A DNA stretch of 64,000 bases from Streptomyces sp. MRC013 (GTDB taxonomy: Bacteria > Actinomycetota > Actinomycetes > Streptomycetales > Streptomycetaceae): NCBI RefSeq assembly GCF_023614235.1, contig NZ_CP094264.1, positions 620,001 to 684,000 on the forward strand. The letters are read 5' to 3'. Position numbers and translations under genes: made by a program. Below, piece after piece: positions 1 through 64,000 of this stretch (position 1 is the stretch's first letter; each line of letters starts with the position of its first letter). The notes beneath the pieces are model-generated. The model worked only from the letters and a program-made list of their open reading frames with translations. It was not told the DNA's origin and did not search any database.

Positions 1-1566
1 GGACATGCCGTAGAAGACGTCTCCGCCGTCCTCCTTCGGCTTCACCGGGTCGTCCGCGAGGGACAGCTCGTACCCCTCCGTGAGGTCGATGCCCTTGAAG
101 TCGACCGGCTCCGGCGGGGTGGCGGGGGCACCGTCCGGGGACGGGGTGCCGCCGGCGCCCGCGTCGGCGCCCGTACCGGCGTCCTCGCCGGCCCGGTCGC
201 CCTCCTCCCTGCCGGTGGTGTCCGCGGAGGCGGGCGGGGTGTCGGGCGTGCCGGAGGCGGCGCCCTGCGCCTGGCCGGTGGGGTCGGTCCTCCCGTTCAG
301 GAGGGCGTACGCGGTGGCGCCGCCCGCGACGGCGAAGGCGACGACCGCGGCGGTGGCGATCAGCGCGGCCCGGGACCTGCGCTTCGGCGCGGGCGCCGGT
401 GCCGGGGCGGGCGCGCCGGGGCCGTACGGCGCGGCGCCGACGGTCGGGTGGGCGTACGGGTGCGGCGGGGGCGTGGGGGCGTGGCCGGGGCCCGCGACGG
501 GCGGGGGGCCGAAGCCCTGCGGCGGCGCGGACGGCGCGGCGTGGGCGGTGGCGGAGTGCGTGGGGGCGGGGGTCGCGGGACCGGTGGCCGGGGCGCCGGA
601 CCCGGCGGGCGGCGCGGCCGGCGGGGGCGGCGTCGTGGCGGCGGCCGGGGCCGGGGCGGCGGTGCGGGTGGTGATGTCGGCGGCGACGGCGCCGGGCAGC
701 CATTCCTCGGGACGGCGCAACGCGGTCTGGTCGCTGGCCCGGTGGCACATCGTCAGCACCTCGGCGACGGACGGACGGACGGCCGGGTCCTTCGCCAGGC
801 AGCGGGTGACCAGCTCGCGCAGCCGGTCGGGGAGCCCGTCCAGCGAGGGCTCCTCGTGCACGATGCGGTAGAGCACCCCGTGCGAGGTGCCCTCGCCGAA
901 CGCGGGGCTGCCCAGCGCGGCGTACGCGGCGACCTGCCCGAGCGCGAACACGTCGGTCGCGGGCGTCACCGTGCTTCCGGCGGCCTGCTCCGGCGCCATG
1001 AAGGCAGGCGTGCCGACGGTGACGCCGCTGCTGGTGAGCGACGTGGCGTCGGCGGCGCGGGCGATGCCGAAGTCGATGACGCGCGGCCCGTCGGCGGCGA
1101 GGAGGACGTTGCCGGGCTTCAGGTCGCGGTGGACGATGCCCGCGCCGTGGATGACCTGGAGGGCCTCGGCGACGCCGGCGACCAGCAGCAGCACCGTGTC
1201 GACGGGCATCGGGCCGTGCTTCTGGACGGCGTCGGCGAGGGAGGGGCCGGGGACGTACGCGGTGGCGAGCCACGGCTCGCGGGCGTCGGTGTCGGCGTCG
1301 ATGACCGGCGCGGTGTAGAGGCCCTGGACGCGCTGCGCGGCCTGGACCTCCCGGGCGAAGCGGCGCCGGAACTCGGCGTCCTGTGCGAAGTCGGGCCGGA
1401 TCACCTTGATGGCGACGGGGCGGCCGCCCGGCGTGTACGACAGGTAGACCTTGCCCATGCCGCCGGCGCCGAGACGCGCCGCGAGCCGGTACCCCGCGAC
1501 GGAACGCGGATCGTCCCCCTCCAGCGGCTGGAAGACGGTTCCCCCATGGTGCTGACCACCACTCAT
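1..1566 (-). CDS. Serine/threonine protein kinase with extracellular C-terminal domain (partial, runs off left edge)
   Basis: Membrane-anchored eukaryotic-type kinase, predicted to phosphorylate Ser/Thr on partner proteins in response to a signal sensed outside the cell. The ATG at 1564-1566 follows an AGGAG box (1577-1581). The glycine loop GAGGMG lies at residues 33-38, the ATP-binding lysine (AIK) at 54, the catalytic loop HRDLKPGN near 145 and DFG near 165; GTPAFMAPEQ is the activation-segment end. After the kinase domain comes a long Ala/Pro/Gly-rich linker, one hydrophobic segment at roughly residues 395-420, then a Thr/Pro-rich outer region ending in an acidic stretch that is still open at base 1. 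The C-terminal sensor domain is therefore incomplete here and its ligand cannot be guessed. The kinase assignment itself is secure. Confidence 0.95.
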   Translation of the reverse strand, partial: MSGGQHHGGTVFQPLEGDDPRSVAGYRLAARLGAGGMGKVYLSYTPGGRPVAIKVIRPDFAQDAEFRRRFAREVQAAQRVQGLYTAPVIDADTDAREPWLATAYVPGPSLADAVQKHGPMPVDTVLLLVAGVAEALQVIHGAGIVHRDLKPGNVLLAADGPRVIDFGIARAADATSLTSSGVTVGTPAFMAPEQAAGSTVTPATDVFALGQVAAYAALGSPAFGEGTSHGVLYRIVHEEPSLDGLPDRLRELVTRCLAKDPAVRPSVAEVLTMCHRASDQTALRRPEEWLPGAVAADITTRTAAPAPAAATTPPPPAAPPAGSGAPATGPATPAPTHSATAHAAPSAPPQGFGPPPVAGPGHAPTPPPHPYAHPTVGAAPYGPGAPAPAPAPAPKRRSRAALIATAAVVAFAVAGGATAYALLNGRTDPTGQAQGAASGTPDTPPASADTTGREEGDRAGEDAGTGADAGAGGTPSPDGAPATPPEPVDFKGIDLTEGYELSLADDPVKPKEDGGDVFYGMS

Positions 1567-1698
1567 CGATCCATGTCTCCTGAAAAGGCCCCACCGCGCG
1601 CGGTGTGTTGCGTGAACGGCACTGCGGTGCCGGACCCGCACCCTATCCAAGCGGGACGCCGGGGCTCCACGCGCGAGCGGACGCGGTATGCACTCCTC

Positions 1699-2354
1699 GT
1701 GGACGGTACGAGAGCGGGCGAGACCGCAGCGGCCCCTTCCCCTCCGGCGCCGGTCGCCGGCCTGCTGCTCGCGGCGGGCGGCGGCAGGCGGCTCGGGGGC
1801 GGCCGAAGGCCCTGTTGGAGTACGGCGGGCGGCCGTTGGCGGAGCACGCGGTGACCGCGCTGCGGGCGGCCGGGTGCGGGCCGGTGCACGTGGTGCTGGG
1901 CGCCGCGGCCCGGGCCGTGCGGGAGGGGGCGGACCTCACGGGGTGCGTGCTGGTGGAGAACCCGGAGTGGGAGCGGGGCATGGCCTCGTCGCTGCGGGCG
2001 GGCCTGGCGTCGCTGGCGCCCCGGGCCGCGCCGGGCGGCGGCACGGGCGCGGCGCTGGTGGTCCTGGTGGACCAGCCGGGGATCGGCGCGGAGGCGATGG
2101 CGCGGGTGGCCGGGGCGTACCGGGGGCGCGGCTCGCTGGCCTCGGCGTCGTACGGCGGGAGGCGCGGGCACCCGGTGCTGCTGGGCGCGGACCGGTGGGC
2201 GGGGGCCGCGGCGGGCGCGGAGGGCGACCGGGGGGCCCGGGCCTACCTGCGGGCGCACGAGGGGGAGATCACCCTGGTGCCGTGCGGGGACGTGGCGGAT
2301 CCGTACGACATCGACACGGTGGCGGACCTGGAACGCCTCCGGGGAGAGGGGTGA
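1699..2354 (+). CDS. MobA-like NTP transferase family protein (one-base frameshift)
   Basis: Nucleotidyltransferase of the MobA/MocA type, which uses CTP or GTP to modify molybdenum cofactor or a related substrate. The N-terminal signature GLLLAAGGGRRLGG is read from a GTG at 1699 in one frame; the continuation RPKALLEYGGRPL, the VLVDQPG motif and the C-terminal part lie in another frame ending at 2354. Adding one G to the five-G run at 1795-1799 restores the canonical RLGGRPKALL signature and gives about 218 residues, the usual family length, so a sequencing error or very recent mutation is more likely than an old pseudogene. No clear Shine-Dalgarno precedes the GTG, so the start is uncertain. 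It sits alone between the kinase and a gene-free stretch; no xanthine dehydrogenase or CoxG-type partners are in view. Confidence 0.75.
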
Positions 2355-2729
2355 GCGGGCCGCGCGGCGCGCGGGGGCCGGGTGCGGTGCCGCCTCGGCC
2401 CGGGGGTCCGGCACCGGCGGGAACGGCGGTGCGGGCGGCACCTGCGGGAAGGCCGTGCGGGGGCGGGGCCGCAGACCGTGAACCGGCCGCGGTCCGCGCC
2501 GGACCCGGCGGCGGGGCCTCCGCGGACGGCGGGCGGCGGGACCGCGCCCCTTCCGGCGGCCTCCCGGACGAGGGGTAAGCGCTCCCCGCCGCCTCCGTGC
2601 GGGCGGGACCGCGGTTCGCGGGGAGCGGCGCACGGTCGAAGCCGCCGCTCCGGGCGGGGCCGGACGCGCGGGCCGGGGCCGCCCGGCCCTCCGCACCGGC
2701 CCGGGGCGCGGGGCGGGAGGGGCCCGCCG
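2355..2729. other. Gene-free stretch
   Basis: About 375 bases of very GC-rich sequence between the nucleotidyltransferase and a small reverse-strand gene. I see no open frame with family resemblance, no ribosome-binding site with a convincing start, and no strong inverted repeat. Confidence 0.5.
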
Positions 2730-2900
2730 TCAGCGGTCGGTCGCGCGGCTCGGGTCCACGAGCCTCTCCAGTACCCGGCGGACCGCCCGGTAGGCCGTCG
2801 CCGCCGTGTCGTCGGAGGCGTTCTCCTCCTGGTTCCTGGCCCAGTCGCGGGCCGCCCGGATGCGGCGGAGGAGTTCGTCGGCGTCCACGATGTCGCTCAT
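2730..2900 (-). CDS. Small conserved hypothetical protein (56 aa)
   Basis: Short soluble protein beginning MSDIVDADELLRRIRAARDW and ending with SRATDR. It is predicted to be almost entirely helical with alternating Arg/Glu/Asp and Leu/Ala, and has no cysteine, signal peptide or membrane segment. I chose the ATG at 2898-2900 because the acidic, coding-like sequence starts there, although the frame stays open further upstream to 3203; a weak AGGG lies just upstream. Similar short proteins are annotated as hypothetical in streptomycetes, but I do not recognise a named domain. It is divergent from the zinc-ribbon gene starting at 3154, so 2901-3153 should hold promoters for both. Confidence 0.6.
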   Translation of the reverse strand: MSDIVDADELLRRIRAARDWARNQEENASDDTAATAYRAVRRVLERLVDPSRATDR

Positions 2901-3153
2901 GTCCCTACGCCTACCCCGCCTCCGTGCCGCCATGGCAGGGAGGCGGTCCCGACGGCGGTACGCCGGGGGTTCGGCGGGATCGGGCCGCCCGGTGCGCCGC
3001 CGCGTACGCGGGTTCCCGGAGCCGTGGGGCTCCTCCGTCGTGCGCGGGTGGTGCGGCGCGGGTGCCGGAACCCGTCGGGGGAATGGCCGAATGCCCTCCC
3101 CGGCGGGCCCCGGGTGGTGGACGATGGTCGCCGGAACGAAGGGGGCGATCGCC

Positions 3154-4025
3154 GTGGAACAGAACGTGCCGGTGCGCTGCCCGGCCTGCCGCCGCGCGCA
3201 CACGTACGCACCGCCCGTCTATCCGTGCGCCTGCGGGGCTCCCGTCACCCCCGCCCTGGTGGGGGACGCCCCTCCCGAGCCGATCACCCACCGCACCTGG
3301 ACCGACGAGTGGGTCACGGTGCGGTGCGGGGCGTGCGGACGCCGGGACCAGTGGCCGCAGCCTGAGCTGGGCTGCCCGTGCGGCACGGTGCTGCGCCTGC
3401 CGGTCCGTCCGGCGGCCGCACCGCCGCCCCGCCCGTCGGCGCCGGGCGGCCCGGCCGGTGCGGGACCGGAGCCCGGGGACCCGGCCGCGACCGCGGTGCC
3501 CGCCGGACCGCCCGGCGCCGCAGACCAGGGCACCGGCGGCCCCGGCACCCCCTCACCACCGACCCGACCTTCTCCACCACGGGTTTCTCCACCGTGCGGG
3601 CCGCCTCCCCGTACCCGCCGCCTTCCTCCGCCGTCCGCCCCGCCTTCAACCCGGTCACCATCCGCACCGCCCGCGACGTGGTGACCGCCGCCGCCCTCTA
3701 CCTGCGCTGGCTGGGCTTCCGGGAGGTCGTGCAGCCCGAGGAGCGCCGCTCCTCCGTCACCCCGGCCGTCGAGCTGCGCGGCCCCGGGATGGTCGCCCAG
3801 GTCGACCCGACGACCCGTCCGGTGCCGCTGCGCGCCGTGGAGTGCCTGTGGCTGGAGGGGCTCGCCTCGTCGTCGGCCGCCGTGTACTTCTCGCTCGCCG
3901 GGTACGAGGACGCCTCCCGCGCCCGCGCCGACGGCGTCGGCCTGCCGCTGTTCGTCATGGACCTCACCGGCACCCCGCAGCCCGTGAACACCCCCGCCGA
4001 CGACCTCCTCGCGCGCGGGGCGTGA
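3154..4025 (+). CDS. Zinc-ribbon protein with conserved C-terminal domain (one-base frameshift in linker)
   Basis: The N-terminal part, from a GTG at 3154 behind a GAAGGGGG box, carries several Cys pairs: CPAC, CAC, CGAC and CPC within the first 80 residues, forming probable zinc ribbons. A long Ala/Pro linker follows. The C-terminal part (RDVVTAAALYLRWLGFREVV through VFMDLTGTPQPVN-like sequence to 4025) is in another frame and resembles a compact restriction-endonuclease-like or nuclease-fold domain; that fold is a guess. The total from 3154 to the stop is one base short of a multiple of three, so a single missing base in the Pro-rich linker (between about 3435 and 3600) would join both halves into a protein of about 290 residues. 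Two separate genes is possible but less likely because the second half has no start or RBS. Function unknown. Confidence 0.6.
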
Positions 4026-4028
4026 GCG

Positions 4029-4322
4029 ATGCGCGTGCGCCCCGCCCGCCCGGAGGACCTGCCGTTCCTCCAGGACGTCGAACGCGCGGCCGGTGAGCCG
4101 TTCCGCGCCCTCGGCATGGACGCCGTCGCCGACGACGACCCTCTGCCGCTCGACGTCCCGGAGGAGTACCGGGCCGCGGGCCGGGCCCGGGTCGCAGACC
4201 GGGACGGGCGCCCCGTCCCGTACCCGGCCCGGGACCCCGTGGACGGCGCCGCCCACGTCGAGCAGGTCTCCGTGCATCCCGACCGCCGCCCGCGCGTCCG
4301 CATGCGCCGCGACCTGCGCTGA
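4029..4322 (+). pseudogene. GNAT acetyltransferase remnant (C-terminal half missing)
   Basis: The first ~85 residues read like a normal GNAT N-acetyltransferase: MRVRPARPEDLPFLQDVE at the start and a strand ending HVEQVSVHPDRR, the point just before the acetyl-CoA-binding R-x-x-G-x-G/A loop. Instead of that loop the frame runs ten basic residues to a stop. The whole CoA-binding half (about 70-80 residues) is absent and the next gene ends 50 bases downstream on the other strand, so this is a deletion, not merely a frameshift. The ATG lies three bases after the preceding stop, so the gene was probably co-transcribed with the zinc-ribbon gene. No catalytic activity is expected. Confidence 0.7.
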
Positions 4323-4374
4323 CGCAGCACCGGGGGCCGGGGCCCGAAGGCCGGGGGCCGGCGGGGCGGGGAGA

Positions 4375-5997
4375 TCAGGCGGGACGTGCGTACCGCTCGC
4401 GCAGTTCGACCTTGCGCACCTTGCCGCTCACCGTCATCGGGAAGGCGTCCAGGACCTCCACCCGCCGCGGGACCTTGTAGTGCGCCAGCCGGTCGCGGCA
4501 GTACGCGGCGATCTCCTCGTACGTCGGCGGGTCGGCCGGGTCGCGCGGGATCACGCACGCCAGGACCTCCTCCCCGTACCGCTCGTCGGGCACGCCGACC
4601 ACCTGCACGTCGGCGACCTTGGGGTGGCCGTACAGGAACTCCTCGATCTCCCTCGGGTAGACGTTCTCGCCGCCTCGGATGATCATGTCCTTGATGCGGC
4701 CGACGATCCGCACGTACCCGTCCTCGCGCATCACCGCCAGGTCGCCGGTGTGCATCCAGCGGCCCGCGTCGATCGCCTCGGCGGTCCGCTCCGGCTCGTC
4801 CCAGTAGCCGAGCATCACCCCGTACCCGCGCGTGCACAGCTCGCCCGCCTCGCCGCGCGGCAGGGTCGCCCCGCTCACCGGGTCGACGACCTTGACCTCG
4901 ACGTGCGGCAGGACGCGGCCGACCGTGCCGGTGCGGCGCTCCAGGTCGTCGTCGCGGCGGGTCTGCGTGGAGACCGGCGAGGTCTCCGTCATGCCGTAGC
5001 AGATGGACACCTCCGCCATGTTCATCTCGGCGACGACCCGCTTCATCACCTCCACCGGGCACGGCGACCCGGCCATGATCCCGGTGCGCAGGGAGGAGAG
5101 GTCGTACGCGGCGAAGTCCGGCAGGTTCAGCTCGGCGATGAACATCGTCGGCACGCCGTACAGGGAGGTGCAGCGCTCCCGCTCGACGGCGCGCAGGGTG
5201 GCGGCCGGGTCGAAGGAGGGCGCGGGGATGACGACGCACGCCCCGTGGGAGACGGCCGCCAGGTTTCCCATCACCATGCCGAAGCAGTGGTAGAACGGCA
5301 CCGGCAGGCAGATCCGGTCCCGTTCGGTGTAGCCGAGGGTCTCCCCCACGAAGAAGCCGTTGTTGAGGATGTTGTGGTGGGAGAGGGTGGCGCCCTTGGG
5401 GAAGCCGGTCGTGCCGGAGGTGTACTGGATGTCGACCGGGTCGTCGCAGGACAGCAGGGCCTCGCGGGCGGCCGGTTCCTCCGCCCGCTCCGGTGCGGCG
5501 CGGGCGACCAGCGCGTCCCAGCTCGCGTCGCCTATGTACACGGTCTCGCGCAGTGCCGGACACTCGGCGCGCACCCGCTCGACCAGCGCGCGGTAGTCGC
5601 TCGCCTTGTGGGCGAGGGAGGCGACGAGGAGGCTCACCCCGGCCTGGTTGAGGACGTAGGCCAGTTCGTGGGCCCGGTAGGCGGGGTTGATGTTCACCAT
5701 GACGGCGCCGACACGGGCGGTGGCGTACTGGACGAGCACCCACTCCGGGCAGTTGACCGCCCAGATGCCGACCCGGTCGCCCCGCTCCACGCCCGACGCG
5801 AGGAGCGCGCGGGCCAGCTCGTCGACGGCTGCGCCGAACTCGGCGTACGTCCAGCGGCGCCCTGACGGGACGTCGACGAGCGCCTCCCGGTCGGGGAACC
5901 GTTCGACGGTGCGTGCCAGGGCTGCGCCGATCGTGTCGCCGAGCAGGGACGTCCCACCGGTGCCGTGCGCGTACGACGGCCGTGGGGTGCGGGTCAC
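4375..5997 (-). CDS. Long/medium-chain acyl-CoA synthetase (AMP-binding, FadD-like)
   Basis: ANL-superfamily ligase that activates a carboxylic acid with ATP to an acyl-adenylate and transfers it to CoA. 540 residues, the expected length. The P-loop-like motif [12 protein letters not shown] lies near residue 190, YGMTETSP near 335, the hinge region with [21 protein letters not shown] near 415-435, and the adenylating lysine in MTVSGKVRK near the C-terminus. The GTG start (5995-5997) overlaps the TGA of the upstream synthetase (GTGA), with GAGGAGG about ten bases before it, so the two are translationally coupled. The chain [17 protein letters not shown] is typical of FadD-type enzymes. The natural substrate is unknown; the divergent GAF/LuxR regulator at 7759 may control the pair. 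Confidence 0.9.
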
Positions 5998-7681
5998 CGG
6001 AAGTCCTCCTCGCGGTACTCGCCGGCCGAGCCGTGCGCGGTGCGCTCGCGCAGCTCGACGCGGCGGATCTTGCCGGACACGGTCTTGGGCAGGTCGGCGA
6101 ACTCGACGCGCCGGATCCGCTTGTAGGGGGCGAGGATCGCCCGCGCGTGCGCGAACAGCGCCTTCGCGGTGTCCGGCCCCGGCTCCCAGCCCTCGGCGAG
6201 GACGACGTACGCCTTGGGCACGGTCAGCCGCACTGGGTCGGGCGCGGGTACGACGGCGGCCTCGGCGACGGCCTCGTGCTCCAGGAGCGCGCTCTCCAGC
6301 TCGAAGGGGGAGATCTTGTAGTCGGAACTCTTGAACACGTCGTCGCGCCGGCCCACGTAGGTCAGGTACCCGTCGGCGTCGCGGGCGCCGATGTCGCCGG
6401 TGCGGTAGTACCCGCCCGCCATGGCCTCGGCGGTCCGCTCCGGGTCGCCGTGGTAGCCGGCCATCACCCCGACGGGGGCGGCCGACAGGTCCAGGGCGAT
6501 CTCCCCCTCGCCGGCGCCCGGCTTCCCCGTCACCGGGTCGAGCAGCTCGACGCGGAAGCCGGGGCCCGGCCGCCCCATGGAGCCCGGTTTCAGCGGCTGT
6601 CCGGGGCTGTTGGCGATCTGCACGGCCGTCTCGGTCTGCCCGAAACCGTCCCGTACGGTGACGCCCCAGGCGCGCCGTACGGCGGAGACGACCTCCGGGT
6701 TCAGCGGTTCGCCGGCCGCGACGGCCTCGCGGGGCGGGGTGCGCAGGGCGGTCAGGTCGGCCTGGATGAGCATGCGCCACACGGTCGGCGGCGCGCAGAA
6801 GCAGGTGACGCCGTGCCGGTCCATCTCGGCCATGAGGCGGGCCGCGTCGAAGCGCGTGTAGTTGTGGATGAAGACGGTCGCCTCGGCGTTCCAGGGGGCG
6901 AAGAGGCTCGACCAGGCGTGCTTCGCCCAGCCGGGCGAGGAGATATTGAGGTGCACGTCGCCGGGGCGCAGGCCGATCCAGTACATCGTCGCCAGGTGCC
7001 CGACGGGGTACGAGGTGTGGGTGTGCTCGACGAGTTTGGGGCGGGCGGTGGTGCCGGAGGTGAAGTAGAGCATCAGGGGGTCGGACGCCCCGGTGGGGCC
7101 GTCCGGGGTGAAGGCGGCGTCGGCCGTGTACGCCTCCTCGTACGCGGCCCAGGCGCCCGTCCCCCGGCCGGGGCGCCCACGGCGATGCGGGTGTACTCCC
7201 CCGGCACCCCGTCGAACTTCGCCGTGTCGGCGGCACGGGCGACCACGTGGCGGGCCCGGCCGCGTTCGACGCGGTCCCGCAGGTCGGCCGGCCCGAGGAG
7301 GGGCGTGGCGGGGATGACGACGGCACGGAGCTTCATCGCGGCGAGGGAGGTCTCCCACAGCTCCGCCTGGTTGCCGAGCATCACCACGATCCGGTCACCG
7401 GCCCGCACGCCGTGCGCGTCGCGCAGCCAGTTGGCGACGCGGGCGGAGCGGGCGGACATCTCGGCGAAGGACAGCCGCGTCTCGGCGCCGTCCTCCTCGA
7501 CGATGTGCAGCGCCGTCCGGTCGTTGCCGTCCGCGACGGCGTCGAACCAGTCCAGCGCCCAGTTGAACCGGGCGGGACGGGGCCAGGTGAAGCCGGCGTA
7601 CGCCGCCTCGTAGTCCTCCCGGTGGCGTAGCAGGAAGTCCCGGGCGGCCCGGAACTCCTCGGTCGCGCCGCTACCCGACAT
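5994..7681 (-). CDS. AMP-binding acyl-CoA synthetase, MACS/acetyl-CoA-synthetase-like (one-base frameshift)
   Basis: Second ANL ligase, upstream member of a two-gene operon. The ATG at 7679-7681 follows GAGGAGG. The N-terminal half ([20 protein letters not shown], then [20 protein letters not shown]) reads to about 7166. The rest, with [19 protein letters not shown], the [20 protein letters not shown] block characteristic of medium-chain acyl-CoA synthetases, [19 protein letters not shown] and the C-terminal KTVSGKIRR lysine, is in the neighbouring frame. The gene is one base short of whole codons; a sixth base in the C-run at 7161-7165 repairs it to about 562 residues. All catalytic motifs are present, so the enzyme is probably functional and the shift an error. 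Its stop overlaps the next start by four bases. Confidence 0.85.
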
Positions 7682-7744
7682 CTGTGTCCTCCTCGTTGCG
7701 GGACGGGTTCGCGCCATCGTGTAATCGGTGACACGGGTCTCACT

Positions 7745-7760
7745 ACCCCCGTACGGGGGT
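7745..7760. promoter_or_regulatory. Perfect 16-bp palindrome between divergent genes (candidate operator)
   Basis: ACCCCCGTACGGGGGT is a perfect palindrome in the 77-base gap between the acyl-CoA synthetase operon (start 7681) and the GAF/LuxR regulator, touching the latter's GTG start. Its position suits an operator read by the adjacent regulator or by another dimeric factor. No experimental family consensus is claimed. Confidence 0.35.
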
Positions 7761-8667
7761 GAAGCGGCGGGCGGGGGCGGTGCGCGTGGGCGAACGGCGG
7801 AGTGACACGGCCGAGCTGCGGACGGCGCTGCTGCGGATGCGCCGGGCCACGGGGCTCCCGGTGGCCTTCGGGGGGCTGCTGGAGGGACGGCCCGGGGCGC
7901 GGCTGCGGATCGGGGAGCTGTCGGGCGCGTCGTCCGGAGCGCTGCGCGGGCTGGCGATCGGTTCCGGGAGCGGCCTGGGCGGCCGGTCGATGGTGCTGGC
8001 CCGCCCGTGCGCGGTGACGGACTACCGGGCGGCGCGGCACATCAGCCACGAGTACGACGAGCCGGTCGCCGCCGAGGGGCTGCGGTCGGTGCTGGCCGTG
8101 CCGGTGGTGGTGGGTCACCGGGTGCGGGCGGTGCTGTACGGGGCGCTGCGCGCGCCGCAGCCGCTGGGCGGCCGGGTGCTGGACGCGGCGGTGGCGGTGG
8201 CGCGGGAGATGGAGCAGGCGCTGGCGGTGCGGGACGAGGCGCGGCGCCTCGTGGAGCCGGTGCCCGGGGCCGGGGGGCCGGCGGCCTGCGGTGCGGCGGC
8301 GTGGGAAGCCGTGCGGGAGGCGCACGGGGAACTGCGCGCGCTGGCGCCGCGCATCGCGGACCCGGTGGTGCGCGCCGAGCTGCTGGCGGCGTGCGGGCGG
8401 CTCGCGGCGGCGGACGGCCCGGCCCGGGGAGCGGCGGCGGACGGTTCCGCCCCGGACGCGGGCACGCCGCGGGAGGGGCTGGCACCGCGGGAGGTGGACG
8501 TGCTGGCGGTGGTGGCGACGGGGGCGACCAATGCCGACGCGGCCCGGCGGCTGGGGGTGCGGCCGGAGACGGTGAAGGGGTACCTGCGGTCGGCGATGCG
8601 CAAGCTGGGCGCGCACACGAGGCTGGAGGCGGTGGTGGCGGCCCGACGGGCGGGTCTGCTGCCGTAA
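7759..8667 (+). CDS. GAF-domain LuxR-type transcriptional regulator
   Basis: Predicted DNA-binding regulator of about 302 residues. Residues ~20-150 form a GAF-like sensory module (LRMRRATGLPVAFGGLL through LRSVLAVPVVVGHRVRAVLYG). A helical linker follows (VREAHGELRALAPRI), and residues ~235-300 are a LuxR helix-turn-helix: LAPREVDVLAVVATGATNAD, then AARRLGVRPETVKGYLRSAM. It is divergent from the two acyl-CoA synthetase genes with a short shared intergenic region containing a perfect palindrome, an arrangement that suggests it controls them. There is no phosphoacceptor receiver domain. The GTG at 7759 gives the longest form; a second GTG at about 7780 (MRVGERRSDTAELRT) is equally plausible and would free the palindrome from coding sequence. 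Confidence 0.8.
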   Translation: MKRRAGAVRVGERRSDTAELRTALLRMRRATGLPVAFGGLLEGRPGARLRIGELSGASSGALRGLAIGSGSGLGGRSMVLARPCAVTDYRAARHISHEYDEPVAAEGLRSVLAVPVVVGHRVRAVLYGALRAPQPLGGRVLDAAVAVAREMEQALAVRDEARRLVEPVPGAGGPAACGAAAWEAVREAHGELRALAPRIADPVVRAELLAACGRLAAADGPARGAAADGSAPDAGTPREGLAPREVDVLAVVATGATNADAARRLGVRPETVKGYLRSAMRKLGAHTRLEAVVAARRAGLLP

Positions 8668-8670
8668 GCC

Positions 8671-8760
8671 GGCCCGACGGGCGGGGCTCCCGCCGTGGCC
8701 GGCCCGACCGGCGGGGCTCCCGCCGTGGCCGGCCCGACCGGCGGGGCTCCCGCCGTGGCC
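8671..8760. repeat. Three tandem 30-bp repeats, each a hairpin, just after the regulator stop codon
   Basis: Copies at 8671-8700, 8701-8730 and 8731-8760 differ at one base (position 9 of the first). Each contains CGGCGGG-GCT-CCCGCCG, a perfect stem with a three-base loop (six pairs in the first copy), so the transcript would form three adjacent hairpins three bases after the TAA at 8665-8667. The last 30 bases of the coding region (8640-8670) resemble the unit, suggesting the array grew by duplication from the gene's own 3' end. A terminator or 3'-end stabiliser role is likely; this is inference. Confidence 0.8.
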
Positions 8761-9123
8761 GGCCCGGTGCAGGAGTACGTCGCGGGAGTCCGCCGGGGAC
8801 CACCGCCGGAGGCCGCCGGAGACACGCGCTTCTCCGTTCCTGCTCCTCGGGGGGTGCGGGCCCCGCGCCGGACGGGCGGCCCCGCGCGGGACGCCGAGCG
8901 CCCGCCCGGTCCACCGGTCGGCCCACGGACCGGTCCACCGCGCCCGGACCCGGGCCGGCCGCCCGGCATCCGGCATCCGGCATCCGGCCCGCACCCGCCC
9001 GGGCGACGGTCGTTACCCCCGCGCCCTGCGGGGAACGCGCATCTCATCGAAGAGGGCCGCCGCGCGACCACGCCCGCGAACGGGCGGTACGGCGGCAAGC
9101 GGACGAGCGAGAGGGAACACGCC

Positions 9124-9450
9124 ATGCCCCGAGGCAGCAGCCCGAAGCGGGAGCGGCAGTACGAGCACATCAAGGAAAGCGGCAGGAAGCGCGGCATGTC
9201 CGAGGACCGGGCCGAGGAGATGGCGGCCCGTACGGTCAACAAGGAACGGGCCCGCTCCGGCGAGGCGAAGTCCGCCAGCCGGAGCTCCACCCGGGGGAAG
9301 TCCCCCTCTCAGCGCGGCGGCGAGAAGTCCGGGAACCGCTCGAAGGAGCCGACTCGGGACGAGCTCTACCAGGAGGCGAAGCGGCGGGGGGTCGAAGGGC
9401 GCTCGTCGATGAACAAGGACGAACTGGCCCGGGCGCTGGGCCGCTCGTAG
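9124..9450 (+). CDS. Small basic Lys/Arg/Ser-rich protein with Rho-N-like C-terminus
   Basis: 108-residue hydrophilic protein starting MPRGSSPKRERQYEHIKES. The N-terminal third is helical with mixed charge (GMSEDRAEEMAARTVNKERA), the middle is a disordered Ser/Arg/Lys segment, and the C-terminal 35 residues (TRDELYQEAKRRGVEGRSSM, then NKDELARALGR) match the helix-extended-helix Rho N-terminal/SAP-like fold that binds nucleic acid. Close relatives in streptomycetes are often labelled plasmid stabilisation protein, but nothing here supports a toxin-antitoxin role. ATG at 9124 follows GAGAGGGAA. It stands alone, flanked by gene-poor repeats; a stress or nucleoid-associated role is a guess. Confidence 0.75.
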   Translation: MPRGSSPKRERQYEHIKESGRKRGMSEDRAEEMAARTVNKERARSGEAKSASRSSTRGKSPSQRGGEKSGNRSKEPTRDELYQEAKRRGVEGRSSMNKDELARALGRS

Positions 9451-9669
9451 GGACCCGCGCGCGGATGCCACAGGCCTGCGCCGGTCCGGCACCCGGCACC
9501 CGACGTCCGGGGAGAGGGAGTGGCGCGGCGGCGCCCGGTGTGGCCGCCCCCGCCGCGGTCGCCGGTCACCGGCCGCTTTCGACGATCCGCGGCCGGGGCG
9601 GCGCGGGGCCGGGGGTGGGAGGCCGCCTCACCGGTCCGGTCGGGAGTACGGACCCGTGCCCGCCGGAGA

Positions 9670-9761
9670 GGGTTCCGCACCCGATCGTCCAACCGCCCGG
9701 GTCCGCCACCGGTTCAGCTTCGCGAACGGGGGGTTCCGCACCCGATCGTCCAGCCGCCCGG
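9670..9761. repeat. Pair of 31-bp direct repeats, 61-bp period
   Basis: The unit starting GGGTTCCGCACCCGATCGTC occurs at 9670-9700 and again at 9731-9761 with one mismatch; the 30 bases between copies are unrelated. Confidence 0.7.
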
Positions 9762-9876
9762 CCGGCGGCCGTCGTCGGCCCGGACGGCGCCCTGGTACCG
9801 GCGGCACCGGGCCACCCGATCGCCCGGTCACCAGCCCTGCCGCCGTCCCCGGGCGGCTTCCCGGCGCCACCGCCCG

Positions 9877-9965
9877 GTACGGCACCGGCGCGGGCCGCGG
9901 GGGTCCGCCAGCGCCCGCTCCCCCTCGCCGGTCACCCGTATGGCACCGGTGCGGGCCGCGGGGGT
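9877..9965. repeat. Pair of 28-bp direct repeats, 61-bp period
   Basis: The unit GTAYGGCACCGGYGCGGGCC plus eight further bases occurs at 9877-9904 and 9938-9965 with two mismatches. Sequence differs from the repeat pair 200 bases upstream although the 61-base spacing is identical. Confidence 0.65.
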
Positions 9966-10149
9966 GAGGGCCTCCGGGGGCTCTTCCACGGTCCACGGTC
10001 CCCGTTCCGGCACGGGGGCCGCCCGGCGACCGCCCGGGCCGGGGCCGTTTGCCGGCCCGTACGGGTGTTACCCGTCCTGTCGCCGCATGCGGCTCCGCGG
10101 ACGGTGGAGAGCCGTTCGCCTCAGGGCCCGCGAGGAAGGAGGCACGGGG

Positions 10150-10557
10150 ATGACATCGGTCAAGGACATGCTGGACACGTATCCGGCGGACCTGGGCGGA
10201 GTGGACGAGCAGGCCGTGGCCAGGTGCATCGAGGCGTGCGTCGCCTGCGCCCAGGCCTGCACGGCCTGCGCCGACGCCTGTCTGGCCGGGGGCATGGTCG
10301 GTGAGCTGACCAAGTGCATCCGCACGGACATGGACTGCGCGGACGTCTGCAACGCCACCGCCGCCGTACTGTCCCGCCACACCGGTTACGACGCCGACAT
10401 CACCCGCGCGGTCCTCCGGGCGTGCGCCACGGTGTGCGGGGCGTGCGCCGACGAGTGCGAGAGCCACGCGGACGTGCACGACCACTGCCGCGTCTGCGCC
10501 GAGGCGTGCCGCGGCTGCGAGCAGGCGTGCGACGACCTGCTCGCGAGCCTCGGCTGA
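10150..10557 (+). CDS. Four-helix-bundle copper-binding protein (DUF326/Csp-like)
   Basis: 135-residue cytoplasmic protein with about 20 cysteines arranged as repeated C-x3-C and C-x2-C pairs along amphipathic helices, e.g. CIEACVACAQACTACADACL and CATVCGACADECESH, ending HCRVCAEACRGCEQACDDLL. This pattern is that of the copper-storage Csp / DUF326 family, whose Cys-lined four-helix bundles hold multiple Cu(I) ions. Histidines near the C-terminal helix fit the metal entrance of the family. There is no Tat or Sec signal, so it would be the cytosolic type. ATG at 10150 is preceded by AAGGAGG. It is monocistronic, with no copper ATPase or CsoR gene nearby. Older annotation often calls this ferredoxin; the Cys spacing does not support an Fe-S protein. 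Confidence 0.85.
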   Translation: MTSVKDMLDTYPADLGGVDEQAVARCIEACVACAQACTACADACLAGGMVGELTKCIRTDMDCADVCNATAAVLSRHTGYDADITRAVLRACATVCGACADECESHADVHDHCRVCAEACRGCEQACDDLLASLG

Positions 10558-11114
10558 CCACGGCGCTCCGGCCGTCCGCGCAGGCGCGGACGCCGCCCTC
10601 CGACTCCCGTCACGGCACGGTCGGCATGGCGGTCGCGACGGTGCGCGCCCGCGCGGTGCCGACCGTGGTGGTGCGCGCCCACGCGTGCCGACCGCGGTGG
10701 TACGGCCACCGGGCGGCGCGCGCCGTCGGGTGCGGGCGTCCACGGCCCGTGGCCACCGCGGCCCCGGACCGTCCCCCTCGACCGCACCGTCGCCCCGGTC
10801 GAGGGGACCTTCGCTCCGGCGTCGCCTTCGCATCCGCTGCTCGCCGGCGCCGGGGCGGGCGGCACGGCGCGGGCCTCCCGCCCGGCCGTCCCCGTACCCC
10901 CGTTCCCGTACCCCCGTTCCCGCCGTCCGTTTGCGTTCCGGGGGCGGGCGGAGCTCCGGGATCCCGTCGGAGGTGCGGGCGCCGCGGCCGACCGCCCGCG
11001 GCAGGTCTCCCCCGTACGGGAGGGGGCAGGAGCACCCGGAGCGGACCGGGCGGCGAAGCGGCGCGGCCGCGGGACCGGCGCGCAGGGCGCCGGACGGACG
11101 AGGGGAGAGGCGCC
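10558..11114. other. Gene-free stretch with short tandem duplications
   Basis: About 555 bases with no gene I can support. An imperfect ~30-base tandem duplication lies at 10641-10699 (GTGCGCGCCC start of each copy) and a 14-base tandem repeat GTACCCCCGTTCCC near 10893-10920. The RecQ ribosome-binding site closes the region. Confidence 0.45.
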
Positions 11115-12809
11115 ATGTCCCAGGAGAGGCGAACCGCGGACCGCCTGCGGCGCACCGCCGCCGAGGTGTTCGGCTGGGAGGAGCTGCGACCCGGGCAGCT
11201 GGCCGCGATGGAGGCGGTCGCGGCGGGCCGCGACACGCTGGCGGTGATGCCGACCGGCGCGGGGAAGTCGGCGGTGTACCAGGTGGCCGCGCTGCTGCTT
11301 CCCGGACCCACCGTCGTGGTCTCCCCGCTCATCGCCCTGCAGCGGGACCAGATCGCCGGCCTGCTGGCCCGCGACGCCCCGGACGCCGTCGCGGTGAACT
11401 CCTCCCAGTCGGCCGGGGAGACGGAGGCGGCCTGGGAGGCGGTGCGGCACGGGGACGCCGAGTACCTGTTCCTCTCCCCCGAGCAGCTGACGAAGGACGA
11501 GGTGGTCGAGCGTCTCGCCCGGGCCGCGCCCTCCCTGTTCGTCGTGGACGAGGCGCAGTGCGTGGCCGCCTGGGGCCACGACTTCCGCCCCGACTACCTG
11601 CGCCTGGCGCAGGCGGTGCGGCGCGTGGGCCGCCCTCCGGTCCTGGCGCTCACGGCCACGGCGGCCCCTCCGGTGCGCGAGGAGGTCGTCCGGCGGCTGG
11701 GCATGGAGGACCCGGCACTGGTCGTGGCCGGATTCGACCGGCCGAACATCGCCCTGGAGGTGCGCAGGTTCCCCGACGACGCGGCCAAGCGCCGGGCGGT
11801 GGTGGAGCGCGCCGCGGCGGAGCCCAAGCCGGGGATCGTGTACGCGGCGACCCGCAAGGACGCCGAGGGCTACGCGGAGGAACTCGCCGGGCTGGGCCTG
11901 TCGGCCGCGGCCTACCACGCCGGGCTGGCCGCCGGTGAACGCTCCCGGGTGCACGACGCCTTCCTGGCCGGCGAGGCCGAGGTGGTGGTCGCCACCTCCG
12001 CCTTCGGCATGGGCATCGACAAGGAGGACGTGCGGTTCGTGCTCCACGCCTCGGTGCCGGGCTCCCTCGACGCCTACTACCAGGAGATCGGCCGGGCCGG
12101 CCGCGACGGGGAGCCGGCCGTCGCGGTCCTCCACTACCGGCCGGAGGACCGCGGCCTCCAGCGCCTCTTCACCGCCCGCACCCCCGACGAGGAGACCCTC
12201 GGCGAGGTCGCGGAGCGGATCCACGGACAGGACGGGCCCGTCGCCCTGGACGACGTCGGCGAGCGCACGGACCTGTCGCGCCGCCGTGTGACGGCCGCGG
12301 CCAACCTCCTGGAGCAGGCGGGTGCGGTGCGCACCGGCGACGACGGGGAGGTGCGCCCCGTCCCCGGCGTGACGGCCGAGGACGCCGCCGCACGGGCGGC
12401 GGAGGAGGCGCAGGCGCGGAAGAGGCTGGAGCAGTCGAGGCTGGAGATGATGCTCGGGTACGCCGAGACGACCGGGTGCCGCCGCCGCTTCCTCCTCGGC
12501 TACTTCGGCGAGGCGTACGAGGCGCCGTGCGGCGGGTGCGACGTGTGCCGCGCGGCCTCGCCGGCCGACGGCACGGTCGCGCAGGGTGTGGGGGACGGGG
12601 AGGACGCCCGGCCGCGCCACCCCGCGGCCGCCTCGTACCCGCCGGGAACGCCGGTGCGGCACGGGGAGTGGGGCGACGGCACGGTCATGAGCGAGGAGGG
12701 CGACCGGATCACCGTCCTGTTCGACTCCATGGGGTACCGCACCCTGTCCCTGCCCGCGGTGGCCGGCAAGGGGCTGCTCACGGTACGCGTGGAGCGGCCC
12801 GCCGACTGA
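11115..12809 (+). CDS. recQ: RecQ-family ATP-dependent DNA helicase with DEAQ box and DUF3553-like tail
   Basis: 3'-5' DNA helicase involved in recombination and fork repair. 564 residues. Motif I MPTGAGKSAVY is near residue 50, motif II reads VVDEAQCVAAWGHDF (DEAQ instead of the usual DEAH), motif III ALTATAAPP, motif IV/V with YHAGLAAGERSRVHDAF and ATSAFGMGIDKEDVRFVLH, and motif VI YYQEIGRAGRDG. The RecQ zinc site C-x16-C-x2-C-x2-C is intact (CRRRF to CGGCDVC). No HRDC domain follows; instead the last ~55 residues (TPVRHGEWGDGTVMSEEGDR, then ITVLFDSMGYRTL) resemble the short DUF3553 tail found at the end of UvrD/PcrA helicases. ATG at 11115 with GGGGAGAGG. It is monocistronic. Confidence 0.92.
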   Translation: MSQERRTADRLRRTAAEVFGWEELRPGQLAAMEAVAAGRDTLAVMPTGAGKSAVYQVAALLLPGPTVVVSPLIALQRDQIAGLLARDAPDAVAVNSSQSAGETEAAWEAVRHGDAEYLFLSPEQLTKDEVVERLARAAPSLFVVDEAQCVAAWGHDFRPDYLRLAQAVRRVGRPPVLALTATAAPPVREEVVRRLGMEDPALVVAGFDRPNIALEVRRFPDDAAKRRAVVERAAAEPKPGIVYAATRKDAEGYAEELAGLGLSAAAYHAGLAAGERSRVHDAFLAGEAEVVVATSAFGMGIDKEDVRFVLHASVPGSLDAYYQEIGRAGRDGEPAVAVLHYRPEDRGLQRLFTARTPDEETLGEVAERIHGQDGPVALDDVGERTDLSRRRVTAAANLLEQAGAVRTGDDGEVRPVPGVTAEDAAARAAEEAQARKRLEQSRLEMMLGYAETTGCRRRFLLGYFGEAYEAPCGGCDVCRAASPADGTVAQGVGDGEDARPRHPAAASYPPGTPVRHGEWGDGTVMSEEGDRITVLFDSMGYRTLSLPAVAGKGLLTVRVERPAD

Positions 12810-13622
12810 CCCCGCCCCCTTCCGAGGGCCGGGAGGCCGGTGGGAGGCCGTTCCCGCGGGGGCGGGAGCGCGCTTCCCGGCCTGCGGGTCATGCGCCGAC
12901 GATGCCGTCCTCCACCACTTTCACGGAACCGGTGAGTACGGCGACCACGCCGTAGGGGGCGTCGACCGCCGTGACCACCGTGCCGCAGCCGTCGCCGTCA
13001 GGGCGCGCCCACTCCGGCACGGCCGCGCACGGCGGACCCTCATCGGCGCGGACCGCTTCGTCGCCGGGTGGTGGGCGAACGGCGGGCGCGGGGACTGTCC
13101 CTGCGGGCGCGGGGGGTACGGAGGCGGATGGGCCCGGTGGACGTGCGGGCGCTCGGGCGGGAGCCGTCGCCCGTTCCGCCCGGGCACCCGGGGCCTGCGG
13201 GATCAGGCCGGCGGCCGGCTTCCGGCGGGGGAACGCGATCGACTCCGCCCGCGTCGACGCCCACACCACCGGCCGGCCGCGAGCCCGCACGGCCGCTCCG
13301 CAGCGCTTCGCCCCGCCGATCGAACGATCGGCGGGGCGAAGCAGGCGGGCTCGGGCCCATCGGCAGCGTCCGATCACGGCCGGGGCCTTCGACCGCGGCG
13401 CTCGACGGCGGTCTCCGGCTGCCGGGCGGCCGGGCGCAGGCGCTTGGCCAGCCGGTCCCTCCGGCTCACGGTCCGCGCCGGGTGTCGCGCAGGACGTGCG
13501 TGGGGACGCCGTCCCGCGCGTGGCCCCGGGCCCCCGTCACCTCGCGCGGTGTGGCCCCGGTCGCCGGGTGGGGCGGGGCCGCCCCGTGGGACAGGCGGCC
13601 CTTCCGGTGGTCGGCGGTCGCC
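12810..13622. other. Stretch without a secure gene; contains a perfect inverted repeat
   Basis: About 810 bases between convergent recQ and the amidase gene. A reverse-strand frame ending at 12889 shows coding-like codons over its last ~45 codons (…GVVAVLTGSVKVVEDGIVGA) but has no clear start, RBS or family; I do not call it. The striking element is the 38-base perfect palindrome at 13305-13342, annotated separately. Confidence 0.45.
13305..13342. terminator. Perfect 18-bp inverted repeat between convergent genes (likely bidirectional terminator)
   Basis: Arms GCTTCGCCCCGCCGATCG and its exact complement are separated by AA only. As RNA it would form a long stem with a small GAAC-type loop. 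It lies between convergent transcription units (recQ forward, amidase reverse). Streptomyces terminators often lack a U-tract, so a bidirectional terminator is the simplest reading; an operator for a large dimer is the alternative. Confidence 0.55.
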
Positions 13623-15236
13623 TCACCGGGAGGCGCCGGCGGGTACCGAGGGCAGGTACCGCGGTGCCCGCCAGGCGTCCAGCCGCTGCTCCACCGCGGC
13701 TCCCAGCGACAGCAGTTCCGCGTCCTGGCGGTCGCCGGCCATCAGGAGCAGGCCGACCGGCAACTCGCCCACGAATCCGGCGGGTACGGACAGGGACGGG
13801 TACCCGGCGACGGCGGCCGGGGTGGAGGACGGGATGACGTCGTTGTCGCCACGGGCGCAGTCGGTCGTCCACGCGGGCGGGTTCGCCGGGGAGGCGATGG
13901 CGTCCAGGTCGTGGGCGGCCATGGTCTCGTCGATGGAGCGCCGCGAGAGGTCCCGCAGCTCGGCCCGCATGGCCCGGTACCGCGGGTCGGTGGTCGGGGG
14001 CGCGAGCAGTGCCTGCTCGAACAGTTCCTGTCCGGCGAAGCAGGTCCGCTCGGCCGGGTGCGTGCGGTTGAACTCGATCAGGTCGGCCAGGGTGCGGGGC
14101 CCGTCGGTGCGGGTGGAGAGGTAGGCGTCGATGTCCCGGTGGAACTCGCTCAGCAGCGCCGGGAACTCGAGCTCGGCGAGTCTCGCCTGGTACGGCGGGG
14201 TCACCTCGACGACCCGGGCCCCCGCGGCGCGCAGTTCGGCGGCCGTCCGGGTCATCAGGGCGTCCACCTGCGGGCCGAGCGAGGGGAGCCGCCACAGCCC
14301 GATGCGCTTACCACGCAGACCGCCGGGGCGCAGGGCCCCGTCCGCGAGACCGGGGGCGCGGTCGGCGCGCACGGTGTCGCGATCGCTGATCACCGAAAGG
14401 GTGAGCGCGGCGTCGATGACGTTGCGTGCCATCGGACCGGCGGTGTCCTGCTCCGCGGAGATCGGGATGACACCCGACTGGCTGACCAGTCCGAGGCTGG
14501 GCTTGTGGCCGACCACGCCGTTCATCCCCGCCGGGCACACGATGGAGCCGTCCGTCTCCGTACCGATCGTCACCTGCGCCAACGACGCGGCGAGCGCGGC
14601 GGCCGAACCGGAGGACGATCCGCAGGGGTTCCGGTCCAGGACGTAGGGGTTGTTGGTCTGGCCGCCCACCGCCGACCAGCCGGATGTGGGCTTCGCCGCA
14701 CGGAAGTTGGCCCATTCGGACATGTTGGCCTTGCCGAGGATCACCGCGCCCGCTGCCCGCAGCTTCGTGACCAGGGCCGCGTCCGTGTTCGGACGGCTGC
14801 CCGCCAGTGCCAGCGACCCGGCGGTCGTCGCCATGTCGCGGGTGTTCACATTGTCCTTGAGTAGGACGGGGATACCGTCGAGCGGGCCGCGGACGGTGCC
14901 GCGACGGTGCCTGACGTCGCTGGCGACCGCCTGGCGCAGGGCCGTCGGGTCGGTACGCAGTACCGAGTTGATCTTCGGGTCGATGGTCTTGATCCGCCGC
15001 AGGTACGCCGTCGTCAGCGCCGCCGACGTCAGCGAGCCGCGGTGCATGCGCGCCTGCAGCTCGGGGATCGTCACCGTGTTGAGGTCCACGCCCCGGACGA
15101 GGGTCGACTCGGCGGACGCCGCCGGGCTGACAGCAGCGGGTTCGGCCGCCATCGCGCGCTGGCCCGGCGCGCCCGCCAGGGGGACGGACGCCACGACCAG
15201 GGCCGTGGCCAGTGCGGCCATGTTTCTCGTAGTCAT
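13623..15236 (-). CDS. Secreted amidase (amidase signature family)
   Basis: 537-residue hydrolase of the amidase-signature family that cleaves C-N amide bonds with a Ser-cisSer-Lys triad. It begins MTTRNMAALATALVVASVPL, a Sec-type signal peptide with an Ala-rich cleavage region, so the enzyme is exported. The mature part opens with ELQARMHRGSLTSAALTTAY; GPLDGIPVLLKDNV supplies the catalytic lysine (near residue 130), and NPCGSSSGSAAALAA, then GTETDGSIVCPAGMNG, supply the serine pair. The C-terminal MAGDRQDAELLSLGAAVEQR matches family ends. Homologues act on small amides or peptides; the substrate is unknown. ATG at 15234-15236; a second ATG six codons in (MAALA) is possible. No operon partner is present. 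Confidence 0.92.
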   Translation of the reverse strand: MTTRNMAALATALVVASVPLAGAPGQRAMAAEPAAVSPAASAESTLVRGVDLNTVTIPELQARMHRGSLTSAALTTAYLRRIKTIDPKINSVLRTDPTALRQAVASDVRHRRGTVRGPLDGIPVLLKDNVNTRDMATTAGSLALAGSRPNTDAALVTKLRAAGAVILGKANMSEWANFRAAKPTSGWSAVGGQTNNPYVLDRNPCGSSSGSAAALAASLAQVTIGTETDGSIVCPAGMNGVVGHKPSLGLVSQSGVIPISAEQDTAGPMARNVIDAALTLSVISDRDTVRADRAPGLADGALRPGGLRGKRIGLWRLPSLGPQVDALMTRTAAELRAAGARVVEVTPPYQARLAELEFPALLSEFHRDIDAYLSTRTDGPRTLADLIEFNRTHPAERTCFAGQELFEQALLAPPTTDPRYRAMRAELRDLSRRSIDETMAAHDLDAIASPANPPAWTTDCARGDNDVIPSSTPAAVAGYPSLSVPAGFVGELPVGLLLMAGDRQDAELLSLGAAVEQRLDAWRAPRYLPSVPAGASR

Positions 15237-16076
15237 GGGGGGCAGCCCACTACACGGACCGGGCCTGCGCAAGAGTCCGCCGGGTGCCGGCGTACACGCG
15301 CACGTGGGCTGCCCCGAGTTCGGGGATTCCGATTCCGATGATTCAGGCGGATGGCGAGAGTTGTCCCTGTTCTTTCCGGAAGTCCCGTTCGTGCTCGGCG
15401 GGCGGGATGCGCCGAGCGCGCGGTGGGGCCTTCTTCGCTGCGCCGCGTCACCCGCTGGGTGATCGCCCTCCTGACCTGCCGGTGGTTCCGCCGGAGCTCC
15501 CGCGTCCCGGTCAGCCCGGTCTCGAAGGCGTCGTCCGGTGCCTCGGCCGTGGTCCGTCGTGCGGGTGCGACGGAGCCGGCGGCTGCGGGGCGCCGGCGTC
15601 GGACGGCCGCTCGGCGTAGCGGGTCGATACGCGGTGCGGCCTCCCGGCCGGGTGGTGGGCGAGCCGGGGGTCCTTCTTGACGCGCCGTCGGCAGAGGACC
15701 GCCCCCGGGGCTCCCGGCGGGGGTTCGGTCCGCATGCGGTTCGCGACCCGCCGGCCGACGATCGTCCGGGAAGGCGTCGGCGACGAACGCCGCACACGCC
15801 GGGTCTGAGGAGGACGTGGGACACGCCCGGCCCGACCGGGCGCGGAGATGCGTCATGTCCGCGCCCGGGAGCCGGCGGGACCAGAAGCGGTGAGGTCGCG
15901 GTCGACCGGGTCCGTCGGCCGCGGGCGCCCGGGGCGCACCCGGGCGCCCGCGGCCGGGCTCCGGGCGGGTCCAAGCGCCCGCGCACCCGCCCGGACCAGG
16001 GGGGCGCCGCCGCGGGGAGGCCACGTGAGAGCGGGGGGACCCGGGGAAGAAGAAGCGGCAACCGAAGGAGGCCGCC
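15237..16076. other. Gene-free divergent region
   Basis: 840 bases between the divergent amidase and phosphatase genes. Several long GC-rich frames exist on both strands but none shows a start with RBS, a domain or plausible amino-acid composition. A perfect 18-bp inverted repeat at 15916-15956 stands out. Some of this could be decayed coding sequence; I cannot identify it. Confidence 0.4.
15916..15956. repeat. Perfect 18-bp inverted repeat upstream of the phosphatase gene
   Basis: Left arm CGGCCGCGGGCGCCCGGG (15916-15933), five-base loop, exact complement at 15939-15956. It sits 120 bases before the PP2C start. It could be a terminator protecting the gene from upstream transcription, a leader structure, or an operator. 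Confidence 0.5.
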
Positions 16077-17346
16077 GTGGACGGTGACGTGCTGGGGTTG
16101 GGAGACATCCTGGTGGAGGCGGAGGCCGCCTCGCCGGTGGAGTCCGTCGATGTCGTGGCCCGGAACCTGCGGAAGCGGTTCGGGGCGGACTGCGTGTCGT
16201 TCCTCTTCGTCGACCTGGTCGGCGAGGAACTGGTGCGGCTCACCACGGCCGACGGGGCGGAGGACGGACGCCGGGCGACGCGCACAGGCCTGCGGGGAAG
16301 CGTGTACGAGGAGGTCCTGAGGTCCCAGCGCCTCCGCGTCGAGCCGGACGGGAAGGGCGGCCACCGGGCCGTCGCGCCGGTCACCAACCGCGGTGACTGC
16401 GTCGGCGTGCTGGAGCTGACGCTGCCGTGCGCCGACGAGGCGGTGCTGCGCCGAGTGGTGGACGCGGCGCACGCGCTGGCGTACATCATCGTCACCGACC
16501 GGCGCTTCACCGACCTCTACCACTGGGGCCGGCGCAGCACTCCCACCAGTCTGGCCGCCGAGATCCAGCACCAGTTGCTGCCCTCCGCCGCGTGCTGCGA
16601 GGCCGCGCAGTTCTCCCTCGCGGGCGGTCTGGTGCCGGCCGACGACATCGGCGGCGACACGTACGACTACGCCCTGGACCGGGGCACCCTGCACCTGTCC
16701 ATCACCGACGCCATGGGGCACGACACCGAGTCCGCCCTGCTGGCCACCCTGCTGCTCGGCGCGCTGCGCGGTGCCCGGCGCGTCGGGTGCGGCATCGCGG
16801 AACAGGCCCGCCGGGCGCACCGGGCGCTCCTCGACCACGGCCGCGGCCTGGCCACTGGCCAGTTGCTCCGCGTCGACCTCGACGGCGGCGGCGTCCGGCT
16901 GGTCAACGCCGGCCATCCCAGACCGCTGCGCCTGCGCGACGGCACCGTGGAGGAACTGGCCGTCTCCCCCGACCTGCCCTTCGGCGTCTCCTCCCCCCAC
17001 CCCCTACCGCGTGCAGGAGTTGGGGCTGCGCCCCGGTGACCGGCTGCTCCTGCTCACCGACGGCATGCAGGAGCGCGGCGCGGCCGGCGTGGACCTGCCC
17101 GCCCTCTTCCGCGACACCCGCCGCCTCCACCCGCGCGAGGCCGTCCGGGCCCTGGTCGCCGCCGTGTGCGACGCCTGCGGGGGGCACCTGGAGGACGACG
17201 CGACCGTGCTGTGCCTGGACTGGCACGGCCCCCAGCCCACCGGTCTGCGCCCCGACGCCGACGACGGCGTCCGGGCCCTGGCGCGGGGGCCGTTGCCGGA
17301 GGGCGGCACCCCCGCGCGGGCGGGACGGCGGGGCGCCGCTCGCTGA
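16077..17346 (+). CDS. PP2C/SpoIIE-type protein phosphatase with GAF-like N-terminus (one-base frameshift)
   Basis: Predicted Mn/Mg-dependent serine phosphatase of the RsbU/SpoIIE kind, acting on anti-anti-sigma factors in partner-switch signalling. GTG at 16077 has an ideal AAGGAGG (16065-16071). Residues ~1-140 are GAF-like; [20 protein letters not shown] precedes the catalytic acidic motif [17 protein letters not shown], then [20 protein letters not shown]. After PDLPFGVSS the frame breaks; the continuation [20 protein letters not shown], then [13 protein letters not shown], lies in the next frame to 17346. The total is one base over whole codons; one extra C in the runs at 16993-17004 explains it. 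Corrected length is about 422. The downstream genes are on the same strand but separated by 190 bases. Confidence 0.82.
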
Positions 17347-17535
17347 CGCGGGGCCGTCCGGGCGGGTCCCGCGCCGCGGCGGCCCCGGGCACCCGGCCCG
17401 GCACCGCGCCGCAGGACCGCGTGGCCGCACCGCGGAACCCCGCGAAGATCCCCGCGGTGGACGAGGCTTACGTCCGCCGCGGGTGGGCAGGCGGGATGGC
17501 ACCCGAAGGTCGGGACAGTCAACGGAAGGAGTGTC

Positions 17536-17796
17536 GTGTCGTTTCTCTGGGCCATCATTGCGGGGCTCGTCATCGGTCTGCTGGCGAAGCTCGTCGTTCC
17601 CGGACGTCAGCCCATCCCCCTGTGGCTGACGGTCCTCCTCGGTATCGTCGGCGCCGTCGGCGGCAACGCACTCGCCACCGCCTTCGGCGTGCGCGACACC
17701 GGCGGTGTCGACTGGATCCGCCACCTCTTCCAGATCGGCATCGCGGCCGCCCTCATCTCCTTCGTCGCCCCCATGTGGGCCCGGCGGCGCGCCTGA
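17536..17796 (+). CDS. GlsB/YeaQ/YmgE family stress-response membrane protein
   Basis: 86-residue integral membrane protein of the transglycosylase-associated (PF04226) family. Three hydrophobic segments: FLWAIIAGLVIGLLAKLVV, then IPLWLTVLLGIVGAVGGNAL, and FQIGIAAALISFVAP, with a short charged C-terminus. The family motif GLLAKLVVPGRQP-like (G-x-x-A-x-x-x-x-P-G) is clear. The role in envelope stress is poorly understood. GTG at 17536 follows GGAAGGAG. A very strong hairpin starts 12 bases after the stop, so this is a single-gene transcript or its 3' boundary. Confidence 0.88.
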   Translation: MSFLWAIIAGLVIGLLAKLVVPGRQPIPLWLTVLLGIVGAVGGNALATAFGVRDTGGVDWIRHLFQIGIAAALISFVAPMWARRRA

Positions 17797-17807
17797 CCCC
17801 CAGGAGT

Positions 17808-17857
17808 ACGACGGTGCAGCCGGACGCGGTGGTGACCGCGCCCGGCTGCACCGTCGT
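17808..17857 (+). terminator. Long two-tier hairpin terminator after the GlsB gene
   Basis: A 16-bp perfect stem (ACGACGGTGCAGCCGG at 17808-17823 with its complement at 17842-17857) continues after one mismatch into CGCGGT-GGTG-ACCGCG, giving 22 pairs with a tetraloop. It begins 12 bases after the GlsB stop and ends 45 bases before the next start. Confidence 0.8.
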
Positions 17858-17901
17858 CGGCCAGTCCTTCCCGTGCGGTCCGCCGCCAGTCTGGAGACCC
17901 C

Positions 17902-18561
17902 ATGCGCCTCACGTCCACGGCATCACCCCGGGCGTCCGCGGACGGCATCGCCGGCTGGGCCGCCGGCCTCGTCGACACCCTGGGCGGTCCCGGGGCCGGG
18001 CTGGTCGTCGCGTTGGAGAACCTGTTCCCGCCGCTGCCCAGCGAGGTGATCCTGCCGCTGACCGGCTTCGCCGCCGGGCAGGGGGTGCTCACGCTGGTCT
18101 CCGCCCTGTTCTGGACCACGCTCGGGTCGACCGTGGGGGCCGTGGCCCTCTACTGGATCGGCAGGGCCTTCGGCCGCGAGCGGATGCACGCCCTCTGGGC
18201 GAGGCTGCCGCTGGTGAAGCCCTCCGACCTGGAGCGCACGGAGGCGTGGTTCGCACGGCACGGCACCAAGGCGGTCTTCTTCGGCCGCATGGTGCCGGTC
18301 TTCCGCAGCCTCGTCTCCGTCCCCGCCGGGCTGGTGTGCATGCCCGTGCCGGTCTTCCTCGCGCTGACCGCGCTCGGCAGTCTGATCTGGAACTCCGCCC
18401 TGGTGCTCGCCGGTTACTGGCTGGGCGACCGCTGGGGCGTCGTGGAGAAGTACGTGGGGGTCCTCTCCAAGGCGGTCCTGGTCCTGGTGGTCCTCGCCCT
18501 CGCGGCCTACGCGGTCCTGCGGGCGCGCGGCCACGGCCGGCCGGGGAGGCGAAGCTCCTGA
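17902..18561 (+). CDS. DedA family membrane protein (VTT domain)
   Basis: 219-residue polytopic membrane protein. VVALENLFPPLPSEVILPLT is the DedA hallmark re-entrant segment (E-x-x-x-P-x-P-x-E), followed by hydrophobic helices, GSTVGAVALYWIGRAFGRE, and the second hallmark FFGRMVPVFRSLVSVPAGL (F/R-x3-P-x-x-R-x3-x-x-A/P-G). Two more membrane helices follow (VFLALTALGSLIWNSALVLA and the C-terminal VLVLVVLALAAYAVL). The family contains lipid scramblases/flippases that recycle undecaprenyl-phosphate or phosphatidylethanolamine and supports proton-motive-force homeostasis. Start ATG at 17902; the preceding hairpin separates it from the GlsB gene. Confidence 0.92.
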   Translation: MRLTSTASPRASADGIAGWAAGLVDTLGGPGAGLVVALENLFPPLPSEVILPLTGFAAGQGVLTLVSALFWTTLGSTVGAVALYWIGRAFGRERMHALWARLPLVKPSDLERTEAWFARHGTKAVFFGRMVPVFRSLVSVPAGLVCMPVPVFLALTALGSLIWNSALVLAGYWLGDRWGVVEKYVGVLSKAVLVLVVLALAAYAVLRARGHGRPGRRSS

Positions 18562-18741
18562 CGGGCCGTCCGCACGCCCCGCGGCGGGCCGCCCCTCGCG
18601 GCCGTCCCCGTCCGCCGTCCCCCGGTGGAGGGAACGCCAAGGAGGTGGGCACCCGGTGCTAACGACCTTCCGGCGTCCCCCCGGCACGCTGGAGGCACGT
18701 TCTCCCGACGGGGGAGACGACACACCGGAAGGACCACACAG

Positions 18742-19170
18742 ATGAGGCGCAAGTCCGTCCTCGCCCTGCTGGCCGCGCCGATGGCCGCGGCGGCCCTGCT
18801 CGGCACGGCCCGGTCCGCCGGCGCCGACACCACCGGCGCGACAGCGGTCCGGGCGGGGACCCTCAAGCTGTACGAGCACGACGACTACAAGGGCGGCTAC
18901 CGCACGTACAACGGTACCGACCGGTTCCTGAAGAACGACTTCTGGCGGAACCCTGCGACCGGCAAGGAGACCACCCGCTCGGTCAACGACGGGGCCAGCT
19001 CGATGAAGAACGACACCGGCCACGCGGTCTTCCTCTACCAGCACGGCGACGGCAGGCGGTGCTCCGGGCTCCGGTACACGGCGGAGAAGTACTCCAAGGA
19101 CTCGGACCTGTCCCGCAACAGCAGCAACCCGTCGTTCGACAACAAGGCGAGCTGCGTCGTCTTCCAGTGA
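18742..19170 (+). CDS. Secreted peptidase inhibitor I36 / beta-gamma-crystallin-like protein
   Basis: 142-residue exported protein. MRRKSVLALLAAPMAAAALL is a Sec signal with cleavage after the Ala-rich region near residue 29. The mature part has LKLYEHDDYKGGYRTYNGTD and later NDGASSMKNDTGHAVFLYQ, the two half Greek keys of a beta/gamma-crystallin-like domain as found in Streptomyces metalloproteinase inhibitor (I36) proteins; it ends with two cysteines (CSGLRY and CVVFQ) that could pair. Ca2+ binding or protease inhibition outside the cell is plausible. ATG at 18742 with GGAAGGA; a 15-bp terminator stem starts seven bases after the stop, so it is monocistronic. Confidence 0.82.
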   Translation: MRRKSVLALLAAPMAAAALLGTARSAGADTTGATAVRAGTLKLYEHDDYKGGYRTYNGTDRFLKNDFWRNPATGKETTRSVNDGASSMKNDTGHAVFLYQHGDGRRCSGLRYTAEKYSKDSDLSRNSSNPSFDNKASCVVFQ

Positions 19171-19176
19171 GGCGCG

Positions 19177-19225
19177 GTCCGGGGCGCGGCGCCCGTCCCC
19201 CTCGGGACGCCGCCGCGCCCCGGAC
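19177..19225 (+). terminator. 15-bp stem terminator after the crystallin-like gene
   Basis: GTCCGGGGCGCGGCG (19177-19191) and its exact complement (19211-19225) flank a 19-base loop immediately after the stop codon. Confidence 0.7.
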
Positions 19226-19258
19226 CCGTGTCCCGGGCCGTGAAGGAGTACGCGTTCC

Positions 19259-20167
19259 ATGCGCCCACGCGCCGTCCCGCCGCCGGCCCTGCCGGCCCTG
19301 ATGGTCCTCCCGCTGCTGCTCCTGCCGGGCTGCTCGGCGGGGGCCGCCGCCCCGTCGGGTCCGGCCCCGGCGGCGGCCCCCGCCGAGCCGCCCCCGCCGC
19401 CGGGGCCGGAGGCGGTCGCCCTGGCACTGCCCTTCGACGCGTACGAGCAGTGGCTGCCGGAGCGGTACGCCGTCGAGGCCGCCGAGGAACTGCTGACGCG
19501 GGAGTGCATGCGCCGCGCGGGCCTCGGCTGGCGTGTCGTACCGCCGCCGCCCTCGGAGGCCCTCGACCCGCCGCACCGGACCCGCTACGGCCTGATCGAG
19601 GCGGAGGTCGCCCGGCGCTACGGCTACCACCCGCCGCCCGAGGCGCCCGCGCTACGGGAGTTCCGCGCCGCCCGGGCCGCCCGCGACGAGGCGCTCTCCC
19701 CCCGCGAGGCGCGCGCCGCCTACGGCGCCGACGGTAAGGGCGGCTGCGCCCGGCAGTCGTACGAGCGCCTCTGGAGCGGCGGCCCGAAGCCCGACCACGA
19801 CGCGTACCACGCGATCGCCGCCGACCTCTTCGAGAGGAGCCGGAGCGATCCGCGCGTCCTGCGCGCGGTCGCCGCGTGGAGCGCCTGCATGCGCGCCGGG
19901 GGGTACGACTACGCCCACCCCTCGGAGGCGGCCGGGGACCCGGCCTGGAAGGACTCCCCGGCCCCCTCGCCGCAGGAGGTCGCCACCGCGCGGGCCGACG
20001 TGGCCTGCCAGCGGAGGACCGGGTACGTGGCGACGTGGGCGTCGGTGGAGACCGGCCTGCAGAAGCGGGCGATCGCCGCGGACCGCGGCACCCTGCGGGA
20101 GTTCGCCGCCGCCAACCGGCGCAACGTGGAGGCCGCCCGCCGGGTGCTCGCCGCCGAGCGCCCCTGA
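19259..20167 (+). CDS. Predicted lipoprotein of unknown function
   Basis: 302-residue protein with a lipoprotein signal: hydrophobic PALMVLPLLLLPGCS, with the lipobox L-P-G-C at residues ~22-25, so Cys25 should be lipidated and the protein anchored outside the membrane. An Ala/Pro-rich spacer follows. The mature domain is mostly helical with four cysteines (ECMRRAGL, GGCARQSYERLW, WSACMRAGGYDYAHP, ADVACQRRTGYV) that could form two disulphides; this Cys layout and the Arg/Ala helices recur in Streptomyces lipoproteins without assigned function. The ATG at 19259 follows GAAGGAG. The stop codon is part of a bidirectional terminator shared with the convergent regulator. Confidence 0.8.
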   Translation: MRPRAVPPPALPALMVLPLLLLPGCSAGAAAPSGPAPAAAPAEPPPPPGPEAVALALPFDAYEQWLPERYAVEAAEELLTRECMRRAGLGWRVVPPPPSEALDPPHRTRYGLIEAEVARRYGYHPPPEAPALREFRAARAARDEALSPREARAAYGADGKGGCARQSYERLWSGGPKPDHDAYHAIAADLFERSRSDPRVLRAVAAWSACMRAGGYDYAHPSEAAGDPAWKDSPAPSPQEVATARADVACQRRTGYVATWASVETGLQKRAIAADRGTLREFAAANRRNVEAARRVLAAERP

Positions 20168-20180
20168 CGCTTCAGGGGCG
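20159..20180. terminator. Compact bidirectional terminator containing both stop codons
   Basis: Stem CGCCCCTGA / TCAGGGGCG with loop CGCT. The left arm ends in the lipoprotein TGA (20165-20167) and the right arm begins with the reverse-strand TGA of the AraC gene (20172-20174), so one hairpin terminates both convergent genes. Confidence 0.75.
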
Positions 20181-21143
20181 GGCACCGGGACGGCAGTCGC
20201 TCGGCGGCGCCCCGTACGCGCCGCGGAACGCCCGGGTGAAGTCCGAGGCCCGGGGGAAGCCCCAGCGCGCGCCGATGACGTGGACGGGGGTCGCCGCCAG
20301 CGCCGGATCCGCCAGGTCCCGGCGGGCGCGCTCCAGCCGCTGCGCGCGGATCCACGCGGCCACCGTCTCGCCCTCTTCCCGGAAGATCCGGTGCAGGTAG
20401 CCCACCGAGACGTGGTGGGCGGCCGCCACGGCCCGCGGGGTCAGCTCCGGGTCGTGGAGCCGCTGCTGGACGTACGCCCGGACGCGCCGCACCAGCGCCC
20501 GCCGCCGCGCCTCGCCCGGGGCCGCCGCCTCCCCGCCCCGCGCGGGCGCGAGCAGGGCGGACACCAGGTCCAGCAGGACGGCACCGAGACGGGCACCGTC
20601 CGCGTCGCGGTACGACCCCGCGTCCTCCACCAGCTGCCGCAGAAGCGTCGCCAGCAGCGCGCCGACCCCCTCCCGGCCCGGGACCAGCCGGGTCGCGGGC
20701 CGGTCGCGGCCGGGCGGGGCGACCAGCCGCCGCTCGACGAGGAGACCGGTGCCCAGCACCCTCCCCTCGCCGCCGTCGGCCTCCGCCCGCATCACGTAGG
20801 GCCGGGAGGTGTCCTGCACGCACAGGTCGTACGGGTCGGCCACGGCCCCGCCGCCGGGTCCGGCCACGCTCATCCGGCCGCGCAGCGGCAGCGACACGTG
20901 GAGCAGCCCGGGATCGGAGCGCCGGATCAGGGCCGGCGTCCGCCGCAGCGTCATCGGCGGGTGCTCGGTCGTCCACACCCGGACCGCGCCGAACGCCAGG
21001 ACGCGCTGGTGCGCGGTGAAGCCGGGCGGGTGGCTGCTCGCGACCTCCACCGGCACGTACGTGCCCGCCAGGTGTTCGCGCCAGCGGTCCAACCGCTCGT
21101 CCTCGGGCACCTCCGCACCGTGGAACACCGTCTCGTCCAGCAC
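20172..21143 (-). CDS. AraC family transcriptional regulator
   Basis: 323-residue regulator. Residues ~1-200 are a cupin-type ligand/oligomerisation domain of the AraC_binding_2 kind (PVEVASSHPPGFTAHQRVLA, then MSVAGPGGGAVADPYDLCV, then DTSRPYVMRAE). The C-terminal ~100 residues hold two helix-turn-helix motifs: LTPRAVAAAHHVSVGYLHRI, then ARRDLADPALAATPVHVIGA with RWGFPRASDFTRAFRGAYG, ending with the GxxPSxxR-like APPSDCRPGARP. GTG at 21141-21143 is preceded by GGGAGG; its neighbour upstream, the decayed permease, is on the same strand, so it may once have been regulated with it. A small inverted repeat CCATAC-N6-GTATGG (21178-21195) upstream is a candidate operator for autoregulation. Effector unknown. 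Confidence 0.88.
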   Translation of the reverse strand: MLDETVFHGAEVPEDERLDRWREHLAGTYVPVEVASSHPPGFTAHQRVLAFGAVRVWTTEHPPMTLRRTPALIRRSDPGLLHVSLPLRGRMSVAGPGGGAVADPYDLCVQDTSRPYVMRAEADGGEGRVLGTGLLVERRLVAPPGRDRPATRLVPGREGVGALLATLLRQLVEDAGSYRDADGARLGAVLLDLVSALLAPARGGEAAAPGEARRRALVRRVRAYVQQRLHDPELTPRAVAAAHHVSVGYLHRIFREEGETVAAWIRAQRLERARRDLADPALAATPVHVIGARWGFPRASDFTRAFRGAYGAPPSDCRPGARP

Positions 21144-21177
21144 TCCGCGCCTCCCGTCGGGCCGTCCCCCCCCAGCA

Positions 21178-21195
21178 CCATACGCAAGGGTATGG
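21178..21195. promoter_or_regulatory. Short inverted repeat upstream of AraC-type regulator
   Basis: CCATAC-GCAAGG-GTATGG, 35 bases upstream of the regulator's GTG. A candidate binding site judged only by symmetry and position. Confidence 0.3.
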
Positions 21196-21301
21196 AGCGT
21201 GGGGGTCGTGAACCGGACACGGCCCTCCTCCGCCGTCCGGGGGAGGAAGACCGTGCCGGGGCGGGACGCGTCCCCGTCCGGCGGGGGACCCGGGAGGCCG
21301 G

Positions 21302-22200
21302 TCAGCGGCCGGCCGCGCGCCGCTCCTGCCCGGCCGGGGCCGACCTGCGGTACGAGCAGCCGAAGTGGACGGCGAGCCCGATCGGGAACCACGCCGCGAA
21401 CCGCGGCCGCGTCTCCCCCGCAGGTAGGTGACGGGCCGGACGGAGGCGATCACCCCGATCGCGGGGGTCACGGGCGTGGACGGGGCGCGGAGGGAGCGCG
21501 GCAGGCCGGGGCGGCGGGAGTGGAGCGCGATGACGCCGTGCAGACGACGGCGCAGGCGAGCGGGGCGCCGACGTCCGTCGGTCCGGCCGCCTCGCCGAAC
21601 GGCGGGAAACCGGCGGTGGCCAGCGGGTAGGGGATCGCCCCGGGCATGGGGCGCCGGGCGTCCTGCGACTCCTCGGCGGCGGCGCTCATCGCGTCGTACC
21701 CGGAGGACGGCGAGGAAGACCGTCGCCGCGCCGGTGGAGGCGCCGCCAGCCCCATAGGGGAAGGAGGGCGCGTAGTTGCCGCTCCCCCCGTGGGAGAGGC
21801 CCACGACGATCACCAGCACCACCAGCGCCTTCAGCGCCACGACGGCGGTCTCGAAGCGGGCCGCGTTCCCGGTGCCCAGGGCGAGCGGGCAGGCGGTGAG
21901 CAGGCGCAGGAGCGCCGCGAAGAGGTCGACGCGGTGGCCCTCGCCCGTGCCCGGCGCGCCGAGCATCCAGCCGGGCGGGGAGGTGCCGGTCACCGTCAGC
22001 AGGAAGGCGGGACAGCCCGGGATGCCGATGGCGACGACCGCGACGACCGCCGTGTGCTCCAGAGCAGCAGGCCCCGGCCGATGAACCGGTCCGCGAGCTC
22101 GCCGGGGACCGCGTACCCGCGCGTGCAGGCGGAGCCCGCCTTCGGGATGGCCCGGCGAACTCGGCGTACGAGAGGGCGGCGGCCGGTCCGGCGGGCGGGG
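21302..22200 (-). pseudogene. Decayed APC-family amino-acid permease
   Basis: Pieces of an amino-acid/polyamine permease are recognisable in order but in different frames: AAALSYAEFAG near 22165, IPKAGSACTRGYAVPGELAD with RFIGRGLLLWS near 22090-22145, VVAVVAIGIPGC, FETAVVALKALVVLVIVVGL near 21830-21860, GYDAMSAAAEESQDARRPMP near 21660-21710, and a C-terminal RFAAWFPIGLAVHFGCSYRR ending in TGA at 21302-21304. The normal ~450-470 residue protein is reduced to about 300 codons, the first membrane helices are missing, and several separate frame breaks are needed, so unlike the single homopolymer shifts elsewhere this is a true pseudogene. The right boundary is approximate because the N-terminus is lost against the DksA-like gene. 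Confidence 0.75.
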
Positions 22201-22211
22201 CCGGTCCGGCG

Positions 22212-22544
22212 TCAGACCGCCCCGCGCCGGCAGCCGACGCAGTGGCGGGTGTAGGGCAGGATCTCCAGGCGCTCGGCCGGGATGGCCCTGCCGCAGCCCT
22301 GGCAGTCGCCGTACGTGCCGTCGGCCAGGCGCTCGAACGCCGCGTCGATCTCCTTCAGGACGCGCCGCGCGGAGTCCCGCTGCGCGGCGAGGAGGTCGTC
22401 GGCGGCCTGCTGCCCGACGCCCGCCGCATCGATCGCCTTGAGCTGCGCGAGCCGGGACTCGCGCTCGTGTTCGAGGCGCTGCCGGGCCTCGTGCTCCGTC
22501 AGCCGTCCGGGGGCGGCGTGGGAATCGGCGCTGCCGAGCGTCAT
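22212..22544 (-). CDS. TraR/DksA family zinc-finger protein
   Basis: 110-residue cytoplasmic protein. An N-terminal antiparallel helical region (TEHEARQRLEHERESRLAQL, then DDLLAAQRDSARRVLKEIDA) forms the coiled-coil that DksA-type proteins insert into the RNA polymerase secondary channel. The C-terminal C4 zinc finger is complete: CQGCGRAIPAERLEILPYTR followed by HCVGC. The helix pair is shorter than in E. coli DksA, as in many actinobacterial paralogues, so direct ppGpp-linked function is uncertain. ATG at 22542-22544 behind AGGAGGAG; the frame is open upstream but that part is Arg/Pro-rich and not coding-like. It is divergent from the two-component genes. Confidence 0.88.
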   Translation of the reverse strand: MTLGSADSHAAPGRLTEHEARQRLEHERESRLAQLKAIDAAGVGQQAADDLLAAQRDSARRVLKEIDAAFERLADGTYGDCQGCGRAIPAERLEILPYTRHCVGCRRGAV

Positions 22545-22887
22545 GGCGTACTCCTCCTGGGGGACGGACGGGGTGGAACACACGCGGGCCACCGCGGCGG
22601 GCCCGGTCCACCGGGCCGCCGGGCGGCCGGCTCTCCACCCTGACCGGCCGGCCCGCCGGGGGCCATGGGGCGCGGCACTCATTTCCGGTGGCGTGCGGGG
22701 TGCAGGAACGCACGGACGGCGCGGGCGCGGGGCGGGCCGGATGGGCGCGGGACCCCATCGACGGCGGGGGGTGCGCCCGGCAGGCTGGGCGGGCGCCCGG
22801 CCGCCGGTGCCGCCCGGTGGGCCGCGCGCCCCGGCCGCCGGGGATAGTGGGGTGGTGGCGGGGGTCTACAGGAAGGTTTCGTGCACC
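22545..22887. other. Divergent intergenic region
   Basis: About 340 bases between the DksA-like gene and the sensor kinase. It should carry promoters for both, but I see no clear -35/-10 pair and no strong repeat. The kinase may start up to 33 bases earlier (GTG at 22855). Confidence 0.4.
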
Positions 22888-23841
22888 GTGTCGTTGTTCT
22901 GGCGGATCTTCGGGCTCAACGCCCTCGTCCTGGGTGCGGCCACGGCGTTGCTGCTGTGGGCGCCGGTGACCGTTTCCGTACCGGTCCTGCTGACGGAGGC
23001 GGTGATCCTGGTGGCCGGGCTGGGCGTGATGCTCGTCGCCAACGCGGCGCTGCTGCGGGTCGGCCTGGCCCCGCTGGAGCGGCTGACGCGCGAGATGACG
23101 ACCGTGGACCTGCTGCGGCCCGGCCAGCGGCTGCCCGTGCCGGGGAACGGCGGGGTGGCGGAGCTGATCCGCACGTTCAACGACATGCTGGACCGGCTGG
23201 AGGCGGAGCGCGCCACCAGCAGCGCCCGCGCCCTGTCCGCCCAGGAGGCGGAGCGGCGGCGGGTCGCGCAGGAGCTGCACGACGAGGTCGGCCAGAGCAT
23301 GACGGCGGTCCTGCTCGGGTTGAAGCGGGTCGCGGACCGGGCCCCGGAGCCGCTGCGGGCCGAGCTGCACCACGCGCAGGAGATCACCCGGTCGAGCCTG
23401 GACGAGGTGCGGCGGCTCGCCCGCCGGCTGCGCCCCGGGGTCCTGGAGGACCTCGGGCTGGTCAGCGCGCTGACGTCGCTGGCCGACGACTTCGCCACCC
23501 ACACGGGGCTGGTCGTGCGGCGCCGCCTCGCCCCGGACCTGCCGCCGCTGGACCGCCAGACGGAGCTGGTGCTGTACCGGGTCGCGCAGGAGGGGCTCAC
23601 CAACGCCGCCCGGCACGCCGAGGCGACCAGGGTCGACCTGGTGCTGCGCCGCACGCCGGGCGGGGTGGTGCTCTCCGTGGAGGACGACGGCCGGGGCGTC
23701 GGCGTGGCCCGCGAGGGCGCGGGCGTCCGGGGCATGCGGGAGCGGGCCCTGCTCGCCGGCGCCACGCTCGACCTCTCCCCCGGCCGCGACGGCGGCACCC
23801 GGGTGTCCCTGTCCGTCCCGGCCGCCGGGAGGCGCGCGTGA
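22888..23841 (+). CDS. Sensor histidine kinase (HisKA_3, NarL-type two-component system)
   Basis: Membrane sensor kinase of about 317 residues. Two membrane helices (FGLNALVLGAATALLLWAPV and LLTEAVILVAGLGVMLVANA) flank a very short outer loop, so the signal is probably sensed in or near the membrane. A HAMP-like linker (APLERLTREMTTVDLL, GGVAELIRTFNDMLDRLEAE) leads to the phosphoacceptor ERRRVAQELHDEVGQSMTAV, with His in ELHDE, and an ATPase domain with VAQEGLTNAARHAEA (N box), VEDDGRGVG (G1) and GMRERALLAGA (G2). I prefer the GTG at 22888 with AGGAAGG upstream; 22855 is an alternative. The TGA overlaps the response regulator start by four bases. Confidence 0.9.
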   Translation: MSLFWRIFGLNALVLGAATALLLWAPVTVSVPVLLTEAVILVAGLGVMLVANAALLRVGLAPLERLTREMTTVDLLRPGQRLPVPGNGGVAELIRTFNDMLDRLEAERATSSARALSAQEAERRRVAQELHDEVGQSMTAVLLGLKRVADRAPEPLRAELHHAQEITRSSLDEVRRLARRLRPGVLEDLGLVSALTSLADDFATHTGLVVRRRLAPDLPPLDRQTELVLYRVAQEGLTNAARHAEATRVDLVLRRTPGGVVLSVEDDGRGVGVAREGAGVRGMRERALLAGATLDLSPGRDGGTRVSLSVPAAGRRA

Positions 23842-24503
23842 ACCCGTCCGACACCTCCCCCGTCCGGATCCTGCTCGCCGACGACCACGCGCTGGTCCGC
23901 CGGGGCGTCCGGCTGATCCTGGACGGCGAACCGGACCTGCGGGTCGTCGCCGAGGCCGGGGACGGCGCCGAGGCGATCGCCATGGCCCGCGAGCACCCCG
24001 CCGACCTGGCCGTCCTGGACGTGGCGATGCCCCGGATGACGGGGCTCCAGGCGGCGCGGGAGCTGTCCGCGCACCACCCGTCGCTGCGGATCCTGATGCT
24101 GAGCATGTACGACAACGAGCAGTACTTCTTCCAGTCCCTGAAGGCCGGCGCCTGCGGATACGTGCTCAAGTCCGTCGCCGACCGGGACCTGGTCGCGGCC
24201 TGCCGGGCGGCGATGCGCGGCGAGCCGTTCCTCTACCCGGGGGCCGTGACGGCCCTGGTCCGCGACTACCTGGACCGGGCCCGGCACGGCGGGGAGCCGC
24301 CGGACCGGGTGCTGACCGCGCGCGAGGAGGAGGTCCTCAAGCTGGTGGCGGAGGGCCACTCCTCGAAGGACATCGCGGACATCCTGGTGATCAGTGTCAA
24401 GACGGTGCAGCGGCACCGGGCGAACCTGCTGCAGAAGCTGGGCCTTCGGGACCGCCTCCAGCTGACCCGTTACGCCATCAGGGCGGGTCTGATCGAGCCG
24501 TGA
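23838..24503 (+). CDS. NarL/LuxR-type response regulator
   Basis: 221-residue partner of the preceding kinase, started by GTG at 23838 inside a GTGA overlap. The receiver has the acidic pair in RILLADDHALVRRGV, the phosphorylation site D in DLAVLDVAMPRMTG, the conserved T/S position as LMLSMYD and the lysine in GYVLKSV. The C-terminal LuxR helix-turn-helix is LTAREEEVLKLVAEGHSSKD, then DILVISVKTVQRHRANLLQK. Targets are unknown; the small exported protein and SecDF gene that follow are candidates by position only. Confidence 0.93.
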   Translation: MNPSDTSPVRILLADDHALVRRGVRLILDGEPDLRVVAEAGDGAEAIAMAREHPADLAVLDVAMPRMTGLQAARELSAHHPSLRILMLSMYDNEQYFFQSLKAGACGYVLKSVADRDLVAACRAAMRGEPFLYPGAVTALVRDYLDRARHGGEPPDRVLTAREEEVLKLVAEGHSSKDIADILVISVKTVQRHRANLLQKLGLRDRLQLTRYAIRAGLIEP

Positions 24504-24551
24504 ACGACCGTACGGCGTGATAGGAACGGGACGCGGGGGGAGGAGGAGGGC

Positions 24552-24959
24552 ATGCCGCGGTACGACGCGCCACACGTGACGGGAGCGCACCGCGCCGCGG
24601 GCGCGTTCGGCGCGGCCGCGGCGGCGGTGGCCGCCGTCCTCCTCGCCGTGCTCGGCGTCCTCGCGCCGGCCGCCCACGCGGTCCACGCGGCCGCGCCGTC
24701 CCCGGCCGGGGCGCAGCGGCCGGCCGTCTCCGACGACCCGTGCGCGGCGGCCTGCTCGGCGGCGCCGCTCCCGTACGCGGACGCCTCCGGCGTCCGGTCG
24801 GTGCCGCCCCCCGTCGGCGCGGCCCCGCCGCCGGGGCCGCTCGTGCTCGACCCGCCCGCGGCCGGCCCGGCCGCCCCCGTGCCGTGCCGGGACGCCGCTC
24901 CCGCCCACCGGCCCGCGCGCCCCACGGGGCGTGCCCCGCCCCGGTCTCCAGCCGGCTGA
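24552..24959 (+). CDS. Hypothetical exported Ala/Pro-rich protein
   Basis: 135-residue protein with a hydrophobic N-terminal segment (AAAAAVAAVLLAVLGVLAPA) followed by AHAVHAAAP, consistent with a Sec signal peptide. The remainder is low-complexity Ala/Pro with three cysteines (CAAACS and CRD) and no recognisable domain. A strong GGAGGAGGAGG run precedes the ATG at 24552. It lies 48 bases after the response regulator and 60 bases before SecDF, all on the same strand, so co-transcription is likely. I do not recognise a family; composition alone makes it possible that the frame is real but the protein small and disordered. Confidence 0.55.
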   Translation: MPRYDAPHVTGAHRAAGAFGAAAAAVAAVLLAVLGVLAPAAHAVHAAAPSPAGAQRPAVSDDPCAAACSAAPLPYADASGVRSVPPPVGAAPPPGPLVLDPPAAGPAAPVPCRDAAPAHRPARPTGRAPPRSPAG

Positions 24960-25022
24960 CCCTTTCCCCTTCCCTCCCGCGCGCCGTCGTGCGCGGCCGC
25001 GGTCCCGCCTGCTGGAGGCCCC

Positions 25023-27322
25023 TTGACCCGCGCCATGCGGGTGCGAGCGCTGCTCGCCCTCGCCGTCGTCGCCCTGTCCGTCTACATCGCCCTGACCGTC
25101 CCGGCCCGCCTGGGCCTCGATCTGCGCGGCGGCACGCAGATCGTGCTGGAGACCCGCGACTCCCCCACCGCCGCCGCCGACGCGAACGCCACCGACCGCA
25201 CCGTGGAGGTGCTGCGCCGCCGTATCGACGCGCTCGGCGTCGCCGAACCCGTCCTGACCCGGTCCGGCGACCGCCGGATCATCGTCGAGCTGCCCGGCGT
25301 GCAGGACCCGCGCGAGGCCGCCGACGTACTGGGCCGCACGGCCCAGCTCACCTTCCACCCCGTCGTCGGAACGGCCGACGCGCCCCCGGACGGGCCCGGG
25401 CGGCCCCGGCCGGAGCGGCCCGGGGAGCTGGTCCTGGCCGACGAGTCCGGCGGCCGGCTGCGGTTGGGGCCGCCGGCGCTGACCGGGGCCGACGTGGCCG
25501 AGGCGAAGGCCGTGATCGACACGGAGCGGGGCATGGGCTGGTATGTGGACGTCGAGTTCGAGGACGGGGGCGGTGACCGGTGGGCGCGGCTGACGGGCAA
25601 GGCGGCGTGCGCCGCGCCCGGCGACCCGGCCCGGCGCGTCGCGATCGTGCTGGACCGGGAGGTCATCTCGTCACCGCAGGTGGAGGAGACCGTCGGCTGC
25701 GGCACCGGCATCGTCGGCGGCTCGACCCGCATCACGGGCGGTTTCTCCGCCGACGAGGCGCGCGAGCTGGCGCTGCTGGTCAACGGAGGTGCGCTGCCCG
25801 TCCCGGTGGAGACGGTCGAGCAGCGCACGGTCGGCCCGACGCTGGGCGCGGAGGCGATCCGCGGCAGTGCGCAGGCCGCCGCGGTCGGCACGGCCCTCAC
25901 CGGTCTGTTCATCATCGCCGTCTACCGGCTCCTGGGCGGCCTGGCCGTGGTGGCGCTGGCCTGCTACGGCGTGATCTCGTACGCCGCGCTGGCCGCGCTC
26001 GGCGCGACGCTGACCCTGCCGGGCCTGGCCGGGTTCGTGCTGGCGATCGGCATGGCCGTCGACGCGAACGTCCTGGTCTTCGAACGGGCCCGGGAGGAGT
26101 ACGCGCGGCGCGGGGCCGCCCGCCGCAGCCTGCGCTCGGCGCTGGCGACCGGCTTCCGGCAGGCCTTCAGCGCCATCGCGGACTCCAACATCACCACGCT
26201 CATCGCGGCGGTCCTGCTGTTCCTGCTGGCGTCCGGTCCGGTCCGGGGCTTCGGGGTGACGCTCGGCATCGGTGTGCTGGCGTCGATGGTGAGCGCGCTG
26301 GTCGTGACGCGCGCCCTGGCGGACTTCGCGGTGGCCCGTGCGGCGGTGCGGCGGCGCCCGCGGCTGTCGGGCATCGGCGACACGGGGGCGGTGCGGGAGC
26401 GGCTGCTGCGCCGCGACCCGGACCTGATGGGCCGCCGCCGCCGCTGGCTCGCCGTGTCGGCGGCCGCCCTGCTGCTGTCGGTCGCCGGGATCTTCGTGCG
26501 GGGGCTGGACCTCGGGGTGGAGTTCACCGGCGGGCGCCTCGTGGAGTACTCCACCTCGTCGCCGGTGGACGTCGACCGGGCGCGGGACGCGCTGGCCGAC
26601 GCCGGGTTCCCGCGGGCCGTGGTGCAGACGTCCGGCGAGGGCGGGCTGACGGTGCGCACGGACGGGATGTCGAACGAGGAGGCGGCGCGGATCGGCGAGA
26701 CCGTCGGCGAACTGGCCGGGGGAAGGCGGAGAAGGTCCGCGACGAGCTGATCGGGCCGAGCCTCGGCGCGGAGCTGCGCCGGGGCGCCCTGATCGCCCTC
26801 GCGGTGGCCGTGGGCGCGCAGCTGCTGTACCTGGCGGTCCGGTTCCGCTGGCAGCTGGGGACGGCGGCGGTGGTGGCGATGGTCCACGACGCGGTGATCC
26901 TCGTCGGGGTGTTCGCCTGGCTGGGCAAGCCGGTCGACGGGGTGTTCCTGGCGGCGCTGCTGACGGTCATCGGCTACTCGGTGAACGACTCCGTCGTCGT
27001 GTTCGACCGGATCCGCGAGCTGCGGGCGGCCCACCGGGGGACGTCCTTCGCACGGGTGACCAACACGGCGCTGCTCCAGACCGTGCCGCGCACGCTGAAC
27101 ACGGGCATGGGCGCGGTGTTCATCCTGGCCGCGCTGGTGGTGCTGGGCACCGGGTCGCTGACGGACTTCGCGCTGGCCCTGCTGATCGGCATCGTCGTGG
27201 GCACGTATTCGTCGATGCTGACCGCCGCCCCGCTGGCCGTGGAACTGCAGGCGCTCGGCGGACCCCGGGCGCGGGGCGGCGGGGGGAGGCCGGTCCGGGA
27301 GAAGGAGCCGAACCGCGTCTGA
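25023..27322 (+). CDS. secDF: SecDF fusion protein, protein-export membrane subunit (one-base frameshift)
   Basis: Proton-driven accessory subunit of the Sec translocon that pulls exported proteins outward. The SecD half opens with a membrane helix and GLDLRGGTQIVLE, the P1 domain with RTVEVLRRRIDALGVAEPV, and helices with GMAVDANVLVFERAREE (the D519-type proton-path motif). The SecF half starts near residue 475 with GLDLGVEFTGGRLVEYS and has VIGYSVNDSVVVFDRIRE. After GETVGELAG the frame is lost; restoring a sixth G in the run at 26718-26722 gives GGKAEKVRDELIGPSLGAEL and a 766-residue protein. Streptomycetes usually have separate secD and secF plus a fused paralogue like this. TTG at 25023 (GGAGG 4-5 bases before) or ATG at 25035 are both possible starts. 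Confidence 0.88.
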
Positions 27323-27323
27323 G

Positions 27324-27362
27324 GCGCGGGGCGGCCCGGCCCCGGGGCGGGCCGCCCCGCGC
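27324..27362 (+). terminator. 15-bp stem terminator after secDF
   Basis: GCGCGGGGCGGCCCG (27324-27338), nine-base loop, exact complement at 27348-27362, starting two bases after the secDF stop codon. Confidence 0.8.
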
Positions 27363-27498
27363 GGAAGCCCGGTGGTCCCGTGTCCGCCGCCGCTCCGAGA
27401 GGCGGTGCCGTCGCCGTCTCCTGACCGGTGGTCGGGGGCGGCGGCCCCACCGGACGGGGAACGGCCCCCGTGGCCTCCCCCGTCGTTCCCGCCGGCGT

Positions 27499-27994
27499 CT
27501 ACCCGGCGATCCCTCCGACCGCGTCGATCCCGCTCCGCGGGCCGGGCCCGGGGACCGCCGGGGGCACGGAGTAGGTGACCGTCGCGGTGGCTGCCAGGGT
27601 GCCGGCGCCGTCGCGGAGTTCCGCGAGGACGACGCAGAGGCTCCTGCCGAACTTGGCCATCCTCGCGTGCGTGCGGAGCAGGCCGGGGCGGGGGGCGGTT
27701 GAGGTAGCTGATCTGGAGGGAGCTGGTCAGGGCCGTGAGGGTGGGGCTCCCCAGACGGGCGTTGACGAGGAGGAAGGCGGCCAGGTCGACGAGGGCGGCC
27801 TGTTCGGGGCCGGAGACCGTGCCGCCGGGGCGGAGGCGGAGGCGGGTGCCGTCGGCCTCCATGGTGAGGTGGGTCGAAGTGGCCTCGGTGACGTGGCAGG
27901 CGGTGTAGTCCTCGAAGTCCCGCGCGACCATCTCGTTGAGCGCGGTCGCGGTCATCGGGGCGTCGTCGGCCGGGGCGGTCGACTCGGTGGGCAC
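27499..27994 (-). CDS. Hotdog-fold thioesterase, PaaI/YiiD-like (one-base frameshift)
   Basis: Predicted acyl-CoA thioesterase. GTG at 27992-27994 follows GGAAGG. The N-terminal half (MVARDFEDYTACHVTEATST, then GGTVSGPEQAALVDLAAFLL, the hotdog helix with GG-x-x-x-x-P-x-x-A pattern, then TSSLQISYLNRP) is followed after the shift by RTHARMAKFGRSLCVVLAEL and LAATATVTYSVP to a TAG at 27499. The gene has one base too many; the six-base run at 27690-27695 (C on the coding strand) is the likely site, giving about 164 residues. It begins 23 bases downstream of the aminotransferase stop on the same strand, so the two form an operon. Substrate unknown. Confidence 0.75.
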
Positions 27995-28017
27995 GGGGAT
28001 CCCTTCCGGAGCGCGGG

Positions 28018-29205
28018 TTACGCGAAGGTCTTGGCCAGACGGCGCAGGCCCTCGGTGATCTCCTCGGGAGGGTGGGCGGTGAAGGACAGGCGCAGGGTGG
28101 CCGGGTCCGGGGTGCCGGCGAAGAACGGGGCGCCGGGGACGTAGGCCACCTCGTGACCGACGGCGACGTGGAGGAGCCGGGTGGCGTCGTGGCCCTCGGG
28201 CAGGGCGACCCAGACGAACATGCCGCCCGCCGGGTGGTTCCAGCGGCTGCCGGGGGGCAGGGCGGTGGGCAGGCCGTCGAGGAGGGCGTCGCGGCGTTCC
28301 CGGTAGGCGTCGCAGATGGTCCCGATGTGGGCGTCCAGGTCGCTGTCGCGCAGGTAGCGTGCGGCCACGGCCTGGTCGACGGTGGAGGTGTGGAGGTCGG
28401 CGGCCTGCTTGGCGAGGACGCAGGACCGGCGGATGGCCGCGGGGGCGCGGAGGTATCCGAGGCGCAGGCCCGGGGCCATGATCTTGGAGAAGGAACCGAG
28501 CAGGATGGTGCGGTCGGACGCGGCGGGGGACGCGGCGATCCAGGGCACCTGCTCCCCGTCGTAGCGGAGTTCGCCGTAGGGGTCGTCTTCGACGATCCAG
28601 AAGCCGTGCCGGGCGGCGGCCTCGGCGACGGCGGTGCGCCGCGCGGCCGGGAGCGTGCGGCCGGTGGGGTTCTGGAAGGTGGGGACCAGGTAGAGCAGCT
28701 TGGCCGGTTCGCGCGCGACGATCTCGTCCAGGGCCTCGGGGATGACGCCGTCGTCGTCGGTGGGGACGGGGACGACGCGGGCGCCGGCGAAACCGAAGGT
28801 CTGGAGGGCGGCCAGGTAGCAGGGGTCCTCGACGAGCACGACGTCGCCGGGCTCCAGGGCGGTCGTGGTGATGAGGGTGAGGGCCTGTTGCGATCCCGTC
28901 GTGATCACCAGGTCGTCGGGGTCGGTGGGCAGTGCCCGTGCCGTGAGGCGCCGTGCGACGGCCTCGCGCAGGTCGGCGTCGCCCTCGGTGGTGGAGTACT
29001 GGAGGACCCGGCCGGGGGCGTCGGCCAGTACGCGGTCCAAGGCGGCCCTGAGGCCGTCGACGTCGAACAGCTCCGGAGCCGGAAGTCCCCCTGCGAAGGA
29101 GATCACTTCAGGGCGTGCGGTAAGCGACAGGATGTCCCGCACCGGCGAGGAGGCGACATTGGCCAGGCGGGAAGCGACGGCGGGCGGGGGAACAGGATGC
29201 CTCAT
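28018..29205 (-). CDS. PLP-dependent class I/II aminotransferase (LysN / 2-aminoadipate type)
   Basis: 395-residue fold-type I aminotransferase. EVISFAGGLPAPELFDVDGL is the hallmark N-terminus of the 2-aminoadipate/MocR-like aminotransferase group; TTGSQQALTLI and VEDPCYLAALQTF hold the cofactor-binding region, YLVPTFQNPTGRTL the conserved Asn-Pro-x-Gly, DDPYGELRYDG the Asp/Tyr pair, and LLGSFSKIMAPGLRLGYLR the Schiff-base lysine. There is no N-terminal GntR domain, so it is an enzyme, not a MocR regulator. The ATG at 29203-29205 has no Shine-Dalgarno but a -10-like hexamer six bases upstream, implying a leaderless mRNA. It is divergent from the biosynthetic operon at 29751; membership of that pathway is possible but unsupported. 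Confidence 0.9.
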   Translation of the reverse strand: MRHPVPPPAVASRLANVASSPVRDILSLTARPEVISFAGGLPAPELFDVDGLRAALDRVLADAPGRVLQYSTTEGDADLREAVARRLTARALPTDPDDLVITTGSQQALTLITTTALEPGDVVLVEDPCYLAALQTFGFAGARVVPVPTDDDGVIPEALDEIVAREPAKLLYLVPTFQNPTGRTLPAARRTAVAEAAARHGFWIVEDDPYGELRYDGEQVPWIAASPAASDRTILLGSFSKIMAPGLRLGYLRAPAAIRRSCVLAKQAADLHTSTVDQAVAARYLRDSDLDAHIGTICDAYRERRDALLDGLPTALPPGSRWNHPAGGMFVWVALPEGHDATRLLHVAVGHEVAYVPGAPFFAGTPDPATLRLSFTAHPPEEITEGLRRLAKTFA

Positions 29206-29211
29206 GCGGCA

Positions 29212-29239
29212 AGCATATAGAGGCCCAGGTGACTGTCCA
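29212..29239 (-). promoter_or_regulatory. Candidate leaderless promoter of the aminotransferase gene
   Basis: On the reverse strand TGGACA (29234-29239), 16 bases, TATGCT (29212-29217), then six bases to the ATG, placing the transcription start on the start codon. No Shine-Dalgarno is present, which agrees. Confidence 0.45.
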
Positions 29240-29556
29240 GGCCGTGGACGGGCCGGGAGCCGTCGTACGGGGTGGCCCGGCCCGCCCGCTCCGGTTTCTT
29301 CTTCGGCCTGATATTCGAGTCCGCGGTTCCGCGCAGAGGATTGCGCGCGGGAGCGCCTGACTTGTTTTCGGCGAGGGGGTCCGAGCACGCGCGCCGACCG
29401 GAGGCGGTGGAAATCCGCCGCAGGTGGGGGGGCAGTGGACGGAGCGGGTTCCACGGGGGGACGGGGTCGTCGTCCGCTGCGAGGGGAGGAGGGAACGGGG
29501 GTGCGATCCCGACATCCTTCAGCAACATATCGGCCACTGCGGCCGAGAGGGTTCCA

Positions 29557-29585
29557 TTGATTGGCCGTCCCGGTGTGTCTATCGT
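29557..29585 (+). promoter_or_regulatory. Candidate housekeeping-type promoter of the biosynthetic operon
   Basis: TTGATT (29557-29562), 17 bases, TATCGT (29580-29585). It would give a leader of about 160 bases before the ATG at 29751, long enough to contain the 29689 hairpin. Confidence 0.4.
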
Positions 29586-29688
29586 CAGCCCGACCCACCG
29601 AGAAAAGGCGTTGATCGGCGCCACGGAAGCCGAAGTCGGAATTTAAGGTTCCGTTCGAGCCGCACGAAATCCCCGTCCATGTTTTCTC

Positions 29689-29725
29689 CGCCGAGTCCGG
29701 TGATCAGGTGCACCCGGACTCGGCG
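29689..29725 (+). promoter_or_regulatory. Strong 12-bp leader hairpin just before the biosynthetic operon's first RBS
   Basis: CGCCGAGTCCGG (29689-29700), a 13-base loop, and the exact complement CCGGACTCGGCG (29714-29725). The GAGGGG ribosome-binding site starts eight bases later. Its location between promoter and first gene suggests attenuation, leader stabilisation, or protection from upstream transcription. Confidence 0.6.
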
Positions 29726-29750
29726 GGACGAGTGAGGGGCAGAAACGCGC

Positions 29751-30470
29751 ATGTCATCCACCATTCCGAATGACGAGGTCGTCGTGGTGCGGACTCCTGC
29801 GGAATTCCTCGCGATGCCCGAGGACTACCAGGAGATCGCGATCCGGGGAATGATCGTCAATACCGAGGGCGAGCTCTCGGGCGGCGACGACTACGTACAG
29901 GTCTTCCTGCCGCTGGCGCCGAACGCCGAGGAGCGGCAGGTCTGCGCGGAACGGGCAGTCGAGGAGTACGACCACTACAAGATCGGCAAGCGTGTCCTCG
30001 CCGACATCGGCGTCGACACGACCTACATGGAGAAGCAGACGCTCGCCGAGCGGAAACTCTTCGCAGGCCATGAGTTCCACGCGTGCACCACCTGGGCCGA
30101 GCGCGGCGTCTTCTCCTACATCGGCGAGGAGACGGCGATGGTGATGATCTCCGAGTTCGCCCGGAGCAGTTACAAGCCGTGGGCCGAGGCCGTCCGCACC
30201 ATCGTCCTCGACGAGAAGGTCCACATCGCGCACGGGGCGCGGGTCTGCCGCAGCCTGGCGGCGACGGACGAGGGCCGTGAGGAGCTGCAGCAGGCGCTGG
30301 ACCGGCTGTGGCCCGGTTTCGAGCGCATCTTCGGCAGCTCGCGGTCCGAGCGCTCCCGCATGGCCGTCCGCTACGGACTGCGGCAGACGACGAACGGGCA
30401 GGCGCGGGACGTCTGGCGGGAGAAGGTGACGCCGCGCATCAGGAACCTGGGGCTGAAGGTTCCCGAGTAG
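29751..30470 (+). CDS. PaaA-like ferritin-fold diiron protein (putative oxygenase)
   Basis: 239-residue protein of the phenylacetyl-CoA epoxidase catalytic-subunit (PF05138) type. Two E-x-x-H motifs are exactly placed for a dinuclear iron site: E72-Y-D-H75 in AVEEYDHYKIG and E155-K-V-H158 in VLDEKVHIAHG, 83 residues apart; E39 and E126/E127 are candidates for the remaining ligands. The helical ferritin-like core spans residues ~25-185. It is the first gene of the operon, ahead of a radical SAM enzyme and a dedicated ACP. The usual paaBCDE partner genes are absent, so I infer that it oxidises a carrier- or CoA-bound acyl chain rather than phenylacetyl-CoA. ATG at 29751 with GAGGGG. Confidence 0.8.
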   Translation: MSSTIPNDEVVVVRTPAEFLAMPEDYQEIAIRGMIVNTEGELSGGDDYVQVFLPLAPNAEERQVCAERAVEEYDHYKIGKRVLADIGVDTTYMEKQTLAERKLFAGHEFHACTTWAERGVFSYIGEETAMVMISEFARSSYKPWAEAVRTIVLDEKVHIAHGARVCRSLAATDEGREELQQALDRLWPGFERIFGSSRSERSRMAVRYGLRQTTNGQARDVWREKVTPRIRNLGLKVPE

Positions 30471-30553
30471 GGCGGGACGCACCGGAGTGCCGCGTGCCGG
30501 AAGCGGCCACAACAGCGCGTTCCGACGATTCCGAGGACGAGGAGCACACCCCC

Positions 30554-31663
30554 ATGGCAACGTCCGTCACGATCGGCAAACGCCCCCTCACCCGCAGGGA
30601 GGCCAAGGAGCGCACGGCCGCCCTGCTGGCGCAGCGGCCGGATCTGGCCGACCGGCTGCACCGCCTGCGCCGGCTCGGACGCACCGTCCGCTCGTGCGAG
30701 GTCCACCTGACCAACACGTGCAACATCCGCTGCAAGGGCTGCTGGTACTTCGAAGGCGGCTTCGACACGGCGGTCAGGGAGCTGTCCGACGTCGGCAAGA
30801 TCAAGGCCTTCGCCCGGAGGCTGCGGGACGACGGCGTCAACCAGGCGACGCTGATCGGCGGTGAACCCACGCTGGTCCTGCGCCGGGTGGAGGCGTTCGT
30901 CGAGGAGCTCCCCTACATCACCGTCTCCACCAACGGGCTGCGGCCGATGCCCGTACAGGGCTTCGAGCACATCGCGATCGCCGTCAGCGTCTTCGGCGGC
31001 GGGCCGCTCGACGACGACCTGCGCGCCATCCGCGTCAACGGGTCGAAGTTCACCGGTCTGTTCGACACGGCGCTGTCCCACTACCGCGACGACCCCCGGG
31101 TGCTGTTCATCTTCGCTCTCTCCGAGGCCGGCCTGCCCCACCTGGAACCGACGGTCCGGAAGATCGAGGACAACGGCAACATCGTCACGTTCAACTTCTA
31201 CAGTGAGCACGGCTCCGACCACCCGATCCGGATCGAGAACGAGCGCCGGGTGCTGGAGGAGGCGCTGCGGGTCAAGGAGTTGTACCCGCGGACGGTGGTG
31301 AGCCACCCCTACTTCATCCGCACCCTCGTCACCGGCACCTCCCACTGGGGCGCCCGTTTCGGCTACGACGTCTGTCCGAGTCTGAGCGTGGACCACCCGG
31401 CCCACGAGGAGCGCGTCGCCAACGGCAATCCGGTGATCCCCGGCTTCGCGGCCTGGGGAGCCGACTACGAGTCGCTGCAGTTCTGCTGCACCTCCGGGGA
31501 CTGCGGCGGCTGCCGGGACAGCCAGGCCGTCTACAGCTGGCTGGTGGTCAGCGCCAACCGGTTCCTGGACGGCGCGGAGCGGCTGGAGGAGTGGCTGGAG
31601 ATCACGGAGAGCTACTGGCGGCAGTGGCACTGGTCGCCGTTGCACGCCACCAAGGCGGCGTAG
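30554..31663 (+). CDS. Radical SAM enzyme with cysteine-rich C-terminus
   Basis: 369-residue radical S-adenosylmethionine protein. The cluster-binding motif is C56-N-I-R-C60-K-G-C63-W, followed by the SAM-site motif LIGGEPTLVLRR and TVSTNGLRPMP. The core barrel runs to about residue 230. Later cysteines (YDVCPSLS near 275 and FCCTSGDCGGCRDSQ near 315-328) resemble the auxiliary iron-sulphur sites of SPASM/twitch enzymes, so a second cluster is likely. No B12-binding domain is present. It lies 83 bases after the diiron gene and 57 before the ACP. Chemistry cannot be deduced: options include C-C bond formation, epimerisation or dehydrogenation on the acyl chain or an amino-acid unit. The start ATG has GAGGAG about 12 bases upstream. 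Confidence 0.88.
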   Translation: MATSVTIGKRPLTRREAKERTAALLAQRPDLADRLHRLRRLGRTVRSCEVHLTNTCNIRCKGCWYFEGGFDTAVRELSDVGKIKAFARRLRDDGVNQATLIGGEPTLVLRRVEAFVEELPYITVSTNGLRPMPVQGFEHIAIAVSVFGGGPLDDDLRAIRVNGSKFTGLFDTALSHYRDDPRVLFIFALSEAGLPHLEPTVRKIEDNGNIVTFNFYSEHGSDHPIRIENERRVLEEALRVKELYPRTVVSHPYFIRTLVTGTSHWGARFGYDVCPSLSVDHPAHEERVANGNPVIPGFAAWGADYESLQFCCTSGDCGGCRDSQAVYSWLVVSANRFLDGAERLEEWLEITESYWRQWHWSPLHATKAA

Positions 31664-31720
31664 CCCGCGAGGCCACGGCCCCCGGTCCCCCGCGTCCCGT
31701 ACGAGAAGGGCACACCATCC

Positions 31721-31966
31721 ATGCTTGACCACGCCGCGATCGAGAAGTTCGTCAACGACGCCCTGGTGGAACTCGGCGTCGACGAGGCGGACGTCTCCCC
31801 GGACGCCGCGCTCGACGACCTGGAGATCGACTCGCTCGACACGGTCGAACTGGCGCAGGCGATCAGGAAGGACCTGAAGATCCCGGTGAAGATGAAGGAC
31901 TTCGACGGCCTCGACACCGTCGGCCAGATCCTCAGGCTCTGCTACGAGAAGGCCGGACTTGAGTGA
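31721..31966 (+). CDS. Dedicated acyl carrier protein
   Basis: 81-residue acidic four-helix protein. LDDLEIDSLDTVELAQAI contains the D-S-L motif whose serine (about residue 37) takes the 4'-phosphopantetheine arm. It is divergent from typical FabC-type ACPs (helix III MKDFDGLDTVGQILRLCYEK), as expected for a pathway-specific carrier. ATG at 31721 with GAGAAGG. Its stop (31964-31966) overlaps the TTG start of the ketosynthase, so carrier and ketosynthase are translationally coupled. It should carry the chain handled by the surrounding ketosynthases, reductase, diiron and radical SAM proteins. Confidence 0.9.
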   Translation: MLDHAAIEKFVNDALVELGVDEADVSPDAALDDLEIDSLDTVELAQAIRKDLKIPVKMKDFDGLDTVGQILRLCYEKAGLE

Positions 31967-33998
31967 CGCGGCGGGGGCGGTGGTGACGGGCTTCGGCGCG
32001 GTCACCCCGCTCGGTGTCGGCGCCGACGCGCTGCACGAGCGGGCCGTCGCCGGGGAGAGCGCACTGCACGGCGGGCTCGGCTCCTGCGACGGCTTCCGCC
32101 CCTGCGACCACCTCTCCCGTCACCTCGTGCGCCGCACCGACCGTTTCACGCAGTTCACGCTGGTGGCGGCGGACGAAGCGCTGGCGCGGGCCGGCTGGAC
32201 CCCCGGCGGGCTCCCGTACGACGCCGCGCGCGTCGCCTGCGTCATCGGCTGCGGGCTCGGCGGTACGGCCAGTTTCGAGGCGCAGGGCGCGGTCCTCGCG
32301 GAGCAGGGCGCCGAGTACGTTTCGGCCCTGACGGTGCCGCGGATGATGGCCAACGCCGCCGCATCGCACCTGTCGATGCGGTACGGGCTCACAGGCGAGT
32401 CGCTGTGTGTGGCCTCCGCCTGCAGCAGTGGTGCGCAGGCCGTCGGTGCGGGACTGCGGCTGCTGGCCGCGGGCGCGGCGGACGCCGTCGTGGTGGGCGG
32501 CGCGGAGGCGTCGACGTCGGAGCTCGTCGGAGCCGCCTTCCGCAACACCGGGGCGCTCTCCCCCACCGGTCGGTGCCTGCCGTTCGACACGGACCGGGAC
32601 GGCTTCGTCATCGGGGAGGGCGCGGGCGTCCTCGTACTGGAGACGGCCGGCGGCGCCGCCCGGCGCGGGGCCGAGGCGCTCGGCGCCGTGCGCGGCTACG
32701 GCGCCACCTCCGACGCCCACCACCTCACCGCCCCCGATCCCGGCGGCGGCCCGGCCGCCGAGGCCGTCGTCCAGGCTCTGCGCCGGGCCGGAACGGCACC
32801 CGGGGAGCTGGACTACCTCAACGCCCACGGCACCGGCACCCCGCTCAACGACCGGCTGGAGTGCGACGCCCTGCGCCTGGCCCTCGGCGGCGACGTACTG
32901 GCCCGCGTCCCGATGTCGTCCAGCAAGGGCGCCCTCGGGCACCTCTTCGGTGCGGCCGGAGCGGTGGAGGCCATCGCCACGCTGCAGGCGCTGCGCCACG
33001 GCGTCGCGCCCCCGACCGCCGGCCTGCGGCAGCCGGACGAGCGCCTCGGCGAGCTGGACCTGGTCCGGACGGCGCGCGAACTGCCCCGCGGGCGGCCGCG
33101 GGTGGGTCTGTCGACGTCGTTCGGTTTCGGGGGCCACAACGCGGCGCTCGTGCTCTCCACCCCCCGACCGACGAAAGGCCGTAGTGCGATGCTCGGTTTC
33201 GAAGGACGCCGCTACCTCGTGACCGGGGTCCTCAACGACGACTCCATCGCCTGGCACACCGCCAAGGCCCTCCAGGAGGCGGGCTCGGAGGTGCTGCTGA
33301 CCGGGTTCGGCCGGACGCGGCGGATCACCGAGGCCGCGGCGGCCGGGTTGCCCCGCCCCGCCGACGTCCTCGAACTCGACGCCACCCGGCCGGACGACCT
33401 CACCCGGCTGGCCGAAGTCCTGGAGGACAGGTGGGGCGCGGTCGACGGCGTCCTGCACGCGATCGCCGCCGCCCCGCAGTCCGCGCTGAGCGGCAACTTC
33501 CTCACCACTCCCGTCGAGGACGCCGCCCACGCCCTGCACACGGCGGCCGTGTCCCTGCACGGGCTCACCACCGCCCTGGCCCCGCTGCTGGCGAAGAACC
33601 GGGGCAGCGTCGTCGGGCTGGACTTCGACTCCTCCGGCGCCTGGCCCGGCTACGACTGGATGGGCGTCGGCAAGGCCGCGCTCGGCGCCGTCTGCCGCTA
33701 CCTCGCCCTCTACCTCGGCGGCAGCGGCATCCGCGTGAACCTCGTCGCCGCCGGGCCCGTGGAGACGGTCGCGGGGTCCGCCGTCAGCACCTTCGGCACC
33801 ATCGCCGACCGCTGGGAGCGGGAGGCGCCGCTCGGCTGGGACCGCGCCGACGTGCGGCGCCTGACCGGGCCCGTCCTCTTCCTGCTCTCCGATCTCGCCG
33901 CCACCGTCACCGGTGAGATCGTGCACGCCGACGGTGGTATGCACGCCGTCCGCATGGGTGCGGGCGACCGGACCCGCCGGAAGGGGGACGCACGATGA
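31959..33998 (+). CDS. FabF-type ketosynthase read in frame into a FabI-type enoyl-ACP reductase
   Basis: One uninterrupted frame of 679 codons. Residues ~1-405 are a beta-ketoacyl-ACP synthase II with an intact Cys-His-His set: VASACSSGAQAVGAG, NAHGTGTPLNDRLECD and SSKGALGHLFGAAGA; it ends FGFGGHNAALVLS. After a short linker (TPRPTKGRSA) residues ~411-679 are an NADH-dependent FabI-like SDR: YLVTGVLNDDSIAWHTAKAL, catalytic Y-x6-K in YDWMGVGKAALGA, and AAGPVETVAGSAVSTFG. An ATG at 33189 starts the reductase and has GAAAGG upstream. One extra C in the C-run before it (about 33160-33170) would make the ketosynthase stop at a TAG four bases before that ATG, so the fusion may be a homopolymer artefact. 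TTG start at 31959, overlapping the ACP gene. Confidence 0.85.
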   Translation: MSDAAGAVVTGFGAVTPLGVGADALHERAVAGESALHGGLGSCDGFRPCDHLSRHLVRRTDRFTQFTLVAADEALARAGWTPGGLPYDAARVACVIGCGLGGTASFEAQGAVLAEQGAEYVSALTVPRMMANAAASHLSMRYGLTGESLCVASACSSGAQAVGAGLRLLAAGAADAVVVGGAEASTSELVGAAFRNTGALSPTGRCLPFDTDRDGFVIGEGAGVLVLETAGGAARRGAEALGAVRGYGATSDAHHLTAPDPGGGPAAEAVVQALRRAGTAPGELDYLNAHGTGTPLNDRLECDALRLALGGDVLARVPMSSSKGALGHLFGAAGAVEAIATLQALRHGVAPPTAGLRQPDERLGELDLVRTARELPRGRPRVGLSTSFGFGGHNAALVLSTPRPTKGRSAMLGFEGRRYLVTGVLNDDSIAWHTAKALQEAGSEVLLTGFGRTRRITEAAAAGLPRPADVLELDATRPDDLTRLAEVLEDRWGAVDGVLHAIAAAPQSALSGNFLTTPVEDAAHALHTAAVSLHGLTTALAPLLAKNRGSVVGLDFDSSGAWPGYDWMGVGKAALGAVCRYLALYLGGSGIRVNLVAAGPVETVAGSAVSTFGTIADRWEREAPLGWDRADVRRLTGPVLFLLSDLAATVTGEIVHADGGMHAVRMGAGDRTRRKGDAR

Positions 33999-34936
33999 CG
34001 GCGGCGATCACCGGCATCGGGGCCGCGCTGCCCGAACGCACCGTGCCGAACAGCCACTTCGAGGCGATCGGTTCGTCCGACGAGTGGATCGTCAAGCGGA
34101 CGGGCATCAGGGAGCGCCGCTTCCTGGCCGAGGACGGCCGGCTCGCCGACCTCGCCGTGACCGCCGCCCGGACGGCGCTGCGGCAGGCCGGACGGGACGC
34201 CGCCGACCTGCACCACGTCGTCGTCGCGACGACCACCCCGGACCGGACGACGCCCGGACTGGCGGTGGAGGTGGCCGCACGGCTGGGCACTCCGCAGGCC
34301 GCCGCCTTCGACCTGCACGCGGCGTGCGCCGGATTCGTGTACGCCCTGGACCACGGGACGGCGCTCATCGAGTCCGGGCGGGCGGAGGCCGTCCTCGTCT
34401 GCGGGGCGGAGGCGCTGACCCGCATCACCGACACCGCGGACCGGTCGACGGCCGTCCTGCTCGGGGACGGCGCTGGCGCCGTCGTCCTCACCGACCTCCC
34501 GGACGCCCCCGTCGCACCCGCCTTCCACCTGGCCTCGGACGGCGAACACGTCGGGCTGCTCTTCGCCGACCGCCACGACCGCAAGCTCCGCATGGACGGC
34601 CCGGAGATCTTCGTCCACGCCGTGGAGAAGATGAGCGACGCGGTCCGGCGGGTGCTGGAGCGGCGCGAGCTCGCCTGCGACGGCGTCGACCTCTTCGTCG
34701 CCCACCAGGCCAACGCCCGCATCGTGAGGGCCGTCGGCAAGGAGATCGGGGTGCCGCCCGAGCGTCTGTTCCTCAACGTCGACCGGGTGGCCAACACCTC
34801 GTCGGCGTCCATCCCCATCGCCCTGGCCCACGCCCGGGAGGAGGGCCGGATCGGGCCGTCCGGGGTGCTGGGCGTGGCCGCCTTCGGCGCGGGCATCACC
34901 TGGGGCGCCGGCGTGCTCGGCTGGCGGCTGGGATGA
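33995..34936 (+). CDS. FabH-type beta-ketoacyl-ACP synthase III
   Basis: 313-residue ketosynthase that normally condenses an acyl-CoA starter with malonyl-ACP. Catalytic residues are all visible: Cys in FDLHAACAGFVYAL (near 111), His in LFVAHQANARIV (near 240) and Asn in NVDRVANTSSASIPIALA (near 270). SSDEWIVKRTGIRERRF matches the family N-terminus. ATG at 33995 overlaps the reductase stop (ATGA) and its own stop overlaps the hydrolase start. As the only KAS III in the operon it is expected to select the primer unit, so its pocket residues would be the best clue to the starter. Confidence 0.93.
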   Translation: MTAAITGIGAALPERTVPNSHFEAIGSSDEWIVKRTGIRERRFLAEDGRLADLAVTAARTALRQAGRDAADLHHVVVATTTPDRTTPGLAVEVAARLGTPQAAAFDLHAACAGFVYALDHGTALIESGRAEAVLVCGAEALTRITDTADRSTAVLLGDGAGAVVLTDLPDAPVAPAFHLASDGEHVGLLFADRHDRKLRMDGPEIFVHAVEKMSDAVRRVLERRELACDGVDLFVAHQANARIVRAVGKEIGVPPERLFLNVDRVANTSSASIPIALAHAREEGRIGPSGVLGVAAFGAGITWGAGVLGWRLG

Positions 34937-35827
34937 GCACCGGGCGGCCCCGCCTGCCGCTGCTGGGCGAGATCACGGCGCCCGACGGCGCGCGGCTCAC
35001 CGTGCGGGTGCAGGCGCGGGACGACACCGGCGCCCCCGTCGTCGTCCTGCTGCCCGCCATGGGGACGCCCGCGCGCACCTACCTCCCGCTCGTGCGGGCG
35101 CTGCACCGGCGGGGCATGACGGTCGTGACGACGGACCTGCGCGGGCAGGGCGAGAGCGTGCCCGTGCCGGCGCGCGGTGTCCGGTTCGGCTACCGCGAGA
35201 TCGTCGAACACGACATCGGGGCCGTGCTCGACCTCGTCGGCGCCGCCTATCCCACGGCTCCGCGGCTGCTCCTCGGGCACAGCCTGGGCGGGCAGCTGGG
35301 GCTGGTGCACTGCGGGCTGTTCCAGCCGCCGCACCTCGACGGCGTCGTGCTCGTCGCCAGCGGTTCCGCCTGGTACCGGGCGCTGGGGCGGGGCGGGGCG
35401 GGCTGGCTGGTGCGCAGCCAGCTCGGCGCCGCGGGGGGCCGGGGTGCTCGGGTACTGGCCCGGGGACCGGTTCGGGTTCGGCGGGCGGGAGACGGCGCGG
35501 CTCATGCGGGACTGGGCACGCCAGGTGCGCACCGGCCGCTACACCGTGCCCGGGGCGCGGGCGGACTACGAGCGGGCCCTGCGGGCGGTGGCGCTGCCCG
35601 TCCTCGCCGTCGACGTCGAGAACGACACCATGGCGCCGCCGGCGGCCGTGGACCACCTGTGCGCCAAGCTGCCCGCCGCCCGCGTCGAACGTCTCCACTA
35701 CGCGTGCGCCGACGCGGACGGCCGTCCGCTGGACCACTTCCGCTGGATACGGCACCACGGCCGGCTCGTCGAGCGCGTCGGGGCCTGGGCGGCGCGGGTC
35801 GCCGCCGCCTCCGGCCGGGCGGCCTGA
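34933..35827 (+). CDS. Alpha/beta hydrolase (one-base frameshift)
   Basis: Predicted serine hydrolase that could release or cleave the acyl chain. ATG at 34933 (ATGA overlap with KAS III). VVLLPAMGTPARTYLPLV is the oxyanion region, VVTTDLRGQGESVP follows, and LLLGHSLGGQLGLVH contains the nucleophile elbow G-H-S-L-G near residue 118. After SQLGAAG the frame changes; the continuation VLGYWPGDRFGFGGRETARL, the acid in VENDTMAPPAAV and the late histidine in PLDHFRWIRHH run to 35827. One surplus G in the six-G run at 35433-35438 accounts for the break; the corrected length is about 297. The triad is then complete, so the gene is likely intact in the organism. Confidence 0.82.
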
Positions 35828-36021
35828 TGCCGGGTCACCGCGCGGGCGGGCGGGGACGGCGCGGGCGTCGTCGAGGACCGCTGCCGGGTGAGCGCCCCGG
35901 CCTTCCCGCGCCCCGCGTGTGCCGCACCGCCCCCGGCCGGCGGCGGCCTGCCGGCGACCGCGATCGAACCCGAGCCGCCGAGGTCCGTCTCCCCTCGGCC
36001 CGCCGTACCGGAGGATTCCCG

Positions 36022-37575
36022 ATGCACCCCGAGCCCCCGCACGACCCCGGCACCGTGCCCGCCCTGCTGGCCCGCAGCGCCGCCGCGCACCCCGACCGCC
36101 CGGCCCTGCGCCTGGACGCCGAGGAGCTGACCTTCGCCGAGCTGGACGACCTCAGCTCCCGCGCCGCCGCCCGGCTCCGCGCCCTGGGCACGGCGCCGGG
36201 GGACCGCGTCGCCGTCCTCCTGCCGAACAGTCCCGTCTTCGCGGTGCTGTACTACGGCATCCTGCGCGCCGGGGCGATCGTCGTGCCCCTCAACCCCCTG
36301 CTGAGGGCCGGGGAGGTCGAACACTGCCTGAACGACGCCGGAGCCGCCCTCCTCCTCGCCTGGCACCGGGGCGCGCACGAGGCGGTGGAGGGCGCCCGCC
36401 GGGCCGGCACCCCGCACCTCGTGGTCGAACCGGAGACCTTCCTCGACGGGTTGCGGACCCGTCGTCCGCCGGCCCGCGACGAACCGCGCTCGCCCACCAG
36501 CTCCGCCGTCGTCCTCTACACCTCCGGAACCACCGGCAACCCCAAGGGCGCCGAACTCACCCATCACAACCTGCGCCGCAACACCGCCGAGGGCGTGCGC
36601 GTGCTCCGCCTGGACCCCACCGACGTCGTCTTCGGCGGGCTGCCGCTCTTCCACTCCTTCGGACAGGTCATGGGGCTGAACTGCGCCGTGTCGGTGGGCG
36701 CCTGCCTGACCCTGCTGCCCCGCTTCACACCGGCGGACGCCTTCTCCGTGATCGAACGGGACCGGGTGACCGTCTTCCTGGGCGTCCCAACGATGTACAC
36801 GCTGATGCTTCGGCTGGCACAGAGCCCCGGGTCCGGGCCGTACGACCTCTCCACCCTGCGCGTCGGCCTGTGCGGCGGCTCCCCGCTGCCCGTGGAGGTG
36901 CTGCACGCGTTCGAGGAGACGTTCGACTGCGCCGTGCTGGAGGGGTACGGGCTCTCGGAGTCGTCGCCGCTCGCCTGCGTGAACCGCATCGACCGCGAGC
37001 GCGTCGCGGGCACGGTCGGCGTTCCCGTGGACGGCGTCGAGATGCGCGTCGTCGACCGCGGGGGCAGGGAACTGCCCGACGGCGAGGTGGGCGAGATCGT
37101 CATCCGCGGGCACAACGTCATGCGGGGCTACTGGCGCCGTCCGCAGGCGACCGCCGAGGCCGTACGGGGCGGCTGGCTGCACACCGGTGACCTCGGCACC
37201 CGGGACGCGCGGGGGGACTTCCGGATCGTGGGCCGCATCAAGGACCTCGTCATCCGCGGCGGGTGCAACGTCTATCCGCGGGAGGTGGAGGAGGTCCTCC
37301 ACGCCCATCCGGCGGTCGCCGAGGCAGCCGTCGTCGGGATACCGCACGAAGTCCACGGCCAGGAGGTCGCCGCCGCCGTGGTGCTGCGCGCCGGGACGTC
37401 CGCCACGCCGGAGGAGCTGGTCGGGTTCGTCCGCGAGCGGGTCGCGCCCTTCAAGTACCCGCGCGTCGTGTGGATCACCGACCACCTGCCGAAGGGCCCC
37501 ACCGGCAAGGTCCTCAAGCGCGAGATCGTCCGGCCCGGGTCCGCGCGGCCCGCCGGGAAGGCGTCGGGGGGCTGA
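36022..37575 (+). CDS. Acyl-AMP ligase (fatty acyl-CoA/ACP synthetase family)
   Basis: 517-residue ANL ligase, last gene of the operon. P-loop YTSGTTGNPKGAELTHHN near residue 170, GYGLSESSPLACVN near 310, GWLHTGDLGTRDARGDFRIV near 385-405, IKDLVIRGGCNVYPREVEEV and the adenylation lysine in PTGKVLKREI near the end. All motifs for adenylation and thioester formation are present. ATG at 36022 has GGAGG seven bases before; 194 bases separate it from the hydrolase, so it may have its own promoter, but the strand and content fit the pathway. It could activate the free acid released by the hydrolase, or load an exogenous starter on the ACP or CoA. Confidence 0.92.
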   Translation: MHPEPPHDPGTVPALLARSAAAHPDRPALRLDAEELTFAELDDLSSRAAARLRALGTAPGDRVAVLLPNSPVFAVLYYGILRAGAIVVPLNPLLRAGEVEHCLNDAGAALLLAWHRGAHEAVEGARRAGTPHLVVEPETFLDGLRTRRPPARDEPRSPTSSAVVLYTSGTTGNPKGAELTHHNLRRNTAEGVRVLRLDPTDVVFGGLPLFHSFGQVMGLNCAVSVGACLTLLPRFTPADAFSVIERDRVTVFLGVPTMYTLMLRLAQSPGSGPYDLSTLRVGLCGGSPLPVEVLHAFEETFDCAVLEGYGLSESSPLACVNRIDRERVAGTVGVPVDGVEMRVVDRGGRELPDGEVGEIVIRGHNVMRGYWRRPQATAEAVRGGWLHTGDLGTRDARGDFRIVGRIKDLVIRGGCNVYPREVEEVLHAHPAVAEAAVVGIPHEVHGQEVAAAVVLRAGTSATPEELVGFVRERVAPFKYPRVVWITDHLPKGPTGKVLKREIVRPGSARPAGKASGG

Positions 37576-37591
37576 TCGGTCCGGCGTGCGG

Positions 37592-37610
37592 CCGCCCGTC
37601 CCGCGGGCGG
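37592..37610. terminator. Candidate terminator after the acyl-AMP ligase
   Basis: CCGCCCG-TCCCG-CGGGCGG, 17 bases after the stop codon and between convergent genes (the next gene is on the reverse strand). Confidence 0.45.
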
Positions 37611-37690
37611 GGACGTCGGGCCGCGCGGCCCCGTCGGGACCCGAGCGGCCCGGGGCCCCGCCGGGGAACCGGCCGGGAGCGACCGGCAGG

Positions 37691-38257
37691 TCACCCGGCG
37701 CTCTCCGGGGCGTCGCCGTGCGCGGCCGGGTACGGCAGGTGCACCACCAGGAGCGTGAACGCGGCCAGCGCGACGTTGCGGGCGGCCGCGTCGAGGCCGT
37801 TCCAGTCGGCGGACTGCCACATCGCGAACCACTCGCCGCCGACGGCCATGAACCCGAACCCGAACAGCAGCAGGACCATGACGAGTCCGGCCGTGCTCGC
37901 CGCGCGGGCGCGGGCGCGGGAACCCCGACGCAGTGCGGCGCACCACAGGGCGGTGGCGAGGAGGAGGACGGCGGCGGTCAGGACCTCCCAGGCGATGATC
38001 ACCACGTAGGCGGCGTCCTGGAGGACGGGCGACTCGACGGCCCGCCACATCAGGTCGGGGTCCCTGAACGTCGTGTCCATGGCGAGGACGTGCCGGACGA
38101 ACTGCCGGTTCGTCCCGAAGTCCGTGCTGTTGCCGAAGGCGACCAGCGCCATGTGGACGGCGAGGGTGCCGGTCAGCGCCGTCGCGGCGAACGGCACCGT
38201 GCCGAGGGTCCGCCACCGTGCCCGCCGGGTGCCCGCCCGTGCCTCGCCGTCCGCCAT
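37691..38257 (-). CDS. DUF2165 family membrane protein
   Basis: 188-residue integral membrane protein. Four hydrophobic segments are visible: TVPFAATALTGTLAVHMALV, the stretch AAYVVIIAWEVLTAAVLLLA, STAGLVMVLLLFGFGFMAVG and ARNVALAAFTLLVVHLPY. NSTDFGTNRQFVRHVLAMDT after the first helix and GGEWFAMWQSADWNGLDAA before the last are the conserved DUF2165 signatures. Function is unknown in the whole family. It starts five bases after the stop of the upstream dipeptidase-like gene (ATG at 38255-38257), so the two are one transcript, although the dipeptidase is exported and no direct link is known. Confidence 0.88.
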   Translation of the reverse strand: MADGEARAGTRRARWRTLGTVPFAATALTGTLAVHMALVAFGNSTDFGTNRQFVRHVLAMDTTFRDPDLMWRAVESPVLQDAAYVVIIAWEVLTAAVLLLATALWCAALRRGSRARARAASTAGLVMVLLLFGFGFMAVGGEWFAMWQSADWNGLDAAARNVALAAFTLLVVHLPYPAAHGDAPESAG

Positions 38258-38261
38258 GCCG

Positions 38262-40331
38262 TCAACTCCCGCCGTAGACGCCCACCTCGCGGAGCGAGTA
38301 TCCCCACCGCGTGCCGCGTTCCAACCCGTGGACGCGGACGTACCGGGCCTGCTCGGGGGCGAAGCGCGCCGTGTCGAGGCCGCCGTCGCCGGCCGTGGTG
38401 GACCAGGCGGTGCGCCAGGCCGATCCGTCGGCGGAGACCTCCACGCGGTACGCCCTCGCGTACGCCTCCTCCCAGTCGAGGGTGACGCGCCCGACGGCGC
38501 GGACCGCCCCCAGGTCGATCCGGAGCCACTGGTCGTCGCTCCATTCGCTGGCCCAGCGGGTGCGGGTGTCCCCGTCGACGGCCCTGCCGGGCGCGTGGCC
38601 GGTGAGCGGGTCCCACCACTGGGTGGAGCTCGCCGTGGCGGTCGCGCCCGCCGCGAGGTTCGCGCCCAGGCCGTGGCGTTCGGAGGCGCCCCAGGTGCGC
38701 AGGTACGACTCGGCGCCCAGGAGCAGGTCGTCCACGACGTCCCCGCCCCCGGTGACCCGGATGTCCTCCACCCAGTCGGGCACGAGCCCGTAGTGGGCGG
38801 CGCCGTCCTCGTTGAGGTCCCAGGTGCGCTGCCCGGTGGTCTGCCGGTCGACGACGGAGCCCCCGTCGGCGGTGCGGAAGGGGTAGCGCACCGGGTCGGG
38901 GACGTCGGCGCCGCGCGGGGCGGGCCAGCCGCCGACCCCGTTCATGTCGGTGCCGTACCCGTACCCGATCCCGTACCGGGTGCGCAGGGCGTCGGTGCGC
39001 CTGGCCTCGGCCGTGAACTCCTCGGCGCCGTGCATGTACTGGGCGATGAAGCCGCCGAGGCGGTAGACGCGCTCGGTCCAGTCGGCGTCCATCCAGCTGT
39101 GCGAGGAGAGGACCCCCGGGTAGGACTCGGACTCCAGGACGTCCAGGGCGCGGCCGGCGGCCTTGACGCTCATGTGGTCGATCTCCAGCATCATGCCGCG
39201 CCGCATCATCCCGCGCACCGCGTACTCGCCGAGGTCGGTGAGGCCGCGGACGTTGCACCGGGCGTCCTGCGCGTAGGCGGGGACGGCGACGCCGGGCGGG
39301 AGCTTCGCCTCGGCGCCGGGGGCGGGGGCTCCGCCGATGGGGTTGTCGTGCTGCGGGCCGGTGCACCGCTCGGTCTTCCAGAAGGTGCCGGTGGACAGGA
39401 ACTGGCCGACGTTGACGGCCGTGCCCAGGGCGCCGGAGTCGAAGCGGACGCCGCACAGGGCGTTGTCGAACTTGTGGCACAGGAACATGCTGCGCACGCC
39501 GAGCCCGTACAGTTCGTCGAGGCCGCGGTCGATGTCCTCGCGGTCGCACCGCGCCGCGTCGCCGACGTGCTTGCAGCCGAACGGCTCGGACGTCTCGACG
39601 CCGAGGACGACGGCGAGCCTGCCCTGCCGGACGACCTCGCGGGCCTGGGCGCTGTCGGTGACGATCCGGAACCAGCCCTTGCCGGGCCCGCCGTACATCC
39701 GGTCCACGTACGCCTGCATCTCGTACGTCTTCCGCGCCTGGAGGCGGAGGGACGTCATCTCGTCGCAGCCGCGGTCCTTGAAGAAGTACAGGGAGCAGAT
39801 GACACCGTTGGTGACGAGGTGGTTGACGAGGACGCGCTGGCCGCCGCGCCAGGCGCGCTCGATCCAGGCGTAGTAGTTCTGCTGGTGGGTCAGCGAGTCG
39901 TGGGCGGGCCAGTCCGCGAAGGTCGGCCAGCCGTTCGGGTCGTGCTTGCCGTCGCCGCCCTCGGTGATGAAGTCGAACAGGGCGAGGGAGCCGTCGGGGT
40001 AGTGCTCGGGGCAGTCCTTCAGCGCGTCGGCGACGCCGTGCTCGGAGAACGCCTTGCCGCAGATCAGGCGGCCGCCGAAGGCCTCGTTGGACATGATGTG
40101 GTTGTGGGCGTCGACGAAGCCGCGCACTCTGCCCCGGGGGTCGGTGCCCCGGAAGGGCTCACCGGTGACGTTGATCTGCGAGTCGGGCACGGGCCGGGCG
40201 ACGGGCTCCCACCAGCCTGGCGGCGCCTCGGCGCCGGAGGTCGCGGAGGGGCCCAGGGCCAGGGCCGCCGCGGTGACGAGGAGGGACAGCAGCGCGAGGA
40301 TTCCGCGCCTGGTGGGGGAGGGTCGGGTCAT
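38262..40331 (-). CDS. Secreted M19-type dipeptidase/amidohydrolase with C-terminal discoidin (F5/8 type C) domain
   Basis: 689-residue exported protein. MTRPSPTRRGILALLSLLVT is a signal peptide with an RR pair that could use Tat or Sec. The catalytic part (~70-510) has VRGFVDAHNHIMSNEAFGG, the H-x-H metal site of TIM-barrel hydrolases, plus VVLGVETSEPFG, MMLEIDHMSVKAAG and VLSSHSWMDADW, the order seen in membrane-dipeptidase-like enzymes. The last ~140 residues (ATASSTQWWDPLTGHAPGRA, then RWASEWSDDQWLRIDLGAVR) form a discoidin/CBM32 module that binds glycans or cell surfaces. An outer-surface peptidase or polymer-degrading role is plausible. Substrate unknown. It begins the operon with the DUF2165 gene. 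Confidence 0.85.
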   Translation of the reverse strand: MTRPSPTRRGILALLSLLVTAAALALGPSATSGAEAPPGWWEPVARPVPDSQINVTGEPFRGTDPRGRVRGFVDAHNHIMSNEAFGGRLICGKAFSEHGVADALKDCPEHYPDGSLALFDFITEGGDGKHDPNGWPTFADWPAHDSLTHQQNYYAWIERAWRGGQRVLVNHLVTNGVICSLYFFKDRGCDEMTSLRLQARKTYEMQAYVDRMYGGPGKGWFRIVTDSAQAREVVRQGRLAVVLGVETSEPFGCKHVGDAARCDREDIDRGLDELYGLGVRSMFLCHKFDNALCGVRFDSGALGTAVNVGQFLSTGTFWKTERCTGPQHDNPIGGAPAPGAEAKLPPGVAVPAYAQDARCNVRGLTDLGEYAVRGMMRRGMMLEIDHMSVKAAGRALDVLESESYPGVLSSHSWMDADWTERVYRLGGFIAQYMHGAEEFTAEARRTDALRTRYGIGYGYGTDMNGVGGWPAPRGADVPDPVRYPFRTADGGSVVDRQTTGQRTWDLNEDGAAHYGLVPDWVEDIRVTGGGDVVDDLLLGAESYLRTWGASERHGLGANLAAGATATASSTQWWDPLTGHAPGRAVDGDTRTRWASEWSDDQWLRIDLGAVRAVGRVTLDWEEAYARAYRVEVSADGSAWRTAWSTTAGDGGLDTARFAPEQARYVRVHGLERGTRWGYSLREVGVYGGS

Positions 40332-40465
40332 GGGCGCACCGCCTGTTTGTCATGTCCCGTCGGGGGTTTGACGAGGATCGCGGCGGTGCGGCGAGCAGTC
40401 AATACTCGTGACGGCGCCCGCCGCGGGAGGGCGGCGGGCGCGGGTGCGGCGGGCGCGCGGGGCGG

Positions 40466-40864
40466 TCAGTCCGACAGGTCCGCCTTGCCGAAGAGGACGG
40501 CGTAGCTGCTGGGAAGCTGGCTGATGACCTGGTTCAGCTCACCGCCCGAGACGGCGTCGGCCAGGGTCGACAGGACGGCGCTCGCGTCCCACTGGGCGGT
40601 GCGGGGGCGGGCGCCGGTGCGTTCGCCGACGCGCCGGTAGAACTCCTCGATGCCGAACCGGTCGGTGGGACGGCCCTCGCCGGCGTCCGCGGTGAGCACG
40701 TCGCCCAGGTCCCCGGGCAACTGCGCCGCCAGGTCGGACGCCTCGCCGGGCGTGATGCGGTGGCCGAGCACCTCCAGTACCGCCCGGGTGATCTGCGCGG
40801 CCTCCTCCTGGTCGCGGTACTCTCCGCGCTCCCGGACCCGGGCGAGGAACTCGTCGTGCCGCAT
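40466..40864 (-). CDS. DUF2267 family protein
   Basis: 132-residue soluble helical protein. The family pattern is clear: MRHDEFLARVRERGEYRDQE at the start, ITRAVLEVLGHRITPGEASD with AAQLPGDLGDVLTAD in the middle, and FYRRVGERTGARP plus VLSTLADAVSGGELNQVISQ and LPSSYAVLFG at the end. DUF2267 proteins are common, often stress-induced, in actinobacteria and rhizobia, with no known biochemical activity. ATG at 40862-40864 follows a GGAGGGAG box. It is a single gene downstream of a small membrane protein on the same strand, about 95 bases apart. Confidence 0.9.
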   Translation of the reverse strand: MRHDEFLARVRERGEYRDQEEAAQITRAVLEVLGHRITPGEASDLAAQLPGDLGDVLTADAGEGRPTDRFGIEEFYRRVGERTGARPRTAQWDASAVLSTLADAVSGGELNQVISQLPSSYAVLFGKADLSD

Positions 40865-40960
40865 CGTCTCTCCCTCCTGCCGTACGACCCTCGGGGGTCG
40901 CCTCTGTCACCGTAGGACCGGCCGGGAGGCCCCGCACGCCGGGAGCGGCGGGCCCGCGGC

Positions 40961-41155
40961 TCACCGGGCCCCGGCGCCCGCGGGCTCCTCCTTCCGGCCC
41001 GGGGCCGCGCCGCGGGCGAGGGAGGCGCGGAGGCGGTCGTAGCGGTCGACGTCCGTCCACACGTCCGCCGGGTGCGGACGTGAGACGTACCAGGCCCACA
41101 GGCTCGCGCCGAGGGCGGCCGCCAGCGGGACGAGCAGCCAGAGAAGCGGCTCCAT
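40961..41155 (-). CDS. Small single-pass membrane protein
   Basis: 64 residues: MEPLLWLLVPLAAALGASLW is one N-terminal transmembrane helix, followed by a charged tail with WYVSRPHPADVWTDVDRYDR and a Lys/Glu-rich end. AAGGGGGGA precedes the ATG (41153-41155). A plausible promoter (TTGTCA, 17 bases, TATATG) lies 155 bases upstream. The tail motif DVWTDVDRYDRLR looks conserved-protein-like but I cannot name the family. It is located head-to-head with the RsbW-like gene and just upstream of the DUF2267 gene. Confidence 0.65.
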   Translation of the reverse strand: MEPLLWLLVPLAAALGASLWAWYVSRPHPADVWTDVDRYDRLRASLARGAAPGRKEEPAGAGAR

Positions 41156-41538
41156 GAAGGATCCCCCCTTCGCAGTCGTCGGTCGTCCGTCGTCGCCGTG
41201 GCGGCGCGGGGTCCGAACCGCCCGCCGCGGGCGCGCGGACGGCGCCGGCCGGAAGGGGCCGGGGAGCGGTTCGCGGAGGGGGACGGCCGGGGCCGCCCGG
41301 CGATGATTTTCATATAGCATGGGGGCGAGTTGTTGACAAATCGAGGCTCAATTTTGTTGACGGGCCGCCCCGGGCCGACCGCCGTCCGCCCGGCGCCGCG
41401 CCGCGCCCGGAGCCGGTCGCACGGCCGGACCGCCCGCTCCGGGCGCGTCCCACCCGGAGCGTGACGGGCAGGAATCGCGGCGGCCGTGCGGGGCACTCGT
41501 CCGGCGGACCGCAACCGGGTGACGCACAGGAGGACGCA
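41156..41538. other. Divergent region with an A/T-rich island
   Basis: About 380 bases between the small membrane protein and the RsbW-like gene. Positions 41301-41360 are strikingly A/T-rich, with TTGTTGAC repeated 22 bases apart and a reverse promoter-like pair. The forward gene has a strong AGGAGG at 41528-41533. Confidence 0.55.
41311..41339 (-). promoter_or_regulatory. Candidate promoter for the small membrane protein gene
   Basis: Reverse strand TTGTCA (41334-41339), 17-base spacer, TATATG (41311-41316), inside a locally A/T-rich segment. Confidence 0.45.
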
Positions 41539-41973
41539 GTGGCCACCGGCACGCCCATGAACGACGGCGCCGACCGGCGCGACGCCGGGGACCTGGAGGC
41601 CCGCTTCGAGGGGGCACCGCAGGACGTGACCGCGGCCAGACTCCTCACCGACCGCTATCTGGACGCCCTGGAGCGCCTCGCGGCGCCCTCGGAACCGGAC
41701 CGGCGCGACGACGTGCTGCTCGTCGTCACCGAACTGACGGGCAACGCCGTGCAGTACGCGCCGGGCCCGTTCTCCCTGCGGCTGCGGCGCACCTTCGACG
41801 GCGTCCACATCGTCGTGCGGGACGGCAACCCGCGCCCGCCGGTCCCCCGCCCCTGGTCGCCCGCCGACAGCACCGGGTCCGTGGGCTGGCACCTGGTGAA
41901 GGCCCTCGCCACCCAGGTGTCGGTGCTGACCGGGCCCGAGGGCAAGGACGTCCACGTCTTCCTGCCCTGGTGA
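41539..41973 (+). CDS. RsbW-like ATP-binding regulatory kinase (anti-sigma-factor family)
   Basis: 144-residue protein of the HATPase_c_2 group that includes anti-sigma factors and related serine kinases. The N box VLLVVTELTGNAVQYAPGPF and the G1-like VRDGNPRPPVPRPWSPAD, then GSVGWHLVKALATQVSVL (G2) are clear. The GTG at 41539 is preferred because AGGAGG ends six bases before it; the frame extends further up but is not coding-like there. Such single-domain proteins are numerous in streptomycetes and control development or stress responses by partner switching. No cognate antagonist or sigma factor lies next to it; the PP2C at 16077 is in the same general signalling class but distant. Confidence 0.88.
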   Translation: MATGTPMNDGADRRDAGDLEARFEGAPQDVTAARLLTDRYLDALERLAAPSEPDRRDDVLLVVTELTGNAVQYAPGPFSLRLRRTFDGVHIVVRDGNPRPPVPRPWSPADSTGSVGWHLVKALATQVSVLTGPEGKDVHVFLPW

Positions 41974-42060
41974 CTCACCCGGACGGACCGCCGGCGGCGG
42001 CGGCCCGTCCGCGGCCGTGCTGGGCTGGGGGCAAGCGTCGTCCACGTACGGGGAGCCGCC

Positions 42061-42246
42061 ATGTACGAAATGCGCATCGGCACGGCCGCCACCGGCAGCG
42101 GCCTGGTGTGGCATGTCGTCGGCCGCGACCGGTCCTCCGCCCTCTGCGGGCAGTCGCTCCGGGAGGAGTGCGACGAGACGGACCTGCACTGCCTGCCCTG
42201 CATGTCGAGGTTCCAGGAGCTGATGCGGCAGCCCGGCGCGGCCTGA
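42061..42246 (+). CDS. Small cysteine-containing hypothetical protein (61 aa)
   Basis: 61 residues beginning MYEMRIGTAATGSGLVWHVV. Cysteines occur at CGQSLREECDE and LHCLPCMSRF (C-x-x-C), together with histidines, which would suit a small zinc-binding fold. A GGGAG box precedes the ATG, and the codon usage is normal for the genome. It follows the RsbW-like gene by about 87 bases on the same strand and may be co-transcribed. I recognise it only as a type of short conserved streptomycete protein without assigned function. Confidence 0.65.
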   Translation: MYEMRIGTAATGSGLVWHVVGRDRSSALCGQSLREECDETDLHCLPCMSRFQELMRQPGAA

Positions 42247-42303
42247 GCCCGCCGGGGCGGACGGCCTCCCCGGCGGGCAGGCGGGCGCGCCCGCCGGGGT
42301 GCC

Positions 42304-43050
42304 TCAGGGTCGCGGAGCCCCGTGGCCGCCGTGGTGCGGCGCCCCGTCGACGACGCGGTCCCGCGGGGCCGCCGGCCCGGGGCGGGCGGCGGCCGCGGTG
42401 AGGGCCGCCAGCAGGACGGCGCAGACGAGCAGGGCCGTCGTCCCGTACACCGTCCGCGTCAGGGCGCGCAGGCGGCGCTCGCTGCCGGTGCGGACGGACC
42501 GGGCCAGCGGGAGCGTGGCGGTCGACACCGCCGAGACCAGCCCGCTCAGCCACGCGCGCTGGGCCCCGGGGTCCGCGAGCGCGGGGGCCCGCTGCCCGAG
42601 CGCGGCGCGCGCGTGGTGCAGCCGGCTCGCCGCGGCCGGGACGGTGGCCGCGGTCTCGGCGGCGGCCGCCTCCATTCCCAGGCCGAGGCCGTCGCAGAGC
42701 AGGAGGGTGCGGCGGTACAGCGGCGGCAGTCCGAGCAGGGACCGGTGGGCGGGGTCGGCGGGCGGGGGCCCGGGGCGTCCGGCCCACCGCCGGAACCGGT
42801 GCCAGGGCGCGAGGGCGTACTCGTGGGTCCGCGCCCGCACCCAGCCGACCGGGTCGGGGTCGCGGGCGACCTCCGGCCAGTGCTCCCAGGCGCGCTGGAA
42901 GGCGTGCTCGACCGAGTCGAAGGCGTGTCTGCGGCCGCCGGTGAGCAGGTACGCCTGGTGCACCAGCGCCGGGGCGGCGCGGGCGTAGAGCGCGTCGAAG
43001 GACTCGACGGGGGTCGGGGAGGGGGCGGACGGCGGACTGCTCTGGCTCAT
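42304..43050 (-). CDS. Degenerate ECF sigma-factor-like protein with C-terminal membrane helix
   Basis: 248-residue protein. Residues ~15-75 resemble sigma region 2 (SFDALYARAAPALVHQAYLL, then AFDSVEHAFQRAWEHWPEVA and DPVGWVRARTHEYALAPWHR), and ~95-150 a region-4-like segment (LPPLYRRTLLLCDGLGLGME, then AAAETAATVPAAASRLHHAR). Unlike ordinary ECF sigmas it ends with a membrane helix (TVYGTTALLVCAVLLAALTA) and a His/Gly-rich outer tail. Either a membrane-tethered sigma or a sigma-derived protein with a new role. The ATG at 43048-43050 lacks a strong RBS; an upstream in-frame start (MPDAVAHHGN) is possible. It is divergent from the beta-lactamase gene, with about 330 bases between. Confidence 0.65.
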   Translation of the reverse strand: MSQSSPPSAPSPTPVESFDALYARAAPALVHQAYLLTGGRRHAFDSVEHAFQRAWEHWPEVARDPDPVGWVRARTHEYALAPWHRFRRWAGRPGPPPADPAHRSLLGLPPLYRRTLLLCDGLGLGMEAAAAETAATVPAAASRLHHARAALGQRAPALADPGAQRAWLSGLVSAVSTATLPLARSVRTGSERRLRALTRTVYGTTALLVCAVLLAALTAAAARPGPAAPRDRVVDGAPHHGGHGAPRP

Positions 43051-43384
43051 CGGGTCGGCGACCCGCTCCGGACGGAAATGTGCATGAACGCATCTTGGCC
43101 TGCCGGGGAGGTGGTTCCCGTGGTGCGCCACGGCGTCCGGCATTCCTGGCAGAAACGTTACTTCGGGCGGCCGGAACCGAACGCCCCGCCGCTGCGGGGC
43201 AGCCGGGGGCGCGTACCCCGGCACAGCGGCTGGAACACCGGGCGCGCGCCCGACCGCCGTGGCCGCCGGCCCCGTCCGACGGGGGTCGGTTTTCGGCCGA
43301 GTGCGCGACGGGTGAAACCGGTGTGACGCATGGGACCGTCGTGACCGGTGTTCCCCTGCTGCCCGAGGTGAAGGGAGCCTCCTC

Positions 43385-44303
43385 ATGCAACCCACCGGTG
43401 CCCGTCCGAACCGCCGCGCCGTCCTGGTCTCGGGGGGTGGGGGCCGCACTGGCCGCCGCCGTCGCGGCGGCCGGGCCCGCGCACGCGGCGCCCGGACGGG
43501 GGGAGCGCGTCGAAGGGCGGCTGCGGGCGCTCGAACGGACGCACGACGCGCGGCTCGGCGCGTTCGCGTACGACACGGGGACCGGGCGGACGGTGGCGTA
43601 CCGGGCGGACGAGCGCTTCCCGATGGCGTCGCTGTTCAAGACGCTCGCCGTCGCGGCCGTGCTGCGGGATTTGGACCGGGACGGCGAGGTGCTCGCCGAG
43701 CGCGTCCACTACACGGAGCGGTACGTGAGGGAGTCCGGCTACTCCCCCGTCACCGAGCGGCCGGAGAACCTGGCGAACGGGATGACCGTCGCCGAGCTCT
43801 GCGACGCCACCCTCACCCGCAGCGACAACACCGCGGGCAACCTGCTGCTGCGCGAACTGGGCGGGCCGGCCGCGGTGACCCGGTTCTGCCGGTCCGTCGG
43901 GGACCGCGTCACCCGCCTGGACCGCTGGGAGCCGGAGCTGAACTCCGCCGAGCCGTGGCGGGTCACCGACACGACCTCGCCGCGCGCGATCGGCCGGACG
44001 TACGGACGGCTGCTCCTCGGGGACGCGCTGGCCGCGCACGACCGGGAACGGCTGACGCGGTGGATGCTCGCCAACCGGACGAGCGACGAGCGGTTCCGCA
44101 AGGGACTGCCCGCGGACTGGCCGCTGGCCGACAAGACCGGTGGCGGCGGGTACGGCGGCAACAACGACGTGGGCGTCGCCTGGCCGCCCGGCCGGCCGCC
44201 GGTGGTGCTGGCCGTCCTGACGACCCGGTTCGCCCCGGACGCCGCGGCCGACGACGCGCTGGTCGCCGAGGCGGCGGGGCTGCTCGCGCGGGCCGTGGGC
44301 TGA
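43385..44303 (+). CDS. bla: Class A beta-lactamase (one-base frameshift in signal peptide)
   Basis: Exported serine beta-lactamase that hydrolyses penicillins/cephalosporins. All class A motifs are present: S-x-x-K in FPMASLFKTLAV, S-D-N in LTRSDNTAGN, E-x-x-L-N in RWEPELNSAEP and K-T-G in LADKTGGGGYG. The ATG at 43385 with AAGGGAG begins a twin-arginine-like signal MQPTGARPNRRAVLVSG, which then breaks frame; the mature protein and hydrophobic core VGAALAAAVAAAGPAHAAP follow in the next frame. Removing one G from the six-G run at 43432-43437 joins them, giving about 305 residues. Without the correction no functional start would exist, so the shift is probably an error. Chromosomal class A enzymes are common in streptomycetes. 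Confidence 0.9.
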
Positions 44304-44470
44304 CCCGGCGGGGCCGGGGGGGCGGGCGCGTGCCCCTCATGGCCCTGCACGGGCGCCCCCGCGGCGGGTACCGGGCCATGATGGGCGGTGGAGCCCGTTC
44401 TTCGCGCCCGCACTGGACGCCCCGGCGCCGCCGGGGCCGGGTGCGGCCGACGACGCAAGGAGACGCCGCC

Positions 44471-45244
44471 ATGAGCCCAGGCACGGACCGCGGCCCGGTG
44501 GTCCCCGCACTGCGGTCCGCGCGGGCCGTCGTGTTCGACACCGACGGGGTGCTCGTCGACTCGGCGCGGGTCCACGCGGCGGCCTGGAAGGCGGCGTTCG
44601 ACGCGTACCTGAGCGGCCTGCCGCCCGGGACGGCGGACGCCCCGGCGCGGCGGCCGTTCGACGCGGCCGGGGAGTACCGGCGGTACGTGGACGGGCGGTC
44701 CCGGCGGGACGGGGCGGCGGCGTTCCTGGCGGCGCGCGGGCTGCCCGCGGATCCGGCCGCCGTGGAGGCCGTCGCCGCCGACAAGGAGCGGCACTTCACC
44801 CGGCGGCTCAGCGAGCGCCCCGTGGACGCCTACCCGGGTTCGGTGCGGCTGCTGCGGGCGCTGCGTGCGGCGGGGGTGCCGGTGGCGGCCGCGTCGGCGT
44901 CCCGGCACGCCCGCGGGCTGCTGGAGCGGTCCGGGCTGCTCGGGCTGCTCGACGCGCTGGTGGACGGGGTGGAGGCGGCCCGGCTGGGGCTGCCCGGCAA
45001 GCCGGACCCGGCGCTGTTCCTGGAGGCGGCGCGGCGGCTCGGCGTGCCGGCCGGGCGGTGCGCGCTGGTGGAGGACGCGCTGGCGGGCGTGGAGGCGGGG
45101 CGGCGCGGCGGGTTCGGTCCGGTGGTGGGCGTCGACCGGGGGGCCTCCCCGGCCACGGCGGAGGCGCTGCGCCGCCACGGCGCCGACCTCGTCGTGGCGG
45201 ATCCGGCGGAGCTGCTCGCCGTGCGGGGGGAACGGCCGTCGTGA
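44471..45244 (+). CDS. HAD hydrolase, beta-phosphoglucomutase type
   Basis: 257-residue haloacid-dehalogenase enzyme. Motif I is VVFDTDGVLVDSARVH (nucleophile D in D-T-D-G), motif II VAAASASRHARG (conserved S/T), motif III lysine in GLPGKPDPALFLEAA and motif IV CALVEDALAGVEAG. The cap region with EYRRYVDGRSRRDGAAAFLA is the beta-phosphoglucomutase signature (R-Y-V-D-G-R). It would convert beta-glucose-1-phosphate to glucose-6-phosphate. ATG at 44471 has AAGGAG. Its TGA overlaps the GTG of the GH65 phosphorylase, whose product is exactly beta-glucose-1-phosphate, so the two form a disaccharide-salvage pair. Confidence 0.9.
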   Translation: MSPGTDRGPVVPALRSARAVVFDTDGVLVDSARVHAAAWKAAFDAYLSGLPPGTADAPARRPFDAAGEYRRYVDGRSRRDGAAAFLAARGLPADPAAVEAVAADKERHFTRRLSERPVDAYPGSVRLLRALRAAGVPVAAASASRHARGLLERSGLLGLLDALVDGVEAARLGLPGKPDPALFLEAARRLGVPAGRCALVEDALAGVEAGRRGGFGPVVGVDRGASPATAEALRRHGADLVVADPAELLAVRGERPS

Positions 45245-47622
45245 GCGACTGGACGTGGGAGTTCGAGGGGTACGCCGCCGAGCGCGAGGCGCTGCGGGAG
45301 GCGCTGTGCACCCTGGGCAACGGCTACTTCGCGACGCGCGGCGCGCTCCCGGAGTGCGCGGCGGACGGGACGCACTACCCGGGGACGTACGCGGCCGGCT
45401 GCTACGACCGGCTGGCGTCGGAGGTGGCGGGGCGGCGCGTCGAGAACGAGGACGTGGTGAACCTGCCGAACTGGCTGCCCGTGCGCTACCGCATGGCCGG
45501 CGGCGCGGAGCCCGGTCCGTGGCTGGCCCCGGCGCACGAGTTCCTCACCGACCACTCCCTCACCCTCGACCTGCGCGGCGGCGTCCTGGAGCGGTGCAGC
45601 CGGTACGAGGACGATTCCGGGCGGCGGCTGGCCGTGCGCCAGCTGCGGCTGGTCCACATGGGCGATCCGCACGTGGCGGCGCTGCGCACGGAGTTCACCG
45701 CCGAGAACTGGGCGGGGACGCTGCAGGTGGAGGCCGCGCTGGACGGCTCGGTCGCCAACACGGGCGTGGCGCGGTACCGGCAGCTGGCGTCGCGGCACCT
45801 GGAGGACGTGGCGACCGGCGAGACGGCGGACGGCCGGGTGTGGCTGGGCTGCCGCACGGCCACCTCCGGCGTCCGGATCGGGCTGGCCTCGCGGACGACG
45901 GCGCCGGGGGACGCCGAGGTGGTGCACGGCGACGGGCGGGTGACGCAGCGGTACCTGCTGTCGCTGCCGCCGGGCGCGACGGCGGTGGTCGACAAGGTGG
46001 TGGCGCTGCACACCTCGCGCGACCCGGCGATCTCCGATCCGCTGCACGCGGCGGTGGACCGGGTGGGCCGGGCGGACGGCTTCGGCGAGCTGCTGGCGTC
46101 GCACCGCACGGCGTGGCAGCAGCTGTGGCGGCGGGCCGAGCTGGAGGTGCCGGACGGGGCGGGCCGCATCCTGCGGCTGCACCTGTTCCACGTGCTGCAG
46201 ACGCTGTCGCCGCACACGGCGGACCTGGACGTGGGCGTGCCGGCGCGCGGGCTGCACGGGGAGGCGTACCGGGGGCACGTGTTCTGGGACGAGCTGTTCG
46301 TGCTGCCGTACCTGAACCTGCACTTCCCGGAGGTGTCGCGGGCGCTGCTGACCTACCGCCACCGGAGGTTGGGCCGCGCGCGGGACGCGGCGCGGGACGC
46401 GGGCCGGACGGGGGCGATGTACCCGTGGCAGAGCGGCGCCGACGGCCGGGAGGAGACGCAGCGGCTGCACCTCAACCCTCTCTCGGGGCGCTGGCTGCCG
46501 GACCACTCGCATCTCCAGCACCACGTGGGGTCGGCCGTCGCGTACAACGTGTGGCGGTACTGGGAGGCGACCGGGGACGACGAGTTCCTGCACACCAAGG
46601 GCGCGGAGATGCTGCTGGAGGTCGCCCGGTTCTGGGCGGGTTCGGCGGTGTACGACGAGGGGCTGGACCGGTACCGGATCCGCGGGGTGATGGGGCCCGA
46701 CGAGTACCACGACGCGTACCCGGGGGCGCGGCGGCCGGGCCTGGACGACAACGCCTACACGAACGTGACGGCGGCCTGGGTGCTGGCGCGGGCCCTGGAG
46801 CTGATGGCGGGGCTGCCGGAGCCGCGGCGGCGGGAGTTGGAGGAGCGCATCGGGCTGCACCACGGCGAACTGGCGCTCTGGGAGGACGTGTCGCGGCGGC
46901 TGTACGTGCCCTTCCACAACGGGGTGATCAGCCAGTTCCACGGCTACGGGGAGCTGGCCGAGCTGGACTGGGACGGGCTGCGGCACGCGTACGGGGACAT
47001 CCGGCGGCTGGACCGGATCCTGGAGGCGGAGGGCGACACGGTCAACCGCTACCAGGCGTCCAAGCAGGCGGACGTGCTGATGCTGGGCTACCTCTTCCCG
47101 CCGGCGGAGCTGCGGGGGCTGCTGCGGCGGCTGGGGCACGTGCTGGACGACGGGACGTGGTGGCGGACCGTCGACTACTACCTGCGGCGCACGAGCCACG
47201 GTTCGACGCTGAGCGTGCTGGTGCACGGGTGGGTGCTGGCACGGGTCCGGCGGGCGGGGGCGTGGGAGTTCTGCCAGGAGGCGCTGGAGGCGGACATCGC
47301 GGACCTGCACGGCGGGACGACCGGCGAGGGCATCCACCTGGGCGCGATGGCGGGCACGCTGGACCTGGTGCAGCGGGGGCTGACGGGACTGGACACGCGG
47401 GGCGGGGTGCTGCGGCTGGACCCGGTGCGGTTGCCGGAGCTCTCCGAGTACGCGTTCACGCTGAGGTTCCACGGGCACTGGGGGGTGCGGCTGCGGGTGA
47501 CCCCGGGGAGCCTGCACGTGGCGGTGCCGGAGTCGGGGGTGGCGCCGATCGACATCGAGCTGCCCGGGGCCGCGGTGTCGATCGAGCCGGGGCGGTCAGT
47601 GCGGCTGCCGCTGCCGGAGTAG
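45241..47622 (+). CDS. Glycoside hydrolase family 65 disaccharide phosphorylase
   Basis: 793-residue cytoplasmic enzyme that cleaves an alpha-glucosidic disaccharide (trehalose, maltose or kojibiose) with phosphate to beta-glucose-1-phosphate and glucose. WEFEGYAAEREALREALCTL with GNGYFATRGALPE is the GH65 N-terminal beta-sandwich; YRGHVFWDELFVLPYLNLHF and MYPWQSGADGREETQ sit in the (alpha/alpha)6 barrel; the general acid is the Glu in RGVMGPDEYHDAYPG (near residue 487); YQASKQADVLMLGYLFP and RTSHGSTLSVLVHGWVLAR supply the phosphate-binding site. Which disaccharide is used cannot be told. GTG at 45241 overlaps the HAD mutase stop, so both are coupled. Hairpins follow at 47664 and 47719. Confidence 0.92.
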   Translation: MSDWTWEFEGYAAEREALREALCTLGNGYFATRGALPECAADGTHYPGTYAAGCYDRLASEVAGRRVENEDVVNLPNWLPVRYRMAGGAEPGPWLAPAHEFLTDHSLTLDLRGGVLERCSRYEDDSGRRLAVRQLRLVHMGDPHVAALRTEFTAENWAGTLQVEAALDGSVANTGVARYRQLASRHLEDVATGETADGRVWLGCRTATSGVRIGLASRTTAPGDAEVVHGDGRVTQRYLLSLPPGATAVVDKVVALHTSRDPAISDPLHAAVDRVGRADGFGELLASHRTAWQQLWRRAELEVPDGAGRILRLHLFHVLQTLSPHTADLDVGVPARGLHGEAYRGHVFWDELFVLPYLNLHFPEVSRALLTYRHRRLGRARDAARDAGRTGAMYPWQSGADGREETQRLHLNPLSGRWLPDHSHLQHHVGSAVAYNVWRYWEATGDDEFLHTKGAEMLLEVARFWAGSAVYDEGLDRYRIRGVMGPDEYHDAYPGARRPGLDDNAYTNVTAAWVLARALELMAGLPEPRRRELEERIGLHHGELALWEDVSRRLYVPFHNGVISQFHGYGELAELDWDGLRHAYGDIRRLDRILEAEGDTVNRYQASKQADVLMLGYLFPPAELRGLLRRLGHVLDDGTWWRTVDYYLRRTSHGSTLSVLVHGWVLARVRRAGAWEFCQEALEADIADLHGGTTGEGIHLGAMAGTLDLVQRGLTGLDTRGGVLRLDPVRLPELSEYAFTLRFHGHWGVRLRVTPGSLHVAVPESGVAPIDIELPGAAVSIEPGRSVRLPLPE

Positions 47623-47663
47623 GAACGGCGCGTTCGGAGCGGGTGCGGCCCGGCGGCCGGGCG

Positions 47664-47688
47664 CGGGGCGGCGCGGTGCACCGCCCCG
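47664..47688 (+). terminator. Candidate terminator after the GH65 gene
   Basis: CGGGGCGG, nine-base loop, CCGCCCCG, 41 bases after the stop codon. Confidence 0.5.
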
Positions 47689-47718
47689 GCCTGCGGAGAC
47701 GCGCGGCCCGCTCCCCCA

Positions 47719-47755
47719 ACAGGGGGGCGCTTTCAAGACAGTTAGCGCCCCCTGT
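47719..47755 (+). terminator. Hairpin between the GH65 gene and the siderophore promoter
   Basis: ACAGGGGGGCGCT (47719-47731) pairs with AGCGCCCCCTGT (47744-47755) with one bulged G and a 12-base loop. It probably blocks read-through into the iron-regulated promoter 27 bases later. Confidence 0.55.
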
Positions 47756-47781
47756 GCGCGGAATGCGCCGACGGAGGCCTC

Positions 47782-47811
47782 TTGATCTGCCTGGAGGTTA
47801 GGCTAACCTAA
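47782..47811 (+). promoter_or_regulatory. Iron box (DmdR/IdeR-type) overlapping a promoter, upstream of the siderophore operon
   Basis: GGAGGTTAGGCTAACCTAA (47793-47811) matches the 19-bp actinobacterial iron-box consensus TTAGGTTAGGCTAACCTAA at 17 positions. TTGATC (47782-47787) with 17-base spacing to AACCTA (47805-47810), or 16 to TAACCT, is a plausible promoter whose -10 lies inside the box. Fe2+-loaded DmdR/IdeR binding here would block transcription, so the operon should be induced by iron limitation. Confidence 0.85.
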
Positions 47812-47903
47812 CTTTCCGTGAGCGACGGCGGGTCCCTCCCGCCGCGTCCGCCGCATGCGCGCCCCGGGCGCGACCTCCGCCACACGACCGAAGGGCGTCC
47901 GCC

Positions 47904-49240
<1,337 letters not shown>

Positions 49241-49244
<4 letters not shown>

Positions 49245-50807
49245 GCCGCGGCGACCTGCGCCCCGGCACACCCGGACCCGGCGCGGACGGACCCGGCGCG
49301 GACGGCGCCCGCCGGCCGGCCGCGGCCGCCCCGCCGGAGGAGGCCGACGCCGCCGTGGCCGGGGGCGCCCCGGGGGGCCCACGTGCTCGGGAAGCTGACC
49401 TCGGTGGTGCTCGACGCCCTCGCCGAGGGGGCCGACGCCCGGGGCGGACCGCTGCCCGCCGGCGGACCGGGCGCGGTCGCCGAGCGGTTACGGGCCGCCT
49501 GCGCCCCCGTCCTCCCCGAGCACGGCACGGGCGCCGAGGAGGCTCTGCGCACCGTCGTACGGGCCGTCGCCGAGGGCGCCGCCGACCCGGCCGACCCCTG
49601 GTGCGCCGCCCACCTCCACTGCCCGCCCCTGGCGGTGGCCGCCGCCGCCGACCTGGCCGCCGCCGCCCTCAACCCGTCGATGGACTCCTGGGACCAGGCC
49701 CCCTCCGCGTCGGTCCTGGAGCAGGAGGTCACGGCCGCCCTCGCCGCCCTCGTCTACCCGGGGCGCACCGCGCCCGACGCACTGGTCACCAGCGGCGGCA
49801 CCGAGTCCAATCTCCTCGCCCTGCTCCTCGCCCGCGAACGGGCCCGCGCCGCCGGGGCCCCGGCGGTCGGAGTCGTGTGCGGTGCCACCGCCCACCACAG
49901 CGTGCGGCGCGCCGCCTGGCTGCTGGACCTGCCCGCCCCCGTCCCCGTCGACTGCCCCGGCGGGCGGACCGACCCGGAGGCGGTCGGCCGGGCCCTGGCC
50001 CGCGTCACCGGACCCGCCCTGGTGGTGGCCACCGCCGGCACCACCGACGAGGGGCTGATCGACCCGCTCCCGCAGCTCGCCGCCGTGGCGGCACGGCACG
50101 GCGCGGAGCTGCACGTGGACGCCGCGTACGGCGGACCGCTGCTGTTCAGCGACCGGCTCGCGCCGCTCCTCGACGGCCTGGAGTCGGCCGTCTCCGTCAC
50201 GTTCGACCTGCACAAACTGGGCTGGCAGCCGGTCGCCGCCGGGGTCCTCGCCGTCCGCGACGCGGACCTGCTCACCCCGCTGGCCCTGCGCACGGACTAC
50301 CTCAACGCCGCCGACGACGGCGAGGCCGGCCTGCCGGACCTGCTGGGCCGCTCCGTCCGCACCACCCGGCGCCCCGACGTGCTGAAGATCGCCGCCACCC
50401 TGCGGGCACTGGGCCGCACCGGCCTCGGTGCGCTCGTCGAGCACTGCGTGGCCGCCGCGCGGGAGTTCGCCGCGCTCGTCGACGCCCATCCGGCGCTGCG
50501 CCGCCGCCCCGGCGAGACCGGCATCAGCACCGTGCTGTTCCGGCCGCTGGCCGCCGACGCGGCGCCGCCCGGGGAGGGCGACGCGCTGGTCGCGGAGGTC
50601 CGCCGCCGACTCCTGGCCGAGGGGCGCGCGGTGGTGGGACGGGCCGTCGCCGAGGACGCCGACGGCACCCGGCGGCTGTGGCTGAAGGCCACCCTGCTCC
50701 ACCCGCGGGCCGCCGGCGAGGACCTGGCCGGCCTGCTCGACCTGGCCGCCGCGGCCGCGTGCCGCGCCGGCGCCCCCCACCCGCCACGACCGGGAGGACC
50801 CCGATGA
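49241..50807 (+). CDS. PLP-dependent L-2,4-diaminobutyrate decarboxylase (one-base frameshift; TTA codon)
   Basis: Group II amino-acid decarboxylase expected to convert diaminobutyrate to 1,3-diaminopropane. GTG at 49241 overlaps the aminotransferase stop. The first ~45 codons (Pro/Ala-rich, EEADAAVAGGAPG) are in one frame and HVLGKLTSVVLDALAEG onward in the next; dropping one G from the six-G run at 49372-49377 joins them (about 521 residues). LVTSGGTESNLLALLLARER, VVATAGTTDEGLIDPL and the PLP lysine in VTFDLHKLGWQPVAAGVLAV are intact. TTA at 49488-49490 is the only in-frame TTA codon I found in the window, so translation may depend on the bldA leucyl-tRNA, tying the siderophore to development. 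ATGA overlap with the next gene. Confidence 0.88.
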
Positions 50808-52255
50808 CGACTGGGCGAACCGCCGAGGAACCGCGGACCGTCGACCTGCTCGGTGTGGGCGCCGGACCGTTCAACCTGTCGCTGGCCGCCCTGGCCGACG
50901 GGGTGCCCGGACTCGACGCCGTCTTCCTGGAGCAGCGGACCGCCTTCTACTGGCACCCCGGCCTGCTGATCGAGGGGGCCGTGCTCCAGGTGCCGTTCCT
51001 CGCCGACCTGGTGAGCCTCGTCGACCCGACGAGCCGCTGGTCGTTCCTCAACTACGTCCGCGTCCAGGAGCGGCTGTTCCCGTTCTACTTCGCCGAGCGG
51101 TTCCACATACCGCGCGCCGAGTACGACGCGTACTGCCGCTGGGTCAGCCGGGCGCTGCCGTCCTGCCGCTTCGGGCACCGCGTCGACGGCGTCCGCTGGG
51201 ACCGGGACCGGCAGGCGTACGAGGTGGGGTTCACCCGCGTCGACGAGCGCGGCGCCGCCCTGTCCACCGGCCGGATCCTCGCCCGGCACCTGGCGCTCGG
51301 CGTCGGCACCGCCCCGCACGTGCCCGCGCCGCTGCGGGACCTCGCCGGCGACCCGGACGCACCGGTGCTGCACTCCGCCGACTACCTCGCCCACCGGGAC
51401 CGGCTCCGCGCCGCCGGCCACGTCACCGTCGTCGGCGCCGGCCAGTCGGGCGCCGAGGTCCTCCTCGACCTGCTGCGGGCCCGGCCCGAGGGCCGGGAGG
51501 GGCTGGCGTGGCTCGCCCGCACCCCGGCGTTCGCGCCCATGGAGTACAGCAGGCTCGGGCTGGAGCACTTCACCCCCGACCACACCCGCTACTTCCGCGA
51601 GCTGCCCGAGGCCGTCCGCGACCGGCTGCTGCCGGCCCAGTGGCAGCTGTACAAGGGGGTCAGCGCGGAGACCCTGGCGGACATCCACGGCGAGCTGTAC
51701 CGCCGGACCCTGGCCGGGGGCTGGCCGGACGTCACCCTCACCCCCGGCGTCGCCGTCACCGCCGCCGCCCGCCGCGACGGGCGGGTGGAGCTGGCCCTCG
51801 AACACCGCGAGGAGGGGTCGCGGGCCACGCTCGCCACCGACGCCGTCGTCCTCGCCACCGGCTACGCGCAGCGCCCCCTCGACGGGCTCCTCGGGCCGCT
51901 CGGCCCGCACCTCGCCCGCGACGGCTCCGGCCGGCCCCTCGTCGGCCACGACCAGCGGCTCGTCCTCGACGGGGAGATCGGCGGCGCCGTGTTCGTCCAG
52001 AACGCCGAGCGCCACACCCACGGTGTCGGCGCCCCCGACCTGGGCCTCGCCGCCTGGCGCTCCGCCGTCATCCTCAACACCCTGACGGGCCGGCCCGTCT
52101 ACCCGCTGCCGCGCCGCACCGCGTTCACCACCTTCGGCCTGGCCCGCGGCCGCGCGGACCACGGGCCGGCCGGGGAGACCGGGCCGGCCGCACCGGCCGC
52201 ACAGACCGAGCCGACCGCACAGACCGAGCCGACCGAGCAGAAAGAGTGTGCATGA
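50804..52255 (+). CDS. FAD/NADPH-dependent diamine/lysine N-hydroxylase (IucD/RhbE family)
   Basis: 483-residue N-hydroxylating monooxygenase. DLLGVGAGPFNLSLAALADG is the FAD-binding GxGxxN motif, VTVVGAGQSGAEVLLDLLRA the NADPH-binding GxGxxG, and VVLATGYAQRPLDGLL the ATGY motif of this class. WHPGLLIEGAVLQVPFLADL and PTSRWSFLNYVRVQERLFPF are conserved in IucD/RhbE/AlcA. It should hydroxylate the free amine of 1,3-diaminopropane (or another diamine), giving the hydroxylamine that is later acetylated to a hydroxamate. The C-terminal tail holds two AQTEPT repeats from an 18-bp tandem duplication. ATG at 50804, coupled on both sides by four-base overlaps. Confidence 0.93.
   Translation: MTTGRTAEEPRTVDLLGVGAGPFNLSLAALADGVPGLDAVFLEQRTAFYWHPGLLIEGAVLQVPFLADLVSLVDPTSRWSFLNYVRVQERLFPFYFAERFHIPRAEYDAYCRWVSRALPSCRFGHRVDGVRWDRDRQAYEVGFTRVDERGAALSTGRILARHLALGVGTAPHVPAPLRDLAGDPDAPVLHSADYLAHRDRLRAAGHVTVVGAGQSGAEVLLDLLRARPEGREGLAWLARTPAFAPMEYSRLGLEHFTPDHTRYFRELPEAVRDRLLPAQWQLYKGVSAETLADIHGELYRRTLAGGWPDVTLTPGVAVTAAARRDGRVELALEHREEGSRATLATDAVVLATGYAQRPLDGLLGPLGPHLARDGSGRPLVGHDQRLVLDGEIGGAVFVQNAERHTHGVGAPDLGLAAWRSAVILNTLTGRPVYPLPRRTAFTTFGLARGRADHGPAGETGPAAPAAQTEPTAQTEPTEQKECA
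52201..52236 (+). repeat. 18-bp tandem duplication in the hydroxylase tail
   Basis: ACAGACCGAGCCGACCGC (52201-52218) is repeated at 52219-52236 with one mismatch, encoding AQTEPT twice at the disordered C-terminus. Confidence 0.7.
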
Positions 52256-53975
52256 GCCAGATCCAGCCCCCGGACCCCGTCGCGGAGGCCGACCGGGCCG
52301 CCGCCGACAACCTGCTGCGCTGCTGGGTGCGGGAGACCGGGGTGGAGCGGCCCGCCGGCGACGTGCTGCGCCTGGAGCTGCCCACGGCCGGTACGGCCGT
52401 CGAGGCGCCCGTCCTGTACTGGTCGCCCGCCGGCTGGCACCGCTTCGGGCCCGCCCGTCTGCCCTCCGGCGCGCCCGCATCCGCCACGGTGCTCGCCGCG
52501 CTGCTCGGCGCCGAGGCCGCGGACGGCGACCCCGAGTCCGTCACCGACCTGACCGGCCGCGTCAGCGACTCCGTGCGCCGGGTCGCCGGGTTCCTCCGGG
52601 CGCGGGCCGCCGCGCCCGACGACCCGACCGGCACCACGCCGTTCCTCGCCGCCGAGCAGGCCCTCCTCACCGGGCACCCGCTGCACCCGACGCCCAAGAG
52701 CCGCGAGGGGCTCACCGAGGCGGAGGCCGCCCGGTACTCCCCCGAGACCCGCGGCTCCTTCCCGCTGCACTGGTTCGCCGCGGACCCGTCCGTCGTCAGC
52801 TCCGACTCCTCCCTCGACCGGAGTGCCGAGGACCTCCTCGCCACCTTCGCCGGGGACGGCCTCGCGCGGCCCGGGGGCACGGTCCTGGTCCCCGCCCACC
52901 CGTGGCAGGCGCAGGACGCCGTCCACCGGCCCGCCGTACGGGCCCTCCTCGACGCGGGCCTGCTGCACGACCTCGGCCCGGCCGGCCCCGACTGGTCGCC
53001 CACCTCCTCGGTCCGGACGCTGTACCGGGCCGACGCGGCCGTGATGCTGAAGTTCTCCCTCGGGCTGCGCATCACCAACTCGCGGCGCGAGAACATGCGG
53101 TCCGAACTGCGCCGGGGCCTCGCCGTGGACCGGCTCCTCACCGCCGGGCTCGCCCGGGCCCTGCACGCCGCGCACCCGGGCTTCGAGATCGTCCGCGACC
53201 CGGCGTGGCTCGCCGTCGACACCGCGCCCGGCGGCGGCGACGGCACCGGCCTCGACGTGGTCGTCCGCGCCAACCCGTTCACCGCGGACGCCGCGGCGCA
53301 GGGCCTGTGCGTCGCCGGGCTGGTCTCCCCCGCCCCGACCTGCCCGGCGGGCGCTCCCGCCTGGCGGTGCTCGTGCACTCCCTCGCCGAGCGGACCGGCC
53401 GGCCCGCCGCCGAGGTCGGCGAGGAGTGGTTCGCCCGCTACGCCGAACGGGTCGTGGGCCCCGTCCTGTGGCTGTACGCCGTGTACGGGCTGGGCCTGGA
53501 GGCGCACCAGCAGAACACCCTCGCCGTCCTCGACGACGAGGGCTGGCCCTCCGGCGGCCGGTACCGCGACAACCAGGGCTACTACTTCTCCCCCGCCCGC
53601 AGCGACGCCCTGTACGGGTGGGTGCCGGGCGTCGGCAGGGACCTCGGCACGTACGTCGCCGACGAGGTCATCGACGAGCGGCTGGCCTACTACGTCGGCG
53701 TCAACAACCTGCTCGGCCTCGCCGGCGCGCTCGGCTCCCAGGGCCTCGCCGACGAGACGCGGTTGCTCGGCCTCGCCGGCCGGTTCCTCGCCGCGGCCGC
53801 CGCCGAGCACGGCGACCGGCTGCGGCTGGCCTCGCTGCTGCGGGACGGGCCGACGCTGCGCTGCAAGGCGAACCTGCTGACGCGGGTGCGCGGCATGGAC
53901 GAGCTGACCGGCCCGCTGGAGGCGCAGTCGGTGTACGTGGACATCCCCAACCCCCTGGCGGGAGCGGGCAGGTGA
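52252..53975 (+). CDS. IucA/IucC family NIS siderophore synthetase, RhbC-like (one-base frameshift)
   Basis: NRPS-independent siderophore synthetase that uses ATP to join a carboxylate (citrate) to an N-acetyl-N-hydroxydiamine. HPLHPTPKSREGLTEAEAAR is the family substrate/ATP motif (H-P-x-H-P-x-x-K-x-R-x-G), LVPAHPWQAQDAVHRPA the central H-P-W-Q, and SSVRTLYRADAAVMLKFSLG with LRITNSRRENMRSELRRG the ATP/Mg site. The frame breaks after LCVAGLVSP; LAVLVHSLAERTGRPAAEVG, EAHQQNTLAVLDDEG and YRDNQGYYFS follow in the next frame to 53975. One missing C in the run at 53327-53331 explains it; corrected length is about 574. ATG at 52252 (ATGA overlap). Confidence 0.88.
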
Positions 53976-54523
53976 CGGGCGGGAACCTCGTCGTCACCGG
54001 GACGCTGGCGGAGGCGGGCGCGTTCACGCTGCGCGCGGTCGACCCGGCCGCCGACGCGGGACTGGTCCACGCGTGGATGAACGACCCGGAGGTGGCCGAG
54101 TACTGGGAGATGGCGCAGCCGGAGGAGCGGATCGCCGCCTACCTGCGGGAGCAGGTGGCCAGCGCCCACTCCACCCCGTACATCGGCTGCGTCGGCGGCA
54201 CCCCGATGAGCTACTGGGAGCTGTACCGGGCCGACCTGGACCCGCTGCGCCACCACTACCCGGCGCGGCCCCGCGACGCCGGCGTGCACCTGCTGCTCGG
54301 CCCGTCCGGGTACCGGGGCCGGGGGCTCGGCGCGGCGCTGCTGCGGGCCGTCTCCGACTGGCTGCTGCGCACCGACCCGTACGCCGAGCGCGTCGTCGCG
54401 GAGCCGGACGTCCGCAACGAGCGGTCCGTGCGGGCCTTCGAACGGGCCGGGTTCCGGCTGGTCCGGCGGATCGACCTGCCGGCGAAGCGGGCGGCGCTCA
54501 TGGTCCGCGAGCGCACGGCATGA
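53972..54523 (+). CDS. GNAT siderophore N-acetyltransferase (IucB/RhbD family)
   Basis: 183-residue acetyltransferase that acylates the hydroxylamine to the hydroxamate. AGAFTLRAVDPAADAGLVHA with WMNDPEVAEYWEMAQPEER is the characteristic start of IucB/AlcB-like enzymes; YIGCVGGTPMSYWELYRADL is the substrate region and LLLGPSGYRGRGLGAALLRA contains the acetyl-CoA loop (Y-R-G-R-G-L-G). The end VVAEPDVRNERSVRAFERAG and FRLVRRIDLPAKRAALM is conserved. GTG at 53972 overlaps the synthetase stop and the stop overlaps the exporter start. The acyl group is presumably acetyl, as in rhizobactin and schizokinen, but chain length cannot be read from sequence. Confidence 0.92.
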   Translation: MTGGNLVVTGTLAEAGAFTLRAVDPAADAGLVHAWMNDPEVAEYWEMAQPEERIAAYLREQVASAHSTPYIGCVGGTPMSYWELYRADLDPLRHHYPARPRDAGVHLLLGPSGYRGRGLGAALLRAVSDWLLRTDPYAERVVAEPDVRNERSVRAFERAGFRLVRRIDLPAKRAALMVRERTA

Positions 54524-55815
54524 CGGAGGGGCGCGGCCGCCCGGTGCTGCTGGCGGCGGCCGGACTGCACATGGTGACCCAGTCGGCGCTCGCCCCGTTC
54601 TACCCGGCGCTGTTCCGCGCCGCGTACGGGGTGGAGGCGCTGGCCGCGACCGGGCTCTTCCTGGTGCTGTGCCAGGCGTCGGCGGTCGTCGCCCTGCCCC
54701 TGTGGGGCCGGGCGAGCCACCGGGTGCCGCTGGCCCGGCTGGTGACGGCCGGGCAGTCGGCGGCGGTGCTGCTGGCCGCGGCCCTGGTCCTCGCACCCTC
54801 GTACGCGGTGTTCACCGGGGTGTCCGTGCTGCTCGTCGCCGCGAAGGCGGTCGTCCTGCTGGCGTACCCGGGGCTCGCCCGGAGCCATCCGCGCGGGGTG
54901 CTGCCCGGCGTCGTGCAGTACGTGGCGGTCCTGCACGCCGCGTCGGTCGCGGCGACCCTGCTGGGCGGGGCCGTCGTGTCCGTGCCCGAGCCGCGGTCGG
55001 CGCTGCCGCTGCTGGCGCTGCTGGAGGCGGTGCTGCTCGCGGCCTGCCTGCGGGTGCTGCGGCCCGGGGCCGGCGCGCCGGCCGGCGGCGGTGGCGCCCC
55101 CGGGGCCGGCCCGGCCGTCGGCGGCGGGGTGTGGCGGCTGGCCGTGTACGTGCTGCTGACGGCGGTCGCCGTCTACGCGGCGCGGCCGTACTTCACCGCG
55201 TACGCCACCGGCTCGGGCGCGTCGGCCGCCACGGCGGCGGTGCTGTTCCTGCTGCCCCACCTCGCCGTGCTGGCGCTGCTGCCCGCCGCCGCGCGGCTGC
55301 GGGGGCGGCTGGGAGGGCGGCTGCTGCGGTACGGGATGCTCGTCGCCGCGGCGGGGCTCGCCGCGCAGGCGGCGGTCACCGAGCCGGGCTGGCTGGCCGT
55401 GGCGCGGCTGGTGTTCGGGGCCGGGCTGGCGCTGGGCCAGGTCGCCCTGGACGAGCGGGTGGTCGCCGCCAGCGGGTCGGGGGCGGCGTACAGCGTCGTC
55501 GCCGTGGGACAGACGGCGGGGCTGCTGCTCGCGCCGCTCGTCGCCACCGGCGCGGCGGCCGCGGCCCTGTGGGCGCCCCTCCTCGTCGGGGGCGCGCTGC
55601 TGTGCGCCCTGGCGCTGGCGGCCCCCGCGCCGCCGGCGGGGGCCGCCGCCCGGGGCGCGCTCCGTCCCCCGCCCGCCGTTCCCCGCGTCCCGCCCCCGCG
55701 CCGGCGCCCGCCGGACCGGCCCGCGGAGCCGAAGGGGCACGCGTTCGCCCTGCCGGCGCCCGCCCACCGCGCCCCGGAGGCGGAACGAGCCGGAGAAGAA
55801 GGAGCCCTGCCATGA
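54520..55815 (+). CDS. MFS-type transporter, probable siderophore exporter
   Basis: 431-residue polytopic membrane protein of the major facilitator type, with about eleven to twelve hydrophobic segments starting LLAAAGLHMVTQSALAPFYP. The loop between helices 2 and 3 reads LPLWGRASHRVPLARL, a degenerate MFS motif A. Helices such as LLAAALVLAPSYAVFTGVSV, LYVLLTAVAVYAARPYF-like and VVAVGQTAGLLLAPLVATGA follow. The last ~65 residues are a Pro/Ala/Arg-rich cytoplasmic tail. Position in the middle of the biosynthetic operon, coupled by ATGA overlaps on both sides, indicates export of the finished siderophore. Confidence 0.85.
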   Translation: MTEGRGRPVLLAAAGLHMVTQSALAPFYPALFRAAYGVEALAATGLFLVLCQASAVVALPLWGRASHRVPLARLVTAGQSAAVLLAAALVLAPSYAVFTGVSVLLVAAKAVVLLAYPGLARSHPRGVLPGVVQYVAVLHAASVAATLLGGAVVSVPEPRSALPLLALLEAVLLAACLRVLRPGAGAPAGGGGAPGAGPAVGGGVWRLAVYVLLTAVAVYAARPYFTAYATGSGASAATAAVLFLLPHLAVLALLPAAARLRGRLGGRLLRYGMLVAAAGLAAQAAVTEPGWLAVARLVFGAGLALGQVALDERVVAASGSGAAYSVVAVGQTAGLLLAPLVATGAAAAALWAPLLVGGALLCALALAAPAPPAGAAARGALRPPPAVPRVPPPRRRPPDRPAEPKGHAFALPAPAHRAPEAERAGEEGALP

Positions 55816-57349
55816 CGATGACCGGTGGCGCACCGTCCGCCCCCGCCCCGCCGTTCCCGGGGCCCGTCCTGCTGGCCGCCCTCCCCCGCGGGGCTCGACG
55901 AGGTGGGGCGGCTGGTGCGCGGCATCCTCCGGGAGTGCGCCGACGGGCTGCGCGGGCGCGGGGGGGCCGCTGCCGGCGCTCGCCCCGGAGGGCCTGACCG
56001 CGCTGGTCGACGCGCAGTTCCCCGAAGGGGTCGTACCGCGCGCCGGGACCGGGCCGGAGGCCGTGCTGGCGCTCGCCCGGGCCTGCGCGGAGGGCACGGT
56101 GGACCTCGCCGACCCGCGCGCCGCGGCGCACCTCCAGCCGCCGTCGCTGGCCGTCGCCGCGGCGGCCGACGTCCTGGCGGGGGTCTTCAACGCCTCCGTC
56201 GACACGTGGGACTCCGGCCCCTACGCCGTCGAGATCGAGCGGCGGCTGGTGAAGGGCGTCTGTGGGCTCGTCGGATACGGGCCCGGCTCGGGCGGGGTCC
56301 TCACCTCCGGCGGCAGCGCCTCCAACCTCCAGGCGCTGCTCGTCGCCCGCGACGCGGCGGCGGCCAAGTCGCGGGACGTGCGCACCGCCGGCCTGGCCGG
56401 CTTCGGGCGGCGGCCGCTGGTGTTCTGCTCGGAGCTGGCGCACTTCTCCGTCGCCCGGGCCTGCGCCGTCCTGGGCCTCGGGGAGGGCGCGGTGCGGGCC
56501 GTGCCCGTCGACGGACACCACCGGATGCGGCCCGGGGCGCTGGACGCGGCGCTGCGCCGGGCCGACCCGGACGCGTGGCTGCCCGTCGCGGTGGTCGCCA
56601 CCGCGGGGACCACCGACTACGGCTCGGTGGACCCCCTGCCGGAGGTCGCCGCGGTCGCCCGGGAGCACGGCGTGCGGCTGCACGTGGACGCCGCCTACGG
56701 GTGCGGCGCGCTGTTCTCGGACCGGCTGCGGCCGCTGCTGGAGGGGATCGAGGAGGCCGACACGGTCACCCTGGACCTGCACAAGACGGCCTGGCAGCCG
56801 GCCGCCGCGAGCCTCCTGCTCGCCCGCGACGCGGCGGACTTCGCGCCGGTGACCGGGGGGCGGGTCGCCTACCTCGACCCGGACGACGACGGTGAGGCCG
56901 GGTACGACGGGCTGCTCGGCCTGTCGCTGCAGACCACCCGCCGCGCCGACGCGCTGAAGGTCGCGGCGACGTTCCTGGCGCTGGGCACCGACGGGATAGG
57001 GGCGATGCTGGAGGCCTGCCACGACCTGGCCCGGCACGCCGAGCGGGCCGTGGCGGCGCACCCCCGGCTGTCGCTGACCGCCGGGGCGACGCTGTCGACG
57101 GTCGTCTTCCGGTACGCCGCCCGCGACCCGGCCGCGTCCGACCGCGTCAACGGCGCGCTCCGCCGCCGCCTGCTGCGCACCGGCACCGCGCTGGTCGGCC
57201 GGACCGAGGCGCCCGGCGGCGACGGCCGCCCGGCCGTCCACCTCAAGCTCACCCTGCTGAACCCGCGGGCCCGTACCGCGGACGTGGACGGCCTGCTCGA
57301 CGCGGTCGTCCGGGCGGGCCGGGCCGTCGAGGAGGGGAGCACCGGATGA
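55812..57349 (+). CDS. Second PLP-dependent group II decarboxylase (two one-base frameshifts)
   Basis: Paralogue of the decarboxylase at 49241. ATG at 55812 (ATGA overlap). Frame changes after LLAALP, where a C-run at 55883-55887 has one base too many, and again after LRGRG, where seven Gs at 55960-55966 should be six; with both removed the protein is about 511 residues and reads GLDEVGRLVRGILRECADG then LPALAPEGLTALVDAQFPEG. LTSGGSASNLQALLVARDAA, VVATAGTTDYGSVDPLPEVA and the PLP lysine in VTLDLHKTAWQPAAASLLLA are intact. The LDLHKTAWQP context is closer to DesA-type lysine decarboxylases than the first copy's FDLHKLGWQP, so a second diamine (cadaverine or diaminopropane) may enter the siderophore. 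Confidence 0.85.
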
Positions 57350-57420
57350 AGCACCGCCGAGCGGAGCGGCACAAGGGCCGGAGGAAGAGCCGGCGCCCAC
57401 ACGAGAAAGGCATCGACCGC

Positions 57421-59223
57421 ATGACCGAGGACCACCCCGTGCCCGAAATCGCCGACGTGTCACCGGAGTCGTGGCGGGAGGCGAACCGCAGGCTCCTCGC
57501 CAAGGCGCTCTCCGAGTTCGCCTTCGAGGAGCTGGTCGAGCCGCTGGAGCTGGAGGAGGGGGGCCGGTTCCGGATAGACCTGGACAGCGGGGTCTCGTAC
57601 GCGTTCTCCGCCACGCGCGGCGCACTCGGTTCCTGGCGGGTCGCCGGGGACTCCGTGACGCGCGGCGCGGCGGGGCTCCTCGGCAACGAGATCGAGACGC
57701 CCGCCTGGGACGTGCAGCGGTTCCTCGTGGACTGCGCGGGCACCATCGGGACCGACGCGCCGACCCTCGGCATGTACCTGACGGAGTTGTCGGCGACCCT
57801 CGCCGCCGACGCGGCGCGCATCGAGCACGGCGGGTGGACGGCGGCCGAACTGCGCGGGCTGGACCACGCCGAGCTGGAGTGCGCCATGACGGGCCATCCG
57901 ACGCTCGTCGCCAACAAGGGCCGCGTCGGCTTCTCCGCGAGCGACGTGCGGGCGTACGCGCCGGAGTCGCGGCGGCCGGTCGCCCTGGAGTGGATCGCCG
58001 TGCACCGGGGGCTCGCCGAGTTCCGGGGCACGCCGGGGCTGAGCGAACGGGCGGTCGTCGCCCACGAGCTGGACGAGGGCACCGCCGCCGCGTTCCGCGC
58101 CCGGATCGAGGCGGCCGGCTGCGACCCCGACGCGTACGTGTGGATGCCCGTCCACCCCTGGCAGTGGGACCACGCCGTACAGGTGCTGTTCGCCGGCGAG
58201 GTCGCCCAGCGGCGGATCGTGCCGCTCGGCCGGAGCGCCGACGCGTACCTGCCGCAGCAGTCGGTGCGGACCATGACGAACGTGTCGGAGCGGGGCCGGT
58301 ACGACGTCAAGCTCCCCCTGAAGATCGTCAACACGCTGATCTGGCGCGGCATCCCGCCGCACTGCACGCAGGGGGCGCCGCTCACCACGCAGTGGCTGAC
58401 GGGCCTGCTCGGCCGGGACGGGCTGCTCCGCGACGAGCTGCGGACGGTGTTCCTCGGCGAGGTCGCGTCGGTGACGGTCCGCCACCCGTACCTGGACGGG
58501 GTGCCGGAGATGCCGTACCAGCACCTGGAGACGCTCGGCTGCATCTGGCGGGAGCCGGTGGAGTCGCGGCGGGACGAGGGCGAGCGGGTCCGCACCTTCG
58601 CGTCGCTGCTGTACGTGGACGGGCAGGGCACGTCGTTCGCGGCGGAGCTGGCCCGCGCCTCGGGGCTGCCCGCCGAGGAGTGGCTGTCGCGGCTCTTCGA
58701 GACGGTGACGCACCCGGTGCTGCACGTGATGTACACGTACGGCATCACCTTCAACCCGCACGGCCAGAACACGCTGATCGGGTACGACGCCGACGAGGTG
58801 CCGCGGCGGCTGTTCCTGAAGGACTTCGTGGACGACGTGTCCGTGTCGCACACCCCGGTCCCGGAGCGCGGGCCCGAGCCGGACGGCCACGACCACGTAC
58901 TGCCCCGCAAGAGCCCGGTCGTCATCCGCCAGCACGTGGTGGACCAGCTGCTGCTGGGCCACTTCCGGTACCTGGCGCCGCTCGCCGCCGAGCAGTTGGG
59001 CGTCCCCGAGGAGCGGTTCTGGCGGCTGGTGCGGCGGGCCGTCGTGTCGTACCAGGAGCGGTTCCCGGAGAAGAAGGACCGGTACGCCGAGTACGACATG
59101 CTCGCGGAGGAGTTCCCGCGCTACCCGTTCAACACCGACCGGCTCGTCGTCACCCGCTACGTCGACCGGGCGCTGCGGCACGCGCTGCGCCCCAACGGCA
59201 CCGTCCCCAACCCGCTGTCGTGA
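57421..59223 (+). CDS. IucA/IucC family NIS siderophore synthetase, IucC/DesD/RhbF-like
   Basis: Second NIS synthetase, 600 residues, expected to perform the final amide bond to the citrate mono-amide. WREANRRLLAKALSEFAFEE is the usual start; GHPTLVANKGRVGFSASDVR is the H-P-x-x-x-x-K-x-R-x-G motif; YVWMPVHPWQWDHAVQVLFA the H-P-W-Q; QSVRTMTNVSERGRYDVKLP with LKIVNTLIWRGIP the ATP/Mg site; HVMYTYGITFNPHGQNTLIG the catalytic end. The ATG at 57421 (AGAAAGG upstream) gives the family-typical N-terminus; an ATG at 57346 overlapping the decarboxylase stop, with GAGGAGGGG, would add 25 basic residues and is a real alternative. No frame break. GTGA overlap with the ATPase gene. Confidence 0.92.
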   Translation: MTEDHPVPEIADVSPESWREANRRLLAKALSEFAFEELVEPLELEEGGRFRIDLDSGVSYAFSATRGALGSWRVAGDSVTRGAAGLLGNEIETPAWDVQRFLVDCAGTIGTDAPTLGMYLTELSATLAADAARIEHGGWTAAELRGLDHAELECAMTGHPTLVANKGRVGFSASDVRAYAPESRRPVALEWIAVHRGLAEFRGTPGLSERAVVAHELDEGTAAAFRARIEAAGCDPDAYVWMPVHPWQWDHAVQVLFAGEVAQRRIVPLGRSADAYLPQQSVRTMTNVSERGRYDVKLPLKIVNTLIWRGIPPHCTQGAPLTTQWLTGLLGRDGLLRDELRTVFLGEVASVTVRHPYLDGVPEMPYQHLETLGCIWREPVESRRDEGERVRTFASLLYVDGQGTSFAAELARASGLPAEEWLSRLFETVTHPVLHVMYTYGITFNPHGQNTLIGYDADEVPRRLFLKDFVDDVSVSHTPVPERGPEPDGHDHVLPRKSPVVIRQHVVDQLLLGHFRYLAPLAAEQLGVPEERFWRLVRRAVVSYQERFPEKKDRYAEYDMLAEEFPRYPFNTDRLVVTRYVDRALRHALRPNGTVPNPLS

Positions 59224-60026
59224 GCGTGGGGATCAGCGCGCGGGAGCTCACCCTGGGCCACGGGGGCGAGCCGGTCGCGCGGGGCATCGACGTCACGCCG
59301 GCACCCGGCGCGGTCACCGCGCTCATCGGTCCGAACGGCTCGGGCAAGTCCACGCTGCTGCGGGCGCTGGCCCGGCTGCACGTCCCGGACGGGGGCCGGA
59401 TCGTGCTGGACGGGCGGGACCTGGCGGAGTACCGGCCGCGTGAGCTGGCCCGCAAGCTCAGCTTCCTGACGCAGTCGCCGGTCGTGCCCGCCGGGGTGAC
59501 CGTGGAGGAGCTGGTGGCCTACGGCCGCCACCCCCACCAGGGCCTGCTGGCGCGGGGCGGGGGCGACGAGGACCGGGAGGCGGTCTCCTGGGCGCTGGAC
59601 GCCACGAACCTGCGGCCGCTGGCCGAGCGCACCCTGGACCGGCTGTCCGGGGGTGAGCGGCAGCGGGTGTGGATCGCGATGGCGCTGGCCCAGCGGACCG
59701 GGCTGCTGCTGCTCGACGAGCCGACGACGTACCTCGACATCCGCTACCAGATCGAGGTGCTGCGGCTGGTGCGGCGGCTGGCCGACGAGCACGGCATCAC
59801 CGTGGTGGTGGTGCTGCACGAGCTGAACCAGGCCGCCGCGTTCTCCGACGCGGTGGTCGTGCTGGCCGGGGGCCGGATCGTCGCGTCCGGGCCGCCCGCG
59901 GAGGCGCTGACGGAGGAGACCGTCCGCACCGCCTTCCGGATCGACACGACCGTCGTCCTCGACCCCCGCACGGGTGTGCCGACCTGCCTGCCGACGTGGC
60001 GCGAGCCGTCGCCGGCGGCCGGCTGA
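59220..60026 (+). CDS. FecE/FepC-type iron-siderophore ABC transporter ATPase
   Basis: 268-residue ATPase energising ferric-siderophore uptake. Walker A GPNGSGKSTLLRAL near residue 40, Q-loop SFLTQSPVVPAG, signature LSGGERQRVWIAMAL near 145, Walker B LLLLDEPTTYLDIRYQIEVL near 165, and the H-loop histidine in VVVVLHELNQAAAFSD. The sequence YGRHPHQGLL is characteristic of the iron(III)-siderophore subfamily. GTG at 59220 overlaps the synthetase stop. Its permease partners are not in the window: the next gene is the binding protein, which is cut short. The ATPase would therefore need permeases from elsewhere. Confidence 0.93.
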   Translation: MSVGISARELTLGHGGEPVARGIDVTPAPGAVTALIGPNGSGKSTLLRALARLHVPDGGRIVLDGRDLAEYRPRELARKLSFLTQSPVVPAGVTVEELVAYGRHPHQGLLARGGGDEDREAVSWALDATNLRPLAERTLDRLSGGERQRVWIAMALAQRTGLLLLDEPTTYLDIRYQIEVLRLVRRLADEHGITVVVVLHELNQAAAFSDAVVVLAGGRIVASGPPAEALTEETVRTAFRIDTTVVLDPRTGVPTCLPTWREPSPAAG

Positions 60027-60050
60027 GCCCCGGCCCGCCGCACCAACCGG

Positions 60051-60108
60051 CCCGTACGCCCCGTACGGGTGCCCCGCACCACCCGGCCGTACACCGCGTA
60101 CGGCCGGG
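60051..60108 (+). promoter_or_regulatory. Two consecutive hairpins between the ATPase and binding-protein genes
   Basis: CCCGTAC-GCCCC-GTACGGG (60051-60069) is followed by CCCGGCCGTAC-ACCGC-GTACGGCCGGG (60082-60108, 11 perfect pairs). They sit in the 116-base gap and could terminate or attenuate the long biosynthetic transcript, or stabilise the binding-protein mRNA. Confidence 0.6.
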
Positions 60109-60142
60109 CCGCACCACCGATCGAGCGAAGGAACCCTCGCGT

Positions 60143-60930
60143 ATGCGCACTCCACCACGGGCCCGCACCGGCCTCACCGCCCTGTTCGCCGCCGCGGCGC
60201 TCGCCGTCACCGCCGCCGGCTGCGGCTCCGCCGCCGAGGAGGCGGGCGGCGGCTCCCCCGCGAAGAGCGGGGGAGGCGGTGCGGGCGGCGTCACCGTCTC
60301 CCACCTGAAGGGCACCACCACGCTGAAGGCACCCGCGAAGAAGGTCGTCGCCCTGGAGTGGACGTACGCCGAGGACCTGCTGGCCCTCGGGGTGTCCCCG
60401 GCCGGGGTCGCCGACGTCGGGGGGTACGGCCAGTGGGTCACCGCCGGGCCCCGCTTCGGCGCGGACGTGAAGGACGTCGGCACCCGGCAGGCACCCAGCC
60501 TGGAGACCGTCAAGGCGCTGAAGCCCGACCTGATCATCACCTCCAAGGTGCGTTCCGAGGCCAACTACGAGCAGCTGAACGAGATCGCGCCGACCCTGAT
60601 GTTCGACCCGTACTCCACGGAGAGCGAGTACGAGGAGATGCGGGCCACGCTGAAGACCATCGGCACCGCCGTCGGCAAGCCGGAGGCGGCCGACGCGGCG
60701 CTGAAGGACCTCGACGCGAAGATCGAAGCGGCGAGGCGGAAACTGGCGGCGGGGAAGAGGGACGGCGCGGAGGTGACCGTCGCCCGCGGCTACACCACGG
60801 ACGGCGCCGCCGTCGTGGAGGTCCTCACCGACTCCACCATCCCCGGCGCGCTGCTGCCGCGGCTCGGCCTGAGGAACGCGTGGAAGGGCGAGGCCGACGC
60901 GTACGGCATGAGCAAGGTCGACATCGAGTC
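60143..60930 (+). pseudogene. Iron-siderophore-binding lipoprotein, truncated at a rearrangement breakpoint
   Basis: ATG at 60143 with GAAGGAA. MRTPPRARTGLTALFAAAAL ends in the lipobox AAGC, so the intact protein is a lipid-anchored FecB/FepB-type receptor. VVALEWTYAEDLLALGVSPA, GVADVGGYGQWVTAGPRFG, PSLETVKALKPDLIITSKV and LLPRLGLRNAWKGEADAYGM are typical. After SKVDIE (near residue 262) similarity stops; the last ~65-80 residues of the receptor are missing. The frame happens to stay open to 62614, but that continuation is antisense to other genes and is not protein-like. At about 60926-60932 the sequence passes into an inverted, truncated beta-propeller gene, so this is a rearrangement or a misassembly join. 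Confidence 0.75.
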
Positions 60931-61251
60931 GTCGCGGCGGCTCGCGAAGACCAGCCGGTCGCCGAGGGCGGACGGCTGGACGTCGAAGTGCGCCGGGCCC
61001 GCGCCGAACAGCGGTGCGCTGGTGCTGTCCGTGGTGGCCCCGCCGAGGCTGCGGTGCCGGGTGCCGGCGTACACGACCCGGGTCTCCGCGGCGTCGGTGA
61101 CCCGGGGCCCCGCGGCGTCGGCGGCCCGCAGCCGAGGGGCGGCGCCGCCCTGTCCGGAGGCCGCCGTCACGCCGTACACCGGGAGCAGCAGCAGCAACGA
61201 CGCGCCGAGCCTCCCCAGGCGGTACCGCCCCCCAGGTCCAGCGGCTCCCAT
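60929..61251 (-). pseudogene. N-terminal fragment of a secreted TolB-like beta-propeller protein
   Basis: ATG at 61249-61251 (GAGGGAG upstream) starts MGAAGPGGRYRLGRLGASLL, a signal peptide with VYGVTAASG near the cleavage site. The mature part reads AETRVVYAGTRHRSLGGATT and GPAHFDVQPSALGDRLVFAS, the first blade of a WD40-like/TolB (PD40) propeller, then ends at SRRDD exactly where the inverted siderophore-receptor fragment begins. About 75 residues of what should be a protein of several hundred remain. The two gene fragments are joined tail to tail, each lacking its 3' end. Confidence 0.6.
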
Positions 61252-61414
61252 CACGCTCTCCCTCTCGTCCTGGCCGGGACGCCCCGGTCCAGGCGCGCCC
61301 CGCCCACCCTGCGTCGGCCGGGTGCGGCGCGGCAGGGCGGCGGGGCCAGATCCGGGGAAGTACGCGGTGTGCTTCCGGGCAGCGCCGGTTCCCGGCCGCC
61401 GTCGGCGCGGCCCG

Positions 61415-62143
61415 TCAGATCAGTCCGTTGCGCAGCGCGTAACCGACGGCGTGGGCCCGGTTGCGCAGGTGCAGCCGCGAGATGACCTCGTGCAGCACGT
61501 TCTTGACGGTCCGTTCGGAGTACGCGGTCCTGCGGGCGATCTCCGCGGTGTCCAGGCCCTCCGACACCATGCGCAGCATCTCCGCCTCACGGGTGGTGAG
61601 CGTGGACAGGGACAGCCCCCGCGGGTCGAGCGCCGAGCGCTGGAGGCGGCCCACCCGGGTGAGCAGTTCGCCGAGCAGGTCGCCGGGGAGCACGCCCTCG
61701 CCGTTGGCTATGGCGAGGACCAGGCGGAGGAGCCGGTCCTGGTCGGCCTCGGCGCGGCGCAGCACCGCCGCCACACCGCACTCGACGACGCGCTGCAGCG
61801 AGCCCGCGCCGAGGGTCGCGACCACGAGCCCCGTGCGGGTGGCGGAGTTGTGGCGCAGCCGGTGCAGCAGGGCGGCCACGTCGTCGTCGACCACGTCGAC
61901 GACCACCAGCGACACCCTGGCCCGCTCCGCGTCGGCGTCCGCGTCGGCGAGCAGCTCGACCTCCGGGCGCTGGCGCAGCTGCTGGGCGACGCCCAGGCGC
62001 AGGACCGGGTCGGCGGCGTGGACGGCCACGCTCACGCGGCTCTCCCGGTCGGGACGGCCGGTTCTTCGCGTGCTCCGGTCCGGGGCGGGCGCGCGGGAGG
62101 TGGTGGCGGTCGCTGCGGGTTCCGTCTTCTCTGCGCTGGGCAT
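61415..62143 (-). CDS. LuxR-family transcriptional regulator with pseudo-receiver domain
   Basis: About 242 residues. After a disordered Thr/Pro N-terminus, residues ~35-150 look like a receiver domain (RVSVAVHAADPVLRLGVAQQ, then VSLVVVDVVDDDVAALLHRL, RTGLVVATLGAGSLQRVVEC) but the acidic pair at the start is replaced by HAAD and the usual phosphorylation-site context is altered (VVVDVVDDD), so phosphorylation is doubtful. The C-terminus is a LuxR helix-turn-helix: LTTREAEMLRMVSEGLDTAE, then ARRTAYSERTVKNVLHEVIS and RLHLRNRAHAVGYALRNGLI. ATG at 62141-62143 chosen; GTG at 62203 would add 20 residues. It is divergent from the COG1470-like gene at 62349, a frequent pairing in streptomycetes as I recall, suggesting mutual regulation. 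Confidence 0.82.
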   Translation of the reverse strand: MPSAEKTEPAATATTSRAPAPDRSTRRTGRPDRESRVSVAVHAADPVLRLGVAQQLRQRPEVELLADADADAERARVSLVVVDVVDDDVAALLHRLRHNSATRTGLVVATLGAGSLQRVVECGVAAVLRRAEADQDRLLRLVLAIANGEGVLPGDLLGELLTRVGRLQRSALDPRGLSLSTLTTREAEMLRMVSEGLDTAEIARRTAYSERTVKNVLHEVISRLHLRNRAHAVGYALRNGLI

Positions 62144-62348
62144 GAGCGCTTGTCCGTCCCCTGGGTTCGTGGTCGATGTCCGCACGGCGAGGGCGACCGG
62201 CACAAGGGGGGCGCGCGGGAGGCGGCGGCCCGTGTCAACGGCTCGCCGATGAGGGGAGGACCGCCCTCGGCCCCCGGGACACCACCGTTGCCCGGGCGTT
62301 GCCCCCGCGCTTCTCGTGGCGCCCCGGGGGCGCTCCTACCGTGGCGGT

Positions 62349-63731
62349 GTGACGCCTTCTGCAGCTTCTTCCCATCCCGGTGCGTCCGGCCTCGGCATCC
62401 CGGAAGTGACCGTGGCGCCGGGCGGCACCGCCACGACGGTTCTGACCGTCCGCAACGACGGCGACATCGTCGAGGCGTACGCCCTGGAAGTCGTCGGGGA
62501 GTGCGCCTCCTGGGCCACCGTGGAGCCGCCCCGGGTCTCCCTCTACCCCGGTACCTCCGAGACGGTGACGATCCTTCTGGAACCGCCGCGCTCCGCGGAG
62601 GTCCGGGCCGGTGAGGTGCCCCTCGGCGTACGGGTCCTGCCCGCCGAGCACCCCGGGTCGGTGCAGGTCCTCGAGACCACCGTGCACGTCGAGGAGTTCC
62701 ACGAGCTGCACGCGGAGCTGGTTCCGCGCCGCCGGCGCGGCTGGCTGCGCGGACGTTACCGGCTGGCGGTGCGCAACCGGGGCAACTCCCCGGTGGAGGC
62801 GGGCTTCGCCGCGGGCCAGGCGGGCGAGGAGCTGGGGTTCGCCTTCGGCCCGGCGGCGCGGAGGCTGGAGCCCGGCGAGTCGGCGGAGGCCGGCCTGCGT
62901 GTCCGCACGGGCAAGCCAGTGTGGTTCGGCGCCCCCGTGGTGTGGCCGTTCACCGTGGACGCCGCGGAATCCGGCGACGAGGAGGGGGCGCGGCGGGACG
63001 GGGGCGCCGCCGCGGCGCCGCTGGACGCGGAGTTCGTCCAGATCCCGGTCTTCCCGAGGTGGCTGCTCGCGGTGCTCGCGGTGCTGCTCGCGCTGCTGTT
63101 CGCCTGGTTCGCCCTGGTGCGTCCGGCGGTGCGCAGCGCGGCCGAGGAGGCGGCCGCCGAGGCGGTCAGGCCGCGTCCCGCCGCGGCCGGGCAGCAGGCG
63201 GGGCAGAGTCCGGGGGCCGGTCCCGGCACGGACACCCGGCCCGGCGGCCAGGGGGCGGGCGTGCCGTCCGGGACGGACGGTGCCGGCGCGCCGGACGGTA
63301 CGGGTGCCCCGGGCGGGCCGGGCGGGCCGGGCGGCACCGGGACGTCGGGCGGCGCCGGGTCGTCGGGCGGCGGCCAGCAGCACTCGGAGACCATCGACCT
63401 GAAAACCCCCGGCGGGAAGACCAGGACCGGCCCCTACCAGGTGCCCGAGGGAAGTGTCTTCGAGGTGACGGACATCGTCGTCGCCAACTTCCAGGGCGAC
63501 GAGGGCCTGCTGACGATCACGTTCGGCGACCGCAAGATCACCACGATCGCGCTGGAGACCTTCCGCAACCAGGACTACCACTGGGTGACCCCCATCAGGA
63601 TCCCTGAGAACGAGACCGTGACCATGGAAGTGACCTGCACCGAGCCGGGCACCCCCGCCACCGGCCGCCGGGCCCCCGGGTGCCATGAGGTCCTGAGCGT
63701 GAGCGGCGTGCTCGTCCGCACCACCCGGTAG
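62349..63731 (+). CDS. Membrane-anchored COG1470-like protein (beta-sandwich repeats, Gly-rich linker)
   Basis: 460 residues. The N-terminal ~180 residues contain two immunoglobulin-like beta-sandwiches (EVTVAPGGTATTVLTVRNDG, then EPPRVSLYPGTSETVTILLE; and WLRGRYRLAVRNRGNSPVEA). A single membrane helix follows (RWLLAVLAVLLALLFAWFAL, near residue 245), then a low-complexity Gly/Thr/Pro linker and a C-terminal beta-domain (SVFEVTDIVVANFQGDEGLL, then TITFGDRKITTIALETF) with two cysteines (VTCTEPG, GCHEVL). Such proteins are annotated hydrolytic protein without evidence of an enzyme active site; an envelope role is more likely. The GTG at 62349 has no Shine-Dalgarno and TACCGT ends six bases before it, so the mRNA is probably leaderless. 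Confidence 0.8.
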   Translation: MTPSAASSHPGASGLGIPEVTVAPGGTATTVLTVRNDGDIVEAYALEVVGECASWATVEPPRVSLYPGTSETVTILLEPPRSAEVRAGEVPLGVRVLPAEHPGSVQVLETTVHVEEFHELHAELVPRRRRGWLRGRYRLAVRNRGNSPVEAGFAAGQAGEELGFAFGPAARRLEPGESAEAGLRVRTGKPVWFGAPVVWPFTVDAAESGDEEGARRDGGAAAAPLDAEFVQIPVFPRWLLAVLAVLLALLFAWFALVRPAVRSAAEEAAAEAVRPRPAAAGQQAGQSPGAGPGTDTRPGGQGAGVPSGTDGAGAPDGTGAPGGPGGPGGTGTSGGAGSSGGGQQHSETIDLKTPGGKTRTGPYQVPEGSVFEVTDIVVANFQGDEGLLTITFGDRKITTIALETFRNQDYHWVTPIRIPENETVTMEVTCTEPGTPATGRRAPGCHEVLSVSGVLVRTTR

Positions 63732-64000
63732 GTCACGCGTCATGCTGTACCGGCATTGTCGATCGGTGCCGGCGCCCTCTGAAAGGCCAGGGTCTCGTTC
63801 CGTCCGGAAATCGACAGCTGCGGACCGGAAAGGCCTCTTCCGCCTTCCGTCGCCGGTCCCCGGCGCGACGGAGGGCCGACGGGGTCGGGTGGGCGAACGG
63901 GCGGTCGTGACGCGCCCCGCCACCGCTCGGCGCGGTTCCCCCGCACGCGGGGCGCCGGCCGGTGGCGGCGCGTCCGCCGCCCGGGGCCGGGCCGCCCCGG
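63732..64000. other. Gene-free right end of the window
   Basis: No gene is supported. A small hairpin CCGGCA-N11-TGCCGG (63750-63772), 18 bases after the stop codon, may terminate the preceding gene. Confidence 0.4.

Follow-up and report, generated by a model that had tools for sequence, protein, structure and literature searches.

A recurrent diiron oxygenase and radical SAM enzyme pair in a Streptomyces operon and its possible role in alpha-amino acid formation

The core of an operon in Streptomyces sp. MRC013 may take an acyl chain bound to a carrier and make a non-proteinogenic alpha-amino acid from it. This tentative reading starts from the parts present and their conservation and proposes the chemistry from them; we rate it as somewhat less likely than not. 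The operon lies in a 64,000-nucleotide stretch of contig NZ_CP094264.1 (the window), and its core, as defined here, consists of a diiron oxygenase, a radical SAM enzyme, a carrier protein, an enoyl reductase, a hotdog thioesterase and an aminotransferase. The sequence-only reading of this DNA had described a dedicated chain-building operon with diiron and radical SAM genes next to a carrier, which our analysis upheld, and had favored a modified fatty acid as the likely product. We shift the likely product to an amino acid because an aminotransferase and a thioesterase recur with the diiron and radical SAM genes.

Gene content and reading frames of the operon

All eight functions that had been assigned to the operon were found on the plus strand at positions 29751–37575 with Pfam or NCBIfam support, and the operon and its gene calls hold. 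The first two genes encode a PaaA-like diiron oxygenase of 239 aa (29751–30470; PF05138, E = 2e-19) and a radical SAM enzyme of 369 aa with five further invariant cysteines (30554–31663; PF04055, E = 1.3e-7). They are followed by an 81-aa acyl carrier protein (ACP, 31721–31966; PF00550, E = 2.2e-12), a FabF-like KAS II assigned by Pfam and NCBIfam (31959–33188), and a 269-aa SDR of the enoyl-ACP reductase type (ENR, 33189–33998); KAS II and ENR form a single open frame (31959–33998) with no stop in between. The ENR exceeded the NF005908 cutoff (311.7 versus 299 bits), suggesting a FabI/InhA-like enzyme, and an open reading frame cluster (c14) overlaps it by position on the opposite strand. A 313-aa FabH-like protein (33995–34936) is identified as KAS III by its TIGR00747 score (309.3 bits, cutoff 292.1) and Cys-His-Asn motif. 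The last two genes encode an alpha/beta hydrolase (34933–35827; N-terminal part, PF12146, E = 6.2e-16) and a 517-aa AMP-forming acyl ligase (36022–37575; PF00501, E = 1e-103). The catalytic residues had been called intact, and a residue check found the motifs in the diiron protein, radical SAM enzyme, ACP (DSL), KAS II (Cys-His-His), KAS III and ENR (Y-x6-K). The statement that most genes were coupled by overlaps of 4–8 bases proved too strong: three junctions overlap (ACP/KAS II by 8 bases, ENR/KAS III and KAS III/hydrolase by 4 bases each), but three are spaced (diiron–radical SAM by 83 bases, radical SAM–ACP by 57 bases, hydrolase–ligase by 194 bases).

The original gene set had missed two partners on the opposite strand. 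A 395-aa PLP aminotransferase of class I/II is encoded divergently to the operon (28018–29205, minus strand; PF00155, E = 1.4e-39), and a hotdog thioesterase gene of the PaaI/4HBT type lies at approximately 27499–27994 on the same strand, as judged from its frames and relatives. The thioesterase frame is broken near 27695 by a one-base difference from three relatives, so that the N-terminal part is read in the frame that begins at 27994 and the C-terminal part in another. Its 100-aa N-terminal fragment by itself had no profile match; the gene showed a 45% match to the relatives' 4HBT proteins, and the ortholog in locus L009 matched PF03061 (E = 1.1e-9). The hydrolase has a similar break, its second half continuing in another frame after about 35433 through a one-base difference from three close relatives, and a Pfam search with its C-terminal part gave no match. 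This frame change is either a disruption or an assembly error.

The diiron and radical SAM proteins and their conservation

Residues E39, E72, H75, E126, E155 and H158 of the diiron protein were invariant across all 48 aligned sequences (window included), and make up the putative E, E-x-x-H, E, E-x-x-H ligand set of carboxylate-bridged diiron oxygenases. It scored 70.2 bits against PF05138, the PaaA_PaaC superfamily (gathering cutoff 28.5), and the best Foldseek matches to its AlphaFold model (pLDDT 93.7) were PaaA (TM by query 0.80–0.86). The likeness to PaaA, the catalytic subunit of 1,2-phenylacetyl-CoA epoxidase, thus extends over predicted fold, E-x-x-H ligand pattern and PDB match (profile E = 2.3e-25). 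Unlike PaaA, the window protein is paired with a radical SAM enzyme, and its TIGR02156 score of 72.5 bits falls far under the curated cutoff of 280, placing it outside PaaA itself. Neither PaaB, PaaC, PaaD nor PaaE was found among the annotated neighbors of the pair, where part of the flanking open reading frames was scanned, and the annotated genes included no reductase for the diiron enzyme. A second diiron paralogue is present in L046, L052 and L074; a 435-aa open reading frame in L074 (c468) had no Pfam match and is likely spurious.

The radical SAM assignment follows from a PF04055 score of 32.4 bits (cutoff 29.5) and the CxxxCxxC motif. This motif (C56xxxC60xxC63) and cysteines C274, C311, C312, C317 and C320 were invariant in 55 of 55 aligned sequences, window included. 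The folds nearest to the AlphaFold model (pLDDT 91.6) were BlsE, SkfB, anSME and viperin; SpeY entries appeared among both sequence and fold matches, and DesII, like BlsE, among the fold matches. With these Twitch/SPASM-type enzymes (BlsE, SpeY, DesII, anSME, SkfB) the window protein shares a radical SAM core and conserved C-terminal cysteines, but identity in the fold matches is 12–20%, their substrates differ from its own, and its CC-x4-C-x2-C pattern is one that we take to differ from the published SPASM spacing. A 1594-aa open reading frame in L075 runs into the radical SAM gene as one open frame and is not taken as a fusion.

Cleavage of the chain by the diiron enzyme, as carried out by BioE, would give a shortened or biotin-precursor-like product that is aminated later at another position, and we regard this as very doubtful. 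KAS III, a hydrolase and an aminotransferase are also found in biotin routes, which counts in its favor. However, the nearest solved relatives of the diiron protein are PaaA, with aldehyde-deformylating oxygenase far lower in a comparison made without BioE; the dedicated KAS and ENR genes suggest that a defined chain is being built; and biotin synthase is absent from the NCBIfam matches of the radical SAM enzyme, for which reason a biotin-like pathway is not favored for the operon. BioE is described as a ferritin-like diiron oxygenase that works alone and has acyl-ACP as its substrate (PMC12915131), and the window likewise has a single ferritin-like diiron protein with acyl-ACP as its proposed substrate. 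The two are likened by description, not by sequence, and differ in that BioE cleaves C7–C8 and has no radical SAM partner mentioned in the sections available to us (PMC12915131).

We gathered 75 loci with the radical SAM protein alone, the window (L001) being outside this set. In 67 of the 75, a diiron gene was encoded on the same strand no more than 2.5 kb away, and the pair ranges over Actinomycetota, Myxococcota and Pseudomonadota; the pairing, which had been called unusual, is instead the rule in this family. An ACP accompanied the pair in 46 of 75 loci, 35 of these also with an ENR. Lack of co-occurrence in other genomes had been put forward as grounds for rejecting the first interpretation, and these counts point the other way. 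The recurrence of the pair goes beyond chance. Pairwise identities of the two proteins correlated closely (Spearman 0.93 over 66 rows; as high in 0 of 500 permutations), indicating at the sequence level that they diverge in step. The 66 matrix rows and 74 tree rows both include the window and lack L042 and L071, whose matches were too short or broken. Because identical radical SAM sequences recur (L003/L022, L005/L020 and L006/L024, leaving 71 different among 74 rows), the 75 loci hold at least three duplicates.

In a reciprocal search of 396 genomes of the window's phylum, a close diiron form occurred in two, that of the window and a second matching at 74%, each with an adjoining radical SAM gene; 11 further genomes had diiron matches at 24–28%, likely PaaA or its kin. 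The radical SAM gene was found without a diiron gene in 8 of the 75 loci (among them L062, whose contig spans 3 kb) and in one of the 396 genomes (G264), where the surrounding 16 kb held no diiron match, and its reaction may therefore not need the diiron enzyme.

About five neighborhood types surround the pair across the three phyla. The hydrolase was present in at least 18 and the ligase in at least 22 of the 75 loci, lower bounds because seven loci (L002–L008) are 4-kb stretches, and both genes lie outside the general core. In Burkholderia loci, open reading frame clusters c17, c21, c33, c34 and c57 had no Pfam match and are likely spurious. Types B and C have an ACP and an ENR downstream of the pair, with KAS III undetected. 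Seventeen proteobacterial loci contain the pair, and the seeds used detected KAS or ACP in none of them; a 4HBT thioesterase was present in 12 and an aminotransferase in eight. Such loci, with the pair and a thioesterase but no detected ACP, would suit a scheme in which the pair acts on a small aromatic or short-chain acid bound to CoA, KAS III takes the product as an unusual starter and the ACP genes act after the pair. The titles of the PaaA structures, solved with CoA thioesters, and the PaaI-like character of the hotdog thioesterase also fit this scheme; we nonetheless consider it improbable, as types B and C keep ACP and ENR after the pair where KAS III is undetected.

Aminotransferase and thioesterase partners of the pair

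The aminotransferase and the thioesterase both have relatives close to the pair in many loci, drawn from several lineages and including loci with a seemingly shikimate-derived chain starter or a modular polyketide synthase. Among the 67 loci longer than 9 kb, an aminotransferase was found in 32; whole-genome lookups revealed an IlvE-family gene near the radical SAM gene in 9 of 16 genomes, seven of them new, bringing the total to 39 of 67, and found no PF01063 match near it in the other seven. As examined, 28 of the 67 long loci showed no aminotransferase, including L047, L053 and L048 (Rieske + AurF-like type). A 4HBT thioesterase, called at a low threshold of 38 bits, was found in 37 of the 67 long loci and in two of three extended regions. 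As background, the 5.33-Mb genome of the window contains three PF01063 and five PF03061 matches, and its next best aminotransferase relative scored 111.1 bits versus 802 for the local enzyme. The window aminotransferase shares 43–48% identity with the one encoded near the pair in each of eight proteobacterial loci. Two aminotransferase classes, I/II and IV (IlvE type), whose folds are unrelated, occupy the same place.

An aminotransferase could also feed the starter, supplying a branched 2-oxo acid that becomes a branched acyl-CoA for KAS III, while the pair modifies the chain at other positions (by desaturation, ring closure or distal hydroxylation, all of which diiron enzymes perform) to give a modified fatty acid. 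That the class IV enzymes exceed branched-chain aminotransferase cutoffs, and that type A has KAS III and a ligase, agrees with this idea, but on balance we think it unlikely. Nine loci contain EPSP-synthase-like and cyclohexanecarboxylate-ligase-like genes, and in eight of these clusters, despite the seemingly shikimate-derived starter, an IlvE-type gene lies at a distance of 9.6–17.4 kb; the contig of the ninth is 15 kb long. Judging by their gene content, these nine loci should not draw their starter from a branched amino acid, and a cyclohexane-type starter is putative, the ligase-like part scoring 463.9 bits where the cutoff is 792.3. The proteobacterial loci, with an aminotransferase but no detected KAS, also argue against starter supply.

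In a tree of 13 cluster aminotransferases, 10 formed a clade (100/100) apart from housekeeping IlvE, and two full-length enzymes from the clusters with the seemingly shikimate-derived starter shared a clade with those of types A and B, a further point against starter supply. Three fell outside, and the L025 enzyme (L079) grouped with housekeeping copies. The L033 enzyme was excluded for its short length of 174 aa, L006/L024 (another IlvE family) were left out, and "primary" is our label for copies outside the cluster. The aminotransferases of L077 and L078, which belong to the nine loci with EPSP-synthase-like genes, match the type-A enzyme from L020 at 64–65% identity, versus 49–56% for ten housekeeping copies.

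A possible route to alpha-amino acids and related systems

In our preferred reading, conversion to an alpha-amino acid, the type-A version would begin with KAS III starting the chain, KAS II extending it and the dedicated enoyl reductase saturating it, with ketoreductase and dehydratase presumably borrowed from primary metabolism. The diiron enzyme would hydroxylate the alpha carbon of the acyl-ACP, a putative site of oxidation, and the radical SAM enzyme would then take two electrons to give the 2-oxoacyl-ACP. Radical SAM dehydrogenases exist; in the predicted structure, the fold similarity that suggests this role is equaled by SkfB, anSME and viperin, which have other chemistry. By family and conservation, release of the 2-oxo acid would fall to the hotdog thioesterase, and the aminotransferase would turn this acid into the amino acid, which the ligase may activate. 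The alpha/beta hydrolase might act as an editing or release enzyme, the weakest step. Roles for the hydrolase and ligase had been proposed earlier, and both genes are indeed present, but the general core does not include them, the hydrolase frame is broken and the model works without either.

The mycoplanecin cluster offers a partial parallel, as its ACP and KAS III are proposed to produce an acyl-ACP from which a 2-oxoacyl (2-oxobutyryl) unit is derived, and an aminotransferase domain converts 2-oxo acids to homo-amino acids (PMC10817943). It differs in that the keto group is ascribed to a P450, MypP, as a proposal, the radical SAM enzyme MypH is a proposed methylase and the homo-amino acids arise by an isopropylmalate-synthase-like route; given the P450 and the absence of the word "diiron" from the text, we dropped membership in this cluster type (PMC10817943). 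Three other papers, as far as their accessible portions go, were judged unrelated to the pair (PMC12159101, PMC10491745, PMC13336041). Among the matches listed in the open-access PMC literature, we found no description of the diiron, radical SAM and ACP set and no characterized cluster containing it, in line with the earlier remark that no described family has this set; within that literature the gene set is apparently undescribed.

Beyond this operon, and more guardedly than for the operon itself, we suggest that the pair may mark a widespread, apparently undescribed route in which a carrier- or CoA-bound acyl group passes through a 2-oxo acid to an alpha-amino acid by way of a diiron enzyme and a radical SAM dehydrogenase at the alpha carbon. 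If so, the chain builder would vary with the lineage (KAS II/III, a modular polyketide synthase or a cyclohexanecarboxylate-like route), and through this interchangeability lipidic and cycloalkyl amino acids would have a general source in the route. Non-proteinogenic amino acids are building blocks of many peptide antibiotics, and radical SAM enzymes are a class usually sensitive to oxygen; the joint action of an O2-using diiron enzyme and a radical SAM enzyme on a single acyl substrate would be a new means of making such amino acids. Because it occurs in about five neighborhood types and three phyla, the pair offers a two-gene hook for mining genomes for unknown compounds.

Gene content of the window operon

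In the window (G000:C1:620001-684000, in a genome of 5.33 Mb), all eight functions of the sequence-only reading were recovered at 29751-37575 on the forward strand with Pfam and NCBIfam support, and the catalytic residues claimed for them were confirmed on checking the sequence. Coupling by overlaps was found at the ACP/KAS II, ENR/KAS III and KAS III/hydrolase junctions and not at the remaining ones. A single open frame (31959-33998) is common to KAS II and the enoyl-ACP-reductase-type SDR (ENR), without a stop in between; in the related locus L009 these are two separate ORFs. Frame changes lie near 35433 in the alpha/beta hydrolase (34933-35827) and near 27695 in a hotdog thioesterase on the opposite strand (27499-27994). 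Because one base differs from three close relatives at both places, these are either real gene damage or assembly errors.

The gene set of the operon itself stood, but two divergent partners had been overlooked: this thioesterase, whose L009 ortholog matches 4HBT (PF03061), and an aminotransferase (28018-29205, PF00155). The latter is 43-48% identical to the pair-adjacent aminotransferase of eight proteobacterial loci, and its best match elsewhere in its own genome scored 111.1 bits vs 802 for the local gene. The outer flanking genes scanned (SecD, DUF2165, DUF2267, an ATPase-domain protein, a sigma-70 region 4 protein, a beta-lactamase and an M19 dipeptidase) look unrelated to the operon. The dipeptidase-like protein (38265-40331), which carries an F5/8 type C domain at its C-terminus, is probably unrelated as well.

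Conservation of the diiron-radical SAM pair

A profile of the radical SAM (rSAM) protein run against genome contigs gave 68 loci; among 200 genomes from the same family as the window, seven, its own counted, contained eight rSAM places. The co-occurrence with a diiron gene on which the earlier reading depended was present in other genomes: in 67 of 75 loci collected by rSAM, a set that leaves out the window and holds at least three duplicates, a diiron gene lay on the same strand within 2.5 kb. The exceptions were five loci forming a Burkholderia clade, plus L055, L075 and L062, the last a contig of only 3 kb. Identity matrices of the two proteins (66 rows, window included) correlated at 0.93, a value reached by none of 500 permutations. 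The closest relatives of the window rSAM come from Streptomyces somaliensis, S. olivaceoviridis and S. flaveolus. The family is rare in the phylum, with rSAM in 3 of 396 genomes (its own, G044 and G264) and the close diiron form in two (its own and G044), adjoined by rSAM in both.

Several side observations concern the pair. Relatives of rSAM with no nearby diiron gene are L068-L070, L072, L073, L055, L075 and L090, and an alpha/beta hydrolase adjoins the diiron-less rSAM in the Burkholderia clade. In three myxobacterial loci (L046, L052, L074) a second diiron paralogue, perhaps a PaaC-like partner, directly follows rSAM. S. netropsis locus L024 carries two pairs, of types D and A as defined below, about 8 kb apart (628-1317 and 9246-11101).

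Five neighbourhood types

Type A, to which the window operon belongs, comprises 16 further loci from Streptomyces and kin in which the pair is accompanied by ACP, KAS II, ENR, KAS III and hydrolase, with a ligase within the stretch in 14, a 4HBT match in all 16 and an aminotransferase in 13. Seven of these operons (L012, L014-L017, L019, L042) include an Sfp-type phosphopantetheinyl transferase (15535-16344 in L017); none was found in the window at E 1e-8. Type B (L028-L031, L054) has a large polyketide synthase, with domains KS-AT-DH-ER-KR-ACP in L031, the one scanned, and both an IlvE-type (class IV) aminotransferase and 4HBT in all five loci. The nine type C loci, from Micromonospora, Streptosporangium kin and one Pseudonocardiales MAG, carry an EPSP-synthase-like enzyme, an acyl-CoA dehydrogenase and a ligase whose best likeness, scored under that model's cutoff, is cyclohexanecarboxylate-CoA ligase; an FMN-oxidoreductase-group protein is present in eight.

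Type D (S. netropsis, S. chattanoogensis, Streptomyces sp. SID12501) combines two oxygenases, one Rieske and one AurF-like, with a thioesterase and an AMP ligase-ACP-KS protein; the Rieske gene is also present in a 4-kb stretch of G142, which may be conspecific with S. netropsis. The proteobacterial type comprises 17 loci with the pair, including a Rhodospirillales MAG (L048) with a Rieske relative at 44% and an AurF match under cutoff. Here 4HBT occurs in 12, a class I/II aminotransferase in eight, LuxI in four and AraC regulators in several. In Burkholderia/Trinickia loci L050, L051, L056 and L049 the LuxI-type signal synthase lies near the pair and its thioesterase; the neighbourhood in L051, which was scanned, also holds PhyH, an AMP ligase and an AstE/AspA-like gene.

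A possible amino-acid product

Genes that are kept while the chain builder varies are expected to act at the end that the molecules share. The constant genes in Actinomycetota are diiron, rSAM, ACP and ENR, joined in most types by 4HBT and an aminotransferase; across the 75 loci, pair and ACP occur together in 46, 35 of them with ENR. Were the aminotransferase there just to supply branched starters, type C, with a starter that seems to derive from shikimate, should be able to do without it; nevertheless an IlvE-type gene lies 9.6-17.4 kb from rSAM in eight of the nine clusters (the ninth contig is just 15 kb). Two extended type C regions, L077 and L078, also contain 4HBT. Of 13 cluster aminotransferases taken from types A, B and C, ten group in a single clade (support 100/100) apart from ten housekeeping copies; outside it fall L079 (from L025), which groups with the housekeeping copies, and two Sorangium sequences. 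The proteobacteria and the window's group have a class I/II enzyme instead of the IlvE-type, and 2-oxo acids are substrates of both families. Because the fatty-acid route leaves no 2-oxo group, the alpha carbon would have to be oxidised, with the diiron and rSAM enzymes as candidates, and the operon as a whole may make a non-proteinogenic alpha-amino acid from a carrier-bound acyl chain.

We infer the alpha position from the aminotransferase alone. Within the DNA examined, none was found in 28 of 67 long loci or near the type D pair; the occurrence of rSAM without a diiron gene also counts against the amino-acid model, which leaves the roles of hydrolase and ligase unexplained. No electron donor for the proposed oxidation was seen among the annotated genes.

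No description of such a gene set was seen in the papers that full-text searches of the open-access literature listed. The closest idea found is the mycoplanecin proposal, in which an acyl-ACP is converted to a 2-oxoacyl unit; the oxidant there is a P450 (PMC10817943). The enzymes of the operon belong to known families; what looks undescribed is how they are combined and that this combination recurs in five contexts.
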